Assembly (NCBI RefSeq): GCF_000058485.1
Contig: NC_008278.1
Location: 124,001-188,000 of the forward strand
DNA: 64,000 nucleotides
Direction of reading: 5' to 3'
Source of the DNA: Frankia alni ACN14a
GTDB lineage: Bacteria; Actinomycetota; Actinomycetes; Frankiales; Frankiaceae
Every line of letters begins with the position of its first letter. The first letter of the stretch is position 1. The notes beneath the pieces were generated by a model. It made no database searches, was not told the DNA's origin, and saw only the letters and a list, made by a program, of their open reading frames with translations. Shown here in pieces: positions 1 through 64,000 of this stretch. Made by a program: the position numbers and the translations under genes.

Positions 1-1
1 C

Positions 2-115
2 GACGACGGCCATCTGTGGTGGCTGGCCACCGCGATCTGCGGCTTCGGGCTCGGGCTCGCCGGGCTGTGGATCGTGATCCGCCGCCGCAACCGGCTGCGG
101 GGCCGGCAGGGATAG
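2..115 (+). CDS. C-terminal end of a DUF2530-like small membrane protein (partial, cut by window edge)
   Basis: The first 37 readable codons give one hydrophobic helix, WWLATAICGFGLGLAGLWIV, followed by an arginine-rich cytoplasmic tail RRRNRLRGRQG and a TAG stop. That is the usual end of the short DUF2530 membrane proteins of actinobacteria. In Streptomyces such a gene also sits at the head of the purF-purM-bldC neighbourhood, which supports the call. The function of the family is unknown. The start lies outside the window. Family assignment rests on a short segment plus synteny, so it is moderate. Confidence 0.55.
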   Translation, partial: DDGHLWWLATAICGFGLGLAGLWIVIRRRNRLRGRQG

Positions 116-129
116 CCGGCCCTCGCCGC

Positions 130-3100
130 TCACGTCTCGTCGAGATCGTCCTCCGCCGCGCGGAAGGCCGCGCCCGCCGGGTCGCGCAGCTCCGCGGCGA
201 GCGCGTGCCGCCGGTCCCACTGGCCGCCCCGCCAGGCCAACGCCCGGGCCAGCGCGTCCGGGCCGGCATCGGCATCGACGTGCACCTCGCCGCCGATCCC
301 GCCGAGCACGCGCCACGGCACCCTCGTCGACCGGCCGGTCAGGTCCTCGACCAGCAGCGGGCGGTGCACGCGGTACGGGGTGCCGTCCGGCGCCCGCCGC
401 GGCTCGCCGTCCGGTCCGTCCGGGCCCCACCCGGCCCCGTCGGCTCCAGCCCCGTCGGCTCCAGCTTCGTCGGCTCCAGCTTCGTCGGCGTCGGCCTCGT
501 CGGCCGCGATCTCGCAGGGCGCGATCTCCGTGGCCAGCGGCACCCCGAGGACGTGGGCGACCTCGGCCGCACGGTCCAGCGGCAGCCGCAGCGCGCCCCG
601 ACCGGTACCCAGCAGGCCCAGCAGGTCGGGCGCGTCCACGACGACGGCCTGCCCACTCGGCACGACCCCCTCGGGGGTTCGCACGGTCAGCGGCGGGTCG
701 AACCGCTCGCCGCCCGCGGACCGGTCCGGTGTCGCGAGCACCTGGGCCACGGCGTCGACCGCGGCGATGTAGAGCGTCCGCGCCGCCGGCCAGGGAACGT
801 CCCGGTCGGCGTCGCCCAGCCGGTCGAGCAGGTCCATGACCGCGCCGAGGTCGCCGAGGACGTCGTCGAGGGTGAGCCGGGCGCCGAGGTGGCGCAGGAA
901 CTCGTCGTCGACGCCGGCCAGCGGGGCGGCGGGCGCGAACAGGCCGGCGAGCAGCGGATCTGCGGCGGGCAGCAGCAGCTCGCGCGGCGGCAGCACCCGG
1001 CCGGTGCCCGCCACGGGCAGCACCGCGTGGCGCGCCAGCCACCACCGGGTGTACGACGGTTCGGGGGCGAACACGGCCTCGCGCAGCGGCGGACGGGCCA
1101 GCTCGACGAGCGCCTCGGGCCAGGCCGCCGGGTCGACGAGTTCGAGGTCGCGCACCGCGACGAAAACGCCGATCATGGCTGGTGCGGGTGGCCCTCCCGC
1201 CGGTGGTCGGCGCAGGTTCGCCGATCCCCCCGGCGCGCCGCCGTGATCGTCCGCCGCGACGTCGTCGACCCAGACGTCGCTGTCGTCGAGATCGAGCAGG
1301 ATCTGCTCGTCGGCGTCGAGCGGCAGGTCATAGGTGCGCAGCACGCCGAACGAGTGCAGCACGCCGACCCGCTCCAGCACCTGCGCGGGCCACGCGCGGG
1401 CGACCTCGGGCGACAGCGTCGAGAACGGAGCGTCCTGCGCCAGCACCCGGTCCAGCGGACCCCCCTCGACGAGCAGCTCCCCGGCGGGGGTGAACTCGCC
1501 GTCGGCGGCCGGCAGCAGCAGGTCCTCCAGCCAGCCGAGCTCCGCCGGATGCTCCTCACCCGCGTCGCGGACCAGGGCGAGCACGGCGGCGGCCAGCGCC
1601 AACAGGTCGTCGGGGTGGTCGTCCGGATCGGCGTCGAGTACCGCTTCGCGCACGGCCGGATCGCGCAGCACCCCGGCCGGCGTGCCCTCCAGGGCGCCCA
1701 GGGTGCGCAGCGCGTCGCGGGCGCTGCCGGCACAGGCGTCGGGATGGACCACCCGCAGCGGCAGCCCCGAGCGCACCAGGGCGACGATGTCCAGATCGGC
1801 GGTGGGCAGCAGGGTGCCGCGCGGGCCGGTGACCATGCGGGTCCGCAGGCCGTCGCCGGTCGGCCCCGCCGACGCGGGGGCGGCGAGCGCGTCGGCCGCG
1901 TCGGGCCCGTCCGTGCCGATCTCGGCAAGCGGCACCGGCAGTGCCCCCAGGGCGTCCCGGTCCGGTGCCGCGACCAGCAGCGGGTAGAGCCGTCCCCACC
2001 AGTCCGGCGGGCGGGTGACCCCGGACAGCAGCTCGACCAGCGCGGCGCTGTCCACTCGCCGGACGCCGAGCAGGTCCAGCGCGGTGCGCCACCGCCGGGC
2101 GGCGTAGGCCGCCGGAAGCAGGCCCGCCACCAGGTCAGCCCCGCCCGCAGCCGCATCTGTGCCCGCGGCCGCATCGCCCGCGGCGATCGCGTCGGCCGGG
2201 CTGGGGGGATCGAGCTGACCGGCGGGGTCGGCCGGGGGCCCGGGGGCGCGCAGCAGCTCGGTCACGGCGTCGGTGGCGGGGCCGAGGTCGGCCACCGAGC
2301 AGTCCCGGCCGCGCAGGGCACCGGGGAACAGCGCCGAGTCGGGCAGTAGCCGCAGCAGGGACTCGCGCAGCCGCCCGTCGACCTCGCCGAGGGGGAGCCC
2401 CGTCGGGACAAGGGTCAGGGCGGCCAGCGGATCGGGCGGCTGCCCGCCCGGCTCGCCCCGCCCGCCGGGCTCCAGCCCCGTGCCGAGGTACTCGGCCAGG
2501 AGCACGGCAGCCGCGGCCAGCTCCTCGGTCAGCCGATCACGCAGCGGGCCGCCGACGGTGTGCCGTCGGGACGGATCCAGCGGCAGCTCGACGCTGGCCA
2601 GCACCGGCAGCGAGAGGGGCTCGTCGGTGGGCTGCGGCGCCCGCAGCACCCGGGCCACGTCGTCCGGCCAGCCGCCGTCACGGACCATCACCCGGGCGGT
2701 GAAACCGGTCCGTCCCCGCTCCTCGACCGGACGATCGGCGAGCAGGGCGGCGGGAATCACGCCGCTGCGCGCGATCCCGCGCCACCGCTCGCCGTTCAGG
2801 TCGGCGATCTCGACGCGTTCGGTGACCGAAGTGTCCGCCGCCGGCCCGACGCTGCCCGCCGGTGTCGCACCCCGCCCGCCGTCCCGCCCGCCGCGCAGCC
2901 AGTGGCAGGTGACCGTCCGCACGGCGCCGTCCACGTCGACGACGATCTCGCCCGGGCCACCGAGCACCAGCGGCAGGGTGGGATCGAGTCCGGCCAGCAG
3001 CTCCTGCGCGAGCGCCGCCGCGGCGCCGTCGCGCAGCGGGAGCCTGACCACGGTGTCGTAGCCCTCCGGCGGCGGCCCGGTGGTGATCGTGAACGGCAGC

Positions 3101-3813
3101 CGAAGGATCGGCACGGCGCCCTCGCGCCGGGCGAGCTCCTCGCCCAGGCGCCCCGCCTGGCCGTCGCCGACACCGTCGCCGTCGCCGTCGCCGAGAGGGT
3201 CGAGGCCGAGGGGAACATCGAGAGGCGATCCGAGATTCGTTGCGTCGCGATTCGTTACGTCGCCGCTGGTTACGTCACCACCGTTCGGCGTGGTGACCGG
3301 TGCGGCGAGGGCCGTCACGGCCTCGATCACCCGGGTCCTCGACCAGGCCACGCCGGTCGCCGACGGGTCCGGACCGCCGCGGGAGACGATCGCGGGCTCG
3401 TCCGTCACCGCGAGGACCGCGGCGAAACCGGCGCCGAACCGGCCGACGGAGGCGCTGTCGCGTTTGGTCGAGGCCCGCAGGGTCGACAGCGCCTCGACAC
3501 CGGCGGCCGACAGCGCCGCCCCGGTGTTGGCGATCTCCAGCAGGCCGCCGGGCCCGGCCTGCGGCGCGGTGGGATCGGTGCTCAGCCGCAGGAGCACCCG
3601 TGCCGGCACGCCGGCCTCGCCCGCGGCGTCGACTGCGTTCTGCAGCAGCTCCACCACGAGTCGGTCGTGGTAGGCGCCGAGGGCGGCGTCCTCCTCCGCG
3701 TTGGCGTCCTCCCGGAAGCGGGCCGGCGAGGCGATCCAGGCGTCGAGCACCCGCCGCCGGATCGCCGCGGTCCCGTACACATCTGCCGCAGCATGTGCGG
3801 CGGTCACTGACAC
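130..3813 (-). CDS. Sacsin-like large protein with GHKL (Hsp90-type) ATPase domain
   Basis: A 1227-residue protein whose N-terminus is a Bergerat-fold ATP-binding domain: N-box ELLQNAVDA at about residues 55-63, IANTGAAL near 94-101 and a GRFGAGFAAVLAV glycine loop near 124-136. This matches the sacsin N-terminal ATP-binding-like family conserved in actinobacteria. The remaining roughly 900 residues are alanine/leucine/aspartate-rich with no domain I can name. The GTG start follows an AGGA motif by seven bases. A low-complexity DEADADEAGADGAG stretch near the C-terminus comes from short tandem codon repeats. It is convergent with the DUF2530-like gene and divergent from the isomerase-family gene. 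A chaperone-like role is inferred only from the fold. Confidence 0.85.
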   Translation of the reverse strand: MSVTAAHAAADVYGTAAIRRRVLDAWIASPARFREDANAEEDAALGAYHDRLVVELLQNAVDAAGEAGVPARVLLRLSTDPTAPQAGPGGLLEIANTGAALSAAGVEALSTLRASTKRDSASVGRFGAGFAAVLAVTDEPAIVSRGGPDPSATGVAWSRTRVIEAVTALAAPVTTPNGGDVTSGDVTNRDATNLGSPLDVPLGLDPLGDGDGDGVGDGQAGRLGEELARREGAVPILRLPFTITTGPPPEGYDTVVRLPLRDGAAAALAQELLAGLDPTLPLVLGGPGEIVVDVDGAVRTVTCHWLRGGRDGGRGATPAGSVGPAADTSVTERVEIADLNGERWRGIARSGVIPAALLADRPVEERGRTGFTARVMVRDGGWPDDVARVLRAPQPTDEPLSLPVLASVELPLDPSRRHTVGGPLRDRLTEELAAAAVLLAEYLGTGLEPGGRGEPGGQPPDPLAALTLVPTGLPLGEVDGRLRESLLRLLPDSALFPGALRGRDCSVADLGPATDAVTELLRAPGPPADPAGQLDPPSPADAIAAGDAAAGTDAAAGGADLVAGLLPAAYAARRWRTALDLLGVRRVDSAALVELLSGVTRPPDWWGRLYPLLVAAPDRDALGALPVPLAEIGTDGPDAADALAAPASAGPTGDGLRTRMVTGPRGTLLPTADLDIVALVRSGLPLRVVHPDACAGSARDALRTLGALEGTPAGVLRDPAVREAVLDADPDDHPDDLLALAAAVLALVRDAGEEHPAELGWLEDLLLPAADGEFTPAGELLVEGGPLDRVLAQDAPFSTLSPEVARAWPAQVLERVGVLHSFGVLRTYDLPLDADEQILLDLDDSDVWVDDVAADDHGGAPGGSANLRRPPAGGPPAPAMIGVFVAVRDLELVDPAAWPEALVELARPPLREAVFAPEPSYTRWWLARHAVLPVAGTGRVLPPRELLLPAADPLLAGLFAPAAPLAGVDDEFLRHLGARLTLDDVLGDLGAVMDLLDRLGDADRDVPWPAARTLYIAAVDAVAQVLATPDRSAGGERFDPPLTVRTPEGVVPSGQAVVVDAPDLLGLLGTGRGALRLPLDRAAEVAHVLGVPLATEIAPCEIAADEADADEAGADEAGADGAGADGAGWGPDGPDGEPRRAPDGTPYRVHRPLLVEDLTGRSTRVPWRVLGGIGGEVHVDADAGPDALARALAWRGGQWDRRHALAAELRDPAGAAFRAAEDDLDET

Positions 3814-3929
3814 CCGTCCATCCTCGTCTTCCCACGCCGCCCACGGCGGGAGCGGGTTGACCCGGATCGCGCGGCGGGCGTGGTCGGACCGTCACCGCTC
3901 GGACCGGGCCGACCGGGCAGGATGGGACG

Positions 3930-4742
3930 ATGCCCGCCCGCACCCGCCGCCTGGACCCTTCGGCGGCGCTGCCCGAGCTCGCCGCGGCCGTCGTGCCCCA
4001 GTGGGAGCGTCTCGCCGGCGCCGTGGCCGATCTGACGGACGGCGCGCTCGCCGCACCGAGCGTCTTGCCCGGTTGGACGGTCGGAGAGCTGGTCATGCAC
4101 GTCGGCCGGTCCGCGACCGCGCTGTCGACGGCCCTCGCCCCGGTGGCCGTGGACGGTCCGGCCACGATGCCCGCCACCGCGACGCGGCCGGTCGCGGCGG
4201 TCGACTACCTCACCGGCACCGGGGCGCGGGCGGAGGCGATCGCGGACACCGCCCGGGCCCTGGCGGCGCGGACCGGACCGGCCGAGATGCGCGCGGGGCT
4301 GGCGGGCGAGGTGGCGGCGGCCGCGGCCGCGCTGGCACGGGTCACCGACGGCGACCCGGTGGTCGCGACCCCGGGTGGCCCGATGCTGCTGACCGAGTTC
4401 CTGCGTACCCGGGCGGTGGAGGCGGTGGTGCACGGGCTCGACCTCGGCGTCGAGCCGCTGCGGCCCGCCTTGAAGGTGGTGACGAGGCTGTTCGCCGAGC
4501 TGTTCGTCCACCGGGTGCCCGGTCACACGGTGGAGCTGCGCGTGCCTCCCTTCGCCGCCGTCCAGGTGGTCGAGGGGCCCCGGCACACCCGCGGCACCCC
4601 GCCGAACGTCGTCGAGGCCGGGCCGGTCGCGTTCGTCCTGCTCTGCGCGGGGCGGTTGGCGTGGGCCGACGCCGTGGCCGACGGGCGCATCTCCGCCAGC
4701 GGCGAGCGGGCCGATCTGAGCGGCCACCTGCCGCTGTTGTGA
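3930..4742 (+). CDS. Maleylpyruvate isomerase / mycothiol-dependent family protein
   Basis: A 270-residue protein of the actinobacterial TIGR03083 / DinB-like superfamily. It opens with the helix-bundle pattern seen in mycothiol-dependent enzymes (WERLAGAVADLTDGALAAPS, then LPGWTVGELVMHVGR, where the His is in the usual metal-site context). The C-terminal half resembles the SCP-like domain that follows in this family. Members often use mycothiol as cofactor, but many are uncharacterised and the substrate here is not evident. The gene stands between the sacsin-like gene and purF, the same order as in Streptomyces, and is probably transcribed from the 116-base divergent intergenic region. Confidence 0.75.
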   Translation: MPARTRRLDPSAALPELAAAVVPQWERLAGAVADLTDGALAAPSVLPGWTVGELVMHVGRSATALSTALAPVAVDGPATMPATATRPVAAVDYLTGTGARAEAIADTARALAARTGPAEMRAGLAGEVAAAAAALARVTDGDPVVATPGGPMLLTEFLRTRAVEAVVHGLDLGVEPLRPALKVVTRLFAELFVHRVPGHTVELRVPPFAAVQVVEGPRHTRGTPPNVVEAGPVAFVLLCAGRLAWADAVADGRISASGERADLSGHLPLL

Positions 4743-4969
4743 CGGAAGGGTGAGCTGCGGGGGAGGCTGCGGCGCCTGGGGCCGGCACGCGAGGCAAGGG
4801 CCGATGTGCGTCGTCGCTGCTAGCGTGGAGGGAGGTAGCTGCCGGTCGAGGCGGTGGCCGGAACCGGTCCGCCACGTCTCGTCACGAGTGAGGACGGGCC
4901 GGCGTGGACGCGGTCCCGCGCGTAACCCTCCGCATTTCTCCGGTGTCCCTGACCAGTCGAGGAGTCCTG

Positions 4970-6721
4970 GTGCCAGACGTCGCCGCCCGCTTTGGCGCCA
5001 CCCCCGCAGCGGGGTCCGAGCTGTCCGATGATCCCGGTCCCCGGGATGCCTGCGGCGTCTTCGGCGTCTGGGCGCCCGGCGAGGACGTGGCGAACCTCGC
5101 CTACTACGGGTTGTACGCCCTGCAGCACCGCGGCCAGGAGGCAGCCGGCATCGCGGTCGGCGACGGCCGGACGGTCGTGGTGTTCAAGGAGCTCGGCCTC
5201 GTCGCGCAGGTCTTCGACGAGATCACCCTGTCCAGCCTGAGCGGCCACGTGGCGGTGGGGCACACCCGGTACTCGACGACCGGCTCCTCCACCTGGGAGA
5301 ACGCCCAGCCGTCCTACCGCACGGCCCGCTTCGGCGGCCCGATCGCGCTCGGCCACAACGGCAACCTCACCAACATCGTGGAACTCGCGCGGGGGCTCGG
5401 CGCCGGGCGTGACCGGCTGCGCGCGACCACCGACTCCGACCTCATCACCGCGATGCTCGCCGACCATCCCGGGCCCACCCTCGCCGACGCGGCGATGGCC
5501 GTGCTGCCCCGGCTCGCCGGCGCCTTCTCGCTGGTCTTCTCGGACGCCTCGACCCTTTACGCGGCCCGCGACCCGCACGGCATCCATCCCCTCGTCCTCG
5601 GCCGTCTCGACGACCACCCGGACGGGGCGTGGATCGTCGCCAGCGAGACGGCCGCCCTCGACATCGTCGGCGCGACCTTCGTCCGCGAGGTCCAGCCCGG
5701 CGAGATGATCGTCATCGACGCGGACGGGGTGCGGTCGCGGAGCTTCGCCGAGGCGAATCCGCACGGCTGCCTGTTCGAGTACGTCTACCTCGCCCGCCCG
5801 GACACGGCGATCGCCGGCCGTTCGGTGCACGCCACGCGGGTCGACGTGGGCCGCCAGCTCGCCCGCGAGGCGCCCGTCGAGGCGGATCTCGTCATCCCCG
5901 TGCCGCAGTCCGGGGTGCCCGCCGCCGTCGGCTACGCGGAGCAGTCCGGCATCCCGTTCGGGGAGGGCCTGGTCAAGAACTCCTACGTGGGCCGCACCTT
6001 CATCCAGCCGTCGCAGACGATCCGCCAGCGCGGGATCCGGCTCAAGCTGAACCCGCTTCGTGACGTCATCGAGGGCCGCCGCCTGGTCGTCGTGGACGAC
6101 TCGATCGTGCGCGGGAACACGCAGCGGGCGCTGGTCCGGATGCTGCGCGAGGCCGGCGCCGCCGAGGTCCACATCCGGATCTCCTCGCCCCCGGTGCGCT
6201 GGCCCTGCTTCTACGGCATCGACTTCGCCACCCGGGACGAGCTCATCGCCAGCGACGCCGGCGTCGAGGAGATCCGCGCCTCGCTGGGCGCGGACTCGCT
6301 GGCCTACGTCTCGTTGGAGGGCCTGGTCGCCGCGTCCCACCAGCCGGCCGGGTCCCTCTGCCGGGCCTGCTTCGACGGCGTCTACCCGGTGCCGCTGACC
6401 GAGTCCGACAAACTGGGCAAGCACCGCCTGGAGCCGATGGCCGGCGCGCAGACGACCGCGGACATGATCGCTGAGGCGATGCGTCGGGAGGTGACGCTCG
6501 GCATGAACGGGGGCGATCCGTCCCCGGACGACCATGACGACGCCGACCTGGTCGACGCCGACCTGGTCGACGCCGCCGGCCTCGCCGATGCCGCCGATCT
6601 GACCGACGCCGCCGACCTGACCGATGTTGCCGACCTGACCGATGCTGCCGACCTGACCGACGGCGTGGACCTGACCGGCAGCGCGCAGCGGCGCCAGCCG
6701 GCCGGGGCGAGGCCGGCATGA
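4970..6721 (+). CDS. purF: Amidophosphoribosyltransferase
   Basis: Catalyses the first committed step of purine synthesis, PRPP plus glutamine to phosphoribosylamine. A GTG at 4970, five bases after GAGGAG, is preferred over the GTG at 4904, which lacks a good ribosome site. It gives 583 residues with a short propeptide ending before the catalytic Cys in DACGVFGVW. The Ntn glutaminase part includes LQHRGQEAAGIAV and HTRYSTTG. The PRPP-binding motif VVVDDSIVRGNT lies in the PRTase half. The last 50 or so residues form a hexapeptide-repeat tail not usual for PurF. The stop overlaps purM as ATGA, so the two genes are co-translated. Confidence 0.96.
   Translation: MPDVAARFGATPAAGSELSDDPGPRDACGVFGVWAPGEDVANLAYYGLYALQHRGQEAAGIAVGDGRTVVVFKELGLVAQVFDEITLSSLSGHVAVGHTRYSTTGSSTWENAQPSYRTARFGGPIALGHNGNLTNIVELARGLGAGRDRLRATTDSDLITAMLADHPGPTLADAAMAVLPRLAGAFSLVFSDASTLYAARDPHGIHPLVLGRLDDHPDGAWIVASETAALDIVGATFVREVQPGEMIVIDADGVRSRSFAEANPHGCLFEYVYLARPDTAIAGRSVHATRVDVGRQLAREAPVEADLVIPVPQSGVPAAVGYAEQSGIPFGEGLVKNSYVGRTFIQPSQTIRQRGIRLKLNPLRDVIEGRRLVVVDDSIVRGNTQRALVRMLREAGAAEVHIRISSPPVRWPCFYGIDFATRDELIASDAGVEEIRASLGADSLAYVSLEGLVAASHQPAGSLCRACFDGVYPVPLTESDKLGKHRLEPMAGAQTTADMIAEAMRREVTLGMNGGDPSPDDHDDADLVDADLVDAAGLADAADLTDAADLTDVADLTDAADLTDGVDLTGSAQRRQPAGARPA
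6539..6678 (+). repeat. 18-bp tandem repeats inside the 3' end of purF
   Basis: Degenerate 18-bp units of the form GCCGACCTGACCGATGCC recur about seven times, encoding ADLTDA-type hexapeptides (ADLVDA, ADLTDA, ADLTDV). They add an acidic, probably disordered tail beyond the conserved PurF core. The units keep frame, so copy number could vary without breaking the gene or the ATGA overlap with purM. Confidence 0.8.
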
Positions 6722-7944
6722 ACGGCGCCGAACGGATCCCGGCCGAGGCTGCCATCCCGGCGTCGACGCCCTCGGGTGCCTCGTACCGAGCCGCGGGAGT
6801 CGACGTCGCCGCGGGGGACCGGGCCGTCGAGCTGATGCGCGGGCACGTCGCGCGGGCGACGCGCCCCGAGGTGGTCGGCTCGCTGGGCGGATTCGCCGGC
6901 CTGTTCGCCCTGGACACGGCGCGCTACCGGAAGCCGCTGCTCGCCTCGTCCACGGACGGCGTGGGCACCAAGATCGCCCTTGCCCGCGCCCTCGACACGC
7001 ACGACACGGTCGGCATCGACCTGGTGGCGATGGTGGTCGACGATCTCGTCGTCTGCGGTGCCGAGCCGCTGTTCCTGCTCGACTACATCGCCTGCGGGGC
7101 CCTGGTGCCCGCACGGATCGCCGAGATCGTCTCGGGGATCGCGGCCGGGTGCGAGCAGGCCGGCGCCGCGCTGGTCGGCGGCGAGACCGCCGAGCACCCC
7201 GGGCTCATGGGTAGCGACGACTACGACCTGGCCGCGACGGGGGTCGGGGTCGTGGAGGCCGACGGCGTGCTCGGGCCGGAGCGGGTCCGGCCCGGGGACG
7301 TGGTGGTCGCGATGGCATCATCCGGCATCCACTCCAACGGCTTTTCGCTCGTACGGCACATCTTGTTCGGTCCTGTCGATTCTGGCCAGCCCGGTGGGGT
7401 CTCCGAAACCGCTGCGGCGGGTCTGAGGTCATACGTCCCCGCACTGGGGGACACACTCGGCCGGTCCCTGCTCACCCCGACCCGCATCTACGCGAGGGAC
7501 TGTCTGGCCCTGGCGGCGGCGGTGGAGGTGCACGCCTTCGCCCACATCACCGGCGGCGGCCTCGCCGCGAACATCGCCCGGGTGATTCCCGCGGGCCTGG
7601 TGGCCACCCTCGACCGGGCGTCCTGGGCGGTCCCGGCGATCTTCGGCCTGCTCGCCGAGCGCGGCGCGGTGGCCCAGTCGGACATGGAGAGCACTTTCAA
7701 CCAGGGCATCGGCATGGTTGCGGTGCTGCCGGCCGACGTCGTACCCGCGGCCCTCGCGCTGCTCGCGGAGCGGGAGGTGCCCTCGTGGGTCGTCGGCGAG
7801 ATCGGGGCCGCAGCCGACGGGAACCATCCCGCCGGGGAGTCCGATGAGCGCGAGGGCGCCGGGGTGCGTCAGGCGGCGGCCACCGGCGGGCCGGGGGTGG
7901 ACGCCGCGCCTCGGGCCCGGCTGATCGGGCGGCACCCGGCCTGA
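6718..7944 (+). CDS. purM: Phosphoribosylformylglycinamidine cyclo-ligase (AIR synthetase)
   Basis: Fifth step of de novo purine synthesis: ATP-dependent cyclisation of FGAM to aminoimidazole ribotide. The sequence shows SYRAAGVDVAAGD near the start, the ATP/phosphate loop SSTDGVGTK, GIDLVAMVVDDLVVCGAEPL and GETAEHPG, all typical of PurM. It has 408 residues, longer than the usual 340-350. The excess is a weakly conserved N-terminal 25 residues and a C-terminal tail after the AIRS domain. The ATG overlaps the purF stop by four bases. The Cys-rich variant of some paralogues is not present. Confidence 0.95.
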   Translation: MNGAERIPAEAAIPASTPSGASYRAAGVDVAAGDRAVELMRGHVARATRPEVVGSLGGFAGLFALDTARYRKPLLASSTDGVGTKIALARALDTHDTVGIDLVAMVVDDLVVCGAEPLFLLDYIACGALVPARIAEIVSGIAAGCEQAGAALVGGETAEHPGLMGSDDYDLAATGVGVVEADGVLGPERVRPGDVVVAMASSGIHSNGFSLVRHILFGPVDSGQPGGVSETAAAGLRSYVPALGDTLGRSLLTPTRIYARDCLALAAAVEVHAFAHITGGGLAANIARVIPAGLVATLDRASWAVPAIFGLLAERGAVAQSDMESTFNQGIGMVAVLPADVVPAALALLAEREVPSWVVGEIGAAADGNHPAGESDEREGAGVRQAAATGGPGVDAAPRARLIGRHPA

Positions 7945-8546
7945 GCCGCTCGCCGGCGGGCGTCGCCGGCCTGCGCCGGTTCGCGGCGGCGGGCCGGCGT
8001 CCGGCCGGCGCCCGGCCCGGGCGACGCCCCCGCCGAAGCGGGGTCGCCGGCAGGGCGGGGCCGCGGTGGATGTCGCCCGGCCCGAGCCGCAGGCGCGTGT
8101 CGCTGCAGCGAGCCGCCCGCGCGAGTCTCGTTGCGGGTGCGCCGCCCGCGCATGTCGCGGCGGGCGAGGAGCTCGCCCAGCCGGGCCATCGGACTGCGCC
8201 TACACCGGCGCCAACGGTCCACGACACCGTCCGGCTGCTTCGGTCGGCAGCACTATCGGTCGTTGCGCGCCCGCGCGAGAGCGGCCGCGTGTCGACGGCC
8301 GCATGATCGGCGCGTATCGCAGCGGTGGTCCCGGGGGCACCCCACGACGTCGGGGCGCACGCGAGAGTAACGCTGCGCGTTTCGGCCGCGCACCGAGGAC
8401 GGGCACGACGATCAGCGCCATCGCGCCTGCACGGAGGCAGCACGACATGGCGGTGGATGCCCGGACCGAAGCCCGGGCCGCCACCATCGGCGACGACCGC
8501 CGGGGTGAGCCTGCCGCGGCGGGACGGCTACCGACGTGACGCTATG
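7945..8546. other. Gene-free gap between convergent purM and DUF3073 gene
   Basis: About 600 bases without a supportable gene. Open frames here lack ribosome sites and give compositionally biased Arg/Ala/Pro peptides. The first part is CG-rich with repeated cggcg/gccgg words that could fold, serving as a purM terminator region. No T-tract terminator, tRNA or mobile-element signature was seen. Confidence 0.5.
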
Positions 8547-8753
8547 TCAGCGGGAGGAACGGCGGTCGTCCTCGTCATCTGCGTAAGCGTCGTATCCGTA
8601 ATCGTCATCTACGTACGCGTCGTCGCTGTTGTTCTCGCGCGTCGAGCCCGCGCCCAGATCCGCCTTCAATCGGTCGAGATCCATATTGGGCGAGTTGTAC
8701 TTGAGCTCGCGGGCGACTTTCGTCTGCTTGGCCTTAGCTCGGCCGCGCCCCAT
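8547..8753 (-). CDS. DUF3073 family small protein
   Basis: A 68-residue protein beginning MGRGRAKAKQTKVARELKY, the signature of actinobacterial DUF3073. A basic N-terminal half is followed by a strongly acidic tail (DDAYVDDDYGYDAYADDEDD). The family is conserved between purM and the branched-chain dehydrogenase in Streptomyces, as here. Its function is unknown. The charge split suggests a nucleic-acid or ribosome association, which is inference only. Confidence 0.92.
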   Translation of the reverse strand: MGRGRAKAKQTKVARELKYNSPNMDLDRLKADLGAGSTRENNSDDAYVDDDYGYDAYADDEDDRRSSR

Positions 8754-9107
8754 GGCTCGACCCCCTCGAACATGACGACGGGGACCCGCCCCGGTGCTCT
8801 CACTGTCTCGTGCTTCCCGAGACTACAGGGACCGGAGGCTTCTCGGCACGCCAACCCGACAGTTGCCTGTCCTCGGACAAGATGTCCACGATCGGAAGCG
8901 CTCCGTGAGGCCTGCTGTCCGGCGGGTTCGAACGGGGAATCAGGGCCGCTCACCGGCTCGCATGCGGCGCGACCCGCCGTGCCGAGGTGTGCGCACCGTC
9001 ACATTCCCTCGATCGTCCTGACCTGCGCGGACGTGCCGCGGCCCGGCCTCCGGGGCCGGCCGTGTCACCCGCCGCAGCCGCGGTCGACCCGGTGCGGCCG
9101 GTAGGAG
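8754..9107. other. Gap between DUF3073 gene and dehydrogenase gene
   Basis: This 354-base stretch holds the upstream region of the DUF3073 gene and the downstream region of the dehydrogenase, both on the minus strand. Near 9050 an inverted repeat with arms CCGGCC and GGCCGG around TCCGG could end the dehydrogenase transcript. It has no T-tract. No coding frame is convincing. Confidence 0.35.
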
Positions 9108-10178
9108 TCAGCGCAGCAGCAGCCCCCGCAGTCGGCCCACCTCGGCCATCCGCCGCTCGGCGAGCCGCTCGGCCGCCCTCGTCGGCGTCACGCCCTCGTC
9201 CTCGGCGAGGCGGAGGACCTCGGCGGTGGTGTCGAAGATCCGGGCCGCCCGGGCCCGGGCCCGCTGCGGCGAATATCCCTCGATCTCGTCGGCGACCTGG
9301 ATGAGTCCGCCGGCGTTGACCACGAAGTCGGGCGTGTAGAGCACCCCGGCTTCGGCGAGCCGCCCGCCGATCTCGGGCGTGGCGAGCTGGTTGTTGGCCC
9401 CGCCGCAGACGATCTCCGCACGCAGCCGGCCGACCGTCTCGGCGTCGAGCACCCCGCCGAGCGCGCACGGGGAGTAGACGTCGAGCTCGAGGTCGAACAG
9501 CTCGTCGGGGTCGGCCACGGTCTGCGCGGTCGGGAACTCGGCGCGCAGCCGGGCCAGGGCCGCCGGGTCGACGTCCGCGGCGATCACCGAGGCCCCGTCC
9601 TCCACCAGGTGCCCGACGAGGCGGCGGCCGACCTTCCCGACGCCGCTGATCCCCACCCGGCGCCCGGCGAGGTCCGCCGTCCCCCACCGGTGCCGGGCGG
9701 CGGCGCGCATGCCCTCGAAGACCCCGTAGGCGGTCAGCACGCCGGAGTCGCCCGACCCGCCGTGGGCCGGCGAGCGCCCGGTCACCCAGCGCGTCTCGCG
9801 GGCGATGACGTCCATGTCGTCGACGTAGGTGCCGACGTCGCAGGCGGTGATGTAGCGCCCGCCGAGGGAGGCGATGTGGCGGCCGAAGGCGCGCAGCAGC
9901 GGCTCGGACTTGTCGCGGGCCGGGTCGCCGATGATGACCGCCTTGCCGCCGCCGAGGTCCAGCCCCGCGCAGGCGGCCTTGTAGGCCATCGCCCGGGACA
10001 GCGCCAGGGCGTCGGCGAGCGCGTCGTCGTCGGCGGCGTAGGGGTGGAAGCGGGTGCCGCCGAGGGAGGGGCCCAGCGCGGTCGAGTAGACCGCGATGAT
10101 CGCGCGTAGCCCGGCACGCCGGTCCGAGCACAGCAGCACCTGTTCGTGGTCGCGAACGGCGTCGAACAACGACGTCAT
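9108..10178 (-). CDS. vdh: Leucine/valine dehydrogenase (Glu/Leu/Phe/Val dehydrogenase family)
   Basis: A 356-residue NAD-dependent oxidative deaminase of branched-chain amino acids. Motifs: [13 protein letters not shown], the catalytic-lysine region [31 protein letters not shown] in the dimer/active-site region, and a Rossmann glycine motif GISGVGKVG. The ATG is preceded by AGGAGG at six bases. Position next to DUF3073 and bldC matches the vdh locus of Streptomyces, where the enzyme supplies branched precursors. Leucine versus valine preference cannot be read from the sequence, so the symbol is by synteny. It is transcribed away from the DUF8083-like gene. Confidence 0.9.
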
Positions 10179-10493
10179 GGTGCACCTCCTGGGGGACGGA
10201 CCCGGCTTGGGACCCGGACCGTCGCGGCGCCGTCCGCCAGGCGGACCTGCGGGTCGGTGGCCGGCTGGGCGCGGGCGGCGGTGTCGGCCGGGTCCTGGCG
10301 AACCCTATGGCCCCGGTAGCGCGCACGGCTTGCGTGCGGACGTGCCAGGATCGAGGCATGCCAGGTTCCAGGGCATCCGCGTGGGTGTCGTCCGCGGTGC
10401 TGCGGCGCGCGACCGGGCTCGCCCCACGAGGTGGGCCGCCCACCGCCCGCGCGTGGCCGGGCCCGGGGCCGGACGCGGTCTGTGGGTGCTGAG
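10179..10493. other. Divergent intergenic region, dehydrogenase / DUF8083-like gene
   Basis: This 315-base divergent region must hold promoters for both flanking genes. The dehydrogenase side has an excellent AGGAGG ribosome site. No obvious operator palindrome or consensus promoter pair stands out, and short ORFs in it lack support. Confidence 0.4.
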
Positions 10494-11324
10494 ATGGCCG
10501 TCGTCTCGCCCGCGGCGTACCTGCGCGTGTACGAGCCGCTCGCGGCGTTCCCGGCGGCGGAGCGGGGGCGCTGGCAGCGTTACGCGGCCGCGGGGCCGCC
10601 GTCCCGGCGGGCCGGCTCGCGCCGGGAGCGCGCCGTCGCCCTGGTCGCGACCATCCGGCCGACCCTCGACGTGGCCGACGAGTCGGCGTTCGTGCAGTGG
10701 ATCGACGGGCTCATGTTCGTCTGCCCGTGGTCGACCCAGTTGCGGGTGTGGCAGGCGGCGTTGGAGTTTCGCGGCCTGATGCCCGAGCGGGTCGCCGAGG
10801 CGTTCCTGCCGCGGCGGATCACCGAGCCGGCCGAGATCGAGCTGGACCGCTGGAAGGCCCGCCGGCCGAGCCTGAAGGTCCACGTCCAGACGTGCACCTG
10901 GATGGTCCCGCCGCCGTGGTTCCTGCTGTTCGACCCGGCCGAGCGGTCGCTGGTGACCGGGGACACCGCCGAACGGTCGATGATCTACCGGACGACGATG
11001 AGCCTGGCCCGGCGCCGGGCGAGCCGCGCGGTGGAGGCGGTGGAGACGCTGCGGGGCGGTTCGAGCGAGGCCCCCGCGGTCGAGGGCATCGGCGATCTGG
11101 CCCGTTGGCTGGGGTCCTTCCATCCGCAGAGCAGGGTCGAACTGGACTACGACGGGCTAGTTGACCTGCTCGACGATGACATGCTTCGGCGCGACAGCTC
11201 GGTAGAGGACATCGTCGAGGCTGTCAGCGCGTTACGCCGTGGGCGAACAGACCTAGCGGTCGAAGCCTACGAACGGGTCCTGATGAGGTGGAGACCCTTG
11301 CAGGCGCGGGAATCCGCAAGCTGA
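10494..11324 (+). CDS. Conserved actinobacterial protein between vdh and bldC (DUF8083-like)
   Basis: A 276-residue soluble protein, rich in Arg and Trp (WIDGLMFVCPWSTQLRVWQ, TWMVPPPWFLLFDP). It has no signal peptide and no recognisable catalytic motif. An ATG at 10494 is preferred over the upstream start at 10431, because the extra 21 residues are low-complexity. The equivalent gene lies between the dehydrogenase and bldC in Streptomyces, so it is part of a conserved neighbourhood, but its function is unknown. The last 60 residues (LVDLLDDDMLRRDSSVEDIV) are acidic and less GC-biased than the body. Confidence 0.75.
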   Translation: MAVVSPAAYLRVYEPLAAFPAAERGRWQRYAAAGPPSRRAGSRRERAVALVATIRPTLDVADESAFVQWIDGLMFVCPWSTQLRVWQAALEFRGLMPERVAEAFLPRRITEPAEIELDRWKARRPSLKVHVQTCTWMVPPPWFLLFDPAERSLVTGDTAERSMIYRTTMSLARRRASRAVEAVETLRGGSSEAPAVEGIGDLARWLGSFHPQSRVELDYDGLVDLLDDDMLRRDSSVEDIVEAVSALRRGRTDLAVEAYERVLMRWRPLQARESAS

Positions 11325-11476
11325 TCGACGCATTCCGTTAACTGAGAGTTGCCGTCCGCTTCGGACGAGCTGTGACTAGTCAGCAGATGGTCCTGACGTG
11401 CCATGTCCGAAATGCCCCCGAAGGATGCACGATCTGTATGGGACGGAGCGACGCTCTGTGACGGGAGGCCAACACA

Positions 11477-11683
11477 ATGACGACACGAACGCCGGACGCC
11501 GAGCCGCTGCTGACGCCCGCCGAGGTAGCCACGATGTTTCGGGTTGATCCGAAGACCGTGACCCGGTGGGCGAAGGCCGGCAAGCTGACGTCGATTCGGA
11601 CCCTTGGTGGGCACCGCCGGTACCGGGAGGCCGAGGTGCGTGCCCTGCTGAAGGGGGTCCCGAGCATCGGAGGCGACATCTAG
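11477..11683 (+). CDS. bldC: Developmental transcriptional regulator BldC
   Basis: A 68-residue MerR-type DNA-binding domain without effector domain: LLTPAEVATMFRVDPKTVTR is the helix-turn-helix and SIRTLGGHRRYREAEVRALL is the winged part. This is nearly invariant in actinobacterial BldC, which in Streptomyces binds cooperatively to direct repeats and delays development. The ATG follows GGGAGG by seven bases. In a non-Streptomyces actinobacterium a role in hyphal or sporangial differentiation is likely but inferred. Confidence 0.95.
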   Translation: MTTRTPDAEPLLTPAEVATMFRVDPKTVTRWAKAGKLTSIRTLGGHRRYREAEVRALLKGVPSIGGDI

Positions 11684-12225
11684 ATCGCGCCAACCCGGCG
11701 CGTAGCCGGAAGCACCTCCTTTCCCTCGTCCGGGCGGCAGTCGCTGCCCTTGCGAGGGTGTCGGTGGTCCGACCTCGTGGAACAGGGTCGAAGGTCCGAA
11801 AGGCTGTCCGTTCGGTTGAGAACCGGGCAAGCCGGCCGGTCCGGGCCCCCACCTTGGGGCCACGCGACGTAAAGGAAGTGTGAAGATCCGAATGCCGGGC
11901 TGCCCGGCCGGCGGGGAGGCCGTCGGGCGGGGTCCGGTTCGCGTCGACGTCCGCGTCAAGGGCCACCTGAGCACCGGGAGGGCGCAGGGTGGACCTGTTG
12001 GGGAACCGGCGGACGGCCCGATGGGCCGTCCGCCGGCCTCGGCGCACGCGGCGACGACGTCGGACGGGGCCGTTGCGGCCTGGCGGCGCGGTGCGCCGAC
12101 TGCGGCGTTGCGCACCGCCTGCCGTGTACTGACCGCCGTGTACTGACCGCGCGTTCACCGAACGATGACCGGCACCCGGCGCCTGGTCTGGCCAGGTGGT
12201 GTGGGGTCGGGCGAGGGGCTGCACC
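11684..12225. other. Gene-free gap after bldC
   Basis: This 540-base stretch contains a strong hairpin (listed separately). It also has one 88-codon frame from a GTG at 11880 with an AAGGAAG upstream. I do not accept that frame, because the perfect hairpin lies inside it and its composition is biased. The rest carries no visible gene. Confidence 0.45.
12006..12036. terminator. Perfect 14-bp stem hairpin downstream of bldC
   Basis: Arms CCGGCGGACGGCCC and GGGCCGTCCGCCGG are exactly complementary around a three-base GAT loop. No T-tract follows, as is common for high-GC actinobacterial terminators. It lies 320 bases after the bldC stop and 190 before the next gene. It could end bldC transcripts or shield the next gene. 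Confidence 0.5.
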
Positions 12226-13131
12226 ATGGACCGTGACCGCCCCCAGAACTGGGTGGTTCGGTCTGCCGTGCCCGGGTTCCGGCCCGGCGTCAGCGCGTTC
12301 CGGTTCACGAACAGCTTCGACGTCCAGCCACTGCTGGCCCTGCGGCTGCCCGGCCTCCCCTGGGGCCTCGGGATCGGGGACGCCAGCCGCGGCCTGTGCG
12401 GCGGCATGATCTTCGCGGTGCGCGACCTGTTCGAGGCCGGCCTCGCCGCGCCGCCCGACGTCGAGTCGCCCCGGCGGGGCTCCCCGCTGTACGGCTACCT
12501 CGTGCGCCGCCTGGTGGCGAGCTTCGACCTGCCCCGCGGCGTCGCCCGGTACTACGGCCTCATGCGGGCCGCCGACACCTACCCCCAGCCGCGCCGCGGG
12601 GTCGCGTGGTGGCCCGGCACTGGCCGGCAGGACCGCCGCGGCTCCACCTCTGACCCTCGCGGCTCCACCTCTGACGGTCCCGGCTCTGTCCCCAACCGTT
12701 CCGGGTCTGTTCCGGGGCGGCCCGGCGGCGCGCTGGGCCGCCTCGGCGTCGGCCGCCGCAGCCTCGCCGACGAGTGGCCGCGGATCCGGCTCGATCTCGA
12801 CTCCGGCCGGCTCGCCCCGATCGGCGTCATCACCGTCCACTCGGCGGATCCCCTGAAACTCGGCCTGAACCACCAGGTTCTCGCCTACGCCTACACCCAG
12901 GTCGACACGGCGGTGACCCTGCGTGTCTACGATCCGAACACCCCGCTGGAGCGGGCCGACGACGTCACGATGTCCTTCGACCTCGCCGACGCAGGCGGTG
13001 ACGCCGGCAGGGTGCGCATCACCCACTCGATCGCGATCGGCGGCCGGCCGGTGCGCGCGTTCTTCCACTCCCGCTACCGCTGGGCCGACCCGCGCCCGGC
13101 GCTGCGCGCCCATGTCGCCGGCAGACCCTGA
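12226..13131 (+). CDS. Putative papain-like fold protein, possible cysteine peptidase or transferase
   Basis: A 301-residue protein of no family I can name with certainty. Three segments resemble a papain-like triad: GLCGGMIFAVRDLF (Cys at the start of a helix), LNHQVLAYAY (His) and LRVYDPNTP (Asp/Asn). A region around residues 130-170 is a Gly/Ser/Pro-rich repeat (GSTSDPRGSTSDGPGSVP), probably a disordered loop from small tandem repeats. No signal peptide is visible. The ATG has GAGGGG nearby. It is transcribed towards tRNA-Glu and stands alone. Peptidase activity is inference from the motif order; a non-peptidase member of the fold is possible. Confidence 0.55.
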   Translation: MDRDRPQNWVVRSAVPGFRPGVSAFRFTNSFDVQPLLALRLPGLPWGLGIGDASRGLCGGMIFAVRDLFEAGLAAPPDVESPRRGSPLYGYLVRRLVASFDLPRGVARYYGLMRAADTYPQPRRGVAWWPGTGRQDRRGSTSDPRGSTSDGPGSVPNRSGSVPGRPGGALGRLGVGRRSLADEWPRIRLDLDSGRLAPIGVITVHSADPLKLGLNHQVLAYAYTQVDTAVTLRVYDPNTPLERADDVTMSFDLADAGGDAGRVRITHSIAIGGRPVRAFFHSRYRWADPRPALRAHVAGRP

Positions 13132-13152
13132 CCGCACCCAGCGCGGACGGGT

Positions 13153-13182
13153 TTGTCGGCTGCCCTGGCCATCCCCTATGCT
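13153..13182 (+). promoter_or_regulatory. Promoter of tRNA-Glu
   Basis: TTGTCG and TATGCT are separated by 18 bases, close to the actinobacterial housekeeping consensus, about 68 bases before the tRNA. The position fits a tRNA promoter. No experimental support. Confidence 0.45.
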
Positions 13183-13249
13183 TGCAGTGCTTCAGACGAT
13201 CGACGATGTGGCTGAGCGCCTGCTCCGCCCCGGCTGTGATCGTCACCGC

Positions 13250-13322
13250 GCCCCCATCGTCTAGCGGCCCAGGACGTCGCCCTTTCAAGGCGGTAGCACG
13301 GGTTCGAATCCCGTTGGGGGCA
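13250..13322 (+). tRNA. tRNA-Glu (anticodon TTC)
   Basis: A 73-base cloverleaf: acceptor GCCCCCA/TGGGGGC with discriminator A, anticodon stem CGCC/GGCG with loop CTTTCAA giving anticodon TTC, and T-arm GGGTTCGAATCCC. No CCA is encoded. An accessory module begins right after it, so the 3' end is a candidate integration site, although no second copy of the tRNA tail was found in the window. Confidence 0.95.
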
Positions 13323-13458
13323 CACCTCGTCGACCAGCCTCAAGTGCCCGCCTACCAGGCACTGTGGTCTGGTGTATCCCCTGGGACCGGCCGGCTGTGT
13401 CCGGCTCGGGCTGGTGAACTCCGGTGGTCCGCGCCGAACTGGCGCCGAAATTCGGCGG

Positions 13459-13626
13459 CTACGTCTGGTCGGGCTCGCCTGGCCCGCCCCTCTGCTCAAG
13501 GCCGGCCGGCTTCCAGCCGAGGGTCTTCTCGATCCGGCCTCTCATCCGCAGCTCCTCCCCGTCGAGGCACTTCACGTAGATCTTGTTGTCCTCCTGATCG
13601 CCGCCACATTCATCGGAATCGGCCAA
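13459..13626 (-). CDS. Small ORF after the XRE-DUF488 gene, 55 residues
   Basis: A TTG-initiated frame of 55 residues starts four bases beyond the XRE-DUF488 stop. It reads ADSDECGGDQEDNKIYVKCL and LRMRGRIEKTLGW, with a balanced composition unlike the Arg/Pro-rich shadow frames nearby. It may be a small third gene of the module or the tail of a decayed gene. No ribosome site or known family is visible, so this is tentative. Confidence 0.3.
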   Translation of the reverse strand: MADSDECGGDQEDNKIYVKCLDGEELRMRGRIEKTLGWKPAGLEQRGGPGEPDQT

Positions 13627-13630
13627 CTGA

Positions 13631-14375
13631 TCACGTGTGATCAGATCCTGACGGGCTGAGGCCGAGGCTGCGTCGAGGGCCGGTCACCGATCCGGCGGCC
13701 ACGTTGGGAAGTCGGGGCAAAAGGTCGAGAACGACCTGGCGGTGGCAGGCCGACTCGTCATGCTCGACACAGAGGACGGCGGTGGGGTGCTCGCGACCGC
13801 GGGACGCGAGGAGGTCGAGCGCCTGGGTGGCGTCTGGATGGTCGATCTGCTGTCGGTAGACGCGGCAGCCTTCATCGACGCGGCCGGTGCGAAACGGTTC
13901 GCGGTTGTGCTTGGGGTTGCCGAGCGCGCGTAGGTGCAGGTAGTCGATGCCGGCTTCATGGAGGGCATCGCGTAGGCGGGTCTTGCTGAAGCCAGGGCGA
14001 CGGCTGACGGCGTTGAGGCGGATGTCCGCGACGGTGCCCGACCCGCCAGTCAAGGAGGTAGCTGACGAAAGCATCGAGGGTGCGGCCCTCATAGCCGACC
14101 GACACGAACTGACCCGCTCGGGGTGCCATGGCGGCCGCGAGGAGGTCGTCAAGGGTGGTGTCGAACGTGGCGGCAAGGGCGGCAACCGTGAACAGCCGGG
14201 GGTTGACAGTCCGCTGCTGCTCGATGCGTGCCAGGGTCACCGGAGAGATGCCGGCTGCTTCGGCAAGCGCGGCACGACTGAGGTTGAGCTCCTCGCGCCG
14301 TGTACGGATATGGGCACCCAGCCGACGGCCGGCATCGACGTTGGGCCGGTCTTCTTCGCGGGTTCGTCCAGGCAC
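13631..14375 (-). pseudogene. XRE helix-turn-helix fused to DUF488, split by a one-base frameshift
   Basis: From a GTG at 14375 the first frame encodes an XRE domain (LGAHIRTRREELNLSRAALA, then ISPVTLARIEQQ). It then enters DUF488: FVSVGYEGRTLDAFVSYLL, DWRV. At 14037-14039 the reading switches by one base, and the second frame continues TVADIRLNAVSRRPGFSKTR, IDYLHLRALGNPKHNREPF and the CVEHDESACHRQVV end of DUF488. Dropping one G from the minus-strand GGG at the switch restores a single protein. DUF488 proteins are uncharacterised; XRE fusion suggests an autoregulated switch. The frameshift may be real decay, a variable G run or a sequencing error. It lies upstream of the tRNA-Glu end and downstream of its partner gene. 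Confidence 0.75.
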
Positions 14376-14427
14376 GCTCGGTAGCCTACCCTCGGTGATC
14401 AAAGTGGTAAAGGAAACTCTGCTCGGG

Positions 14428-15218
14428 TCAGAAGAGGGATAGCTGGGGTCTTGCTGGTGGCCACACGACTCCGAGGACCATGAACGAGTTGGGGAACTGG
14501 TGAGCATTTCCGATCATGAAGTAGGTGTCCCGCTTCGGACTGGCGAGCTCTTTGAACCACTTCTGGCGGATCTTGCCCAGGACCTGCTCGTCGCCGTATC
14601 GGGCCCGCCAGGAGCGGTATGCCTGCCCGATCTCCCAGTCGATGATCGAGTGGCGGTGGCCGCTACAGGTGCTCACCTGACAGTAGTACCGGTAGCGGAA
14701 CTTGAACGGCAGCTCCTCCAGAGACTCCCGGCTGCGTTCGGGCTCACCGAGACGCATCTGGTCGATCACGCCACGTTGGCTCGCGGTCCAACCGGCCGCG
14801 GCTCCACGGAGAAGTCGAAGACCTCGCGCGGCTCGATGACGGCCAGTGAGGTGTTGTCGGCGCGACGACGCTCGTGGACGCCACCAGGGCCGCAGACGCT
14901 GGGCTGGAGGAACGGTTCGAGGTGCCAGCGGCGTTCCGCCCAGTCCTTCCCCGTCTCCATGAACCTCCCTCGCTGAATGGTGTCAAGGATCGGCCGATAG
15001 CTCTCGGGTCGTCGGTCTTCCGATCCGCGTCGGGCTTCGAGCTCGATGAACTCCCACTTCCGGAACTGCTGTTCGCGAGGAAGATCGCGAAAGTGCACCG
15101 GAAACAGCCGAACCCACTCGTGGGGGATCACATCCGTCCGGATCCCCGCCACACACACTGCCTCGCCGTACTTGTCCGAGACGGTCGGGTACGCCTTCAC
15201 CGTCACGAGCACGGTCAT
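14428..15218 (-). pseudogene. DUF488-associated protein ending in QLSLF, split by a one-base frameshift
   Basis: From an ATG at 15218 the first frame reads MTVLVTVKAYPTVSDKYGEA, then WVRLFPVHFRDLP, RPESYRPILD and EVFDFSVEPRP. It then runs into a stop at 14766. The second frame picks up as GWTASQRGVIDQM, EELPFKFRYRYYC, CSGHRHSIIDWEIGQAYRSW and ends VVWPPARPQLSLF. The protein family I recall is single-chain, about 300 residues, ends in QLSLF and often neighbours DUF488 genes. The join near 14792 needs one extra G in a GG run. A GTGA overlap at 14766-14769 could instead allow two coupled polypeptides. Function is unknown; the Cys/His segment could bind metal. Confidence 0.65.
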
Positions 15219-15477
15219 CCGGATGCGACCATGATGCGCAATCCCGTCGTGACCCACATAGCGACGATCACATGCCGCACGCCTCTATGTAGTCCTTTCG
15301 TGTCGATCGGGTAGAAGTTGACGCTCGATCCCTTGGACTTGTTTGCTGGTCGTCACGTGGTGGCTGTGGGTCGGGGAATGCGCCGGTAGCGATGCTGCCC
15401 GGGGGCAACGGCGACGATCTCGGAGTCCGTCCGTTCCGCGAGCTGCTCGCTGAACACGGTGTCGGCGTCGATGGGGG
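15219..15477. other. Gap between accessory module and ABC transporter
   Basis: About 260 bases with the promoter side of the QLSLF-family gene and the downstream side of the permease gene. It is less GC-rich than the surroundings around 15270-15350. No gene, terminator or repeat could be supported. Confidence 0.35.
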
Positions 15478-16332
15478 TCAGGATCGGCGGCGGGGGGTGT
15501 GCCAGGAGCCGACGGCGATGCGGGCGGCCAGTCCGAACAGCCAGAACAGCGCTAGGCCGAACAGGGAGGACACTATGATCGCGGCAAACAGCGGTGCGGA
15601 CTGGAGGCGCTGGGTGTAGTCGTCGATGAGGCTGCCGATGCCCGGCTGCCCCTGCCGGAAGAAGAAGTCGCCGACGATCGCGCCGATGACCGACAGCCCG
15701 GCGGAGATACGCAGCCCCGTGAACACCGCGGGCAGGGCGCTGGGGAACTCGAGGTGGACGAGCCTTGCCCACCGGCCGGCCTGGCGCAGCGTGAACAGGT
15801 CATGCTGCTCGGCGTCGGTCGACCGGAGCCCGAACAGGGTGTTGGTGATGATGGGGAACAAGGCGACCAGGACGCACACGACGGTACGGGACCAGAATCC
15901 GTATCCCAGCCAGAACCCGATCAGCGGCACGATCGCGAGGATCGGGATCGTCTGGAGCGCCACCGCCCAAGGGTAGAACGACCGCTCGACCCAGCCTGCC
16001 TGGCTCATCAGCACGGCGAAGACCATCCCGAGGGTGGCGGCGATGGCGAGCCCCACGAGCGCGACCTTCGCCGTCGCGCCCAGTCCCCTCAGGGTCTCGT
16101 GGAAGGTGGTCCAGTCCCCGAAGCCGTCGGTGACGACCTCGTGCGGCGGCGGCAGGAGGAAGCGGCGGCGGGGGGCCAGCGCGAGGTAGGTCACGGCGTA
16201 CCAGACGCCGACGACGGCGGCCAGCACGACCAGCGGCGGCCCGGCCCCGCGGGCCGTGCGGTGCAGGCGGCCAGGGCGGCGAGGGCTCTCGGCCGCCGGG
16301 GCCGCGAGCGGTGCCCGGGCAGTCGCCGTCAT
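15478..16332 (-). CDS. ABC transporter permease, NitT/TauT (SsuC) type
   Basis: A 284-residue inner-membrane permease. An N-terminal Arg/Pro-rich cytoplasmic stretch is followed by about six membrane segments (VVLAAVVGVWYAVTYLAL, VALVGLAIAATLGMVFAVLM, IPILAIVPLIGFWLG). The EAA-type loop RQAGRWARLVHLEFPSALPA contacts the ATPase. It resembles permeases for nitrate, sulfonates, taurine or pyrimidine precursors; the substrate cannot be told. The start overlaps the ATPase stop as ATGA, so the pair is co-translated. The likely binding lipoprotein lies 2 kb upstream on the same strand beyond two unrelated genes. Confidence 0.9.
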   Translation of the reverse strand: MTATARAPLAAPAAESPRRPGRLHRTARGAGPPLVVLAAVVGVWYAVTYLALAPRRRFLLPPPHEVVTDGFGDWTTFHETLRGLGATAKVALVGLAIAATLGMVFAVLMSQAGWVERSFYPWAVALQTIPILAIVPLIGFWLGYGFWSRTVVCVLVALFPIITNTLFGLRSTDAEQHDLFTLRQAGRWARLVHLEFPSALPAVFTGLRISAGLSVIGAIVGDFFFRQGQPGIGSLIDDYTQRLQSAPLFAAIIVSSLFGLALFWLFGLAARIAVGSWHTPRRRS

Positions 16333-17075
16333 GTGAACGACTCCTGCAGCGCCGCCGAGACGGTCCGGGCGACGTCGCCGAAGGCGGCGTCGAAGCGCAG
16401 GTCGGCGGGCCGCGGGTAGGCGAACGGGACGTCGACCTGCGCGAGGACCCGCCCCGGTCGGGCTGACAGGACGACGACCCGGTTGGCGAGCCAGACCGCC
16501 TCCACGACCGAGTGCGTGACGAACAGGCCCGCGAACCGCTCGCGGGCGTGGAGCCGCTGCACCTCCTCGCCGAGCCGCTGCCGGGTGATCTCGTCGAGCG
16601 CGCCGAACGGCTCGTCGAAAAGGAACAGCGACGGCCGCACCGTGAGCGCCCGGGCGAGCGAGACCCGCATCCGCATGCCGCCGGACAGCGCCGTGGGCCG
16701 GTGCCGCTCGAATCCCTCGAGCTCGGTGAGGGAGATTGCCGCGGCCACGAGTTCGCGCCGCCGTTTCTTCGGCACGCGGTCGAGTTGGGCGAACAGGCCG
16801 ACATTGCCCTCAACGGTGCGCCACGGCAGTAGCGTGGGATCTTGAAAAACGTAGCCAGGGGCGTTGGGCCCAACGGCAATCGTCCCACTGGAGGGCTCGG
16901 TCAACCCCGACGCGATCCGCAAGAGCGTGGATTTCCCCGAACCCGAAGGCCCGACCACCGTCACGAATTCGCCGTCGGCGATTTTAAGTGACACTCCCCG
17001 CAACGCGTCAGTGCCATCGGGGAAGGTCTTTCCCACGTCGTCGAATGCCAATGCGATCCCCGGCGTAATGGGCAT
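16329..17075 (-). CDS. ABC transporter ATP-binding protein, NitT/TauT type
   Basis: The ATG at 17075 is preceded by GGAAGGGAG at a good distance, so it is chosen over the ORF start 27 codons earlier. The 248-residue protein has Walker A GPSGSGKST, Q-loop YVFQDPTLLPWRTVEGNVG, signature ALSGGMRMRVSLARAL, Walker B LFLFDEPFGALDEITR and an H-loop THSVVEA. This is the SsuB/TauB/NrtD subgroup energising import. It overlaps the permease gene by four bases. A typical partner lipoprotein is encoded further upstream, so the operon appears interrupted. Confidence 0.93.
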   Translation of the reverse strand: MPITPGIALAFDDVGKTFPDGTDALRGVSLKIADGEFVTVVGPSGSGKSTLLRIASGLTEPSSGTIAVGPNAPGYVFQDPTLLPWRTVEGNVGLFAQLDRVPKKRRRELVAAAISLTELEGFERHRPTALSGGMRMRVSLARALTVRPSLFLFDEPFGALDEITRQRLGEEVQRLHARERFAGLFVTHSVVEAVWLANRVVVLSARPGRVLAQVDVPFAYPRPADLRFDAAFGDVARTVSAALQESFT

Positions 17076-17326
17076 CGGCTCTCCCTTCCTGGCCCGGAGC
17101 CGGGCCGTCGGCGACCTGTCGGCGTCCTTTCTGACCGAATCGTAGCCCGCTGGCACGGGGCGTTACCGGGCGCACCCTGACGTCGTCCCGGTGTCAGGGC
17201 CGGGAAACAGTCCCGGAGCGAGGGCCGCCAGCTCGGTTGTCCCGGCGCTGTGTGGTGAACCCGGCTACCTGACTTCCATCATCATCCGGTACGCTGAAGA
17301 GAACGTGGCCGGATGAAGGCGGGGGA

Positions 17327-18196
17327 ATGACGCTGCAACGGGCAGGCGGGCCGATAGTGCGCCGCATTGTACTGGGCACGCAGTTGCGGAGACTCCGCGA
17401 AGCGAAAGGCATTAGCCGGGTGGATGCTGGCTACAGCATCCGGGCATCCGATTCGAAGATCAGCCGGTTGGAGTTGGGTCGGGTCAGTTTCAAGGAACGC
17501 GATGTGGCCGACTTGCTGACACTGTATGGAGTCACGGACGAGAGGGACCGCTCGCCGCTGCTCGAACTCACCCGTCAGGCTAACGAGCCCGGTTGGTGGC
17601 AGGGTTTCACCGACGTGGTGCCGGGGTGGTTTCAGCCATACCTGGGCCTGGAGGAAGCGGCGGTCCTGATCCGGACCTACGAGCTTCAATTCATCCCCGG
17701 CCTCCTCCAGACCAAGGATTACGCCCGCGCCGTCATGGCCGGAGCTCGCCAGGTGGACGGCGCCGACGCCGTCGAACGTCGGGTCCAGGCGCGGATAAGT
17801 AGGCAGGCCATTCTCGACCGGCCAGATCCGCCCCGGGTATGGGCGATCATTGACGAGGCGGCACTGTGGCGCTCGGTCGCCGGGCCGGCCGTCATGCAAG
17901 GCCAGCTCGAACACCTGATCGCCCTGAACGCGAACCCGAACATCACCATCCAGGTGATTCCATTCAACGTCGGCCCCCACCCCGCCGAAGGGGGCGCGTT
18001 CAGCATTCTGCGGTTCGGTGAGCCGGACATCACCGATGTCGTTTACCTGGAGCACCTCACGGGCGCCGTATATCTCGACAAGCCGGACGACGTCACCCGC
18101 TACACGCTCGCCATGGACAATCTGGTGCTCAAGAGCACGACGCCCGACGACACGGCAAAGGTCATCGAAAAAATCGCCTCGCAGCACGTCGCGTGA
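17327..18196 (+). CDS. XRE family regulator with DUF5753 C-terminal domain
   Basis: A 289-residue regulator. The HTH spans about residues 18-70 (LGTQLRRLREAKGISRVDAG, SKISRLELGR). The DUF5753 domain follows (YELQFIPGLLQTKDYARAVM, and IQVIPFNVGPHPAEGGAFSI). This family is greatly expanded in Frankia and Streptomyces, and it commonly sits beside a small DUF397 protein, but no DUF397 gene is seen here. GGGGGA lies just before the ATG. It is convergent with a methyltransferase gene and is one of two genes separating the ABC ATPase from its lipoprotein. Targets are unknown. Confidence 0.9.
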   Translation: MTLQRAGGPIVRRIVLGTQLRRLREAKGISRVDAGYSIRASDSKISRLELGRVSFKERDVADLLTLYGVTDERDRSPLLELTRQANEPGWWQGFTDVVPGWFQPYLGLEEAAVLIRTYELQFIPGLLQTKDYARAVMAGARQVDGADAVERRVQARISRQAILDRPDPPRVWAIIDEAALWRSVAGPAVMQGQLEHLIALNANPNITIQVIPFNVGPHPAEGGAFSILRFGEPDITDVVYLEHLTGAVYLDKPDDVTRYTLAMDNLVLKSTTPDDTAKVIEKIASQHVA

Positions 18197-18202
18197 CGCC
18201 CG

Positions 18203-18223
18203 CTTCCGACCGAAAGGCGGAAG
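18203..18223. terminator. Possible bidirectional hairpin between convergent genes
   Basis: Arms CTTCCG and CGGAAG around ACCGAAAGG lie exactly in the 27-base space between the convergent XRE and methyltransferase stops. The stem is short and lacks T-tracts on both sides. Confidence 0.35.
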
Positions 18224-19021
18224 TCAGGGCTTCCGGCCGACGCCACACAGGTCGTCGATCGCCCGGGGCGGTTCGGCCGAGGGGCCTGGCCGCCACAACG
18301 GCGTCGAGACCAGACCCGGCTCGACGAGTTCGAAACCGTCGAGAAAACGGGCCACCTGCTCGGGGGTGCGCATGTGGTACGGAAAGCTCTCGTGCTCGTG
18401 GAGATCGTGGATGGCGTCGGCACGGTCCTCGCCCATCACGGCGTAGGTGCCGTCCTTGAACACAAGATAGCTGCCGGCGGGCAGGGATTCGCACAGCTCG
18501 CGCACGATCGCGTATGCCTCGTCGAGGTCGGCCACGTTTCCCATGATCCCGAGCATGATCAATCCGATCGGCTGGGTGAAGTCCAGGGTCTCGCGGGCGG
18601 CCTGGAGGATCTTCTTCGGCTCGCGGACGTCGGCATCGACGTAGTTGGTAGCCCCCTCGGGCGTGCCGACCAGCAGGGCCCGCGCGTGCGCCAAGACCAG
18701 CGGATCGTGGTCGACGTAGACGATCCGCGAGTCGGGGACGATCCGCTGCGCTACCTCATGGGTGTTGTCGGCCGTCGGCAGGCCGGTACCGATGTCGAGG
18801 AACTGCCGGATACCCACCTCACCGGCCAGGTAGGTGACCGCGCGGCCGAGAAAGGCCCGAGCCTGCCGGGCGATCTGCACAATCTCGGGGAGCAACTCGT
18901 AGAGCCGGTCGCCGAACTCGCGGTCCACCGGATAGTGGTCCTTCCCGCCCAGCCAATAATTCCACACCCGCGCCGAGTGCGGCACGGTGATGTCGACAAC
19001 GGGTGTCGAAGCGTCGCTCAT
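18224..19021 (-). CDS. SAM-dependent methyltransferase, DUF574 (Methyltransf_19) family, copy 1
   Basis: A 265-residue Rossmann-fold methyltransferase. VPHSARVWNYWLGGKD is the family signature at residues 14-29. FLDIGTGLPTADN is the SAM loop, followed by IVYVDHDPLVLAHARALL. The end is PGLVSTPLWRP and VGRKP. These proteins are numerous in Frankia and Streptomyces; substrates are unknown. GAAGGGA precedes the ATG. It is closely similar to the inverted copy at 21.9 kb. It lies between the ABC transporter ATPase/permease and the lipoprotein. Confidence 0.92.
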   Translation of the reverse strand: MSDASTPVVDITVPHSARVWNYWLGGKDHYPVDREFGDRLYELLPEIVQIARQARAFLGRAVTYLAGEVGIRQFLDIGTGLPTADNTHEVAQRIVPDSRIVYVDHDPLVLAHARALLVGTPEGATNYVDADVREPKKILQAARETLDFTQPIGLIMLGIMGNVADLDEAYAIVRELCESLPAGSYLVFKDGTYAVMGEDRADAIHDLHEHESFPYHMRTPEQVARFLDGFELVEPGLVSTPLWRPGPSAEPPRAIDDLCGVGRKP

Positions 19022-19132
19022 GAGTAACGTTCCCTTCGCCGCGTGGTCACAAGGACCCGATGCTCATCATAGGGACCGTCCGGGGCGGCCCCGCCCCGGA
19101 CGGCGCCCTTCTTCCGTCGCCGCTGGCGTCCC

Positions 19133-20308
19133 CTACTTCAACGCCACCGTCTTGTCGAGGAACTCGTTGGTCACCAGGTCCGAAGGAACCAGCCCCGCCT
19201 TCGGCGTACTGCCCTTCGCAGTGAAGACCGGGACCAGCCGGCCGATCAGCTTCCCTACCCGGGCCGTGTCGAAGCTGCCCAGCACTCCGTCACTACCGTC
19301 AGCGATCAACCCGAGTTGCTTCTGCGTGGCGTTGCCGTACGCGAGCAGCCCCGACGAGAGGGTGAATCCGCCCGTGTGCAGCGTACTGACGACCTTCAGC
19401 AGGAGCTGGTTCACCGGCGCCGGATTAGCGACGTAGTCCCGCTGCGCCCGCTGCAACAGCGGCACCAGCTTGGCCAGGCAGGCGCGCTGGGTCGACAGCT
19501 TGTCCGGCCGAACGGCCAACGCGGATATGTACGCAGGGTATTCGTCCTGCAGAAGTAGGTGCTTCACCGGCTTGCCCCACGCCTTGACGTCGTGCTGGAG
19601 CAGGTAGGGCTCGTTGGTGACGAAAGCCTGCTGCACGATCTTGCCGTCGGCGGCGACGAACCGGTCCGGGGACCCCTGATAGGAGGTGTCGACCTGGGAC
19701 TTGGTCAGCGACCCCTCCCGGACGAAGACATCGGGAAAAGACGTCCCGCTCGCGCTGGCCAACACCGTCGCGCCCGACTGGCGGATCTCGGCGACGTTGG
19801 TGAAGTTCCACGCCGGGTTGCCCCAGATTAGCGCCAGCGGAGACTTCTCGTAGGGCGCGAAGACGGCGACCGGCGGCCGCCCCCCGGAGGCCTGCACAGC
19901 CTCGTCCGTTCCCACATAGCCGGCCAGGATGCTATCGTCCTGAGCCAGCAGCGAGGTCACCGGCTGGAAACCCGTCGCCGGCCCGCCGGCGCGCACTTGG
20001 AGCCTCACACCGGTAGCACCCAGCGGTCCCTCAACTCGGTTCTTGCTCACGTCGATCGTCGGGTTAGGGCCTAGAAGCTGGTACAGGTACCCGTCGGGAA
20101 GGCCAGGCCACCAGTTCGCCTGAATGACGACCGTGGACGGGCAGATCCCCTTCAGCGGCGTCGCGTAACTCGACTCGGCAGCGGACCCCGTGGCCGATGG
20201 GCTCACCCCATCGGACCCTCCGGACGAGCCGGAACACGCGGTCAGGCTGAACGCCAGCACCGCGGCGCACCCCGCCGCCCAGCGGCGGCAAAATATTGAA
20301 ACTCGCAC
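19133..20308 (-). CDS. Substrate-binding lipoprotein, NMT1/THI5-like, of the ABC transporter
   Basis: The GTG at 20308 follows GAGGAG by ten bases and gives a 391-residue lipoprotein. A basic n-region and hydrophobic segment end in SLTACSGSS, the Cys being the lipidation site. The mature protein has a Ser/Gly linker and then an NMT1-type periplasmic-binding fold: VVIQANWWPGLPDGYLYQLL, SLLAQDDSILAGYVGTDEAV, WGNPAWNFTNVAEIRQSG. It faces the cell exterior and should deliver a small organic ligand to the NitT/TauT-type permease. It has the same strand and family as the ATPase and permease but is separated from them by two genes. Confidence 0.85.
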   Translation of the reverse strand: MRVSIFCRRWAAGCAAVLAFSLTACSGSSGGSDGVSPSATGSAAESSYATPLKGICPSTVVIQANWWPGLPDGYLYQLLGPNPTIDVSKNRVEGPLGATGVRLQVRAGGPATGFQPVTSLLAQDDSILAGYVGTDEAVQASGGRPPVAVFAPYEKSPLALIWGNPAWNFTNVAEIRQSGATVLASASGTSFPDVFVREGSLTKSQVDTSYQGSPDRFVAADGKIVQQAFVTNEPYLLQHDVKAWGKPVKHLLLQDEYPAYISALAVRPDKLSTQRACLAKLVPLLQRAQRDYVANPAPVNQLLLKVVSTLHTGGFTLSSGLLAYGNATQKQLGLIADGSDGVLGSFDTARVGKLIGRLVPVFTAKGSTPKAGLVPSDLVTNEFLDKTVALK

Positions 20309-20454
20309 CAGTCCAGATCTCCTCAACACTGCGAAAGATGCGGGCACCCACGGTGAGAACGTCGGGCTTGCGATGCTCCTGACATCACGGCGGGCAGTCT
20401 CCGCCCATCGTCAGGATTCCACACCGCTGAGGGTGGGATGGCACGAGGTGCCAA

Positions 20455-20760
20455 TTCCCCGTACAGCTTCAACCCCCGGCAGAATCGAGAGTTCGACGCG
20501 CAGTAACCGTAGCCGGAGCCGGCCAGCTCCACGTGCCGCACCGTCGGCCGCGACATTCCGCCCGGCACGGTGGTCGCATCGCTGCTCCAGTGGTTGTCGA
20601 ACCAGAATTCACTGTCCGCCGCGACCAGCCCAGTCATGCCCTTGACCAGCGGTATCGCTGGCCGTAGTAGCTTGTTGTAGCCGGCCTGGCCCGGCAGGTG
20701 AGAGAACGCCCTGAAGACGCTGGGTGCCCGATGTCTGCCGGTGTGCGCGATCAGGCGACG
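20455..20760 (-). mobile_element. IS982-family transposase remnant
   Basis: One minus-strand frame carries the middle part of an IS982-type transposase: HLPGQAGYNKLLRPAIPLVK, then SEFWFDNHW, SRPTVRHVEL and GYGYCASNSRFCRGLKLY. These match the usual LPKQPGYNKRLR, SRETVKRSDL and GYCASHSRFFWGLRL blocks. The catalytic region beyond GLKLY and the N-terminus are missing, and no terminal repeats are seen. It is a dead fragment just upstream of the transporter lipoprotein gene. Confidence 0.65.
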
Positions 20761-20771
20761 GTTTCGGCTGA

Positions 20772-20918
20772 CTACAGCCGGTCACAGTCCGCGACCTAGA
20801 CGCTGCCATAGACTGGTCCTGGTCCTGGTCCTGGTCCTGGTCCTGGTCCGACTCCGACGAGGAGCTCGACGAGTTCCTCGCGTTCACCCACGCCGAGCGT
20901 CGTCGCGACGTCGCCTGA
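20772..20918 (+). pseudogene. Gene tail with Trp-Ser repeats (possible fragment)
   Basis: A frame without its own start reads RDLDAAIDWS, five more WS pairs, then DSDEELDEFLAFTHAER and a stop. The acidic helical end looks like real coding sequence, but the start is cut by a stop at 20769. It may be the tail of a small protein disrupted in the same remnant zone. No family is assigned. Confidence 0.3.
20814..20849. repeat. Six tandem TGGTCC hexamers
   Basis: Six perfect copies of TGGTCC. In the plus frame they encode Trp-Ser pairs, and in the minus frame Asp-Gln pairs. A perfect six-copy hexamer array in a remnant zone suggests recent slippage expansion. Confidence 0.9.
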
Positions 20919-21089
20919 GCCGCCGCCGTGCAAGATCCCGGCGCGCCCGGTCGTGCTCCTCGCCCCACTCTCGGACCCGTCGGAACCCGTCGAGGATGTC
21001 GACGAGGCTGCTTTTCTGGGCCGATGCGGAGGTCTGCAACAGGTGCGCAAGCTTACGTGGCCTGATGGTAAGCCCGTTCCGGACGGTTT

Positions 21090-21650
21090 TCAGTATCCAG
21101 CTTTTGGCATCTCGTAGAGAACAGTCCAGTTCTCGGTGTCGCGGCCTGCGGCGATGGCCTGGTCGTAGTGTGCTTTGACGGCTTTGGGAAGTCGTATGCC
21201 CCGGGGCCGCCCACGGTGGGAGCGGGCACCATCACGCCTCCTGTCACGAGGCTCGCTCTGTGCCTGGCTTGCCCAGTCCGATGCCTCCCGGGAGGCATCG
21301 GGTGTGTCCGAACTGAGACTGACCAGGACCTTGCTGGCAAGCGCACCGGGTTGCGACGAACTCCCAGTGGCCGGGTCGAAGATGTCGTACATCGCCTGGT
21401 AGTCAGTGAGGCTGAGGATGGTCAGCTCGCTGGCGGCAACGGCGGCTGTCGGCGTGGGCGTCAGCGTGGCGCCCCCCGGCGACCAGGTCGTCGGCGGCGA
21501 TCTGCCGGCGGACGATGTCAAGGACAGGCCGCAGCACCTCGACGTTGACGCCCTGGTCGAGGCTGGCTGTCACGAGGGAAGCCGACGCGGCTTCGGTGAA
21601 CTCCAGGCTCTGCTGGCCCGTCCCGGTGCTGACGGGTAGGGCTCGCCGCC
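21090..21650 (-). pseudogene. Shattered NAD(P)-dependent oxidoreductase (imine-reductase-like) remnant
   Basis: Several minus-strand frames hold pieces of a 6-phosphogluconate-dehydrogenase-like / imine-reductase-type protein. SLEFTEAASASLVTASL and VLRPVLDIVRRQIAADD look like the helical C-terminal domain. ASELTILSLTDYQAMYDI and KVLVSLSSDTPDASREASDW look like the NAD-binding domain. After a frame change comes VTGGVMVPAPTVGGPGAY, and finally LPKAVKAHYDQAIAAG, the C-terminal end. The order (C-domain piece first) and the frame changes show a rearranged, non-functional gene. Confidence 0.5.
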
Positions 21651-21905
21651 GAGGGCGCGCTCGAATCCGCGTCATCAGTCGCGCTTCACTGAGGCCGCAT
21701 TGGTCCCCCGACAGCAGGACCTCGGCTAAGGACCTGCGCCTCCTCATCGAACGGTTCGACGTCGGCACCTGCACGGCCTGACTGTGCCGTACTCGCGGTC
21801 GGTGCGGGCGGAGTCCCCATCAACCCCGGGGGGCGCGCACGACGCACCGGTTCTCCCGGCAGGAACCGACCGGGTCTCCTGGCTGCGGTGTGCGACCGGT
21901 GGTAC

Positions 21906-22715
21906 ATGATGAGCGATATGGGTGCTGACGAGCAGGCGCAGAGCGCATGGTCGCGGGTGGACACGAGCGTGCCGCATTCCGCTCGGGTCTGGAACTACTG
22001 GCTGGGGGGCAAGGACAACTTCCCCGCCGACCGGGAGCTGGGCGACAAGGTCTTCGAGGTCTACCCGGACATCGTGCACGTCGCCCGCGCGCAACGGGAG
22101 TTCCTGGTCCGAGCGATCACCTTTCTCGCGGGCGAGGTGGGTATCCGCCAGTTCCTGGACATCGGCACCGGCCTGCCGACCGCCGACAACACCCATGAGG
22201 TCGCGCAGCGGATCGCGGCGGACTCCCGCATCGTCTACGTCGACAACGACCCGCTGGTGCTGGTGCACGCCCGCGCGCTGCTGACCAGCGCACCCGGCGG
22301 CGCGACCGCCTACGTCGACGCCGATGTGCGCGACCCCGACACGATTCTCGCGCAGGCCGCCGAGCTGCTGGACTTCAGCCAGCCGATCGCCCTCGTGATG
22401 TTCGGGATCGTCGGGAACGTGGCCGACAACGACGAGGCGAGTGCGATCGTGAAGCGGCTGCTCGACGGGGTGCAGCCGGGAAGCTACCTCGCCCTCAACG
22501 ACGGCACCCACGGCGAGGACGTGGACAAGGCCATCGAGATCACCCAGGCGGACGGGCACCCCTACAACCTGCGCACCCCCGAGCAGGTCACGTCCTTCTT
22601 CGACGGCCTCGAGCTCGCCGAGCCCGGCGTGGTCTCGACCCCCCTCTGGCGGCCCGCGCCCGGCCCGGCGCCGCAGCCGCTCCACATCTTCGGCGGAGTC
22701 GGCCGAAAGCCGTAA
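21906..22715 (+). CDS. SAM-dependent methyltransferase, DUF574 (Methyltransf_19) family, copy 2
   Basis: About 269 residues from the ATG-ATG pair at 21906/21909; the annotated-length start at 21888 lacks a ribosome site. The signature is VPHSARVWNYWLGGKDNF, with SAM loop FLDIGTGLPTADN, then IVYVDNDPLVLVHARALL and the end VSTPLWRP with VGRKP. It matches copy 1 at 18.2 kb almost block for block and lies in the opposite orientation 3 kb away. It is monocistronic. Substrate unknown. Confidence 0.92.
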   Translation: MMSDMGADEQAQSAWSRVDTSVPHSARVWNYWLGGKDNFPADRELGDKVFEVYPDIVHVARAQREFLVRAITFLAGEVGIRQFLDIGTGLPTADNTHEVAQRIAADSRIVYVDNDPLVLVHARALLTSAPGGATAYVDADVRDPDTILAQAAELLDFSQPIALVMFGIVGNVADNDEASAIVKRLLDGVQPGSYLALNDGTHGEDVDKAIEITQADGHPYNLRTPEQVTSFFDGLELAEPGVVSTPLWRPAPGPAPQPLHIFGGVGRKP

Positions 22716-22811
22716 CCGTCCTGCCGGCTGCCGGCTGCCGGCTGCGGCCAGCACGTCGCGTCGCGTTGCGTCGTCGGCTCACACTTGGGCCGGGTGAGGC
22801 GTTCTCCTGGC

Positions 22812-23303
22812 ATGGGGCGAGAACCGTTCGAGGTCGTCGTCGAACGCTACGGGCCGATGGTGCTGCGGGTCTGCTGGGCCGTCGTCGGGCCGATGCTGGC
22901 CGAGGACGCCTGGTCAGAGACGTTTCTCGCTGCGCTGCGGGCCTACCCGGAGCTGGCGCCGGGCAGCAACGTCGAGGCGTGGCTGGTGACGATCGCCCGG
23001 AACAAGGCGATCGATCAGCTTCGTGCCCAGTCGCGGCGTCCCGCGCCGACGGAGCGTCTCCCGGAGACGATCAGGTGGGAGGAACGCGACGCCGGCCTGG
23101 ACCTCTGGGACGCCCTGCGGCGACTTCCTCGCAAGCAACGGGAGACCGTCGCCTACCACTTCCTGGCCGGCCTCCCGTACACCGAGGTCGCCCGACTGCT
23201 CGGCGGCAACCCGGCGTCCGCGCGGCGAGCCGGCGCCGACGGCATCGCGTCGCTGCGGAGCATGCTGCTCGGCCCTTCGGCGCAGGAGGAACGGTCACGA
23301 TGA
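22812..23303 (+). CDS. ECF-type RNA polymerase sigma factor
   Basis: About 163 residues with two sigma regions. Region 2 covers VVVERYGPMVLRVCWAVVG, AEDAWSETFLAAL and VEAWLVTIARNKAIDQLR. Region 4 covers LWDALRRLPRKQRETVAYHF, LAGLPYTEVARLLGGNPAS. No anti-sigma gene is adjacent. A GTG at 22794 is an alternative start. The stop overlaps the start of ogt as ATGA, so the sigma factor is co-translated with an alkylation-repair protein and may respond to DNA damage. That link is an inference from the operon. Confidence 0.88.
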   Translation: MGREPFEVVVERYGPMVLRVCWAVVGPMLAEDAWSETFLAALRAYPELAPGSNVEAWLVTIARNKAIDQLRAQSRRPAPTERLPETIRWEERDAGLDLWDALRRLPRKQRETVAYHFLAGLPYTEVARLLGGNPASARRAGADGIASLRSMLLGPSAQEERSR

Positions 23304-23914
23304 CTGGTCAGGACAGTCCGGAGTTCGACCCGTTGGCCACTGTGCTCGGCGCCGAGGTGGATCTGAGCCGGCTGCGTCTGCGGCTGCTGGCCGAGGCGGA
23401 GCGAGACGGCCTGCTCGACGTGGTGTACCGCACCGTGGATGCGCCGGTCGGGCGGCTCCTGCTCGTCGCGACCCGCCGGGGCCTGGTGCGGGTGGCGTAC
23501 GAGGTGGAGGGCCACGACACCGTCCTGGCGACCCTCGCCGAGCGGATCAGTCCTCGCCTGCTGAAGGCAGGTGGCCGGCTTGACGCCGTCGCCGGGCAGC
23601 TCGACGACTATTTCTCCCGGGTCCGGTACCGCTTCGACGTGGATCTCGACCTGCGGCTTGCCTCCAGGTTCCGGCTCACGGTGTTGGAGCACCTGCGGGA
23701 GATCCCGTACGGCGGCACGGCCAGCTACGCGGCGGTGGCCGCGCTGGCCGGAAGCCCGCGTGCGGTCCGGGCTGTCGGCACGGCCTGCGCGACGAATCCG
23801 CTGCCCGTCGTCATCCCCTGCCATCGCGTGGTGCGCAGCGACGGTGGGATCGGCAGGTACGTCGGGGGTGACGACGCCAAGCGGACCCTCCTGCGGCTCG
23901 AAGGAGCGATCTGA
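23300..23914 (+). CDS. ogt: Methylated-DNA-[protein]-cysteine S-methyltransferase
   Basis: Removes alkyl groups from O6 of guanine by suicidal transfer to a Cys. The 204-residue protein ends with the catalytic NPLPVVIPCHRVVRSDGGIG. The wing VGGDDAKRTLLRLEGA and the DNA-binding LREIPYGGTASYAAVAALAG are also clear. The N-terminal domain (PVGRLLLVATRRGLVRVAY) is short. GGAGGA precedes the ATG, which overlaps the sigma gene stop. Confidence 0.95.
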   Translation: MTGQDSPEFDPLATVLGAEVDLSRLRLRLLAEAERDGLLDVVYRTVDAPVGRLLLVATRRGLVRVAYEVEGHDTVLATLAERISPRLLKAGGRLDAVAGQLDDYFSRVRYRFDVDLDLRLASRFRLTVLEHLREIPYGGTASYAAVAALAGSPRAVRAVGTACATNPLPVVIPCHRVVRSDGGIGRYVGGDDAKRTLLRLEGAI

Positions 23915-24082
23915 CGACGGCGAGCCGCCGGCCGAGGATCCCCGGATCCCTGGAGTGCCGGAGTCCGGGGTGCGACCAACACCTCACGTTCTGGCCGGTG
24001 CCGGCGTCTTCCGGGTGAGCGACGCACCGGCGCTCTCGCCGCCGACGCCACGGCGGCGTGCCGACCCTCGGAGGGGACACGT

Positions 24083-24817
24083 ATGTCTGTCGCACTCGTC
24101 ACGGGAAGCAACCGCGGGCTGGGCTTCGCCACCGCGCAGGCCCTCGGCCGCCTCGGCCATCGGGTCATCGTCACCGCACGCGACCAGGCCTCGGCCGACA
24201 AGGTTGCGGCCGACCTGAGGACGACGGGATACGACGCCGAGGGGCTGATGCTCGACGTCACATCGCCCGACAGCGTCGAGGCGGCCGCGAACCGGGTCCT
24301 GGAACTGGACGGTCGGCTGGACATCCTGGTCAACAACGCCGGAGTCCTGCCCGAGGCCACCGACGGAGAGCAGCACGAGTTCGCCTCCCTGAGGCTGTTC
24401 AAGGAGACGTACGCGACCAACGTCTTCGGCCCGGTCGCGGTCACTGAGGCGTTCCTGCCCCTGCTGCGCAGGAGCCAGGCCGGACGGATCGTCAACGTCT
24501 CCACGACGATGGGTTCGCTCCACGACCAGGCCGATTCCGCATCGCCGTACTACTCGATGGTCGTGCCGGCCTACCAGAGTTCCAAGGCGGCGCTCAACAG
24601 CGTCACGATCGCCTTGGCCAAGAAGCTCGCCGACACACCGATCAAGGTCACCTCTGTCTGCCCCGGTTTCGTGCAGACCGACCTGACGCCCGTCAACAGG
24701 GAGCAGGCCCCGCTGACCGCGGAGCAGGCGTCGGAGGTTGTCGTCCGGGCCGCGACCCTGCCCGCGGACGCGGCCTCGGGCACGTTCTTCGACCGACGCG
24801 GCGCGGTGGCCTGGTAG
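24083..24817 (+). CDS. Short-chain dehydrogenase/reductase
   Basis: A 244-residue classical SDR. The cofactor loop is TGSNRGLGFATAQAL, LDVTSPDS the adenine-binding Asp region, LVNNAGVLPEA the NNAG motif. The catalytic Ser lies in VNVSTTMGS, with YQSSK as the YxxxK motif. SVCPGFVQTDLTPVN follows. Length is usual for the family. Similar proteins reduce carbonyls with NADPH, but the substrate is unknown. GGAGGGG precedes the ATG. It is a single gene. Confidence 0.92.
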   Translation: MSVALVTGSNRGLGFATAQALGRLGHRVIVTARDQASADKVAADLRTTGYDAEGLMLDVTSPDSVEAAANRVLELDGRLDILVNNAGVLPEATDGEQHEFASLRLFKETYATNVFGPVAVTEAFLPLLRRSQAGRIVNVSTTMGSLHDQADSASPYYSMVVPAYQSSKAALNSVTIALAKKLADTPIKVTSVCPGFVQTDLTPVNREQAPLTAEQASEVVVRAATLPADAASGTFFDRRGAVAW

Positions 24818-24932
24818 ACGGGCGAGTTCCCGCTGGGCGCCTTCCGCGATGGCGAATCATCACGCTTCGAGTGGGCACAGTAGCAGTGAGTTGTTATTCG
24901 TGTGGTCGATCCGTGGCCGTCAGGGAGATGCG

Positions 24933-27900
24933 ATGAGCGCCTCGATCGGATCAGCGGGCGGAGCGGCCGGAGTGGGCGGAGCGGACAGCGCCCCCGCGTC
25001 GGGCCGTCCTGCCGCGGCCGACGAGGCGCGCGCCGCCCTGGCCACGCAGGGCGCGCCGGGGTTGGCGGTGCGGCGGGTCGACGGCAGCTGCCCGCTTGCA
25101 CTGTGGCTCGCCTGGCGCGGCGCCGGCCCGCCGCTGGCCGACGTCGTCCCGATGCTCGCCAATCTCGGCCTGCGGGCCGAGGACCAACATCCTCTTGAGT
25201 CAGCCGGCCTCGGCGATGGGTGCATAACCGGCGAAACCGTCAGCGTCGACGAGTATCGGATTCTCGGCCCCCCCGAGCTGGCAACCCAGGCGCTCGCCCA
25301 GGTCGGCGAGCTGGGCGAGACGCTGAGGGCGATCTGGGCGGGGCGGGCCGACAGCGACCCACTCGACCGGCTGGTGCTGACCGCGGGGCTGGCCGCCGGC
25401 GAGGTTGCGCTGCTACGCGCCCTGCTGCGGTACCTGCTGCACGCCGGGCTGCCCCTGAGCGAGGCGTACGCGCATCGGATGCTGACCGCGCGCGCGTCCA
25501 TCGCGCGGGACCTCGTCGCGCTGTTCCACGCTCGGATGCGTCCCGGTGCCGAAGGCCCGGCCGGCGCCGCGGACCTGGCGGCCAGCCTTGACCGCGATCT
25601 GGACACGGTTGCCGGCGTCGATGAGGACCTGCTGCTCACCCGCCTGCGCGACGTCGTGCTCGCCGTCGTGCGCACCACCTACTACCTGCCGGGCGAGGCG
25701 CTCGCGGTGAAGCTCGACCCAGGCCGGCTGCGGTGGCTGCCGCGTCCCCTTCCCGCGGCCGAGGTCTTCGTGAGCACGGCGCGCTTCGACGCCCTGCACC
25801 TGCGCGCCGGGCTGGTCGCCCGCGGCGGGATCCGCTGGTCCGACCGTACTGAGGACCTGCGTGCCGAGATCGCCGGGCTGATGAAGGCACAGCGGGTCAA
25901 GAACGCGCTGATCGTGCCCGACGGGGCCAAGGGCGGCTACGTCCTGCGGCGCCCCCCGGACGACCCGCGGCAGCGGGAGGCCGAGGGCCGAGCCTGCTAC
26001 ACGGCCTTCATCCGCGCGTTGCTGGCACTGACCGACAACCGGGCCGACGGGGTCACCGTCCGCCGGCCCGGGCTGGTGTGTCATGACGGCGAGGACAGCT
26101 ATCTCGTCGTCGCGGCGGACAAGGGCACGGCCCGGTTCTCCGACCTCGCGAACGCGATCGCCGTCGAGTCCGGCTACTGGCTCGGCGACGCGTTCGCCTC
26201 CGGCGGCCGGACCGGCTACGACCACAAGGCGCTGGGGATCACCGCCCGGGGCGTCTGGGAGTCGGTGCGGCGCCACTTTGCCGAGCTGGGGGTGGACGCC
26301 GACGGTGAACCGATCACCGTCGTCGGGATCGGGGACATGTCGGGGGACGTGTTCGGCAACGGGCTGCTGCAGTCGGACCAGCTGCGCCTCGTCGCCGCGT
26401 TCGACCACCGACACCTCTTCCTCGACCCCGACCCCGACCCCGGCCGCTCGTACGCGCAGCGGCGGCGGCTTGCGGCGCTGCCCACCAGCAGCTGGGACGA
26501 CTACGACCGGTCGGCGCTGTCCGCCGGTGGCGGAGTGTTTCCGCTGTCGGCCCGACGGGTCCCGCTGTCCCCGCAGATCCGGGCCCGACTGCGGGTGGAC
26601 GCCGAATGCCTGACCGTGGACGAGCTGATCCGGTCGATCCTGCGGGCGCCGGTCGACCTGCTGTGGAACGGCGGAATCGGCACCTGGGTCAAGGCCTCGC
26701 GCGAGGACCACCACGCGGTCGGCGACAAGGCACGCGACCGCTGCCGGGTCGACGCGTCCGAACTGCGTGCGAGAGTCGTGGCCGAGGGTGGCAACCTCGG
26801 CCTGACGGAGCCGGCGAGGGTCGAGTACTGCCTGGCGGGCGGCCGGTGCAACACCGACTTCATCGACAACTCGGCCGGCGTCGACTGCTCGGACCGCGAG
26901 GTGAACCTCAAGATCGGTCTTGCTGCCGCCGGCCGCGTGCCCGGGCCGATCGGTGGGAGCTCGCCGGGTGCTGGCCCGGTGGACCCGTCTGGGCGGGACG
27001 ATCTGCTGGCGGCCGCCACGGACGAGGTCGTGCAGCTGGTCCTCGCCGACTCTGCCCGGCAGGTGCTGTCGCTGAGCGTCTCCGAACGGCAGGCCGCCGA
27101 GTCGGTCGAGGGCATGGCTCGGCTCACCGGTCACCTCGTCTCCGCGGGCATCCTCGACCCGTCCGTCGACCCCGTCCCGGACCAGGAGGTGATGCGCGCG
27201 CGGATGGGCAGGGGCCCGGTGCTGACCCGTCCCGAGATCGCCATTCTGCACGCCTACGGCAAACGCGAGGTCGTCGGCGAGCTCGTCGGGTCGGACCTGC
27301 TGGCCGAGCCGGCGACCGCCGAGGCGCTGGACGCCTACCTGCCGGCCACGCTCCGTCCCCTGATCGGTCCGCGGTTTGACCGGCATCCGCTGTGGCGGGC
27401 GATCGCCGCCTCCCAGCTCGCCAACGACCTCGTCGACCGGGTCGGCGCCGGCTTCCTGTTCCGGCTGGAGGAACTGACCGGTGCGCTGCCGGTTGACGGT
27501 GTCCGTGCCTTCCTCATCACCCGGGACCTGTTCGGGCTGGCCTGGGTCTGGGAGGCGGTCGACGGCCATCACCAGCCGGCCGCCGGAACGCCGTCGCGGG
27601 CACGCCGCCGTGGCGACGTGCCCGGCGGCGACCGGGTCGACGCCGCCGTCGAGGCCCTGCTGCAGTGCCGCATGCTGCAGGAGTACGCGGCCCAGTGGCT
27701 GTTGCGGCGGCGGCCGAGGCCGCTGGACCTGACCGCCGAGACCATGCGGTACTACGACGGCGTCAGCGAGGTGGCGATGGCACTGCCGGAGACGCTGCGC
27801 CGCCTGGGCGCCCGGGAGGAACTCGACGCCATCGAGACCGTGCGGCGCCGCCTGCTCGGCGCGGGTCTGCCGCTGCGCGCGGCGGAGCAGGTCGCGAGGC

Positions 27901-28301
27901 TGAAGGTGATGGTCAACGCCCTCGACATCGTCGACGTGGCGCTGCAGCACGACATCGCGGTGACCGAGGTGCTGACCGAGTACTTCGACCTCGGCGTTCG
28001 GCTCGGGCTGGGCCGGCTGACCACCCGCATCGTCGACCGACCCGGGGACTCCTACTGGGAGACGATGGCGAAGGCGTCGCTGCGGTCGAAGCTTGCCAGC
28101 AGCCATGCCCGGCTGGTCGAGGCGCTGCTGGCGAGGGCGGGCGGCGATCTGGACACGGCGGTCAGGCGGGCCGCCCGCAGCGGCGGCGTCGGCCGGGTCC
28201 GCGCGGTGGTGGACGAGGTGGAGGAGGCGTCGGAGGTCACCAGTGCCATGGTGGCCGCGGTCGTGCTCCGGCTCGACGACCTGGCGGACCTCGTCTCCTG
28301 A
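24933..28301 (+). CDS. Large NAD-dependent glutamate dehydrogenase, N-terminally short form
   Basis: Oxidative deamination of glutamate to 2-oxoglutarate. The ATG at 24933, after AGGGAGA, gives 1122 residues, against about 1600 for the usual 180-kDa class: most of the N-terminal ACT/regulatory region is missing. The catalytic part is complete, with GLVARGGIRWSDRTEDLRAE, GLMKAQRVKNALIVPDGAKG, IVVGIGDMSGDVFGNGLL-like ITVVGIGDMSGDVFGNGLL, LLWNGGIGTWVKAS and VVAEGGNLGLTEPARVEY. A short ACT-like segment remains near residues 30-95. An insertion of Gly/Pro-rich residues occurs near 670. Neighbours suggest no operon partner. Confidence 0.9.
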   Translation: MSASIGSAGGAAGVGGADSAPASGRPAAADEARAALATQGAPGLAVRRVDGSCPLALWLAWRGAGPPLADVVPMLANLGLRAEDQHPLESAGLGDGCITGETVSVDEYRILGPPELATQALAQVGELGETLRAIWAGRADSDPLDRLVLTAGLAAGEVALLRALLRYLLHAGLPLSEAYAHRMLTARASIARDLVALFHARMRPGAEGPAGAADLAASLDRDLDTVAGVDEDLLLTRLRDVVLAVVRTTYYLPGEALAVKLDPGRLRWLPRPLPAAEVFVSTARFDALHLRAGLVARGGIRWSDRTEDLRAEIAGLMKAQRVKNALIVPDGAKGGYVLRRPPDDPRQREAEGRACYTAFIRALLALTDNRADGVTVRRPGLVCHDGEDSYLVVAADKGTARFSDLANAIAVESGYWLGDAFASGGRTGYDHKALGITARGVWESVRRHFAELGVDADGEPITVVGIGDMSGDVFGNGLLQSDQLRLVAAFDHRHLFLDPDPDPGRSYAQRRRLAALPTSSWDDYDRSALSAGGGVFPLSARRVPLSPQIRARLRVDAECLTVDELIRSILRAPVDLLWNGGIGTWVKASREDHHAVGDKARDRCRVDASELRARVVAEGGNLGLTEPARVEYCLAGGRCNTDFIDNSAGVDCSDREVNLKIGLAAAGRVPGPIGGSSPGAGPVDPSGRDDLLAAATDEVVQLVLADSARQVLSLSVSERQAAESVEGMARLTGHLVSAGILDPSVDPVPDQEVMRARMGRGPVLTRPEIAILHAYGKREVVGELVGSDLLAEPATAEALDAYLPATLRPLIGPRFDRHPLWRAIAASQLANDLVDRVGAGFLFRLEELTGALPVDGVRAFLITRDLFGLAWVWEAVDGHHQPAAGTPSRARRRGDVPGGDRVDAAVEALLQCRMLQEYAAQWLLRRRPRPLDLTAETMRYYDGVSEVAMALPETLRRLGAREELDAIETVRRRLLGAGLPLRAAEQVARLKVMVNALDIVDVALQHDIAVTEVLTEYFDLGVRLGLGRLTTRIVDRPGDSYWETMAKASLRSKLASSHARLVEALLARAGGDLDTAVRRAARSGGVGRVRAVVDEVEEASEVTSAMVAAVVLRLDDLADLVS

Positions 28302-28358
28302 GGGACCTCGTCTCCTGAGGGATCGCGGTCTCCTGAGGGATCGCGGTCCCCTGAGGGA
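28284..28358 (+). repeat. Four tandem 17-18-bp units around the glutamate dehydrogenase stop codon
   Basis: Units of the form GGGACCTCGTCTCCTGA, then GGGATCGCGGTCTCCTGA, repeat about four times from the final codons of the gene to the next promoter region. The first carries the true stop TGA and the next copies repeat it, so the gene end has been duplicated out of the reading frame. Confidence 0.8.
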
Positions 28359-28378
28359 GCGCGCCCTAGGCTGAGTGG

Positions 28379-29347
28379 GTGTTCGTGGCGTATCTGTCGG
28401 CTTTCGCGTGCGCCGTCTGCTATGGGGTCGGTTCGATCCTGCAGAGCGTCGGCGCCCGCCGGACCGCGACGACCGCCGGCGCCCTGGATCCCCGCCTGCT
28501 GGTGCGGCTTGCGACGCAGGCTCCCTACCTCGCCGGGATGGGGCTGGACCTGATCGGCTGGCTGCTCTCGCTGGTCGCGGTGCGGGCCCTGCCGCTGTTC
28601 GCCGTCCAGGCGATCCTGGTGGCCAGCGTCGGCGTGACGGCCGTGCTGGCGAGGGTCTTCCTGGGGCTCCGGCTGCGCCGGGCCCAGGTGGGCACTCTGG
28701 TGGTCCTCGGGCTCGGGGTGGTGCTGCTCGCGGTCACCGCCGCGCCGGGGAAGCCGCGACCGGTGGGGTCGACGGCCGCCGTCCTGATCGCGCTCGGCAT
28801 CCTGCCGACGGCCCTGGGCTGTCTCTGGGCTGGCCGGGCGCTGTCCGAGGGGCGCGCCGTCCTCGCCCTCGGCGGCCTGTCCGGCCTGGCGTTCGGCGGG
28901 ACGGCGCTGTGCGCCCGCGCGTTGGAGGCCGACCACACCCTCGTCGACGTCGTCGCGGATCCGCTGTCCTGGGCGCTGCTGGTCTACGGGGTGGTCGGCA
29001 TGGTCGCGTTCGCCGCGGCGCTGCAGCGGGGCTCGGTCACGATCGCCATGGCGGGGCAGGCCACGGCGGAGACCGTCGCTCCCGCGCTCATCGGACTGAC
29101 CCTGCTGGGCGACCACGCCAGGTCGGGCAGCGGTAGTGTCGCGGCGACCGGGTTCGTGCTCACGGTCCTCGCGGCGGCCTGGCTCGCCGCCCACAGCCAC
29201 GTCGAGCCCGCCGAGGTCGCCGCAGGGCTTCCTTCGGAAGCTGTGGGTCCGGACGTCCCGACGGCTCCGGCTGCGGCTCCGGCTGCGGCTCCGGCTCCGG
29301 CTGCGGCTCAGAGCCAGACCTGGCGTCGGACCGATCGGCGTCGGTGA
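28379..29347 (+). CDS. EamA/DMT-like integral membrane protein
   Basis: A 322-residue membrane protein, nine or ten helices (MFVAYLSAFACAVCYGVGSI, LDLIGWLLSLVAVRALPLF, VLARVFLGLRL, WALLVYGVVGMVAFAAAL). The pattern and glycine-rich helices match drug/metabolite-type permeases such as the actinobacterial DMT group. The C-terminal tail APAAAPAAAPAPAAA comes from GCTCCG repeats and is cytoplasmic low complexity. It starts at a GTG without a strong ribosome site. The substrate is unknown. No clear operon partner. Confidence 0.75.
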   Translation: MFVAYLSAFACAVCYGVGSILQSVGARRTATTAGALDPRLLVRLATQAPYLAGMGLDLIGWLLSLVAVRALPLFAVQAILVASVGVTAVLARVFLGLRLRRAQVGTLVVLGLGVVLLAVTAAPGKPRPVGSTAAVLIALGILPTALGCLWAGRALSEGRAVLALGGLSGLAFGGTALCARALEADHTLVDVVADPLSWALLVYGVVGMVAFAAALQRGSVTIAMAGQATAETVAPALIGLTLLGDHARSGSGSVAATGFVLTVLAAAWLAAHSHVEPAEVAAGLPSEAVGPDVPTAPAAAPAAAPAPAAAQSQTWRRTDRRR

Positions 29348-29405
29348 CCGCTCGCGGGGCAGGTATCCGCCGTGGCAGTCGAGCGGCGCGGGCGAGGTGG
29401 CGGGC

Positions 29406-30317
29406 ATGGGTGATGTCCTGATCGGGACGGCGTCCTGGACGGATCCGACGTTGCTGCGGTCGGGGTGGTATCCGCCGGAGGTCACCACCGCCGAGCAGCG
29501 GTTGCGCTACTACGCCCGGCAGTTCCCGCTCGTCGAGGTCGACGCCACCTACTATGCCCCGCCCGCGGAACAGACCGTGCGGATGTGGGCGGCCCGGACC
29601 CCGCCCGGGTTCACCTTCAACATCAAGGCGTTTTCGCTGCTGACGGGGCATCCGACCCGTCCCGGCGCGCTGTACTCCGATCTGCGGGGCCTGGTCCCGG
29701 CGGACCGGAAGAACCTGTACCTGAAGGACGTCGACACCGGGGTCGTCGATCAGGTGTGGGAGCGGTTCCTCGCCGCGCTGGATCCGCTGGCCGAGGCGGG
29801 CAAACTCGGCGCCGTGCTGTTCCAGTTTCCCCAGTGGTTCCCGATCAGCGCCGCGAACAAGCGGTACATCCTGGAATGCCAGCAGCGGTGCCGGCCGCTG
29901 CGGATCTGCGTCGAGTTCCGGAACCACACCTGGATGGACGGGCGCAACCGCGACGAGACCCTCGACTTCCTCACCTCCTACGCGCTTCCCTACGTCTGCG
30001 TCGACATGCCCCAGGGCCACCCGAGCTCGGTCCCGCCGGTGCTCGCCGCGACCGCGGATCTCGCGGTCGTCCGCTTCCACGGGCACAGCGAGAAGTGGAC
30101 GAGCCGCGACATCCACGAGCGCTTCGGATACCGCTACAGCGAGGAGGAGCTGCAGGACTGGGCGCCGAAACTGCGCCGGCTGGCGGACGCCGCCGCCCGC
30201 ACCCAGGTGCTCATGAACAACTGCTGCGCCGACTACGCGCAGCGTAACGCCCGCCAGCTCGCCGACCTGCTGGCCGCACTCGACGGCGCGAACCCGGTCG
30301 TGGCCGAGGGGCGTTGA
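29406..30317 (+). CDS. DUF72 family protein
   Basis: Opens MGDVLIGTASWTDPTLL, the family signature, then ATYYAPPAEQTVRMWAARTP. FTFNIKAFSLLTGHP and LGAVLFQFPQWF follow, and the end is VLMNNCCADYAQRNARQLA. It folds as a TIM barrel in DUF72 structures; function is unknown. It has 303 residues from the ATG at 29406; a longer frame from 29136 overlaps the preceding gene and is not used. Close spacing to the permease gene (59 bases) allows co-transcription. Confidence 0.88.
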   Translation: MGDVLIGTASWTDPTLLRSGWYPPEVTTAEQRLRYYARQFPLVEVDATYYAPPAEQTVRMWAARTPPGFTFNIKAFSLLTGHPTRPGALYSDLRGLVPADRKNLYLKDVDTGVVDQVWERFLAALDPLAEAGKLGAVLFQFPQWFPISAANKRYILECQQRCRPLRICVEFRNHTWMDGRNRDETLDFLTSYALPYVCVDMPQGHPSSVPPVLAATADLAVVRFHGHSEKWTSRDIHERFGYRYSEEELQDWAPKLRRLADAAARTQVLMNNCCADYAQRNARQLADLLAALDGANPVVAEGR

Positions 30318-30346
30318 GCCCGGCTGCGGCCGGGAGCGCGGCCGCC

Positions 30347-30658
30347 TCAGCGTTCGGGCGTGGCGAGGATCTTGAACAGCATGGTGTTGGCGCTGGTCAG
30401 CGCCTGGGTGTCGACCGAGCGCAGGCAGGCGACGAGACCGGCCTTCGCGACGAACGTGACCAGGCCCATCACGGCCCACAGGCCGCCGCCGAGGTCGACG
30501 CAGAACCCCTCGCCGGTCGCGTGCTCCACGACCAGGGCAACCAGCACGGTCGGTTCGTCGACGATCTCGTTGTAGACGGTGGAACTGAGCACCAGCACGG
30601 CCTGGGGCGTCGGGCCGGTGTTCGCGGTCCAGATCTCCCCGCGCCGTGGTGCTCTCAC
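30347..30658 (-). CDS. MazF/PemK-type toxin
   Basis: A 103-residue protein from a GTG that overlaps the antitoxin stop (GTGA). It begins VRAPRRGEIWTANTGPTPQ, as in MazF where the conserved RRGEIW segment lies in the first strand, and QAVLVLSSTVYNEIVDEPTV follows. It should be an endoribonuclease acting on mRNA, held in check by the upstream gene product. The catalytic residues cannot be assigned with certainty, because the C-terminal half (GEGFCVDLGGGLWAVMGLVT) is atypical. Confidence 0.7.
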   Translation of the reverse strand: MRAPRRGEIWTANTGPTPQAVLVLSSTVYNEIVDEPTVLVALVVEHATGEGFCVDLGGGLWAVMGLVTFVAKAGLVACLRSVDTQALTSANTMLFKILATPER

Positions 30659-30915
30659 GGGGCGGTGTCGGTCAGGCCGGGATGTCCGGTCGCCGCGAGG
30701 TCCTGCTGGTTGGCCTCCCCGAAGGCCAGGGCCGCCTGCGCCACGGCCGGGTCGGCCCGCAGCCAGGCCCCGTGCGCGGCGCAGCGCCGGCGCATGTCCT
30801 CTGCGTCGAGCACGCCCTCGATCCACGCGTTCATCGAGGTCTGGTCGGCCTCGGCGTAGCGCCGGACCGACTCGTAGGCCTCGTCCGAGAGACGCAGTGT
30901 GATCGTCCGGCTCAT
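30655..30915 (-). CDS. Antitoxin, ribbon-helix-helix type, partner of the MazF-like toxin
   Basis: About 86 residues from ATG 30915, beginning MSRTITLRLSDEAYESVRRY, the strand-helix-helix of RHH antitoxins. NAWIEGVLDAEDMRRRCAAH and a C-terminal toxin-wrapping tail (AGEANQQDLAATGHPGL-like, AFGEANQQDLAATG) follow. An ATG at 30924 is an alternative. It precedes and overlaps the toxin gene by four bases, the usual TA order. It should repress its own operon. Confidence 0.75.
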   Translation of the reverse strand: MSRTITLRLSDEAYESVRRYAEADQTSMNAWIEGVLDAEDMRRRCAAHGAWLRADPAVAQAALAFGEANQQDLAATGHPGLTDTAP

Positions 30916-31064
30916 GCGACTCATGCTAGCAAGATCTGCTGTCATGGCATGGCGCATGAGCGATGCGGGACACGTGCCAGTTCGCTGACCAGCCGTGCTG
31001 TGCCTCCGTACGCTGAAGGTCTGTTTCATGGCGGCAAGTTCATGAGGACAAGGAGCACGAACCA

Positions 31065-31913
31065 GTGTCGACCGCGTCTGCTTCCTCCCCGCTCGAGTCC
31101 GCCGCCGGCGGCGTGCGCATGCCCGCGATCTACGCCACCCAGGGCGCCCCGCCGCTGATCGACCATCCGCACTGGACCGCCGAGCTCGCGGCGTGGGGCC
31201 GGGCGCTGCCGCGCCCCCGGGCGATCCTGGTGATCTCCGCGCACTGGGAGCAGAACCCGATCGCGTACGGCGCGACGACCACGCCCGTCCCGCTGTACTA
31301 CGACTTCTACGGCTTCCCCGAGCGCTTCTACCAGCTGCGCTACCCGGCTCCGGGGGCTCCCGACCTCGTGGCCGAGGTCGCCCGTCTGCTCGGTCCCGGC
31401 CAGCCGCTCGTCGCGCAGCCCGACCGCGGGCTCGACCACGGGGCCTTCATCCCGCTGATCTACATGTATCCGGACGCGGACGTTCCCGTGCTGCAGATCT
31501 CCCTGCCCACGGAGGATCCGGTGGGCCTGCTGGAGCTCGGCCGGCGGCTGGCGCCGCTGCGGGACGACGGCGTGCTGATCTTCGCCACCGGCCTGCTCAC
31601 CCACTCCACCGGCCACGCCGACCTGTCGAACCCGGACAGCAGCCCCCACCCCGACGTGGCCGCCTTCGACGCCTGGGTGGCCGACGCGCTCGGCCGAGGC
31701 GACCTCGATGCCCTGGTGCACTACCGCGACCGCGCTCCCGGGGTGCGCCGGGCGCTGCCGAGCCAGGAACACTTCGTCCCGCTGTTCGTGGCTCTGGGCG
31801 CCGCTCTCGACACCCCCGGGCCGGTGATCTTCCCGCATCACGGCTTCTGGTACGGCAACTCGATGCGTTCGGTCCAGTTCGGCGCGGCGGCGACGGCCGA
31901 CGTCCCGGCCTGA
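31065..31913 (+). CDS. DODA-type extradiol ring-cleavage dioxygenase family protein
   Basis: A 282-residue class III extradiol dioxygenase-like protein: MPAIYATQGAPPLIDHPHW, AILVISAHWEQNPIAYGA, GLDHGAFIPLIYMYPDADVP and FATGLLTHSTGHADLS. The conserved His positions for the metal (HPHW, SAHW, LDHGAF) are present. Bacterial members include 4,5-DOPA dioxygenases, but many act on other catechols. It is transcribed from a GTG at 31065 with AAGGAGCACGAACCA-like spacing after AGGAG. No pathway neighbours. Confidence 0.85.
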   Translation: MSTASASSPLESAAGGVRMPAIYATQGAPPLIDHPHWTAELAAWGRALPRPRAILVISAHWEQNPIAYGATTTPVPLYYDFYGFPERFYQLRYPAPGAPDLVAEVARLLGPGQPLVAQPDRGLDHGAFIPLIYMYPDADVPVLQISLPTEDPVGLLELGRRLAPLRDDGVLIFATGLLTHSTGHADLSNPDSSPHPDVAAFDAWVADALGRGDLDALVHYRDRAPGVRRALPSQEHFVPLFVALGAALDTPGPVIFPHHGFWYGNSMRSVQFGAAATADVPA

Positions 31914-32045
31914 CCGGCCGCCCCGCTGTTCCGAGCCCCGGCCACGATACAGTTACGTAAGGGGCGATTGGTCTCGCGTGGCGGCCTTGACGGCTACTCC
32001 ATACCTGCCCAATGGAGTCACTCGTACTGGTGGAGTGGGGGGTGG

Positions 32046-33464
32046 CTACCTCGGACCGGTCGCCTCGGCGTGGGCGCCGCCGGCGGTGCGGACCTGGCGG
32101 TGCAGGTAGTAGAGCCAGGGCGGTATCGTCGCCCAGAACACGATGATGTTGCCGATGACCACCCCTCTGGCGCCGCCGACCAGCAGGCCGGTGACCGGGC
32201 AGGCCAGCAGGAACGGCACGAAGAACAGGTTGATCCAGAAGGTGAGCCGGGTCTTGCCGAAGGCATAGAGCACCGCGGCGGGGCCGACCGCGAGTCCCGG
32301 GCCCACCTGCGCGACGACGGCGAGCAGCAGCAGGTCGTGGGTCTGTCCCCAGGTGTCGCCGAGCAGGGCCGCGCCGAAGTCGGCGGGCAGCAGCATGAAC
32401 GCCAGCCCCCACAGCGAGCTGGAGACGACCACGAGCCCGGAGACCAGGTAGGCGCCGCGGATGACCTGGCCGGGGGGCATGTGCTTGCGCCGCGCGAACT
32501 CGGGGATGGCGAAGCTCATCAGCGCGACGGCCAGGTTCGTCGTGGGGGCCAGCAGAGTCTGCAGCCCGCGCAGGGCCCCGACGAGCGACGTGGAACCGAC
32601 GGCCCCGATGACCAGGGTGGACGTCTGCTGGGCGCCCTGCAGCGAGATGAACTCCGCGGTCATGAAGCCGGTTGTCTCGCGGTGGCCGGTGAACCAGGCC
32701 AGCGCGCGCCGCGGATCGGGCCAGGCATGGTGCTGCGCGACGCCGACCAGCGCGGCGAGGGCGGCCGCCGCCCCCCAGACCAGCACCATCGCCGCCGCCC
32801 CGCCGCCGGTGTCCGAACCGGCGGCGAGCAGGCCGACCCCCACGGCCAGCCCCGCCGCCCAGACAAGGTCATTACCGACGGCGAGCAGGGGACGGCCCTG
32901 GGCGAACGAGGCGTAACGCCAGGCGTCCTGCACGAGCAGCGCTGGCATGATCACGCCCATCGCGACGAGGTTCAACCCCACCGCGCCGCGCAGGGCGGCT
33001 CCGACGACGAGCAGACCCACGCCGACGACGACGCCGAGCGCCAGCGCCGTGCCGGCCGCGGCCCGCACCGCCGAGCGGAACGTCGTCGCCGGGACGTCGG
33101 CGTAGCTGATCCCCAGCGGCGCCGTCCCGGCCGCTCGGGCCAACCCGACGATCATCGCGAAGATCGTGTAGGCGATCGCGAACGCGCCGAACTCGCTGGA
33201 ATCCACCCGGCGGGCGATGATGAAGTTGATCGCCGCGTTGGTGCCGCTCGACACCACCTGGTCGCCGACCGTCCACAGCGCGGTGACCCGGCTGCTCGAC
33301 CGCGGGGGCGCGGGCGCGGGCTCCGCCGGGATGTCCACGTGAGCCAGATCACGGTAGGTGACCGCGTCGCCGAGTCGGACCGGGTGGTCGGGGTGCCGAG
33401 GCTGCGGCACCCACTCGCCCCTGCCGGTTGCGCGGTCCGCGCTGAGCCTCACGTCGTCATCCAC
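32046..33464 (-). CDS. Polysaccharide flippase-like integral membrane protein (MOP/Wzx type)
   Basis: A 472-residue protein with about twelve membrane segments after a 60-residue Pro-rich cytoplasmic start. INFIIARRVDSSEFGAFAIA is the typical first-helix loop of lipid-linked oligosaccharide flippases. GAVGSTSLVGALRGLQTLL and FAIPEFARRKHM also fit the MATE/MOP superfamily. It may move cell-envelope precursors, but no glycosyltransferases are adjacent. Isolated, minus strand. An inverted 10-bp motif flanks the gene (see findings). Confidence 0.7.
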   Translation of the reverse strand: MDDDVRLSADRATGRGEWVPQPRHPDHPVRLGDAVTYRDLAHVDIPAEPAPAPPRSSSRVTALWTVGDQVVSSGTNAAINFIIARRVDSSEFGAFAIAYTIFAMIVGLARAAGTAPLGISYADVPATTFRSAVRAAAGTALALGVVVGVGLLVVGAALRGAVGLNLVAMGVIMPALLVQDAWRYASFAQGRPLLAVGNDLVWAAGLAVGVGLLAAGSDTGGGAAAMVLVWGAAAALAALVGVAQHHAWPDPRRALAWFTGHRETTGFMTAEFISLQGAQQTSTLVIGAVGSTSLVGALRGLQTLLAPTTNLAVALMSFAIPEFARRKHMPPGQVIRGAYLVSGLVVVSSSLWGLAFMLLPADFGAALLGDTWGQTHDLLLLAVVAQVGPGLAVGPAAVLYAFGKTRLTFWINLFFVPFLLACPVTGLLVGGARGVVIGNIIVFWATIPPWLYYLHRQVRTAGGAHAEATGPR

Positions 33465-33688
33465 GTCGATTCCCTCGCGCCCGTCCGGGGTCTCCGCGGG
33501 ACAGGCGGGCGCCGGCGAACGGCCCGAAGTCCTGGTCGGACGGGTCTTCTGCGCGCCGGCGGCCGCGCCTTGCCGCGCTCGGCCCCCGGCCTCGTCCGAT
33601 CACGTCGCCGCGGCTCCGCCCATGCCGGTCCCGACTCTACCGTGACGTAACTGTCATCTTTGGGTAAGCGGGCGGGCACGGTGGCGGC

Positions 33689-34639
33689 TCAGCGCAGCGC
33701 GGCAACGATCACGCGGGTGTTGTGCTCCTCCATCTGCAGGTAGGTGGACCCGTCGGAGCCGGCGGGGCCGAGGGAGTCGCCGTAGAGCGAGTCCTCCCCG
33801 GCCTCGACCCGCACGCCGGCCTCGGTCGCGATGGTCCGCGCGGTCCGCGGCGGCAGCGACGACTCGGAGAAGACGGCCTTGGTCCCGGTCCTGCGGATCC
33901 TGTCGACGATCGTCCGGATGTTGCTGCCGGACAGCTCCGCGGCGGTGTCGAAGCTCGGGATGATCGAGCCGACGAAGGTCAGGCCGTAGCGCTCGATGTA
34001 GTAGCCGAAGGCGTCGTGGTTGGTGACCAGCTTGCGGTCGGCCGGCGGGATCGTGGCGATCTGACGCCGGATGTCGCCGTCGAGCACGTCGAGCTTCTTG
34101 TCGTAGATGATCCGGTTGGCGTGGAAGTAGCCGGCGTTCGCGGGATCGGCCTGGGCGAGCCCGCGTTCGATGTCCGCGACCATGATCTTGGCGTTGAGCG
34201 GGTTGTGCCAGATGTGCGGGTCGCCGGCCTTCTCCTCGTCCCCGCTGCCGGCCCGGATGGTCACGCCGCGGCTCGCGTCGACCCGGATGCCGTCGAAGCC
34301 GGCGGCGCCGACGGCGTCGTCGAGCCAGCTCTCCAGCCCGACGCCGTTCTCGACCAGCACCTTGGCGTCGGCGACCGCCTCGATGTCGGCCGGGGTGGGC
34401 TCGTAGTCGTGCGGGTCGACGTTGGGCTTCAGCAACTGGGCGACGCGGACCCGGTCCCCGCCGACGACCCGGGTGAAGTCGGCGACCTGGCTGGTCGTGG
34501 CGACGACCGGCAGCCGCCCGCCGGCGCCGGCGTTGCCGCTTCCGGCGGAGGACGAGCCGCAGCCGGCCAGGAGGGCCGCGAGCAGGGCCAGGCCGGCGAC
34601 CCCGGCGGCGAGCCGGGTGGGGGTGGGGATGACGGGCAC
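33689..34639 (-). CDS. znuA: Zinc/manganese ABC transporter substrate-binding lipoprotein
   Basis: A GTG at 34639, after GTGAGGA, gives a 316-residue lipoprotein. The signal ends LALLAALLAGCGSSS, with Cys lipidated. The metal-binding fold shows VNPHDYEPTP-like NVDPHDYEPTPADI (first His), DPHIWHNPLN (second His), VTNHDAFGYYIERYGL (third His) and FSESSLPPR. That is the cluster A-I ZnuA/TroA family. The permease and ATPase genes are not in the window, so it is a solitary binding protein here. Upstream GAAAACG repeats may bind Zur. Confidence 0.9.
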   Translation of the reverse strand: MPVIPTPTRLAAGVAGLALLAALLAGCGSSSAGSGNAGAGGRLPVVATTSQVADFTRVVGGDRVRVAQLLKPNVDPHDYEPTPADIEAVADAKVLVENGVGLESWLDDAVGAAGFDGIRVDASRGVTIRAGSGDEEKAGDPHIWHNPLNAKIMVADIERGLAQADPANAGYFHANRIIYDKKLDVLDGDIRRQIATIPPADRKLVTNHDAFGYYIERYGLTFVGSIIPSFDTAAELSGSNIRTIVDRIRRTGTKAVFSESSLPPRTARTIATEAGVRVEAGEDSLYGDSLGPAGSDGSTYLQMEEHNTRVIVAALR

Positions 34640-34670
34640 GGGATCCTCACTTCGCAGAGCGGACACCCCT

Positions 34671-34700
34671 GATGAAAACGATTCCGAAAACGGATGTCAA
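34671..34700 (-). promoter_or_regulatory. Possible Zur-type site upstream of znuA
   Basis: GAAAACG occurs twice, 12 bases apart, starting near 34675. The left half ATGAAAACGATT matches one arm of actinobacterial Zur boxes, but the right arm is not the expected inverted repeat. An AT-rich region in such GC-rich DNA supports a regulatory role. Tentative. Confidence 0.3.
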
Positions 34701-34746
34701 TAAGAGGGGTCGGGTCGTCCGCGCCGCGGGTGGCTCGGCGGTCGGG

Positions 34747-35802
34747 TCAGCGCAGGACCTGGGGTTGCTGCTGGGTGATGCAGTGGATTCCGCCGCCGTG
34801 GCCGAAGATCACCCGCGCGTCCACGGGTTCGACCCGGCGGGTCGGGTACAGCCGGGCGAGCAGGTCGAGGGCGTCGGCGTCGCGGGGGTCGTCGAAGACT
34901 CCGGCGACGACCAGGCCGTTGGCGACGTAGTAGTTGAGGTAGGAGTAGCCGGCCGGGCCCCCGTCGACCTCCAGCACGGTGGGCGCCGCGATCTCGACGA
35001 CCTCCAGCGGGCGGCCGGCGGCGTCGTGGCTGGCCCGCAGCAGCGCGGCCAGCTCCCGGGTCGTGGCATGGTCGGGATGCGCCGGGTCGGGCTGGCTGTG
35101 CACGGCGACGAGGCCGGGCCGGACGAACGCGGCGACGACGTCGACGTGCCCGCGGGTGCCGAACCGGTCATAGTCGCGGGCGAGGCCCCGCGGCAGCCAG
35201 ATCGCGCGGGTCGTGCCGAGCTGGGCGTGCAGCTCCGCCTCCACCCGGGCGCGGTCCCAGCCGGGGTTGCGGTGCGGGTCGAGCTGGACCGTCTCGGTCA
35301 GCAGCACGGTGCCGGCACCGTCCACGGCGATCCCGCCGCCCTCGTTCGTCAGCGCCGAGTGGCGTGCCACCGCGCCGGCCCGCGCGGCGACGGCCGTGGC
35401 CAGCAGCCGGTCCGCGTCCCAACGCGCCCAGTCCTGGGCGCCCCAGCCGTTGAAGACCCAGTCGACGGCGCCCAGGTGCCCGTCGCCGTCGATCGTGAAC
35501 GTCGGGCCGCTGTCGCGCATCCAGGCGTCGTCCAGCGCAAGCTCGATCACGGTGACGGCGGGGGGGACCAGCCGGGCCGCCGTCGCGCCCTGATCCGGGC
35601 CGGCGATCAGGGTGACCGGCTCGTGGCGGCTGATCGTCGTCGCCACGCGGGCCCAGGCGGAGCGCGCCGCGGCGAGGCCGGGGGAGCCCTGCGCGCCGAA
35701 GGTGTCGTTCGGGGGCGGGAACGCCATCCAGGTCCTGGCATGCGGCTCCCACTCGGCCGGCATCCGACGGGCGGCGGGAGCGGGGGGCACGGCGGTCATC
35801 AT
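34747..35802 (-). CDS. aguA: Agmatine deiminase
   Basis: A 351-residue peptidylarginine-deiminase-fold enzyme converting agmatine to N-carbamoylputrescine. Motifs: MPAEWEPHARTWMAFP, DDAWMRDSGPTF, GWGAQDW, TNEGGGIAVDGAGTVLLTE, the TRGHVDVVAAFV catalytic His, and the terminal GGGIHCITQQQP with the nucleophilic Cys. It is divergent from an N-carbamoylputrescine amidase-like gene, so both steps from agmatine to putrescine are present side by side. Confidence 0.92.
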   Translation of the reverse strand: MMTAVPPAPAARRMPAEWEPHARTWMAFPPPNDTFGAQGSPGLAAARSAWARVATTISRHEPVTLIAGPDQGATAARLVPPAVTVIELALDDAWMRDSGPTFTIDGDGHLGAVDWVFNGWGAQDWARWDADRLLATAVAARAGAVARHSALTNEGGGIAVDGAGTVLLTETVQLDPHRNPGWDRARVEAELHAQLGTTRAIWLPRGLARDYDRFGTRGHVDVVAAFVRPGLVAVHSQPDPAHPDHATTRELAALLRASHDAAGRPLEVVEIAAPTVLEVDGGPAGYSYLNYYVANGLVVAGVFDDPRDADALDLLARLYPTRRVEPVDARVIFGHGGGIHCITQQQPQVLR

Positions 35803-35975
35803 CGCAGGCGCGACGTCCGCGACCCGCCGGCCGCCGACCGGCGGCGGGGCGCGGCCGGGGCGCAGCCGAGACGGGGCGGGGCACGGCGTGGTGCCGCGCG
35901 GGCCGGCGAGGCCGGCGGGGTGCGGCGAGGCCGGCGGGGGCCGGCGGGGCGTGCCGGGCGTGAGAGCATCGGGGG

Positions 35976-37013
35976 ATGCTGACGATCACCAGCATCGGGG
36001 TGCCCGGTTCGCCGGCCCGGGTGGCGCCGCCGACGCGCGCGCCGCTGCGGATCGCCGCGGTGCAGCACCGCTGGCATCCCGACCCGGCCGAGCACGCCGC
36101 CGCGCTGCGGGCGGGCGCGGTCGCCGCGGCCGAGCTCGGCGCCCGGCTCGTCTGCTTCCAGGAACTGACGCTGTCGCGCTACTTCGCCGACGTGCCGCCG
36201 GAGGGCCAGCCGCCGACAGACCGAGGGCCGGACGTACGGGTGCCGGACGGGCGCCTCCCGGCGGTCGGCGCCCGGCCCGCGGGAGGCGGTACCTGGCCCG
36301 CGGCGCTGGCCGAGAGCGTCGACGACGGGCCGACGCGCACCCTCGCCGCCGGTCTCGCCGCCGAGCTCGGCGTGGCCGTGCACATGTCGCTCTACGAGCG
36401 GGCGGACGGGCCCGACGGGCTGGGTTTCAACACCGCCATCGTCGTCGGGCCGGACGGCGCGCTGCTCGCCCGCACCCGCAAGATGCACATCCCGGTCACC
36501 GCCGGCTACCACGAGGACCGGTACTTCCGGCCCGGGCCGGCCGGGGCGGACAGCTTCCCGGTCGTCGAGCTGCAGCAGGGGCGCTTCGGCTTTCCCACCT
36601 GCTGGGACCAGTGGTTCCCGGAGCTGGCCCGGGCGTACTCGCTCGCCGGCGCCGACGTCCTGGTGTACCCGACCGCGATCGGCTCCGAGCCCGATCATCC
36701 CGGCTTCGACACCGAACCGCTGTGGCACAACGTCATCGTCGGTAATGGGATCGCCAACGGCACGTTCATGGTGACGATCAACCGGGTCGGCACGGAGGGC
36801 GCCCTGACCTTCTACGGCAGCTCGTTCATCAGCGACCCGTACGGACGGGTGCTGGTCCGGGCGCCGCGGGACGTCCCGGCGGTGCTGGTCGCCGACCTCG
36901 ACCTGGACCAGCGCCGCGACTGGCTGGCGCTGTTCCCGTTCCTCGCCACCCGCCGTCCCGACGCCTACGCCGGCCTGGCCGAGCCCGGCGCGGGCGGCGT
37001 CGACGGCCGCTGA
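35976..37013 (+). CDS. aguB: N-carbamoylputrescine amidase-like carbon-nitrogen hydrolase
   Basis: A 345-residue nitrilase-superfamily enzyme. The catalytic triad is visible: Glu in LVCFQELTLSRYF, Lys in RTRKMHIPVT and Cys in FGFPTCWDQWFPE. YHEDRYFRPGP and LWHNVIVGNGIANGTFM are family blocks. It lies divergently from agmatine deiminase, which defines the likely substrate. The N-terminal 25 residues are Pro-rich, and a Gly/Pro loop is inserted after residue 75. The symbol rests on context. Confidence 0.85.
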   Translation: MLTITSIGVPGSPARVAPPTRAPLRIAAVQHRWHPDPAEHAAALRAGAVAAAELGARLVCFQELTLSRYFADVPPEGQPPTDRGPDVRVPDGRLPAVGARPAGGGTWPAALAESVDDGPTRTLAAGLAAELGVAVHMSLYERADGPDGLGFNTAIVVGPDGALLARTRKMHIPVTAGYHEDRYFRPGPAGADSFPVVELQQGRFGFPTCWDQWFPELARAYSLAGADVLVYPTAIGSEPDHPGFDTEPLWHNVIVGNGIANGTFMVTINRVGTEGALTFYGSSFISDPYGRVLVRAPRDVPAVLVADLDLDQRRDWLALFPFLATRRPDAYAGLAEPGAGGVDGR

Positions 37014-37098
37014 TCGGCGCCCGGACTCACCTCACGTCGCGCACCGATCTTCGACGGGTCGTAGAACCCAGGGCGGGGATCACCTAGACTGTCACGGC

Positions 37099-37782
37099 GT
37101 GGAGGCATCCGCCGGACCGGTCGCGCGAGGCCTGCGGGCCGGCGTGTTCGGCGCGGTGTGCGTCGCCCTCGGCGTGGTCGCGCACGTTGCCGCCCACGGA
37201 GCGGCCCCAGCACCGTGGGCGCTGCTCGCCGGCCTGGTCGCCGTGACGGTGGTCAGCGGCGTCTGCGCCGGTCCGGCCCCGTCGTTGCCGCTCGTCGTCG
37301 GCCTGATGGCGGCCACCCAGGCAGGGCTGCACGCCGCCTTCGGTGCGTGGCCGGGCGCCGCCTCGGGTCCGGACCTGTCCCGGCTGCTGTGCGCGGCGCC
37401 CGGCGCGCACGCCACGGCGGCCACGGCGCTGCTGCGCCGCGAGGGCCTGCTCGCGACCGTCGGTGGTGCGGCGCCTCATCCGGCGCTGATGCCCGCGATG
37501 GCGCACGGCGGTGGGCTGCTGGCGATGTCCGGTGCGCACCTGCTGGTGGCGGGGCTGACCGCCTGGTGGCTGCGACGCCTCGACGCGGCCGTGGGCGTCA
37601 CCGGTGCCCTGGTGGGAGTGCTCGCCCGTGGCCTGTGCAGGCTGCTCGGATCGCCGGCCGCCCCCGCTCCGGTCGGCATCGCCCGCCGCCGGCCACGCCC
37701 GGCGATGCCGCCCGCCGGCTGGCCGCGCCCGGCCGGGCTGCGCCACAGCGTCGTCCGCCGAGGCCCTCCGCAGGTCTGCTGA
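37099..37782 (+). CDS. Integral membrane protein, probable leaderless transcript
   Basis: A 227-residue protein with about five helices (VFGAVCVALGVVAHVAAHGA, WALLAGLVAVTVVSGVCAG, LLAMSGAHLLVAGLTAWWL) and an Arg/Pro-rich cytoplasmic C-terminus. His-rich loops (HATAATALLRR, PHPALMPAMAHGGG) could touch metal. Similar membrane proteins accompany copper-handling and Dyp peroxidase genes in actinobacteria, and a Dyp gene does follow here. The GTG start has no ribosome site but lies eight bases after a TAGACT -10 motif. Confidence 0.6.
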   Translation: MEASAGPVARGLRAGVFGAVCVALGVVAHVAAHGAAPAPWALLAGLVAVTVVSGVCAGPAPSLPLVVGLMAATQAGLHAAFGAWPGAASGPDLSRLLCAAPGAHATAATALLRREGLLATVGGAAPHPALMPAMAHGGGLLAMSGAHLLVAGLTAWWLRRLDAAVGVTGALVGVLARGLCRLLGSPAAPAPVGIARRRPRPAMPPAGWPRPAGLRHSVVRRGPPQVC

Positions 37783-38185
37783 CGCGGCCCGGACCCACCG
37801 TCCGCCTCACCCCGGCGATCCTGAGCCAGGACGAGTGGCTCCGAACCTCGCGTGACCCTGGGTAACCGGCCTGCCAGCCGTGTCCGCGCCGCCCGACCAC
37901 TGCCGCCAGCCCGCCAGCCGCCGCCGTTTCCGGCCAGATCGAGGCCAGATCGAGGCCAGATCGTGCCGAGGTTTCGGCACGGTTCTGCGGCCCAGAAGCG
38001 TACCTACCCCTCGGCATGATTCTGCGCACAGATGATCACAGAATGTGACGAAGGGGGCGGTGCGGCCAGTGGGCATCCCGAGCGCCGAGGCGACCCCGGC
38101 GCCCCCGAGGCATCCCCGCACCTGCGTCCCGGACCGTGCCGACGGCGCGGGTACCGGCCGCCACGCCCTCACACCTGGAGTTCCC
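37783..38185. other. Gap before the Dyp peroxidase gene
   Basis: About 400 bases. From about 37939 the word GCCAGATCGAG is repeated three times in tandem. An A/T-richer zone at 38010-38045 (GGCATGATTCTGCGCACAGA) could be the promoter for the peroxidase gene. No protein-coding frame is supported. Confidence 0.4.
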
Positions 38186-38266
38186 ATGCCCGACGGAGTT
38201 CCCCTCCGCGACAACCTCCGCGACAACGCCCACGACCTGCCGCTGCTGTTGGGGAGCGCTGCGTGA
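38186..38266 (+). CDS. Putative 26-residue leader ORF overlapping the Dyp peroxidase start
   Basis: An ATG with GGAG five bases upstream opens a frame MPDGVPLRDNLRDNAHDLPL ending in LLGSAA. Its TGA overlaps the peroxidase GTG as GTGA. It may only serve to load ribosomes onto the next gene, or be the end of a lost longer gene. No homology is known. Confidence 0.3.
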   Translation: MPDGVPLRDNLRDNAHDLPLLLGSAA

Positions 38267-39720
38267 ACGGCGGGGAGACGTCGGACCGGCCGGCGCCGGG
38301 TTCGTCGCCCGCCGACCCGGCCGCTCCGCCCGCCGACCCGGCCGCTCCGCCCGCCGTCCCGGCCGCTCCGGCCGTGGATCGCCGACCCGGGCTGCACCGG
38401 CGTCGGGTGCTCGCCGGCGCAGGGCTGTTCGGCCTGGGTGCCGGGGCCGGCACCGGCGTGACCGTGGGGACGCAGCGGCTGGTCCCCGAGCGGGCCGATC
38501 CGGTCGGAGCGGTCCGCCGGGCGGTGCTGGCCCCCGTGGCGGGCGACGGTGTCCACCAGCCGGGCATCGCCGCGCGCGCGCCCGCCCACCTGGTGTTCAC
38601 CGCCTACGACCTGACGGCGACCGATCCGGTGGCGGCCCGGGCGGCCCTCGGCGCGGTGCTGCGGGCCTGGACCGACGGAGGCCAGACGCTGATGCGAGGT
38701 GCGTCTCAGGGCGGTCTGCCTCAGGGCGGTCTGCCTCAGGGCGGCGTGTCCCAGGGCGGTGTGGTCGGGAGCGGTGTGGTCCGGAGCGGTGCCGCGGGGA
38801 TGGGTCGGGAGGCGGCGGGCCTGGGGCCGGCGGGGCTGACGGTGACGGTGGGGATCGGGGCGGCGGGGCTGCGCCGGGCGGGCCTCGACGCGCGCATCCC
38901 CGGGCCGCTCGCGGACATCCCGGCCCTGCCCGGCGACCGGCTGGAGGCGGCCCGCGGCGGCGGGGACCTCGCCGTCCAGGTCTGCGCCGAGGATCCGATG
39001 GTCGCGTTCGCCGCGGCGCGGCAGCTCGGTCGGCTCGCCGCCGGCCTGGTCCGGCCCCGCTGGGTGCAGCGCGGCTTCCAGCGCACCGCGGCGGCGGCCG
39101 CCGACCCGACGGCCACCCCGCGCAACCTGATGGGGCAGCTCGACGGCACGAACAATCCGCGGCCGGGCTCAGCCCAGTTCGACCTCGCCGTGTGGGCCGC
39201 CGGGGGCCCGGCCTGGATGCGCGGCGGGACCTACCTGGTGTGCCGGCGGATCCGGATGCTGCTGGAGAGCTGGGAACGGCTGACCGAGGACGCCCGCGGC
39301 GAGGTCGTCGGGCGCCGGATCGACGACGGGGCGCCGCTGTCCGCACCGCCCGCGGCCGCCGGCGGCGGCGAGGACACGGCTTCGGACTTCGCCGCCCGCG
39401 GCCCGGACGGCCGGCCCCTGATCGCCGACAATGCCCACATCCGCCTGTCCAACCCGCAGTTCCACGGCGGTGTCGCCATGTTCCGCCGCGGCTACTCCTA
39501 CGACGACGGCCTCGACGCCGCCGGCGAGCCGGACGCCGGGCTGTTCTTCCTGGCGTTCCAGGCCGATCCGCGCACGTCGTTCGTGCCGGTGCAGCGCACC
39601 CTCGCGGCCTCCGACGCGCTGAACACGTTCATCCGGCACACGGCCAGCGCGCTGTTCGCCGTCCCGCCGGCACCGCCGGCCGGCGGCTACCTCGGCCAGA
39701 GCCTGCTGGAGGAGGCCTGA
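38263..39720 (+). CDS. Tat-exported Dyp-type heme peroxidase
   Basis: A 485-residue protein from a GTG after GGGGAG. A long Pro/Ala linker precedes the twin-arginine signal HRRRVLAGAGLFGLGAGAG (about residues 45-65). The peroxidase core has the GxxDG motif in MGQLDGTNNPRPG, the proximal His region ADNAHIRLSNP, and QFHGGVAMFRRGYSYDD. This is the EfeB-like B-type family; other members take part in ferrous-iron or dye oxidation. An internal QGGLPQGG repeat insertion (38700-38760) is unusual. It follows a small membrane protein gene. Confidence 0.9.
   Translation: MNGGETSDRPAPGSSPADPAAPPADPAAPPAVPAAPAVDRRPGLHRRRVLAGAGLFGLGAGAGTGVTVGTQRLVPERADPVGAVRRAVLAPVAGDGVHQPGIAARAPAHLVFTAYDLTATDPVAARAALGAVLRAWTDGGQTLMRGASQGGLPQGGLPQGGVSQGGVVGSGVVRSGAAGMGREAAGLGPAGLTVTVGIGAAGLRRAGLDARIPGPLADIPALPGDRLEAARGGGDLAVQVCAEDPMVAFAAARQLGRLAAGLVRPRWVQRGFQRTAAAAADPTATPRNLMGQLDGTNNPRPGSAQFDLAVWAAGGPAWMRGGTYLVCRRIRMLLESWERLTEDARGEVVGRRIDDGAPLSAPPAAAGGGEDTASDFAARGPDGRPLIADNAHIRLSNPQFHGGVAMFRRGYSYDDGLDAAGEPDAGLFFLAFQADPRTSFVPVQRTLAASDALNTFIRHTASALFAVPPAPPAGGYLGQSLLEEA
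38703..38760 (+). repeat. 15-bp tandem repeats within the peroxidase gene
   Basis: Four in-frame 15-bp units of the form TCTGCCTCAGGGCGG encode QGGLP/QGGVS repeats and extend a loop in the N-terminal half of the Dyp peroxidase. Copies are near-identical, indicating recent expansion. Confidence 0.85.
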
Positions 39721-39779
39721 GCCGGCACGGTGCCGGCGGACGGTTCGGTGCCGGCGGACGGTTCGGTGTCGCGGACGGC

Positions 39780-40709
39780 TCAGTGCCCGGCGGCCAGGGA
39801 GACCAGCGCCCGGGCGTAGCGCTGCGCGCAGTACGGCGCGGGATGGACGAAGTCCACGATGCACCGGTGGCCGTTGAGCTCGGTGTTGAAGGCCATCGCC
39901 GGATGGATCGCCCGCGCGGCCCGTTCCGAGTAGTGGACCCGGCCCGGGAACTCGTCGGCGAGCTCGCGGTACAGGTCGTTGAGGCGTGCGCTGCCCAGCA
40001 TCCAGCCGTGCAGGCGGGAGGCCGGCGTCGTCCAGTCGACCTGGCCGGACGTGCTGTTGAACGAGGACGGCACGGCCGCCGCCAGCACGATCCGCCGCAC
40101 CCCGTGGCGCAGGTACCAGCGGATCTGGTCGGTCAGCTCGGTGCGGTAGGTGGCGACGAGCTGGGTGCCGTCGAGGTTGCCGGGATTGTTGCCGTTCCAG
40201 TTCAGGACCACGGTGCGCGGCCGGCCCGCCGCCGCCAGGTCATCGGAGATCAACGGCGAGGTGGCGTCGGCGTAGACGCCGGGGGTGAGTCCCGAGTAGC
40301 CGACGAGACGGACCGGGGCCGTGTCGGTGGACCTGGCGGCGACGGTGACCATGGAGTCGCCGACCACCAGGGCGGGCTGCCGGGACCCGCCGCCGCCCGA
40401 CCGGCCGCCGAGGATCACCGCGATCGCGAGCGCGGCCAGCACGGCGAGGGTCAGCCAGGACCTGGCCGTACCGCGAGCGCTTCCAGGCGCCGCGGGCGAC
40501 GTGGGCCGATGCGTCCGGGTATCCACCTCCGCCCGTGGCGTCGCCGGGTCGCCGTGCGCGGATCGGCGTGGGGTCGGCGAGATCTCGGGACCTTCTTTCC
40601 GTCCGGGGCGCCGTTGGCCGTGGTCGGCGAGACTTTCCGTTCCCGGATACCCGGGAGCGTCGCGATAAACCGGTTGACCGGGTACGCACCACCGCCCGCC
40701 GTCGTCCAT
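39780..40709 (-). CDS. SGNH/GDSL-type hydrolase, membrane-anchored
   Basis: A 309-residue protein. A cytoplasmic 85-residue low-complexity start is followed by one membrane helix (SWLTLAVLAALAIAVIL), then an extracytoplasmic hydrolase domain. Block I is PALVVGDSMVTVAARS, with GDS nucleophile Ser. VVLNWNGNNPGN supplies the Asn of block III. DFVHPAPYCAQRYA is the DxxH block V. Acyl-esterase or cell-wall deacetylase activity is likely, but the substrate is unknown. The true start may be downstream of 40709, since the first residues are poorly conserved-looking. Confidence 0.7.
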   Translation of the reverse strand: MDDGGRWCVPGQPVYRDAPGYPGTESLADHGQRRPGRKEGPEISPTPRRSAHGDPATPRAEVDTRTHRPTSPAAPGSARGTARSWLTLAVLAALAIAVILGGRSGGGGSRQPALVVGDSMVTVAARSTDTAPVRLVGYSGLTPGVYADATSPLISDDLAAAGRPRTVVLNWNGNNPGNLDGTQLVATYRTELTDQIRWYLRHGVRRIVLAAAVPSSFNSTSGQVDWTTPASRLHGWMLGSARLNDLYRELADEFPGRVHYSERAARAIHPAMAFNTELNGHRCIVDFVHPAPYCAQRYARALVSLAAGH

Positions 40710-40783
40710 TGGGAAAAAGATGGCGACTCCCCGGAAACCGTTGATAAATGCGCTCTCGGAGGATCCGGCGGAAAAGGGGCGGG

Positions 40784-42976
40784 TCAGCGGGGGGATTGGC
40801 TGCGCCGGGCATTCAGCGCGGCCACCGTCGGGACGAGATCGCCGATGGTGGTGAAGTCGGTCGCGACGAACGTCGGGGTCAGGCCAGCCCGTTCACAGCG
40901 GCGCAGGTGGGCGAGCAGGGCGGGTTCCCGGTTCACCGAGTCGGCGTAGGTCCGGCCCGGATCGTCGCCCTCCACCCAGTGGTTGACGAGGAGCATCGGC
41001 GCGGTGCGAGAACCACGCCCGACGCGGCAGGTGAACCCCGCCGGGGAGGGCACGTCGAACGGCGTGTCCGCCCCGTACCGGAAGAACCGCCGATACCAGG
41101 TCTTCGGCACGTCGGCGTTCTCCGCGAAGACCACCAGCCGGCGGTCGGTCGCGACCAGGTGCCCCAGCGTCGGCCAGCGCCCGTGCGGGTCCGCGGGGGG
41201 CGTCACGATCCGGTGCAGCAGCCCGACCCGGCGGAAGGCGGCGATCACCTCCCCGGGTGGCACCGAGTCCTGCAGGATCAGCGTCACGACCTCGGACGGG
41301 TTGCGTGCCAGCCAGTCGTCGACCGAGCGCAGGGCGTCCTCGAGGTTCACCGAGCCGAACTGGCACACGCTGTGACACAGCCACAGGCCGGGCCGGGCCG
41401 AGCGGGCCCCCCGGGCCAGCGGCGCCAGCGCGTCGCGTTCCCGCGGGCGCAGGCCCGCCAGGAAGGTCTCCACCTGCGTCGGCGTCGTCCAGTGCTGCAC
41501 GTCGAGCAGCAGCGCCCGCACGCCGGTGTCGAGCTGGCCGACGAGGTCCGGATCCTGCGTCGCACCGACGAAGTCGGCGGCGCTGGAGGCCATGGCGTTG
41601 TGGCTGGCGGCGTAGACCGCCTCGTCGTAGCGCAGCCCGCACAGCCCCCGGCCACCGTTGCAGCTCGCCGCCTCCCCGCCGAACCGCGCCGGTGTCACCA
41701 GCCACGAGCAGCTCAGCAGCACCGCCGCGGACGCCGCCATGACCACCGACCGGCGCCGGGTGAACGGCCGGCGCCGGCGCCGCACGAACAGGCCGACGAG
41801 ACCGAGCAGGCACCCCGCCAGCGCCACTCCCGCGGCCACCTGGCTCCACACCGTGCGGATGCTGCCGATCATGTTTGCCTGCAGGTCGTGCAGCAGATCC
41901 CGCGCCCGCAGAGGCAGCGTCGGGTTGGCGCCGACCACGCCGGCCGTCGGGTCGCCGACCAGGGTGGGCAGCAGCAGGCCGAGCAGCAGCGCGGCGGCCC
42001 CGCCGACCACCATCCCCCCGGCAACCAGCAGGATCGTGTCGCCGCGCCGGCAGCGGGCGCGGCGGGCGGCGAGCAGGACCGCCAGCACGGCCACGGCCGC
42101 GAACAGCGCTCCCACGGTGACCGTGCCGTAGCGGCCCAGGTCGTGCAGCACGTGCAGCAGGCCCACGCCGGCCGACTCGTGCGCACGGGCCAGCGGCGTG
42201 CCCAGGTCGAGCTGGTCGCCGGCCAGCCGCCGGCGCAGGTCGGCCAGCGCCGCCTCGTCGCCCTGGAACAGCAGGGGCCCGACCACGGCAAGCGCGGCCG
42301 GCACCTTCCCCTGTCTCAGCAGGCCGACGACCTGGCCGCCGACCCGGGCCCGCTCGGCGTCGGGGAGCCGGGCCAGCAGCACCGAGCCGATCTGGTCGGC
42401 CTGCTCGCCCGTCAGGTCCATCGTGGGGATTCCGGCGGGTCGGCGTCCCTGTGCCATCTGGTCGAGGCCGCCGACCAGCACCTGCGTGACGGCGGCGACG
42501 TCGTGGGCCTGGAAGGTCGGCGTGCCCGACACCTGCCCGGCCAGGTAGATGGTGGCGAGCTTCGCGATCGCCGCGAACGTCGGGCGCAGGTCGACGCTGA
42601 GCGTCAGCGCCGGGCGCTGGCCGGCGAGATAACCCGAGATCTGGGCGCTGAGGGAGTCCACGGCGCCGCGCACCGCCGCCGCCGGCGCGACCAGCCGCAG
42701 GTTGTCGACGACGACGTCCGGCGGGACGGGCAGCCCGGCGAGCAGGTCCCGGGTGACGCCGGCCAGCGCCGGGTCGGCCAGCACCTCGTCGTAGAGCCGG
42801 CGGTAGAGGTCGGTCTCGTCGACGGCCTGCCGGTAGTAGGCGGCGCGCTGGACGGTGAGGTTCGTCGTCAGCGCCACGACCGCCACCGGCCAGCACACCA
42901 TCGCCACGGCCAGCGCCAGGGCTGTCCACGCCCGCACGCGCCGCACGGCTGCGGCGGAGACGTCGAGGCGGCGCAC
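40784..42976 (-). CDS. Large membrane protein with C-terminal phosphatidylinositol-phospholipase-C-like domain
   Basis: A 730-residue protein. Helix 1 (about 17-37) leads into an extracytoplasmic 240-residue domain (YRRLYDEVLADPALAGVTRD, LRPTFAAIAKLATIYLAGQV), then four more helices up to residue 420. The C-terminal 300 residues look like a PLC X domain: AVYAASHNAMASS, then LDTGVRALLLDVQHW with the two conserved His, and later LWLCHSVCQFGSVNLED, LARNPSEVVTLILQDSVPPG. The domain is outside the membrane. Similar actinobacterial proteins are uncharacterised. Enzyme activity is inferred. Confidence 0.7.
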   Translation of the reverse strand: MRRLDVSAAAVRRVRAWTALALAVAMVCWPVAVVALTTNLTVQRAAYYRQAVDETDLYRRLYDEVLADPALAGVTRDLLAGLPVPPDVVVDNLRLVAPAAAVRGAVDSLSAQISGYLAGQRPALTLSVDLRPTFAAIAKLATIYLAGQVSGTPTFQAHDVAAVTQVLVGGLDQMAQGRRPAGIPTMDLTGEQADQIGSVLLARLPDAERARVGGQVVGLLRQGKVPAALAVVGPLLFQGDEAALADLRRRLAGDQLDLGTPLARAHESAGVGLLHVLHDLGRYGTVTVGALFAAVAVLAVLLAARRARCRRGDTILLVAGGMVVGGAAALLLGLLLPTLVGDPTAGVVGANPTLPLRARDLLHDLQANMIGSIRTVWSQVAAGVALAGCLLGLVGLFVRRRRRPFTRRRSVVMAASAAVLLSCSWLVTPARFGGEAASCNGGRGLCGLRYDEAVYAASHNAMASSAADFVGATQDPDLVGQLDTGVRALLLDVQHWTTPTQVETFLAGLRPRERDALAPLARGARSARPGLWLCHSVCQFGSVNLEDALRSVDDWLARNPSEVVTLILQDSVPPGEVIAAFRRVGLLHRIVTPPADPHGRWPTLGHLVATDRRLVVFAENADVPKTWYRRFFRYGADTPFDVPSPAGFTCRVGRGSRTAPMLLVNHWVEGDDPGRTYADSVNREPALLAHLRRCERAGLTPTFVATDFTTIGDLVPTVAALNARRSQSPR

Positions 42977-43088
42977 CGTGGGGACATGCCCGGTCGGGAT
43001 GGCCCCGATGCCGCCACGGCACCGGGGTCACACTTTCCCCTGATCGGTGGGCCGCCCGGTGGCGGGCGGTGACCTACCGCTCGACGGC

Positions 43089-43523
43089 CTACCGCTCGAC
43101 CTGGGTCTTCAGGTCATACAGGGCGGACTCGACCAGCTTGTCCTCCGCCTTGCGGCGCAGCAGGCCGGGGATCGGCACCTTCAGCTCGACCGTCAGGTCG
43201 TAGGTCACCTCGGTGCTGCCGTCGCCGAGATCGGTCAGCGTGTAGCTGCCGTCCAGCGTGCGCACCCGGTCCGACTCGAGCATCGTCCAGGTGACGGAGT
43301 TCGGACCGACCCAGTCGTAGACGAGGGCGTAGTCCTCCTTGCCGAAGGTCGTCTTCGCCTGGAAACGGGCCTTCGCCGGCAGGCCGGCCGGCGTGGTCTC
43401 GATGACCTCCGCGGACTTCACCGGCTCCGACCAGTCGGGATACCGGCTGATGTCGGCGATGACGGCCAGAATCGCCGCGGGCTGGGCCTTGATGACGATC
43501 GTGGACGAGACGTGATCGGCCAT
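43089..43523 (-). CDS. SRPBCC (polyketide cyclase/dehydrase-like) protein
   Basis: A 144-residue START-like hydrophobic-pocket protein: DHVSSTIVIKAQPAAILAVI, then ISRYPDWSEPVKSAEVIE, YDLTVELKVPIPGLLRRKAE. Such proteins carry lipids or aid cyclisation; here no partner suggests a ligand. The ATG follows GGAGG by ten bases. Monocistronic and downstream of metH. Confidence 0.8.
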   Translation of the reverse strand: MADHVSSTIVIKAQPAAILAVIADISRYPDWSEPVKSAEVIETTPAGLPAKARFQAKTTFGKEDYALVYDWVGPNSVTWTMLESDRVRTLDGSYTLTDLGDGSTEVTYDLTVELKVPIPGLLRRKAEDKLVESALYDLKTQVER

Positions 43524-43640
43524 AATGGCAGGTCCTCCACATATTCCGGGTACGTACTGGATTCGGCGGCGACCAATCGTGGCAGCACTGCCGATCTTTC
43601 CTGACGCGAAACGGAACGTATAAGAACCTGGGCGTATCGT

Positions 43641-43688
43641 AAACATAAAACACCCGAACGTGTGAAAACGCGGTTCGGTCACGGGTGT
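43641..43688 (-). terminator. Rho-independent terminator after metH
   Basis: On the minus strand, arms CGGGTGTT-type at the left (CACCCG at 43651) and its partner at 43682-43688 form a bulged hairpin, followed by TTTTATGTTT. This is a rare T-tract in such GC-rich DNA, about 190 bases after the metH stop. Confidence 0.5.
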
Positions 43689-43873
43689 TCGACCGGTCAC
43701 GCGCGTAAGGGCGGCTCCGCCGACGGCTGCCGCAGCGGCCGCGCCCGACCGTGGATAAACCGCCGCGGATATGCACCCTCGGCCCGGCGATGTCGTTCCG
43801 CCGAGCCGAGGGGCCGATTGTGCGGCCGATTACGGCCGGTCGTCCCTTGGTGTCGTCGCTGTTGTTGCCGTTG

Positions 43874-47566
<3,693 letters not shown>

Positions 47567-47586
47567 GAGACACCTCCCTGTTGTGG

Positions 47587-47648
47587 GAGGCGCCCTTGGT
47601 GACCGGTGCGGGCCGAGCGTGGCGGACCTGGGTCCGTTGCAGCGCCTC
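47587..47648 (-). promoter_or_regulatory. S-adenosylhomocysteine (SAH) riboswitch upstream of metH
   Basis: On the minus strand GAGGCGCTGCAACGG, CGCTCGG and AAGGGCGCCTC occur in the order and spacing of the SAH riboswitch class. The 7-bp outer stem pairs GAGGCGC (47642-47648 side) with GCGCCTC. It lies 20 bases before the metH start. In this class SAH binding turns the gene on, which fits a gene that regenerates methionine. Called from motif recall, not folding software. Confidence 0.7.
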
Positions 47649-47731
47649 TCGACCTGACAACGACGATACCGTGCCGGCGTGATCGCGTGGCGACAGCTTC
47701 CTGCTGCGTGACGCCGAGGAGAGGGAGTGCG

Positions 47732-48211
47732 ATGGGATCGGGCATCGTCGGACGGGCGGGCTACTCCGGGACGCCGCTGGCCCGCAAGCTGGGGGTGAAG
47801 CCGGGACACCGGCTTGTGATCCTCGCCGCGCCGCCCGGGTGGGCGGTGCCGGAGCTGCCCGAGGGCGTCGAGCCGGTGCACATCCCCGATCTGCGCACCG
47901 ACGGCACCGACGGCACCGCCACCGGCGACGGCGGCGACGGCGGGGGCCTGGCGGCGATTGACGTGTGCGTCGCGTTCTGCCGGCGGGAGGTCGACGTCCA
48001 CGCGGCCGTGGCGGCGGTCGCTGAGGCGATCCGGCCCGCGGGCGCCCTGTGGATCGCCTGGCCCCGGCGGGCCGCCGGTCATCGCAGCGACGTGAGCGAG
48101 AACCTCATCCGCGAGGTCGCCCTGCCGCGCGGCCTGGTCGACACCAAGGTCGCCGCGCTCGACGAGAACTGGTCCGGGCTCAAGGTCGTCTGGCGCCGGG
48201 AACACCGCTGA
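47732..48211 (+). CDS. DUF3052 family protein
   Basis: A 159-residue protein from the ATG at 47732, behind [31 protein letters not shown] and [20 protein letters not shown], then [20 protein letters not shown], are the DUF3052 blocks. Function is unknown; it is common in actinobacteria. A Gly/Asp-rich [16 protein letters not shown] repeat is inserted near residue 60. It is divergent from metH, with the two starts 165 bases apart. Confidence 0.85.
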
Positions 48212-48319
48212 CCGGCCATGCCGGCCGCCCCGACAGGTCAGGCCGCCCCGCGGATCAGGTTCCCCGTGGATCAGGTCGCCGTGGATCAGATCGCCGTGAA
48301 GGTCGGTCCGCGCTGCTGG

Positions 48320-49051
48320 TCAGGCCGCTCCGTCCGCGCTGACGCCCGCGAGATGGGTCGCGGTGTTGAACTCGGCGAGGGTGAGCTGATCGCCGTCGCG
48401 GGTGAAGCGGGTGATCCCGGCGTTGCGGATGCCGCCCTCGGCGGCGATCCGGCCCAGCTCGTCGTAGGACAGCCCCTCGACGAGCTGGCGCAGCATGACC
48501 ACGACGGCGTCGTGCGCGACGATGAGGACCCGCCGGTCGGCGTGGTCGTGGTGCAGGTCGGTCAGCAGCGCGCCCAGCCGGCGGGCGATGTCGGGGAAGT
48601 TCTCCCCGCCCGGCGGCCGGTAGTCCCACTGCCCGGACGCGCGCCGACGCTCGGCCTCCGCGGGGAAGCGGGCGTCGATCGCGGCCCTCGTCATCAGCTC
48701 GAACCGGCCCATCAGCCGGTCCACCAGTCGGTCGTCGATCACCGGCTCGGGCAGCGCCAGGCCCCCGCGGGCCGCCGCCTCGGCGGCGATCTCATAGGTG
48801 CGGCGGGCGCGCAGGTAGGGCGAACAGACGACGACCTCGGGCGGCCGGATGATCGGCGGCTCGGCGGCCAGCGCCCGGCCGAGCGCGGCGGCCTGCGCGC
48901 GTCCCAGCGGCGTCAGCTCGACGTCGGCGTCCCGCCCCGACACGCCCGCGTCGAGCCGACCCGCCGCCCGCGCCGCCGGGAACGCGACGTTCGCGACGCT
49001 CTGCCCGTGCCGGACCGCCGTCAGTTCGGCGACCAGACCCCCCACGCTCAC
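48320..49051 (-). CDS. Histidine phosphatase superfamily protein
   Basis: A 243-residue phosphoglycerate-mutase-type phosphatase. The RHG motif is TAVRHGQSVANVAF; ELTPLGRAQAAALGRAL and VVVCSPYLRARRTYEIAAEA are conserved, and the second His lies in VLIVAHDAVVVMLRQLV. The substrate is unknown. The TetR gene lies seven bases upstream on the same strand, so they may be co-transcribed. Confidence 0.9.
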   Translation of the reverse strand: MSVGGLVAELTAVRHGQSVANVAFPAARAAGRLDAGVSGRDADVELTPLGRAQAAALGRALAAEPPIIRPPEVVVCSPYLRARRTYEIAAEAAARGGLALPEPVIDDRLVDRLMGRFELMTRAAIDARFPAEAERRRASGQWDYRPPGGENFPDIARRLGALLTDLHHDHADRRVLIVAHDAVVVMLRQLVEGLSYDELGRIAAEGGIRNAGITRFTRDGDQLTLAEFNTATHLAGVSADGAA

Positions 49052-49058
49052 CCCCCGT

Positions 49059-49670
49059 TCAGGCGGCCGGCACGGCCGGGGTGGCCGCGGTGGCCGGCGG
49101 GCGGAAGGCGTCGAGGATGAGGCGGGTGAACCGCAGCCGGCTGTCGATGTCCTGCTGACCGGTCTCGACCAGGCGCTGGGCGCAGCCGCTCATCATCGTG
49201 CGCAGGTCGGCGGGGGTGACGTCGAGGCGCACCGCGCCGGCCCGCTGCGCGCGGACGACCACCCGGTCGACGAGGGTCGTGATGCGATCGATCTGGATCT
49301 CCGCGCTGGCCAGGGTCCGCAACCGCATCACGTCCTGGACCAGCCGGTTCGCGACGAGCCGGTCGAACCAGCTCGTGATCAGCATCTCGAAGCCGGTCGC
49401 CGGGTCGGGGTCGTGCAGCGCGGTCGTGGCGATCGTGTCGAACCACTGGAGCTGGCGTTCGACGACGGCGGTCAGCAGCTCGTCGCGGCTGGGAAAGTTG
49501 CGGTAGACGGTCGCCTTGCCGACGCCGGCGCGGGCGGCCACGTCCGGCACGGTCGCCGACAACCCGAGCTCCGAGAACACCTCGACCGCGGCCCGGACGA
49601 CCCGCTCATGGTTACGCCGCGCGTCCGACCTGCGCATCTCGGACGTCGTCACGGGAACATTGGAGCACAT
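49059..49670 (-). CDS. TetR family regulator, probable repressor of the MFS exporter
   Basis: 203 residues with an N-terminal HTH (NHERVVRAAVEVFSELGLSA, then VPDVAARAGVGKATVYRNF). A ligand-binding helical domain follows (WFDRLVANRLVQDVMRLRTL). The TetR gene lies 88 bases downstream of the MFS gene on the same strand. The composite palindrome upstream of the MFS gene is its likely operator. The inducer is unknown. Confidence 0.88.
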   Translation of the reverse strand: MCSNVPVTTSEMRRSDARRNHERVVRAAVEVFSELGLSATVPDVAARAGVGKATVYRNFPSRDELLTAVVERQLQWFDTIATTALHDPDPATGFEMLITSWFDRLVANRLVQDVMRLRTLASAEIQIDRITTLVDRVVVRAQRAGAVRLDVTPADLRTMMSGCAQRLVETGQQDIDSRLRFTRLILDAFRPPATAATPAVPAA

Positions 49671-49758
49671 CAGGCCGCTGCGGGCCCGGCCGCGGGAAGC
49701 GGTCGGGCCCGGACGGGTAGCCGTGAAGGGCTCGTGGTCGGCCGGCGATGGGAGGCGG

Positions 49759-51267
49759 TCAGCCGCCGGAGGCGGCGGGTGCGACGGCGTTGGCGCGGGC
49801 CGCGTCGACGGCTGTGGCGCCCTGGGCGGGGATCGTCGCGACCCGCGGGGTGGCGGCGACCTCGGTGGGCTGTGCCTCGTGCCGGCCGTGACGCAGGCCG
49901 GGCAGGGTGAGCGCGGCGAGGCCGGCGACGAGGGCGACGACCGCCGAGACCACGAACGCCGTCTGGTAGGCGTCGGAGGTCGGCAGCCCGGTGGCGTCCG
50001 CCTGGGAGACGAGGATGCTGGCGCAGATCTGTGAGCCCAGCGACGCGCCCACTGAGCGCAGCAGGGTGTTCACCCCGGTGGCCTCACCGGTCTTCGCGGC
50101 GGGGACGGCGTCGACGATGAGGTTCGGGATGGCCGCGAACACCATCCCGATCCCGCCGAACAGGACTATGCACTCCACGATCAGCGCGCCCTGCGAACCG
50201 GGGACGCCGGCGAGCAGGACCAGCCCGACCGTGGCGAGCAGGCTGCCGGTGAACAGCGCCGCGCGGCCGCCGAAGCGCCGGCTGATGACCGTGGCCAGCG
50301 GGCCGGTGACCAGCATCATCAGTGCGCCGGGCACCATCAGCAGGCCGGCGGTCGTGGCGCTCGCGCCGAAGCCGTAGCCGCTGGCCTTCGGGGTCTGGGC
50401 CAGCTGGGGGATGAGCAGGAAGGCGCCGAACATCCCGAACCCGACCAGCAGGGTCGAGACGTTGGTGGTGAGCACCGAGCGCCGGGCGAGGATGGCCACG
50501 TCGATGAGCGGCTCGGCCTGGCGCCGTTCGAAGGCGAGCAGCCCGGCGAGCACGACGATGCCACCGATGATCATGCCGAGGGTCGTCGGGCTCGTCCAAC
50601 CCCAGCTCTTGCCCTGGCTGATGGCCAGCAGCGGCAGCGCGAGGCCGACGCTGAGCAGCAGCGTGCCGACGACGTCGATGCGGCCGGGGACACGGGTGGG
50701 CGACTCGGGGATCAGCAGCTGGGAACCGACGGCGGCCAGAGCGGCCATCGCCGCGCCGCTCCAGAAGATCCAGTGGTAGGTGGCGTGGTCGACGAACAGC
50801 CCGCCGAGCACCAGGCCGAGCCCGCCGCCGAGCCCGGTGACCGCGGAGATCAGCCCGATCGACACCGAACGCTTCTCCACCGGGAACTCGTCGCGGATGA
50901 TGCCGAAGCACAACGGGAAGATGCCGCCGCCGGCGCCCTGCAGGATCCGCCCGACGATCACCAGCGGAAGCTGGGCCGCCAGCGCCGCGACGACCCCGCC
51001 GAGCGCGAAGATCGCCAGAGACATCACCAACATCCGCCGTTTGCCGAACATGTCGCCGAGCCGGCCGATGATCGGCGTGAGCACCGCCGCGGCCACCAGG
51101 TAGCCGCTCATCGTCCAGGTGACGTTGCTGACGGAGGAGTCGAGCTCGCGGGCCATGTCCGGGATCGCCGGGGCCACGGTCGTCTGCGCCAGGGCGAACG
51201 ACATCGCGGCCAGCAGGAGGACGGTCAGGGTGCGCCCGGGCTTCGGGCGCGGTTCAACCACGCTCAT
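49759..51267 (-). CDS. MFS drug efflux transporter, DHA2 (14-helix) family
   Basis: A 502-residue major facilitator with motif A at GRLGDMFGKRRMLV and motif C-like GLGGGLGLVLGGLF. About 14 helices and long length place it with drug:H+ antiporters such as EmrB/QacA. The C-terminal Ala-rich tail is cytoplasmic. A composite palindrome 70-110 bases upstream and an adjacent TetR gene indicate inducible control. Confidence 0.92.
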   Translation of the reverse strand: MSVVEPRPKPGRTLTVLLLAAMSFALAQTTVAPAIPDMARELDSSVSNVTWTMSGYLVAAAVLTPIIGRLGDMFGKRRMLVMSLAIFALGGVVAALAAQLPLVIVGRILQGAGGGIFPLCFGIIRDEFPVEKRSVSIGLISAVTGLGGGLGLVLGGLFVDHATYHWIFWSGAAMAALAAVGSQLLIPESPTRVPGRIDVVGTLLLSVGLALPLLAISQGKSWGWTSPTTLGMIIGGIVVLAGLLAFERRQAEPLIDVAILARRSVLTTNVSTLLVGFGMFGAFLLIPQLAQTPKASGYGFGASATTAGLLMVPGALMMLVTGPLATVISRRFGGRAALFTGSLLATVGLVLLAGVPGSQGALIVECIVLFGGIGMVFAAIPNLIVDAVPAAKTGEATGVNTLLRSVGASLGSQICASILVSQADATGLPTSDAYQTAFVVSAVVALVAGLAALTLPGLRHGRHEAQPTEVAATPRVATIPAQGATAVDAARANAVAPAASGG

Positions 51268-51336
51268 GGTGCTCCTTGGGTGCTCCGCATGCGGGTCCGG
51301 TGCGTCGACGTCACCGGCGGAAGGGAGGCGGGAAAC

Positions 51337-51377
51337 GGACTCGCCGAGTCCACATACTACGTGGACTCACCGGGTCC
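51337..51377. promoter_or_regulatory. Composite palindromic operator upstream of the MFS gene
   Basis: A 41-bp imperfect palindrome. Its core is GAGTCCAC, seven bases, GTGGACTC, perfectly complementary, and each side adds a GGACTC/GGGTCC flank so the 17-base arms agree at 14 positions. It sits upstream of the MFS start. It should bind two TetR dimers. Confidence 0.65.
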
Positions 51378-51623
51378 GTTTCGCGGTGCGACGCACCGAG
51401 CCCCATAACGTCGGTCACAAAGTCCCGCCACCATTGGGACCCGGACCCGGACCCGGATGTGGAGGTGGGTCGGGCTCGCGTCCGACGGCGCGCGTGGCGC
51501 GGTTCCGCGGAACACCAAGATCGTCATGGCTGGACCTGGACTGCTGGACCTGGACTGAGGGGGCGGTTGTGGCCCGGGACCCCAGCCGGCCGCCCGGTGC
51601 GGATCAGCCGAGAAGCCCGGGGC

Positions 51624-53348
51624 TCAGCGCGACCAGTCGCTGACGGCTTCCAGGTGGCGCCGCATCCGGTGCCGGGCGAGCCCGCGGTCGCCGGCGATGA
51701 TGGCGTCGATGATCGCCCGGTGCGCGGTCCGGGCCTCGCGCACGGCCTGACCGCACCCGCCGGCCGCCGCCTCGCCGTCGCCGATCGCGGGGGCGGGGCG
51801 GGAACCGTCGACGTGCCGCCGCCAGATCGCCGTGAGCACCCGGACAAACGACGCCAGCGCCTCGTTGCCGGTCAGGCGGGCCAGCTCCATGTGCAGGTGG
51901 TGCCCGGCGTCGGCGGGGCCGCCGGGCACCTCGCAGGCGTCGGCGACGAGCAGCTCCTCGAGCCGGGCGGTGAGCTCGGGCCCGCGGCGTTCGATGAGGA
52001 CGTCGACGCAGCTCAGCTCCAGCGCGTCGCGCACGATCCGCAGGTCGTCGACGCTGGCCTGGCTGTACTCCAGGTACAGCGCGGTCGCCTCGACGGTCGC
52101 CGCCGGGTCGGGCTCGGTGACGACCAGGCCGCCACCGGGACCGCGACGCATCTGCGCCACCGAGTGGTATTCGAGCAGCCGGACGGCCTCGCGCAGCACC
52201 GCCCGGCTTACCCCGTAACGGGCCAGCAGGTCGCTCTCCGAGCCGATGACCACCCCCACGGGAATGCCGTCGCGGGCCACGTCGTCGCGGATGCGCCCCG
52301 CGACCGTCTCGGCGAGCTTGCCCGCCGGCATCGTCCCGCCCGGACCCGGACCCGATCCCAGGCCCGGTTCGCCGGGTCGGATCCGCCGCCCCCCCGCCCG
52401 CACGCTCGCCCCGCCCTCACCAGCCGCCCCGCCCTCGCCGGTGGCAGTGCCTTCAGGCGCGCCTGTACCTCCTTGCGTCGCCACGCGTCCGTTTGCCGCC
52501 GTGTCTCGGTTCGTGGCCGTGTCTCGGTTCGTGGCCGTGCCCTCGGACCCGGCCCGGTCGGGACCGTCGGCGGCGATCGGGGTGGTCATCCACTCGTACA
52601 TGGCCTCCAGGTGCACCGCCGCGAGGTGCTGGGCGCGGGCGGCATCGCCGCCGATCACGGCCTCGGCGATCGCGGCGTGGTTGCGGTGCACCTCCTCGGC
52701 GACCTGGGCGCGCCGCGCCGGTGAGGCGCTGCTGCGGGTCGTGGCGTACTGGTGGGCGGCGTAGCGGAAGGTCAGCGAGTTGAGCACGTCGACGAACAGC
52801 ACCAGCACCGGGTTGCCGGTGGCCGCCGCGATCGCGTGGTGCAGCTGGTGGTGGGAGCCGAACTCGGTCGGGTCCGCCGTCTCCCGCCGGGCGATGATCT
52901 CCCGCAGGGTGCGGATGCCGTCCTCGGTGATCCGCGCCGGCGCGAGGGAGGCGGCCAGCGACTCGATGATGAACCGCGCCCGCAGGATCGACTCGATGGT
53001 GACACCGACGTACTCCAGGTAGACGCCGAGCGCGGTCGTCACCGCCACCTCGTCCGGCGCGCGGACGATGAGCCCGCCGGACGGCCCCCGGCGCATCGTC
53101 GCCACCTGGTGGTGCTCGACGATCCGCACGGCCTCCCGGAACACCGCCCGACTCACCTTGTAACGCTCGATCAGCGTCGGCTCGGAGCCGATGACCGTGC
53201 CGACCGGCCAGCCCGCGCGGACGATGTCGTCCTCGATCCGCCAGGCGACCTGCGCGGCGAGCTTGCCACGGGCGTCGCCTCGCGGGGGATGCCGGACACT
53301 GATGGCCGGGCCGCGCGCCGACTCCACGAGCCTGTCCGTGGAGGGCAT
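51624..53348 (-). CDS. Tandem double FadR/GntR-type regulator
   Basis: From the ATG after GGGAGGAGG it has 574 residues, twice the usual 240. Unit 1 (about 25-265): winged HTH GTVIGSEPTLIERYKVSRAV, then an FCD effector domain with LREIIARRETADPTEFGSHH and HLAAVHLEAMYEWM. A Gly/Thr-rich linker of about 90 residues follows, holding TATNRDTATNRDTAANGR repeats. Unit 2 (about 345-574) repeats the plan: GVVIGSESDLLARYGVSRAV, AGHHLHMELARLTGN, RHRMRRHLEAVSDWSR. Both units keep FCD metal His residues. Targets unknown. Confidence 0.88.
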   Translation of the reverse strand: MPSTDRLVESARGPAISVRHPPRGDARGKLAAQVAWRIEDDIVRAGWPVGTVIGSEPTLIERYKVSRAVFREAVRIVEHHQVATMRRGPSGGLIVRAPDEVAVTTALGVYLEYVGVTIESILRARFIIESLAASLAPARITEDGIRTLREIIARRETADPTEFGSHHQLHHAIAAATGNPVLVLFVDVLNSLTFRYAAHQYATTRSSASPARRAQVAEEVHRNHAAIAEAVIGGDAARAQHLAAVHLEAMYEWMTTPIAADGPDRAGSEGTATNRDTATNRDTAANGRVATQGGTGAPEGTATGEGGAAGEGGASVRAGGRRIRPGEPGLGSGPGPGGTMPAGKLAETVAGRIRDDVARDGIPVGVVIGSESDLLARYGVSRAVLREAVRLLEYHSVAQMRRGPGGGLVVTEPDPAATVEATALYLEYSQASVDDLRIVRDALELSCVDVLIERRGPELTARLEELLVADACEVPGGPADAGHHLHMELARLTGNEALASFVRVLTAIWRRHVDGSRPAPAIGDGEAAAGGCGQAVREARTAHRAIIDAIIAGDRGLARHRMRRHLEAVSDWSR

Positions 53349-53988
53349 CGCCGTCGGCCTCCTCCCGGGATGTGGCATGGCGCGACGGGATGGCGCGTTG
53401 CCGAACCGGGCCGGCCCCGGTCCGCAGGGCCGGCGAGCGGAACGGGCATCTCGCCCGGGCTGCCGTCGTACACGCTCGGATGTCCAAGGATATGCGTGCT
53501 GGGACACGCCCGGGAGTGCCCCGCGGAACGGGCCGGCCGCGTTGGGTAGCCCAAACGGGGGTGCCCACGCCCTCGCCTGCGGCCGAGGAACAGGGGATCC
53601 ACCTGCGGCTGGAGAGAGGGACCCGGGGGTCGACGGCCGGCGGCGCTGGATGACCTGCCGCCCGCGAGGGACGGCACTCCATCGCCTCGCCGGGTGGCCT
53701 CCCCGGCGGGGTCATGGCCCGAACGGGCGCCCCGGCGAACCCGTCCGTGTGGTGCCGGCCGGCGCCAGGAGCCGATCGCCCGCGTCCGGCGGCCCTCCGC
53801 CGCGTCCGTCCGACCCGTCGTGTCCGGGTAGCGTCGGGCGAGTGCCTGGGTGCCGGGAGCGTTGGGCAAGAATCCACCGTCCCCACCGGTTCCGCTCCGC
53901 CCGCCGTCGTGTAGCATGACCTCCAGATCCTGACGGACTGCACCTCGCGGGCCGCCGGGACGACAAGTGAAGATCGCTGTAAGAGCAT
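53349..53988. other. Gene-free gap before tRNA-Asp
   Basis: About 640 bases, upstream of the double FadR gene and of the tRNA pair. It contains TGTCC (53481) and GGACA (53502) separated by 16 bases, a possible inverted half-site pair near the FadR-type promoter. A TAGCAT near 53910 is a candidate -10 for the tRNA genes. ORFs here are Arg/Pro-rich shadows. Confidence 0.4.
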
Positions 53989-54063
53989 GGTCCCGTGGTG
54001 AAGTCTGGAGTTCACGCCGCCCTGTCAAGGCGGAGGTCGCGGGTTCGAATCCCGTCGGGACCG
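53989..54063 (+). tRNA. tRNA-Asp (anticodon GTC)
   Basis: 75 bases: acceptor GGTCCCG/CGGGACC with discriminator G, anticodon loop CTGTCAA with GTC, T-arm CGGGTTCGAATCCCG. No encoded CCA. It is followed 51 bases later by tRNA-Phe on the same strand and is probably co-transcribed. Confidence 0.95.
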
Positions 54064-54114
54064 CGTTCGTATGGCCGGAAGCTCGTTTCGGCTCCTACGA
54101 TCCCGCACAACCCG

Positions 54115-54188
54115 GGGCAGGTAGCTCAGTCGGTACGAGCGTCCGCCTGAAAAGCGGAAGGTCGGCGGTTCGACCCCGCCCCTGCCCA
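54115..54188 (+). tRNA. tRNA-Phe (anticodon GAA)
   Basis: 74 bases: acceptor GGGCAGG/CCTGCCC, D-arm GCTCAGTCGGTACGAGC, anticodon stem TCCGC/GCGGA with loop CTGAAAA giving GAA, T-arm GGCGGTTCGACCCCGCC. No CCA encoded. Decayed sequence follows it. Confidence 0.95.
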
Positions 54189-54530
54189 CCCATTTGACCT
54201 GCGGAAATGTCGGATTTTTCGATCATCTTTTGATCGTTATATGGCAGCGGGTGTGGCAACGACGCCATGCGATCCCGGTGGCGGTTCACGTCGAACCCCG
54301 GCTGACCTGCAAAAACGGTGGAGCTGACCGCCCGCTTTCCGGGTGGAAGGTCATGAGGCTTCGGGTCCGTGCGGCCAGCCGCTGGGCGCCATCGTGCCGT
54401 TTGCACTGGTAGACGGCTACGAAAGCAGTTCGGGAGCCGAGGTCTCCGTGCGCCGACGCGGAGTGGACCTCGCGTGTATCTCTTTGGCGGGGGGCCGGGA
54501 CTCGCGCTCACTTGGCGACCGCCGGCGCTC
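54189..54530. other. Gap after tRNA-Phe, A/T-richer, no gene
   Basis: The first 80 bases are unusually A/T-rich (GATTTTTCGATCATCTTTTG), containing GATCAT and a possible hairpin after the tRNA, so it can act as the tRNA terminator. The rest holds no supportable gene. The composition shift after a tRNA is typical of an integration scar. Confidence 0.4.
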
Positions 54531-54675
54531 CTACCAGGTGATCGGCATCTCAGCCGGACCTAACGCCTGGATCGAGTGGTACTTGTACGTCAGCTCCGCC
54601 TCGGGCACCGCCAGCGCGAGCGCGGGAGCCCGCTCGAATAGTGTCGTGTAGACGATCTCCAGCCGTTCGAACACC
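54531..54675 (-). pseudogene. Cytochrome P450 C-terminal remnant
   Basis: A minus-strand frame with no start reads VYTTLFERAPALALAVPEAE, LTYKYHSIQALGPAEMPITW and stop. That is the tail after the heme-binding loop of bacterial P450s (the usual ending has LAVP, then a strand, then LPVTW). The heme Cys region and everything upstream are missing. Confidence 0.55.
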
Positions 54676-55045
54676 GCTGATTACCACGAACCCGGCCGAA
54701 CTCGCCGCAGAGCTCCGCGACGGCGGCGGCGGCTTCTTTGATCTCGCCGCGCTGACGAAACCGGACGGCCCGGACGACCCCGACGACCCGATCTACCTCG
54801 ACTGATCGCCCGCCGTAGCCGCATGGAGAGCGTAGCTCGGCGAACTCCGGCAGCTCGCGGAGCTGGTCGAGCAGTTCCATGGTCGCGGTGACGTCGACGG
54901 TGTGGAACACCGGGACCTGCGGGACCTGCGGGACCTGCGCACTGGCCACCGTCGTCCGGGCGGTCGCGGCCCGCACGCCCCGGCCGGCGGTGGGTGAGAG
55001 GGACGTGGGCGGTGAGCTCGATCAAGGCGACGTGGATGGTAGATT
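54676..55045. other. Decayed stretch between P450 remnant and catabolic cluster
   Basis: A minus-strand frame around 54680-54940 (VDVTATMELLDQLRELPEFA, VDRVVGVVRAVRFRQ) looks like real coding sequence but has no clean start or end, and a tandem GGGACCTGC repeat encodes VPQVPQVP at its head. Best read as a gene fragment of unknown family. Confidence 0.3.
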
Positions 55046-55064
55046 CTAACGAGCGCACGATTCA
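55046..55064 (+). promoter_or_regulatory. Operator-like site 1 of the CoA-catabolic cluster
   Basis: CTAACGAGCGCACGATTCA, just after a TAGATT -10-like hexamer, 26 bases before the first gene's start. It shares CTAACGAGCGC with the site at 57495 and is related to the one near 60105. Probably a binding site for the TetR protein encoded in the cluster. Confidence 0.5.
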
Positions 55065-55089
55065 TCATAGCGAGCGGAGGGTGATGGAG

Positions 55090-56004
55090 ATGCTCGCGGT
55101 CCAGGTGGAGGCGCCGGGTGGGATCACGTCCCTGGTCGTGCGGTCCGTCGAGGATCTGACGCCGCGGCCGGACGAGGTGAAGATCGAGTTGATCGCGTCG
55201 TCCATCAACCCCGCCGACGTCAAGATCCGCACCGGCGCTGTCGTGCCACTGCGGGGGGCCTATCCCTTCACCCTGGGATACGACCTCGCCGGGACGGTCG
55301 TCGAAACGGGTGCGGAGGTGACTGACCTGGCCCCAGGCACACAGGTACTCGCCATGTCGGCCGTGGCGCTCACGGGGGTAGGCACGTGGTCCGAGCGCGT
55401 CTGCCTGCCCCGGACGTCCGTGGCGCGCCTACCCGCGAACGTGGATCCGCTCCCGCTGGCCCGACTCCCCCTCGCCGGTCTCACCGCCTACCAGGCGGTC
55501 CAGCGAGCGAAGCCGGGGCCGGGGACGGCCGTCCTCGTCTGCGGGGCAGCCGGCTCCGTCGGTCGTCTCGCCGTCGAGCTGCTGCTCGACCGGGGTGCGC
55601 GGGTCCACGGGCTGGTGCGTCGCCCGGAACAGGTGGATCAGTTGCCGACCCATGAGCTGTTCACCCCACACGTCGGCCAGCCGCCGACCCGTTCGGTCGA
55701 CGTGGTCATCGACGCAGCCGGAGCCGACTTCTCGCCGGCGCTCGTCGACGGCGGCCTCTACATCTGCCTTGTCCCCGACCGTGCGCCCGCGCGTGACGTG
55801 CTCGCGCGACGGTCGCAGCGCCGCACCGTCCTCGTCACCGAGGAGTCCGGCGCCGATCTTGAGGAGTTGGTCGAGCTCTTGGGCGCGGCCGTCCTCACCC
55901 TCGAGACGACGAGCATCTTCCCCATGAAGAACATTCACGCCGCGCACAGGGAGTTCGAGCAGGATGGTCAACGAAACGTCGTCCTCATCCGTGAGGACTG
56001 GTGA
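55090..56004 (+). CDS. NAD(P)H:quinone oxidoreductase-like MDR enzyme
   Basis: The ATG at 55090, nine bases after GGAGG, gives a 304-residue medium-chain reductase. The GroES-like half shows SSINPADVKIRTGAVVPLRG, YPFTLGYDLAGTVVETG. The Rossmann half carries LVCGAAGSVGRLAVELLLDR and AGADFSPALVDGG. No structural zinc Cys cluster is seen, so it belongs to the zinc-free quinone-oxidoreductase type. It opens the catabolic cluster and is coupled to the hydratase gene four bases downstream. Confidence 0.85.
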   Translation: MLAVQVEAPGGITSLVVRSVEDLTPRPDEVKIELIASSINPADVKIRTGAVVPLRGAYPFTLGYDLAGTVVETGAEVTDLAPGTQVLAMSAVALTGVGTWSERVCLPRTSVARLPANVDPLPLARLPLAGLTAYQAVQRAKPGPGTAVLVCGAAGSVGRLAVELLLDRGARVHGLVRRPEQVDQLPTHELFTPHVGQPPTRSVDVVIDAAGADFSPALVDGGLYICLVPDRAPARDVLARRSQRRTVLVTEESGADLEELVELLGAAVLTLETTSIFPMKNIHAAHREFEQDGQRNVVLIREDW

Positions 56005-56008
56005 CAGC

Positions 56009-56788
56009 ATGCTTCTCGAGAATGCGTTCGAGCATATCGAGATTGAAATCAGTGGCGCCATTACCACCGTCTGGCTCGCGCGTCCACCGGTAAACTCGGT
56101 CTCGCAGGCCATGTATCGTGAAATCGAGGCGTTTTTCTCGTCTCACGACACCTACGTCCCCAGCACGAAGGCTATCGTGCTTGCTGGCCGGGGTCGCCAC
56201 TTCTCCGCGGGTAATGATCTGCACGAGTTCGGGACGCTGACCCCGGAGAACTCCGACGAGAGGATGGCCGAGGTCCGCGCCGCGTTCTTTGCCATCCAGG
56301 ACTGCCCGGTCGCCGTGGTCGGCGCGGTACAGGGCGCGGCGGTGGGCACCGGCCTCGCGATCGCCGCCTCGTGCGACTTCGTGGTCGCCGCAGACAACGC
56401 GCGGTTCGGTACTCCGGAGATCGGCGTCGGAATCATGGGTGGCGCCCGTCACCTCGCCCGCCTGGTGCCCGAGCCGATTCTGCGCTGGATGTATCTGACC
56501 GGGGAGCCGATCAATGTGCGCCGGCTCGAGGCGTTGGGTGCTGTCCTCGAGGTGACCTCGCCGGAAGTGGTGGTCGCTCGGGCTCGCGAGCACGCAGGCC
56601 GCATCGTCCGGCACAGCTCGGCCGCGATCCGGATGGCCAAGCGCAGCTTGAACGCCATCGAGCTCCTGGATCTTCAGCCCGGCTACACCTTTGAACAGGG
56701 CCTCACCCGGGAGCTTTCGGGTCATCCTGATTCGGTGGAGGCGCGCCGGGCCACGCTCGAACAACGGATCCCGAACTACTCTGCGTGA
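56009..56788 (+). CDS. Enoyl-CoA hydratase/isomerase family protein
   Basis: A 259-residue crotonase-fold enzyme from the ATG at 56009, after GAGGA. AIVLAGRGRHFSAGNDLHEF is the oxyanion-hole block, and VVGAVQGAAVGTGLAIAASC the second. PEIGVGIMGGARHLARLVPE lies where active-site residues reside. The usual catalytic Glu pair is not clear, so it may be a hydratase, isomerase or hydrolase. The longer frame from 55964 overlaps the preceding gene and is not preferred. Acts on CoA thioesters in beta-oxidation. Confidence 0.85.
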   Translation: MLLENAFEHIEIEISGAITTVWLARPPVNSVSQAMYREIEAFFSSHDTYVPSTKAIVLAGRGRHFSAGNDLHEFGTLTPENSDERMAEVRAAFFAIQDCPVAVVGAVQGAAVGTGLAIAASCDFVVAADNARFGTPEIGVGIMGGARHLARLVPEPILRWMYLTGEPINVRRLEALGAVLEVTSPEVVVARAREHAGRIVRHSSAAIRMAKRSLNAIELLDLQPGYTFEQGLTRELSGHPDSVEARRATLEQRIPNYSA

Positions 56789-56812
56789 TGCTGTTGCCCC
56801 GGTCGGCTGAGA

Positions 56813-57403
56813 TCAGCGCGTACGCGGGGCGACCCACAGGCCTTCTGCCTCGGCGACCAGCCTGTCACCGTGGCACAGTTCGCCGCGGATGAAGCGCTTG
56901 CGGCCATCCACGGCCTCGATCCAGACCCGGCAGTGGAGCTCGACATCCAACGGAGCCAAGCTCCGGTAGTCGATTCGGAGGAAGGCGGTGCGGGCTACGC
57001 CGCCGGTCACGGATCCGTTGGCGACCATTCCGAGCGCGTCGTCGAAGAAGAGGCTGAGCGCACCGCCGTGAACGGATGCGGTGCCGCCGAACCGAGGGCT
57101 GAACTGAACGCGTCCGACCAGCTGCCCAGTATCCCCGGCGTCGATGGCGAATGCCGGGACGAGACCGCGCTCCGCGGGGTTGAAACGAGGGTTTCCGGGC
57201 GCATGCGCGGGTGCTTCCACGTCCTCAGGCAGAGTTGGCAGCGATCGCAGGGCATCCTCCACCTGCGTCAGGGCTCTCTCGCATTTTCTCAGCGTGTCGG
57301 CGTCGGGCTCGATCACCGCAAGTCGATCGAGTATGCGAACCGCGGCGTCGACGGCGTTTCGGTAGGCCCTGCGCTCGAGCGCGGTCGGGGCGCTTGCGAC
57401 CAT
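56813..57403 (-). CDS. PaaI-type hotdog thioesterase
   Basis: The ATG at 57403 with AAGGA upstream is chosen; starts at 57421/57424 lack ribosome sites. About 196 residues, with a helical N-terminal 80 residues before the hotdog domain: RVQFSPRFGGTASVHGGALS, LFFDDALGMVANG, AFLRIDYRSLAPLDVELHCR, then FIRGELCHGDRLVAEAEGLW. The HGG motif and the following Asp are the active-site type of acyl-CoA thioesterases. It may relieve CoA trapping. It is divergent from the OYE gene across the shared operator. Confidence 0.85.
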   Translation of the reverse strand: MVASAPTALERRAYRNAVDAAVRILDRLAVIEPDADTLRKCERALTQVEDALRSLPTLPEDVEAPAHAPGNPRFNPAERGLVPAFAIDAGDTGQLVGRVQFSPRFGGTASVHGGALSLFFDDALGMVANGSVTGGVARTAFLRIDYRSLAPLDVELHCRVWIEAVDGRKRFIRGELCHGDRLVAEAEGLWVAPRTR

Positions 57404-57494
57404 GGCATGAATCCTTTCCATCACAAAGAACGGTTGGTGGGCTGAACGACATGTGCTGATCTATTGACGCGACATCTGGACGTGGCCTACGGTA

Positions 57495-57514
57495 CCTAAC
57501 GAGCGCTCGATCGA
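57495..57514. promoter_or_regulatory. Operator-like site 2, divergent promoter
   Basis: CCTAACGAGCGCTCGATCGA, with the perfect palindrome CGAGCGCTCG at 57500-57509, between the thioesterase and OYE genes. It matches site 1 over eleven bases. One operator could control both directions. Confidence 0.6.
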
Positions 57515-57536
57515 ATCTAGCCCGGAGGGATGTCCG

Positions 57537-58685
57537 ATGAGCCATACCGGGGCACGACTCTTCGACGAGTTCACCTTGCGCGAGGTCACCCTGCGCAACC
57601 GCACGGTCCTCTCTCCGATGTGTCAGTACTCCGCCACCGACGGGCTCGCGAACGACTACCACCTGGTCCACCTGGGGCGGTTCGCGCTGGGTGGATTCGG
57701 TCTCGTCATGGCCGAGGCCACCGCGGTAACCGCTGATGGGCGGCTGACCTACGGTGACCTCGGGCTATGGAGCGACGACCAGATCGACCCGTTGCGCCGG
57801 ATCGCCGACTGTGTGCGCGGGGCGGGCGCGCGCTTCGGGATCCAGCTCGCCCACGCCGGCCCGAAGGCGGCTACGCTCCCGCCGTGGGCGTCGGAGCCGG
57901 ACCGGCCGGCGTCGGGCCGGTGGGAGATTCGGTCGGTTACGGACGCGCCGTACCTCGAGGGGTGGCAGCGCCCCGTGGCGCTGCGGTCCGAGGAGCTCGC
58001 GGCGCAGCTCGATCTCTGGCGCTCCGCCGCCGAGCGTGCGCACCGGGTCGGTGCGGACGCCATCGAGCTGCATATGGCCCACGGGTATCTCTTGCACTCC
58101 TTCCTCTCGCCACTGAGCAACACGCGTGAAGACAACTACGGCGGCTCCCTCGAGGGTCGGATGCGGTTCCCTCTTCAGGTCGTCGACGCCGTGCGGGCCG
58201 CCTGGCCGGACGGCAAGCCGTTGCTGGTCCGCGTCGCAGCCGTCGACAACGGCACCGACGGCATCGACATCGAGCAGACCGTCGAGTTCGCCCGGCGCCT
58301 GAGGGCACTCGGGGTTGACGCGGTCGACTGCTCCTCGGGAGGCTACGGAGGCAGTTACACCCACGGGATCCGACCCGGCTACCAGGTCGGTTGGGCCGGC
58401 GAGATACGGGCCCGCGCCGGCGTGCCGACGGTCGCGGTGGGTCTGGTGACCGAACCAGCGCAGGCGGACGCCATCGTGCGGGACGGGCACGCCGACCTCG
58501 TCGCACTCGGCCGTGAGGCGCTCGCGAATCCCAGCTGGCCGGTGCACGCGCGCGAACAGCTCGGCCAGTACGATTTCGCCGATCGCTTCGACCTCCTGCC
58601 GATCCAGAGCAGATCCTGGCTGGCCAAGCGGCAACGGCAGTTGGACCGTCTCGCGCGTGGTGAGCGGCCGGCGGGTGGGCGGTGA
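57537..58685 (+). CDS. Old yellow enzyme family oxidoreductase (YqjM-like)
   Basis: A 382-residue FMN ene-reductase. LRNRTVLSPMCQYSATDG is the thermophilic-like OYE signature with Cys-26-type residue, GFGLVMAEATAVTADGR, FGIQLAHAGPKA, and HMAHGYLLHSFLSPLSNTRE with the catalytic Tyr-region. It may reduce an alpha,beta-unsaturated intermediate of the pathway. GGAGGG precedes the ATG. The stop overlaps the SnoaL-like gene as TGATG. Confidence 0.92.
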   Translation: MSHTGARLFDEFTLREVTLRNRTVLSPMCQYSATDGLANDYHLVHLGRFALGGFGLVMAEATAVTADGRLTYGDLGLWSDDQIDPLRRIADCVRGAGARFGIQLAHAGPKAATLPPWASEPDRPASGRWEIRSVTDAPYLEGWQRPVALRSEELAAQLDLWRSAAERAHRVGADAIELHMAHGYLLHSFLSPLSNTREDNYGGSLEGRMRFPLQVVDAVRAAWPDGKPLLVRVAAVDNGTDGIDIEQTVEFARRLRALGVDAVDCSSGGYGGSYTHGIRPGYQVGWAGEIRARAGVPTVAVGLVTEPAQADAIVRDGHADLVALGREALANPSWPVHAREQLGQYDFADRFDLLPIQSRSWLAKRQRQLDRLARGERPAGGR

Positions 58686-59179
58686 TGAGTAGTCCGGAGG
58701 AGTTGGTCGACCGGCTGGAGGAGCTCTGGGTGCGGGCGAAGTGCGTCGAACTCGGCGCCCGTTACTGTCACGGCGTCGACCGGGCTGACCAGGAGACGTT
58801 CCTGTCGATTTGGCACAGCCGAGGCGAGTACGTCATCGGCCGGCGATCCGGGCGCTTCTCCGGTCACACCGAGCTCGCCACCGCTCTGGACTTCGTGCGC
58901 GCGGCGTACGCCTCGACGCACCACTGGACCACGAACCAGGTGGTGACCCGGTCGGGCCCCGACTCGGCGACCGGGGTCAGCGACTCCTTTGCGATCTGCG
59001 TCGACCATGACGGCCGGCCGAGCCTCGTGGCGGCCACGTACGATGACGAATACCGGCTCGTCGACGGTGAATGGAAGATTCTTCGTCGTATCGTGCGCAG
59101 GTGGCTGGTCACGGGTGGAATCGAGGTGGCCGTCCGGCACCCGGCATCGCAAGGGATGGGGAGGAAGGCAGACCCGTGA
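58685..59179 (+). CDS. SnoaL-like / NTF2-fold family protein
   Basis: 164 residues starting ATG AGT AGT, overlapping the OYE stop by one base. VKCVELGARYCHGVDRADQE-type start (AKCVELGARYCHGVDRADQE), FLSIWHSRGEYVIGRR and HHWTTNQVVTRSG follow, the cone-fold pattern of SnoaL-like proteins. Members are often dehydratases or isomerases acting on ring compounds. It overlaps the TetR gene as GTGA. Confidence 0.8.
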   Translation: MSSPEELVDRLEELWVRAKCVELGARYCHGVDRADQETFLSIWHSRGEYVIGRRSGRFSGHTELATALDFVRAAYASTHHWTTNQVVTRSGPDSATGVSDSFAICVDHDGRPSLVAATYDDEYRLVDGEWKILRRIVRRWLVTGGIEVAVRHPASQGMGRKADP

Positions 59180-59766
59180 GAATCGCAGGGTCCAACCGTG
59201 ACGAGACCTGGAAGCGGGTGCGTGCCGCTGGTGTGAGTCTGCTGTACCGCCACGGCTTTGAAGCTATGAACACGCGACAGCTCGCTGAGGCGGCCGGTCT
59301 CAAGCCGGGGTCGCTGTACTACTACTTCTCCAGCAAGGAAGATTTTCTGCACCGTCTCCTGGTCGACCTGCTCGATGAGATCCTCCTGGACCTCGAGCAG
59401 AACCTCGAAGGCCTGACGGAGCCCGTCTCTCGACTCGAGGCCTACGTTCGCACCCTCGTCCGGTGGCACGTCGTCCGACGTGAGGAGACATTCATCGCGA
59501 GCATCGAGGTCCGGTCGCTCACGCATGATCGACAGGAGTCTTACCTGCAACGGCGGGATCGGTTCGATCTGATCCTCGCCGAGATCCTTCAGGACGGCGC
59601 TGCTGCCGGGATCTTCGATCTCACCCACCCTCGGATCACGCGGAACGCCATCCTGTCCTCGCTGACCGCGATTTCCAGCTGGTATGACCCTGCCGGCCCC
59701 TTCGGGCTCGAAGTGCTGACCATGGACTTCCTTGAACTGACGCGCCGCATGGTCGGCCTGAAATGA
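59176..59766 (+). CDS. TetR family regulator of the CoA-catabolic cluster
   Basis: 196 residues from a GTG behind GGGGAGGAAGG. HTH: WKRVRAAGVSLLYRHGFEAM, then TRQLAEAAGLKPGSLYYYF. The C-terminal ligand domain (RLLVDLLDEILLDLEQNLEG) resembles the FadR/KstR-type acyl-CoA-sensing TetRs. It is the last gene of the OYE operon and is the obvious candidate to bind the three CGAGCG sites. Confidence 0.88.
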   Translation: MRIAGSNRDETWKRVRAAGVSLLYRHGFEAMNTRQLAEAAGLKPGSLYYYFSSKEDFLHRLLVDLLDEILLDLEQNLEGLTEPVSRLEAYVRTLVRWHVVRREETFIASIEVRSLTHDRQESYLQRRDRFDLILAEILQDGAAAGIFDLTHPRITRNAILSSLTAISSWYDPAGPFGLEVLTMDFLELTRRMVGLK

Positions 59767-60104
59767 GCTGGCTGACGCGCCGCCGACGGTGTGCGGCGTA
59801 GCCCCGGCGCGCATCTCGAGGTCGAAGCACCGGCGTTACCGACACATTCGTCGTCCTGACCACCCGGTAGTTGTCCGGGCTGGTCTCTGATCGCCGCGCC
59901 AGGGCGGTCGCGGAGACGCACCGGCCGCTTCCAACACCAGCCACCTGGTCAGCGCGATCACCTTCTGTACCTCAACAGCCGCGGGCGCCGCTCGGGCGCG
60001 GGCGGCTGGAGCGCGTCCCCGCGCTGGCCCCAGCGCCGGATCGGCCGCACCGGCGTCCGCCGTCCCCGTTGACCACGCGTGGCGAGTGACAGTACTGTAA
60101 TGAA
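59767..60104. other. Gap after the TetR gene
   Basis: About 340 bases with no supportable gene. It contains the downstream end of the TetR operon and the promoter of the ligase gene. A TACTGTAAT just before site 3 is a -10-like motif. Confidence 0.4.
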
Positions 60105-60127
60105 TCAAGCGTACGCTCGAATAGTGA
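60105..60127 (+). promoter_or_regulatory. Operator-like site 3 upstream of the acyl-CoA ligase gene
   Basis: AGCGTACGCTCGAATAG-type sequence. Read on the minus strand it is CTATTCGAGCGTACGCTTGA, sharing CTA and CGAGCG with sites 1 and 2. It lies 40-60 bases before the ligase start and close to a -10-like TACTGTAAT. Confidence 0.45.
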
Positions 60128-60164
60128 GACCGACCACAGGCGCCGCACGATCAAGGAGACGGCG

Positions 60165-61880
60165 ATGAAGCGCAAGCAGCTCAAGGGAACCCGGCTGGCC
60201 GCGGGGATGCGTTTGTTCGATCCGGCCGAGGTCCAGCTTTTCCGGGCTGAGGGACAGTGGCGTCATCGGACCTTCCTGGACGACTTTCTCGATCACGCCG
60301 ACAGCACTCCGGACAAGGCCGCCGTCGTCTCCTACGCCAAGGGCCGCCTGCTGCCGGAGACCGTGACCTATGGCCAGCTGCGTGCCTATGTCGACCGGTT
60401 CGCCGCGGCGTTACTTGACATCGGCACCGGCCCGGGGAAGGTGGTGTCGATCCAGGTCGCGAACGGCTGGGAAGGCCCGGCACTGGCGCTCGCCACCATG
60501 CGCGTCGGTGCGGTTCCCAACCCGATCCCGATCATCTATCGGGAGCACGAGGTGCGGCACATGCTCGAGGAGGCGGGGAGCGCGGTGTATGTCGCGCCCC
60601 AGCACTTCCGCGGATACGACTTCGCGGAGATGGGGGCTCGCCTCCACCGCGAGATCGCGTCGCTGGAGCACGTGTACTTCATCAACGCCGACGATGCCGT
60701 CAGCAGCGAACTGCACTTCGCGCGCCATTTTATTGAGCCTCGGCGGGAGTTAGATCCGGCGCTCGGCGCGACACTCGATTCGCTGCGTCCGGGAGCCGAC
60801 GACCTCGCGATGCTGGTATTCACCTCCGGCACGACAGGCAAGCCCAAGGCGGCCCTGCACACCTTCAACACCGCATGGTCCGGCTATCGCAACGTCATTG
60901 TGAACGCCCTGGATCTGAAGTCCGACGATATTGCGTTCATGGCATCGACCCTGGGGCATCTGACCGGATTCATCCACGGCATGCTCGTCCCCCTCTCCCT
61001 GGGGCAGAAGGTCGTCTACCAGGACCAGTGGGACGTCGACCAGATGCTGGACCTGCTGGAGACCGAAGGGCTCACCTGGACGCTCTCGGCCACCACCTTC
61101 GCACTCGACATGGTCGACGCGCAGAAGCACCGCCCCCGGCCGCTCGCCAGCAAACTTCGGGCCTTCGCCTGCGGCGGTGCCTCGATCCCGCCCGGCGTCG
61201 CGGTCGACATGGACCAGATCTTCTCGACGAGCCTGGTCCCCCTGTGGGGGTGCTCCGAGACCGGGATCGCCAGCATCCACCACCTCGGTGCCGCGCTGGA
61301 CGTGCTCGACGCGAGCGACGGCTACCCGGTGCCCTGGCAGGAGACCCGGGTGGTGGACGACGACCTGGCGCCGGTTCCCGCGGGGACGATCGGCAATCTG
61401 CAGGTACGCGGGCCCGGGGTGTTCGCCGGCTATTTCGGCCGGGAGGATCTCACCCTGGATGCGTTCACCGCGGATGGGTGGTACGACACCGGAGACCTCG
61501 GCAAGGTCCTTCCGGACGGCGCGATCCGGATCGCGGGGAGAAGCAAGGACATCATCATTCGAGGTGGCCAGAACATCTCCGCGGTCGAGATCGAGAGCGC
61601 GCTCTACAAGCACCCGGAGGTCCAGGAGGTCGCGGTCGTCGCCTACCCCGACGAGCGGCTCGGCGAGCGGGTCTGCGCCATGGTCGTTCCGCGCCCGTCC
61701 GGCTCCTCGCTCACACTGGAGAACGTCGCCCGCTTCCTCGACGCGGCCGGCATGGCGAAGCCGTTCTGGCCGCAGCGTCTGGTCCTGGTGGACCAGCTCC
61801 CTCGCACGCCCTCAGGAAAGGTCCAGAAGTTCGTGCTGCGCAGGGAACTCGCCGACGTACTGCGCGAGGAGCAGGCATGA
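60165..61880 (+). CDS. Acyl-CoA ligase, cyclohexanecarboxylate-CoA-ligase-like (AMP-dependent)
   Basis: A 571-residue ANL-superfamily adenylating enzyme that would activate a carboxylic acid as its CoA thioester. The P-loop motif is LVFTSGTTGKPKAALHTF. LVPLWGCSETGIASIHHLG, GWYDTGDLGKVLPDGAIRIA and SKDIIIRGGQNISAVEIESA are A5, A7 and A8. PRTPSGKVQKFVLR carries the catalytic Lys. The N-terminus (GTRLAAGMRLFDPAEVQLFR) resembles alicyclic-acid ligases. GGAGA precedes the ATG. It is joined to the thiolase gene by a 15-codon ORF. Confidence 0.88.
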   Translation: MKRKQLKGTRLAAGMRLFDPAEVQLFRAEGQWRHRTFLDDFLDHADSTPDKAAVVSYAKGRLLPETVTYGQLRAYVDRFAAALLDIGTGPGKVVSIQVANGWEGPALALATMRVGAVPNPIPIIYREHEVRHMLEEAGSAVYVAPQHFRGYDFAEMGARLHREIASLEHVYFINADDAVSSELHFARHFIEPRRELDPALGATLDSLRPGADDLAMLVFTSGTTGKPKAALHTFNTAWSGYRNVIVNALDLKSDDIAFMASTLGHLTGFIHGMLVPLSLGQKVVYQDQWDVDQMLDLLETEGLTWTLSATTFALDMVDAQKHRPRPLASKLRAFACGGASIPPGVAVDMDQIFSTSLVPLWGCSETGIASIHHLGAALDVLDASDGYPVPWQETRVVDDDLAPVPAGTIGNLQVRGPGVFAGYFGREDLTLDAFTADGWYDTGDLGKVLPDGAIRIAGRSKDIIIRGGQNISAVEIESALYKHPEVQEVAVVAYPDERLGERVCAMVVPRPSGSSLTLENVARFLDAAGMAKPFWPQRLVLVDQLPRTPSGKVQKFVLRRELADVLREEQA

Positions 61881-61924
61881 CCGCCCGCTCGCTGCCAGGC
61901 GCCCGCCGGTGGGCGGACGGATGA
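61877..61924 (+). CDS. 15-residue bridging ORF between ligase and thiolase genes
   Basis: ATG overlaps the ligase stop (ATGA at 61877) and its own TGA overlaps the thiolase ATG (ATGA at 61921). The peptide is MTARSLPGARRWADG. It carries no domain and probably only passes ribosomes from one gene to the next. Confidence 0.4.
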   Translation: MTARSLPGARRWADG

Positions 61925-63084
61925 GTGCGAACCAGGGCCCGCCGGTCTACATCTCCGGATCGGCTCAGGAGATCGTCGGCCGCGGCCGGCCGGCCCCGGC
62001 GTACCTGAATCTGCTCGCCGCGGCCGCCGCCGATGCCGTCGCCGACGCGGGCCTCGACCGAGCGGCCATCGACGGCCTGGTGCTCTCCTCCTCGATCCCG
62101 CAGCCGTTCGAACGTAATCCCGCCGAGGTCGCCGAGTATCTGGGCCTCGGGGCCGCCTATACGGCGATGGCCCCCTACGGCGGTCGCCCGGCCACCGACG
62201 TCCTGCACCTCGCCCGCTCGGCCGTTCGCGCCGGACTCGCCACCAACGTGCTCGTGCTGTCGGCCGACACCTTCGCCACCACGCTCGGCCTCGAGGGGGC
62301 GATCGACCTCTATATGAAGAGTTTCGACGCCAGCTACGAGCGACCGTTCGGTCCGCTGATCCCGACGGCTTTCGCGCTCATGGCCGCCCGGCACGTCCAC
62401 GACTACGGCACCAGCATGGAGCAGCTCGCCCGGGTCGCGGTCAGCATCCGCAAGCACGGCCTGCTCAACCCACACACCGAGGTGTCGGGCGAGCTGACCG
62501 TGCGATCCGTCGTCGACGATGTCCTGGTGTCGACGCCGCTGACGCGGTCGATGCTCGCCCTGATCTCCACCGGTGGGGCGCAGGGCTTCGTCGTGACCCG
62601 CGAGCGGGTCGACCGCCGCTCGGTGGCGCTGCTGGGGTACGGCGAGGCGAGTGCGTTCATGAGCCTGTCCCAGGCGCCGAGTCTGGTCCACTTCGCGCAC
62701 ATCCGCCGGGCCGCGGACCTCGCCCTGCGACAGGCGGACGCGGAGCTGACGGACGTCGACTTCGTGCAGTTCTACGATCCGGCCACGATCGTGCCCCTGA
62801 TCCTGCTGGAGTCGATCGGATTCTGCGGTCCGGGCGAGGGCGGCGCCTTCGTCGAGGACGGTGCCATCGAGATCGGTGGCCGCCTGCCGATGAACACCCA
62901 CGGCGGCACGCTGGCCTTCCGCCATCCCGGCATGGGCGCCGCCCTCGACTCGGTCGTCGAGGCGGTCACCCAGCTTCGCGGTGAGGCGGGGCCGAGGCAG
63001 GTGCGGGATGCCGGGCTCGGGCTCGTGCACGGACAGGGGAGCTGGCTGGCGAACAACGGTTTCCTGATCCTGGGGAGTTCGTGA
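61921..63084 (+). CDS. Thiolase-like protein of the SCP-x/lipid-transfer (Ltp) group
   Basis: A 387-residue thiolase-fold protein. AADAVADAGLDRAAIDGLVL, HLARSAVRAGLATNVLVLSA, FYDPATIVPLILLESIGFCG and PMNTHGGTLAFRHPGMGAAL are conserved in Ltp-type proteins. The classical thiolase Cys near residue 90 is not seen. Proteins of this kind work with a DUF35 partner, often as retro-aldolases cutting steroid side chains, and one follows immediately. The stop overlaps the DUF35 start as TGATG. Confidence 0.87.
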   Translation: MSANQGPPVYISGSAQEIVGRGRPAPAYLNLLAAAAADAVADAGLDRAAIDGLVLSSSIPQPFERNPAEVAEYLGLGAAYTAMAPYGGRPATDVLHLARSAVRAGLATNVLVLSADTFATTLGLEGAIDLYMKSFDASYERPFGPLIPTAFALMAARHVHDYGTSMEQLARVAVSIRKHGLLNPHTEVSGELTVRSVVDDVLVSTPLTRSMLALISTGGAQGFVVTRERVDRRSVALLGYGEASAFMSLSQAPSLVHFAHIRRAADLALRQADAELTDVDFVQFYDPATIVPLILLESIGFCGPGEGGAFVEDGAIEIGGRLPMNTHGGTLAFRHPGMGAALDSVVEAVTQLRGEAGPRQVRDAGLGLVHGQGSWLANNGFLILGSS

Positions 63085-63554
63085 TGAACGACGGCGCCGA
63101 CGCGGTGAGGGCTGACGGGGTGGGGGCTGACGGGGTGGGGGCCGACGCGGTGCGGAAGGTCGACCCGTCCAGCGACGTGGAGGCCACCTTCTGGGACGGC
63201 TGCTCGCGCGGGGAGTTCTGGCTCCAGCACTGCACGGCCTGCGACGCCTGGCAGTTCTACCCGCGTAGCCTCTGCTCGCACTGCTGGGCTCCCACCTCGG
63301 AGCTCGAGTGGCGTCGGCCGGCTGGCGGCGCGGTCCTCGAGTCCTTCAGCGTGGTGCACCGCGGCAGCGGCCCGTTCGCCGACTACGCACCGTACGTCGT
63401 GGCCCTGGTCCGCTTCGACGAGGGGCCGATCATGATGTCCAACGTCGTGGGTGACGTCGAGGGCCTGGCCATCGGGGACCGCCTGGAGCTGGACTTCGCC
63501 GAGCGGGCCGGCCGTGTCGTCCCGGTCTTCACCCGGGCGGGCAAGCTGTCATGA
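63084..63554 (+). CDS. DUF35 / OB-fold zinc-ribbon partner of the thiolase-like protein
   Basis: 156 residues. A repeated VRADGVGADGVGADAVRK stretch at the N-terminus comes from 15-bp tandem units. Then the rubredoxin-like zinc ribbon HCTACDAWQFYPRSLCSHCW and the OB-fold (GAVLESFSVVHRGSGPFADY, YVVALVRFDEGPIMMSNVV) follow. It forms a complex with Ltp-type thiolase-fold proteins. Overlaps the following SDR as ATGA. Confidence 0.88.
   Translation: MNDGADAVRADGVGADGVGADAVRKVDPSSDVEATFWDGCSRGEFWLQHCTACDAWQFYPRSLCSHCWAPTSELEWRRPAGGAVLESFSVVHRGSGPFADYAPYVVALVRFDEGPIMMSNVVGDVEGLAIGDRLELDFAERAGRVVPVFTRAGKLS
63105..63153 (+). repeat. 15-bp tandem repeats in the DUF35 gene start
   Basis: Units of the form GGGGCTGACGGGGTG repeat about three times in frame, encoding VGADG. 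They lie before the zinc ribbon and probably form a disordered N-terminal extension. Confidence 0.7.
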
Positions 63555-64000
63555 GTGAGAGCGTGCTCATCACCGGGGCCAGCGCTGGCCTGGGCGCCGG
63601 CATGGCGCGGATCTTCGCCGCGCGCGGTGCTGACCTCGCGATCACGGCTCGCCGCCTCGACCGGCTGAACGAGCTCCGTACCGCCGTCGTGACGGAGCAC
63701 CCGGGCCGGACCGTCGTGACCTACGCCCTGGACGTCAACGACCACGACGCCGTCTTCGAGGCGTTCGAAGCCGCGGCGCAGCACCTCGGGCACCTGGACC
63801 GGATCGTCGTCAACGCCGGGCTGGGGAAGGGCTCGGCGGTCGGGGCGGGGCACTTGCGCGGCAACCGCGACACCGCTCTGACCAACTTCGTAGGCGGCAT
63901 CGCCCAGTGCGAGGCCGCCATGCGCATCCTGTACCGGCAGGGCCGCGGCCAGCTCGTGGTGATCTCCTCGGTGGTGGCCGCCCGAGGCATGCCCGGACCG
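63551..64000 (+). CDS. Short-chain dehydrogenase/reductase (partial, cut by window edge)
   Basis: The first 150 residues: cofactor loop ITGASAGLGAGMARIFAARG, DVNDHDAVFEAF, IVVNAGLGKGSAV and the Ser of VVISSVVAARGM. The Tyr-Lys pair lies beyond the window. It overlaps the DUF35 gene by four bases and so belongs to the same operon. It may oxidise a hydroxyacyl intermediate, inferred from context. Confidence 0.88.
   Translation, partial: MSESVLITGASAGLGAGMARIFAARGADLAITARRLDRLNELRTAVVTEHPGRTVVTYALDVNDHDAVFEAFEAAAQHLGHLDRIVVNAGLGKGSAVGAGHLRGNRDTALTNFVGGIAQCEAAMRILYRQGRGQLVVISSVVAARGMPGP

Follow-up and report, generated by a model that had tools for sequence, protein, structure and literature searches.

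What is the small minus-strand unit that lies directly behind a tRNA-Glu gene in Frankia alni ACN14a, and could it represent an undescribed system, as the original prediction proposed? We addressed this question within the window, by which we mean the whole stretch of 64,000 nucleotides that was analysed. ARAGORN and profile matches place an XRE-DUF488 gene (component A) and a gene ending in QLSLF (component B) on the minus strand immediately after the tRNA, just as predicted. The features of the locus are the following:

13250-13323, plus strand: tRNA-Glu (TTC), called by ARAGORN, at the edge of the variable region
13459..13626, minus strand: the "third ORF" of 55 aa with the segment KIYVKCLDG, probably a tyrosine integrase C-terminal remnant
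13586..15463, no strand assigned: strain-specific insert with the module, from comparison with genome G002
13634..14375, minus strand: former XRE-HTH + DUF488 gene (component A), with a frameshift at about 14.06-14.12 kb
14431..14769, minus strand: C-terminal half of component B (OB2, C-x4-C-x2-H..DWE), with the terminal pentapeptide QLSLF
14766..15257, minus strand: N-terminal half of component B (OB1), matched by PDC-M19B

The fusion of an XRE helix-turn-helix to DUF488 was borne out by the profile searches, in which HTH_31 (13956-14375, minus strand; E 1.4e-13) and the Pfam DUF488 profile (13634-14185, minus strand; E 4.7e-26, 92.2 bits versus a cutoff of 22.2) match two frames of one former gene A, and by an intact relative of 231 aa in Frankia sp. 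CIT1 (L019:7074-7766). In the window, A and B are spaced by 55 bp. Where the interdomain linker lies, the stop codon of the first B fragment overlaps a GTG belonging to the second. The N-terminal half of B shares 67% and 61% identity with two copies in Frankia CIT1, and within its own genome B is present at the window place only. The same genome contains a second DUF488 gene at 2.69 Mb (L001), without B alongside.

The pair is already catalogued, as the candidate defence system PDC-M19 and under the names DUF488-N3a and, among relatives of B, DuOB, and the notion of an undescribed system has to be given up. PADLOC lists PDC-M19 as a candidate phage defence system of two components, M19A and M19B, and both models match the adjacent window genes: PDC-M19A matches A (1.5e-17), and PDC-M19B matches the N-terminal (1.1e-33) and C-terminal (2e-18) halves of B. 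The window pair almost certainly belongs to a PDC-M19-type module. A also matches Pfam DUF488-N3a, the 'Active DUF488-N3 subclade' (37 bits versus a cutoff of 27), and both halves of B match PHROG 25907, whose function is listed as unknown (3.2e-28 for the N-terminal and 3.5e-25 for the C-terminal half). Pfam DuOB (PF22557, Dual OB-containing domain) matches 15 of 56 B relatives, at best with 5.1e-7; the window B halves gave no match in the Pfam profile search, DuOB included, and the L019 locus is likewise without DuOB. The PDC systems came from a guilt-by-embedding screen and are described as mostly without validation (PMC12988326); our literature search found no paper naming PDC-M19. Two features set the window pair apart from the catalogued system, namely that neither of its genes is intact, A and B each being frameshifted, and that it carries a clamp-binding motif that is absent from the PADLOC entry as seen here.

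The genome scan found 215 B relatives, from which 80 loci in named genomes were kept. A DUF488 gene is adjacent to B in 77 of the 80, within 150 bp in 76 of these, so that the proposed neighbourhood of DUF488 and QLSLF genes across distant bacteria stands, and the proposed mobile accessory system is not refuted by homologues located apart; the three loci without an adjacent DUF488 are one truncated Frankia copy and two from Dehalococcoidia. A lies upstream of B on the same strand in 62 of the 77 pairs and convergently in 14, and downstream on the same strand in just one, a Frankia locus, which matches the window arrangement. The pair spans many phyla and occurs also on plasmids, in a group of Gordonia phages and on archaeal plasmids; DUF488 adjoins B in 15/16 fetched phage and plasmid loci (the exception being pSOG2) and in 12/13 viral contigs. 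Methanosarcina and Synechococcus also gave matches in the genome search, and no match was found in E. coli. By a rough pattern, 41 of the 77 A proteins have an XRE-type N-terminus (Pfam was run on one, L019), and non-actinobacterial A proteins are mostly DUF488 alone, of about 145-170 aa. DUF488 proteins at L006, L093, L181-L183 and L188 are extended at the N-terminus by a further domain of about 150 aa, for which the three tested gave no significant Pfam match.

On archaeal plasmids, the partner takes another form. ParB-DUF488 fusions adjoin B on the Sulfolobus plasmids pSOG1 and pBEU9E1 and on Haloquadratum PL100 (L113 4951-7373, L100 4942-7358 and L191 3980-6170), whereas A in the window has an XRE domain and not ParB. 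They resemble a published archaeal fusion, ParB-CTPase-DUF488(-HTH), reported to bind CTP (PMC12704722). The two Sulfolobales plasmids have an extra small gene whose product resembles a PD-(D/E)xK nuclease by eye only; this third gene had no match in Pfam and none in a PDB sequence search. The enzyme partner itself, with DUF488 and the 'Active DUF488-N3 subclade' match, is probably akin to the rhodanese-phosphatase superfamily. Burroughs and Aravind (2023) reportedly united DUF488, DUF4326 and RapZ-C in this superfamily and predicted DNA-end processing in conflict systems. In one actinomycete (L013, about 1384-2722), DUF4326 (6.1e-20) stands beside B in the place of DUF488, which we take to be partner exchange within one enzyme clade. 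The placement of DUF4326 in the rhodanese-phosphatase superfamily is published (PMC9503650).

Comparison within the genus supports the module as an accessory insert at tRNA-Glu, with its boundary at the 3' end of the tRNA. The left flank is matched in all 13 genomes of the genus, the window's included, and neither B nor the module occurs in any of the 12 others (0/12), so that the module is not core genome and the proposed accessory status is upheld. Homology to the window stops at exactly 13323 in 8 of the 12 and at 13324-13339 in 3 more; G002 (L154) follows the window over 12712-13585 and again over 15464-17793 (98% identity), and between these matching flanks it has 10.7 kb of other DNA in place of 13586..15463. 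The ABC transporter permease and ATPase genes beside the module (window 15478-17156) are 98% identical in G002, but several relatives have them on a different contig or at another place, so that this region is variable too.

A third module gene of 55 residues had been considered possible, and the ORF does exist (13459-13626), yet it was rejected as part of the module, being by the G002 comparison probably the C-terminal end of an integrase. Its residues 15-46 share 63% identity with G002:C99:17348-17443 (32 residues), a stretch that follows an integrase-like frame, and the adjoining piece of 100 aa matches a PHROG integrase (4.2e-7). The catalytic-tyrosine segment common to the ORF and the G002 integrase was recognised by eye, and searches of the ORF itself against Pfam, PHROG, plasmids and phages gave no match. 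Probably, then, a dead tyrosine integrase has left its tail here, and this probable C-terminal remnant is the only trace of an integrase gene at the site. As to a second copy of the attachment site, the search of its own genome with the tRNA region as query matched other tRNA genes only. Taken together, the decayed integrase traces and the G002 match make the tRNA end look like an integration hotspot. At least two same-genus genomes carry putative defence-like genes beyond tRNA-Glu: the replacement DNA of G002 encodes a protein of 595 aa with a match to MADS components (mad3 5.9e-58), and the G010 region encodes a UvrD/GajB-like helicase (1.5e-23 to the NERD+UvrD model). The regional scans beyond the tRNA, which covered 70 of 86 picked ORFs, also returned GT4-conflict, CATRA and CHAT domains as pooled results, without strain attribution. 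A CRISPR or defence claim from 'Cas12f' matches was rejected, as an OrfB_IS605 transposase match came from that same set of ORFs.

The point that is new for the module lies in component B, whose terminal QLSLF is the consensus pentapeptide for binding to the beta sliding clamp. The clamp-binding consensus is given as QL[S/D]LF or QxxLF, and PolC of B. subtilis has QLSLF as its C-terminal motif (PMC12309361). The same pentapeptide is termed the 'full consensus' in a transposase, and such motifs arise at differing sites among homologues (PMC4549789). B therefore resembles known sliding-clamp clients such as PolC and transposases in having an identical C-terminal QLSLF and a motif placed in flexible segments, and it resembles transposases also in that the position of the motif moves among homologues; unlike them, it is neither a polymerase nor a transposase, and its clamp binding is predicted from sequence.

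For the motif counts, 110 aligned B proteins were reduced to 66 bacterial and viral representatives of less than 75% identity, leaving out two truncated loci (L033, L054), two partial ones (L189, L190), L191, duplicate loci and the window copy. Expected counts came from shuffling each segment, and shared ancestry within the 66 remains in the following comparisons. The strict form Q..[LMI]F occurs in the linker of 34/66 proteins (0.9 expected), in the C-tail of 20/66 (0.47 expected) and in the N-tail of 2/66 (0.09 expected), and in neither of the folded domains (OB1, 0 versus 1.2 expected; OB2, 0 versus 2.1 expected; n = 66). The loose form Q..[LMIF][FLYM] behaves similarly, with 55 proteins in the linker (4.9 expected), 25 in the C-tail (1.7) and 2 in the N-tail (0.7), against 2 in OB1 (7.1) and 8 in OB2 (10.0). 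Altogether, 60/66 have a loose form (e.g. QLSFF or QLDLL) in a tail or the linker, and the other six retain xxLF or a related stub. Among the controls, the reversed motif was found in 0/66, replacement of Q by E, N, K, D, A or P gave at most 3/66 in any segment, and the partner DUF488 proteins had the motif in 0/77 (2.0 expected). The loci were gathered by a scan for two other patterns, so the clamp motif was not selected for.

The strict linker motif is missing in 32/66, and 22 of those 32 are without a tail motif as well; compensation of linker loss by a tail motif was considered and is unsupported (10/32 versus 12/34). In the window, the linker motif of B is degenerate (QMRLG) and its C-terminus is a perfect QLSLF. 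The Haloquadratum B has QAKLF in its linker, and the Sulfolobus B linkers carry no more than a PIP-like QATL[ED]QYI; it is similar to a PCNA-interacting box and, coming from two distinct sequences only, is a lead. The PCNA-interacting box of archaeal FEN1 is QATLERWF. QxxLF stands in exposed flexible segments, with QLSLF at the C-terminus and a linker and tail of low pLDDT. We consider it likely that the family docks on the sliding clamp.

Structure prediction of the QLSLF protein, which the original prediction had put forward as a check, gave two OB-like barrels, in keeping with DuOB. The AlphaFold2 model of Frankia CIT1 B (mean pLDDT 92.9, pTM 0.90) has two beta-barrel halves, and its weaker parts are residues 151-170 in the linker (blocks 77 and 64) and the C-tail (67). 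The top PDB rows of Foldseek for B were LEF-3, RPA and HIN-200 (E from 8e-5 to about 1e-2, with a TM of about 0.2-0.4), the best VIA match was PriB (Z 8.4, 85 residues), followed by SSB and RecO, and the viral fold library returned LEF-3. LEF-3, RPA, PriB and RecO are OB proteins that bind ssDNA. Such OB arrangements are common, and the matches support nucleic-acid binding at the level of a class only. A PDB sequence search found no match for B, and weak unrelated matches for A and for stand-alone DUF488. For A, modelled with a mean pLDDT of 91.0, the fold matches listed cover the HTH only and not the DUF488 part.

Conserved residues were found in both proteins. The C-x-H segment described for the QLSLF protein is, in exact form, C-x4-C-x2-H followed by DWE; C185, H193, W200 and E201 are invariant in 56 aligned homologues, and proteobacterial and cyanobacterial members keep H and D-W and lack the cysteines. 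In A, the invariant residues include C200, E202, C208, H209, R210, D115, R117, S128 and K129, and the window A fragments retain residues matching them.

In the window itself, the module is probably present as a dead or dying copy. In the frame plot, the frame with the highest third-position GC changes once within B (about 14.78-14.84 kb) and once within A (about 14.06-14.12 kb). Given these jumps, the fragments stem from frameshifts, not from chance ORFs. Each B homologue consists of one ORF, about 255-300 aa long. Frame changes and single-ORF relatives together show that the earlier positions, and the reading of damage by single-base indels, were correct; however, such damage had also been counted as a feature of defence or stress systems, and on that it carries no information, suggesting a dead copy only. 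Accordingly we regard the window copy as probably non-functional. That it is intact in nature, with both frameshifts being sequencing errors, or with B being a true split gene, is something we consider improbable. All invariant A residues are retained across the window's two frames, the B split falls between its two OB domains, and apparent frame changes turned up in 7/26 ORFs elsewhere in a control against a relative (G003/G002 ORFs), a weak control since the reference ORFs are unverified; but A is broken within the DUF488 domain, so that no coupling would rescue it, and all 78 B homologues used later are unsplit. In Frankia sp. CIT1, a second B copy (L033) is truncated and no DUF488 neighbour was found, so the module decays elsewhere too.

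What intact members of the family do can be outlined as follows. The two-protein module would have reached tRNA-Glu, its carrier probably being an element with an integrase. In intact members, dual-OB B may bind DNA and dock on the replication sliding clamp through Q-x-x-L-F in the flexible linker and/or the tails, and would thereby deliver the DUF488 enzyme A to replicating DNA; we hold it to be fairly likely that B does bring A to DNA. A, which has an invariant C-x-E...C-H-R loop, is predicted to be an enzyme with a Rossmann-like fold as in rhodanese-phosphatase proteins. It may modify or process DNA ends or backbones, most likely those of invading phages or plasmids, and its XRE domain could serve either in control of the operon or in aiming the enzyme. 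For the reading as a whole, in which a mobile, clamp-tethered B brings a DUF488 enzyme to replicating, probably invading, DNA and the window holds a dead or dying copy, we see a little better than an even chance. The chance that the purpose of the module is defence, as argued from the PADLOC candidate list and the context, falls somewhat short of even.

The pair could instead be an accessory of host replication or repair, with A and B acting on forks or DNA ends of the cell itself, such as damaged ends, and its presence on mobile elements being secondary. A clamp motif with OB folds is typical of repair factors, many Streptomyces carry the pair on their chromosomes, relatives frequently having one flank in common (90/235 pairs at 70-85% B identity), and in Sulfitobacter it stands beside SSB and RadC. 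Yet its spread is patchy, with 11/296 genomes of the class and none of the 12 in the genus, and it is found on phages and plasmids. When flanks were compared among those named loci for which they are long, 25/47 pairs of at least 85% B identity had 1 kb in common on some side, and only 5/47 on both sides; such low sharing indicates that the contexts change quickly, although Streptomyces often share one side. On this balance we find the host-repair reading rather unlikely.

Quite unlikely, in our judgement, is a device of the mobile elements themselves, through which phages and plasmids access or protect their own replicating DNA, for counter-defence or maintenance. Such a role would suit the 23 plasmid records with B, 11 of them typed conjugative and ranging from Rhizobium to Sulfolobus, as well as the 13 viral contigs, the ParB-DUF488 fusions beside B on archaeal plasmids and the position in a phage immunity region. 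The phage search returned 7 Gordonia phage records of the Nymphadora group and no others, and the Sulfolobus B query found no relative among viral contigs. In temperate Gordonia phage Nymphadora, A and B stand between immunity repressor and integrase, B being gene 43, between the repressor and gene 42; gene 42 (L099 6819-7271) is recorded as 'HipA toxin' and matches DUF488 at 1.5e-53, and the label is therefore probably wrong. Defence genes of prophages are common in repressor/integrase regions, and this location speaks against the mobile-element reading, as do the many chromosomal copies that had no listed mobile gene in reach in an unsystematic look. A toxin-antitoxin pair, with an XRE antitoxin-like protein and a toxic partner, is suggested by the XRE domain on A and the 'HipA toxin' record, but is very improbable, and its HipA/XRE form was rejected, because no HipA-type toxin stands beside the XRE, the phage 'HipA' being a DUF488 match, most non-actinobacterial A proteins are DUF488 alone, and the convergent order in 14/77 is unusual for such pairs.

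Returning to clamp-tethered delivery, we tentatively propose that PDC-M19 may be a fork-tethered immunity, in which the dual-OB protein would dock on the clamp (beta, and perhaps PCNA in archaea), the DUF488 enzyme would process or mark the nascent DNA of invaders, and ParB would serve as alternative targeting in archaea. A clamp motif in its constant partner gives the first concrete and cheap handle, peptide-DnaN binding, on the very widespread, function-unassigned DUF488. DnaN binding, if true, would place the pair at replication forks, and if the pair is defensive, it would target DNA by a principle not found in the literature searched, that of sensing or attacking it via the host sliding clamp.
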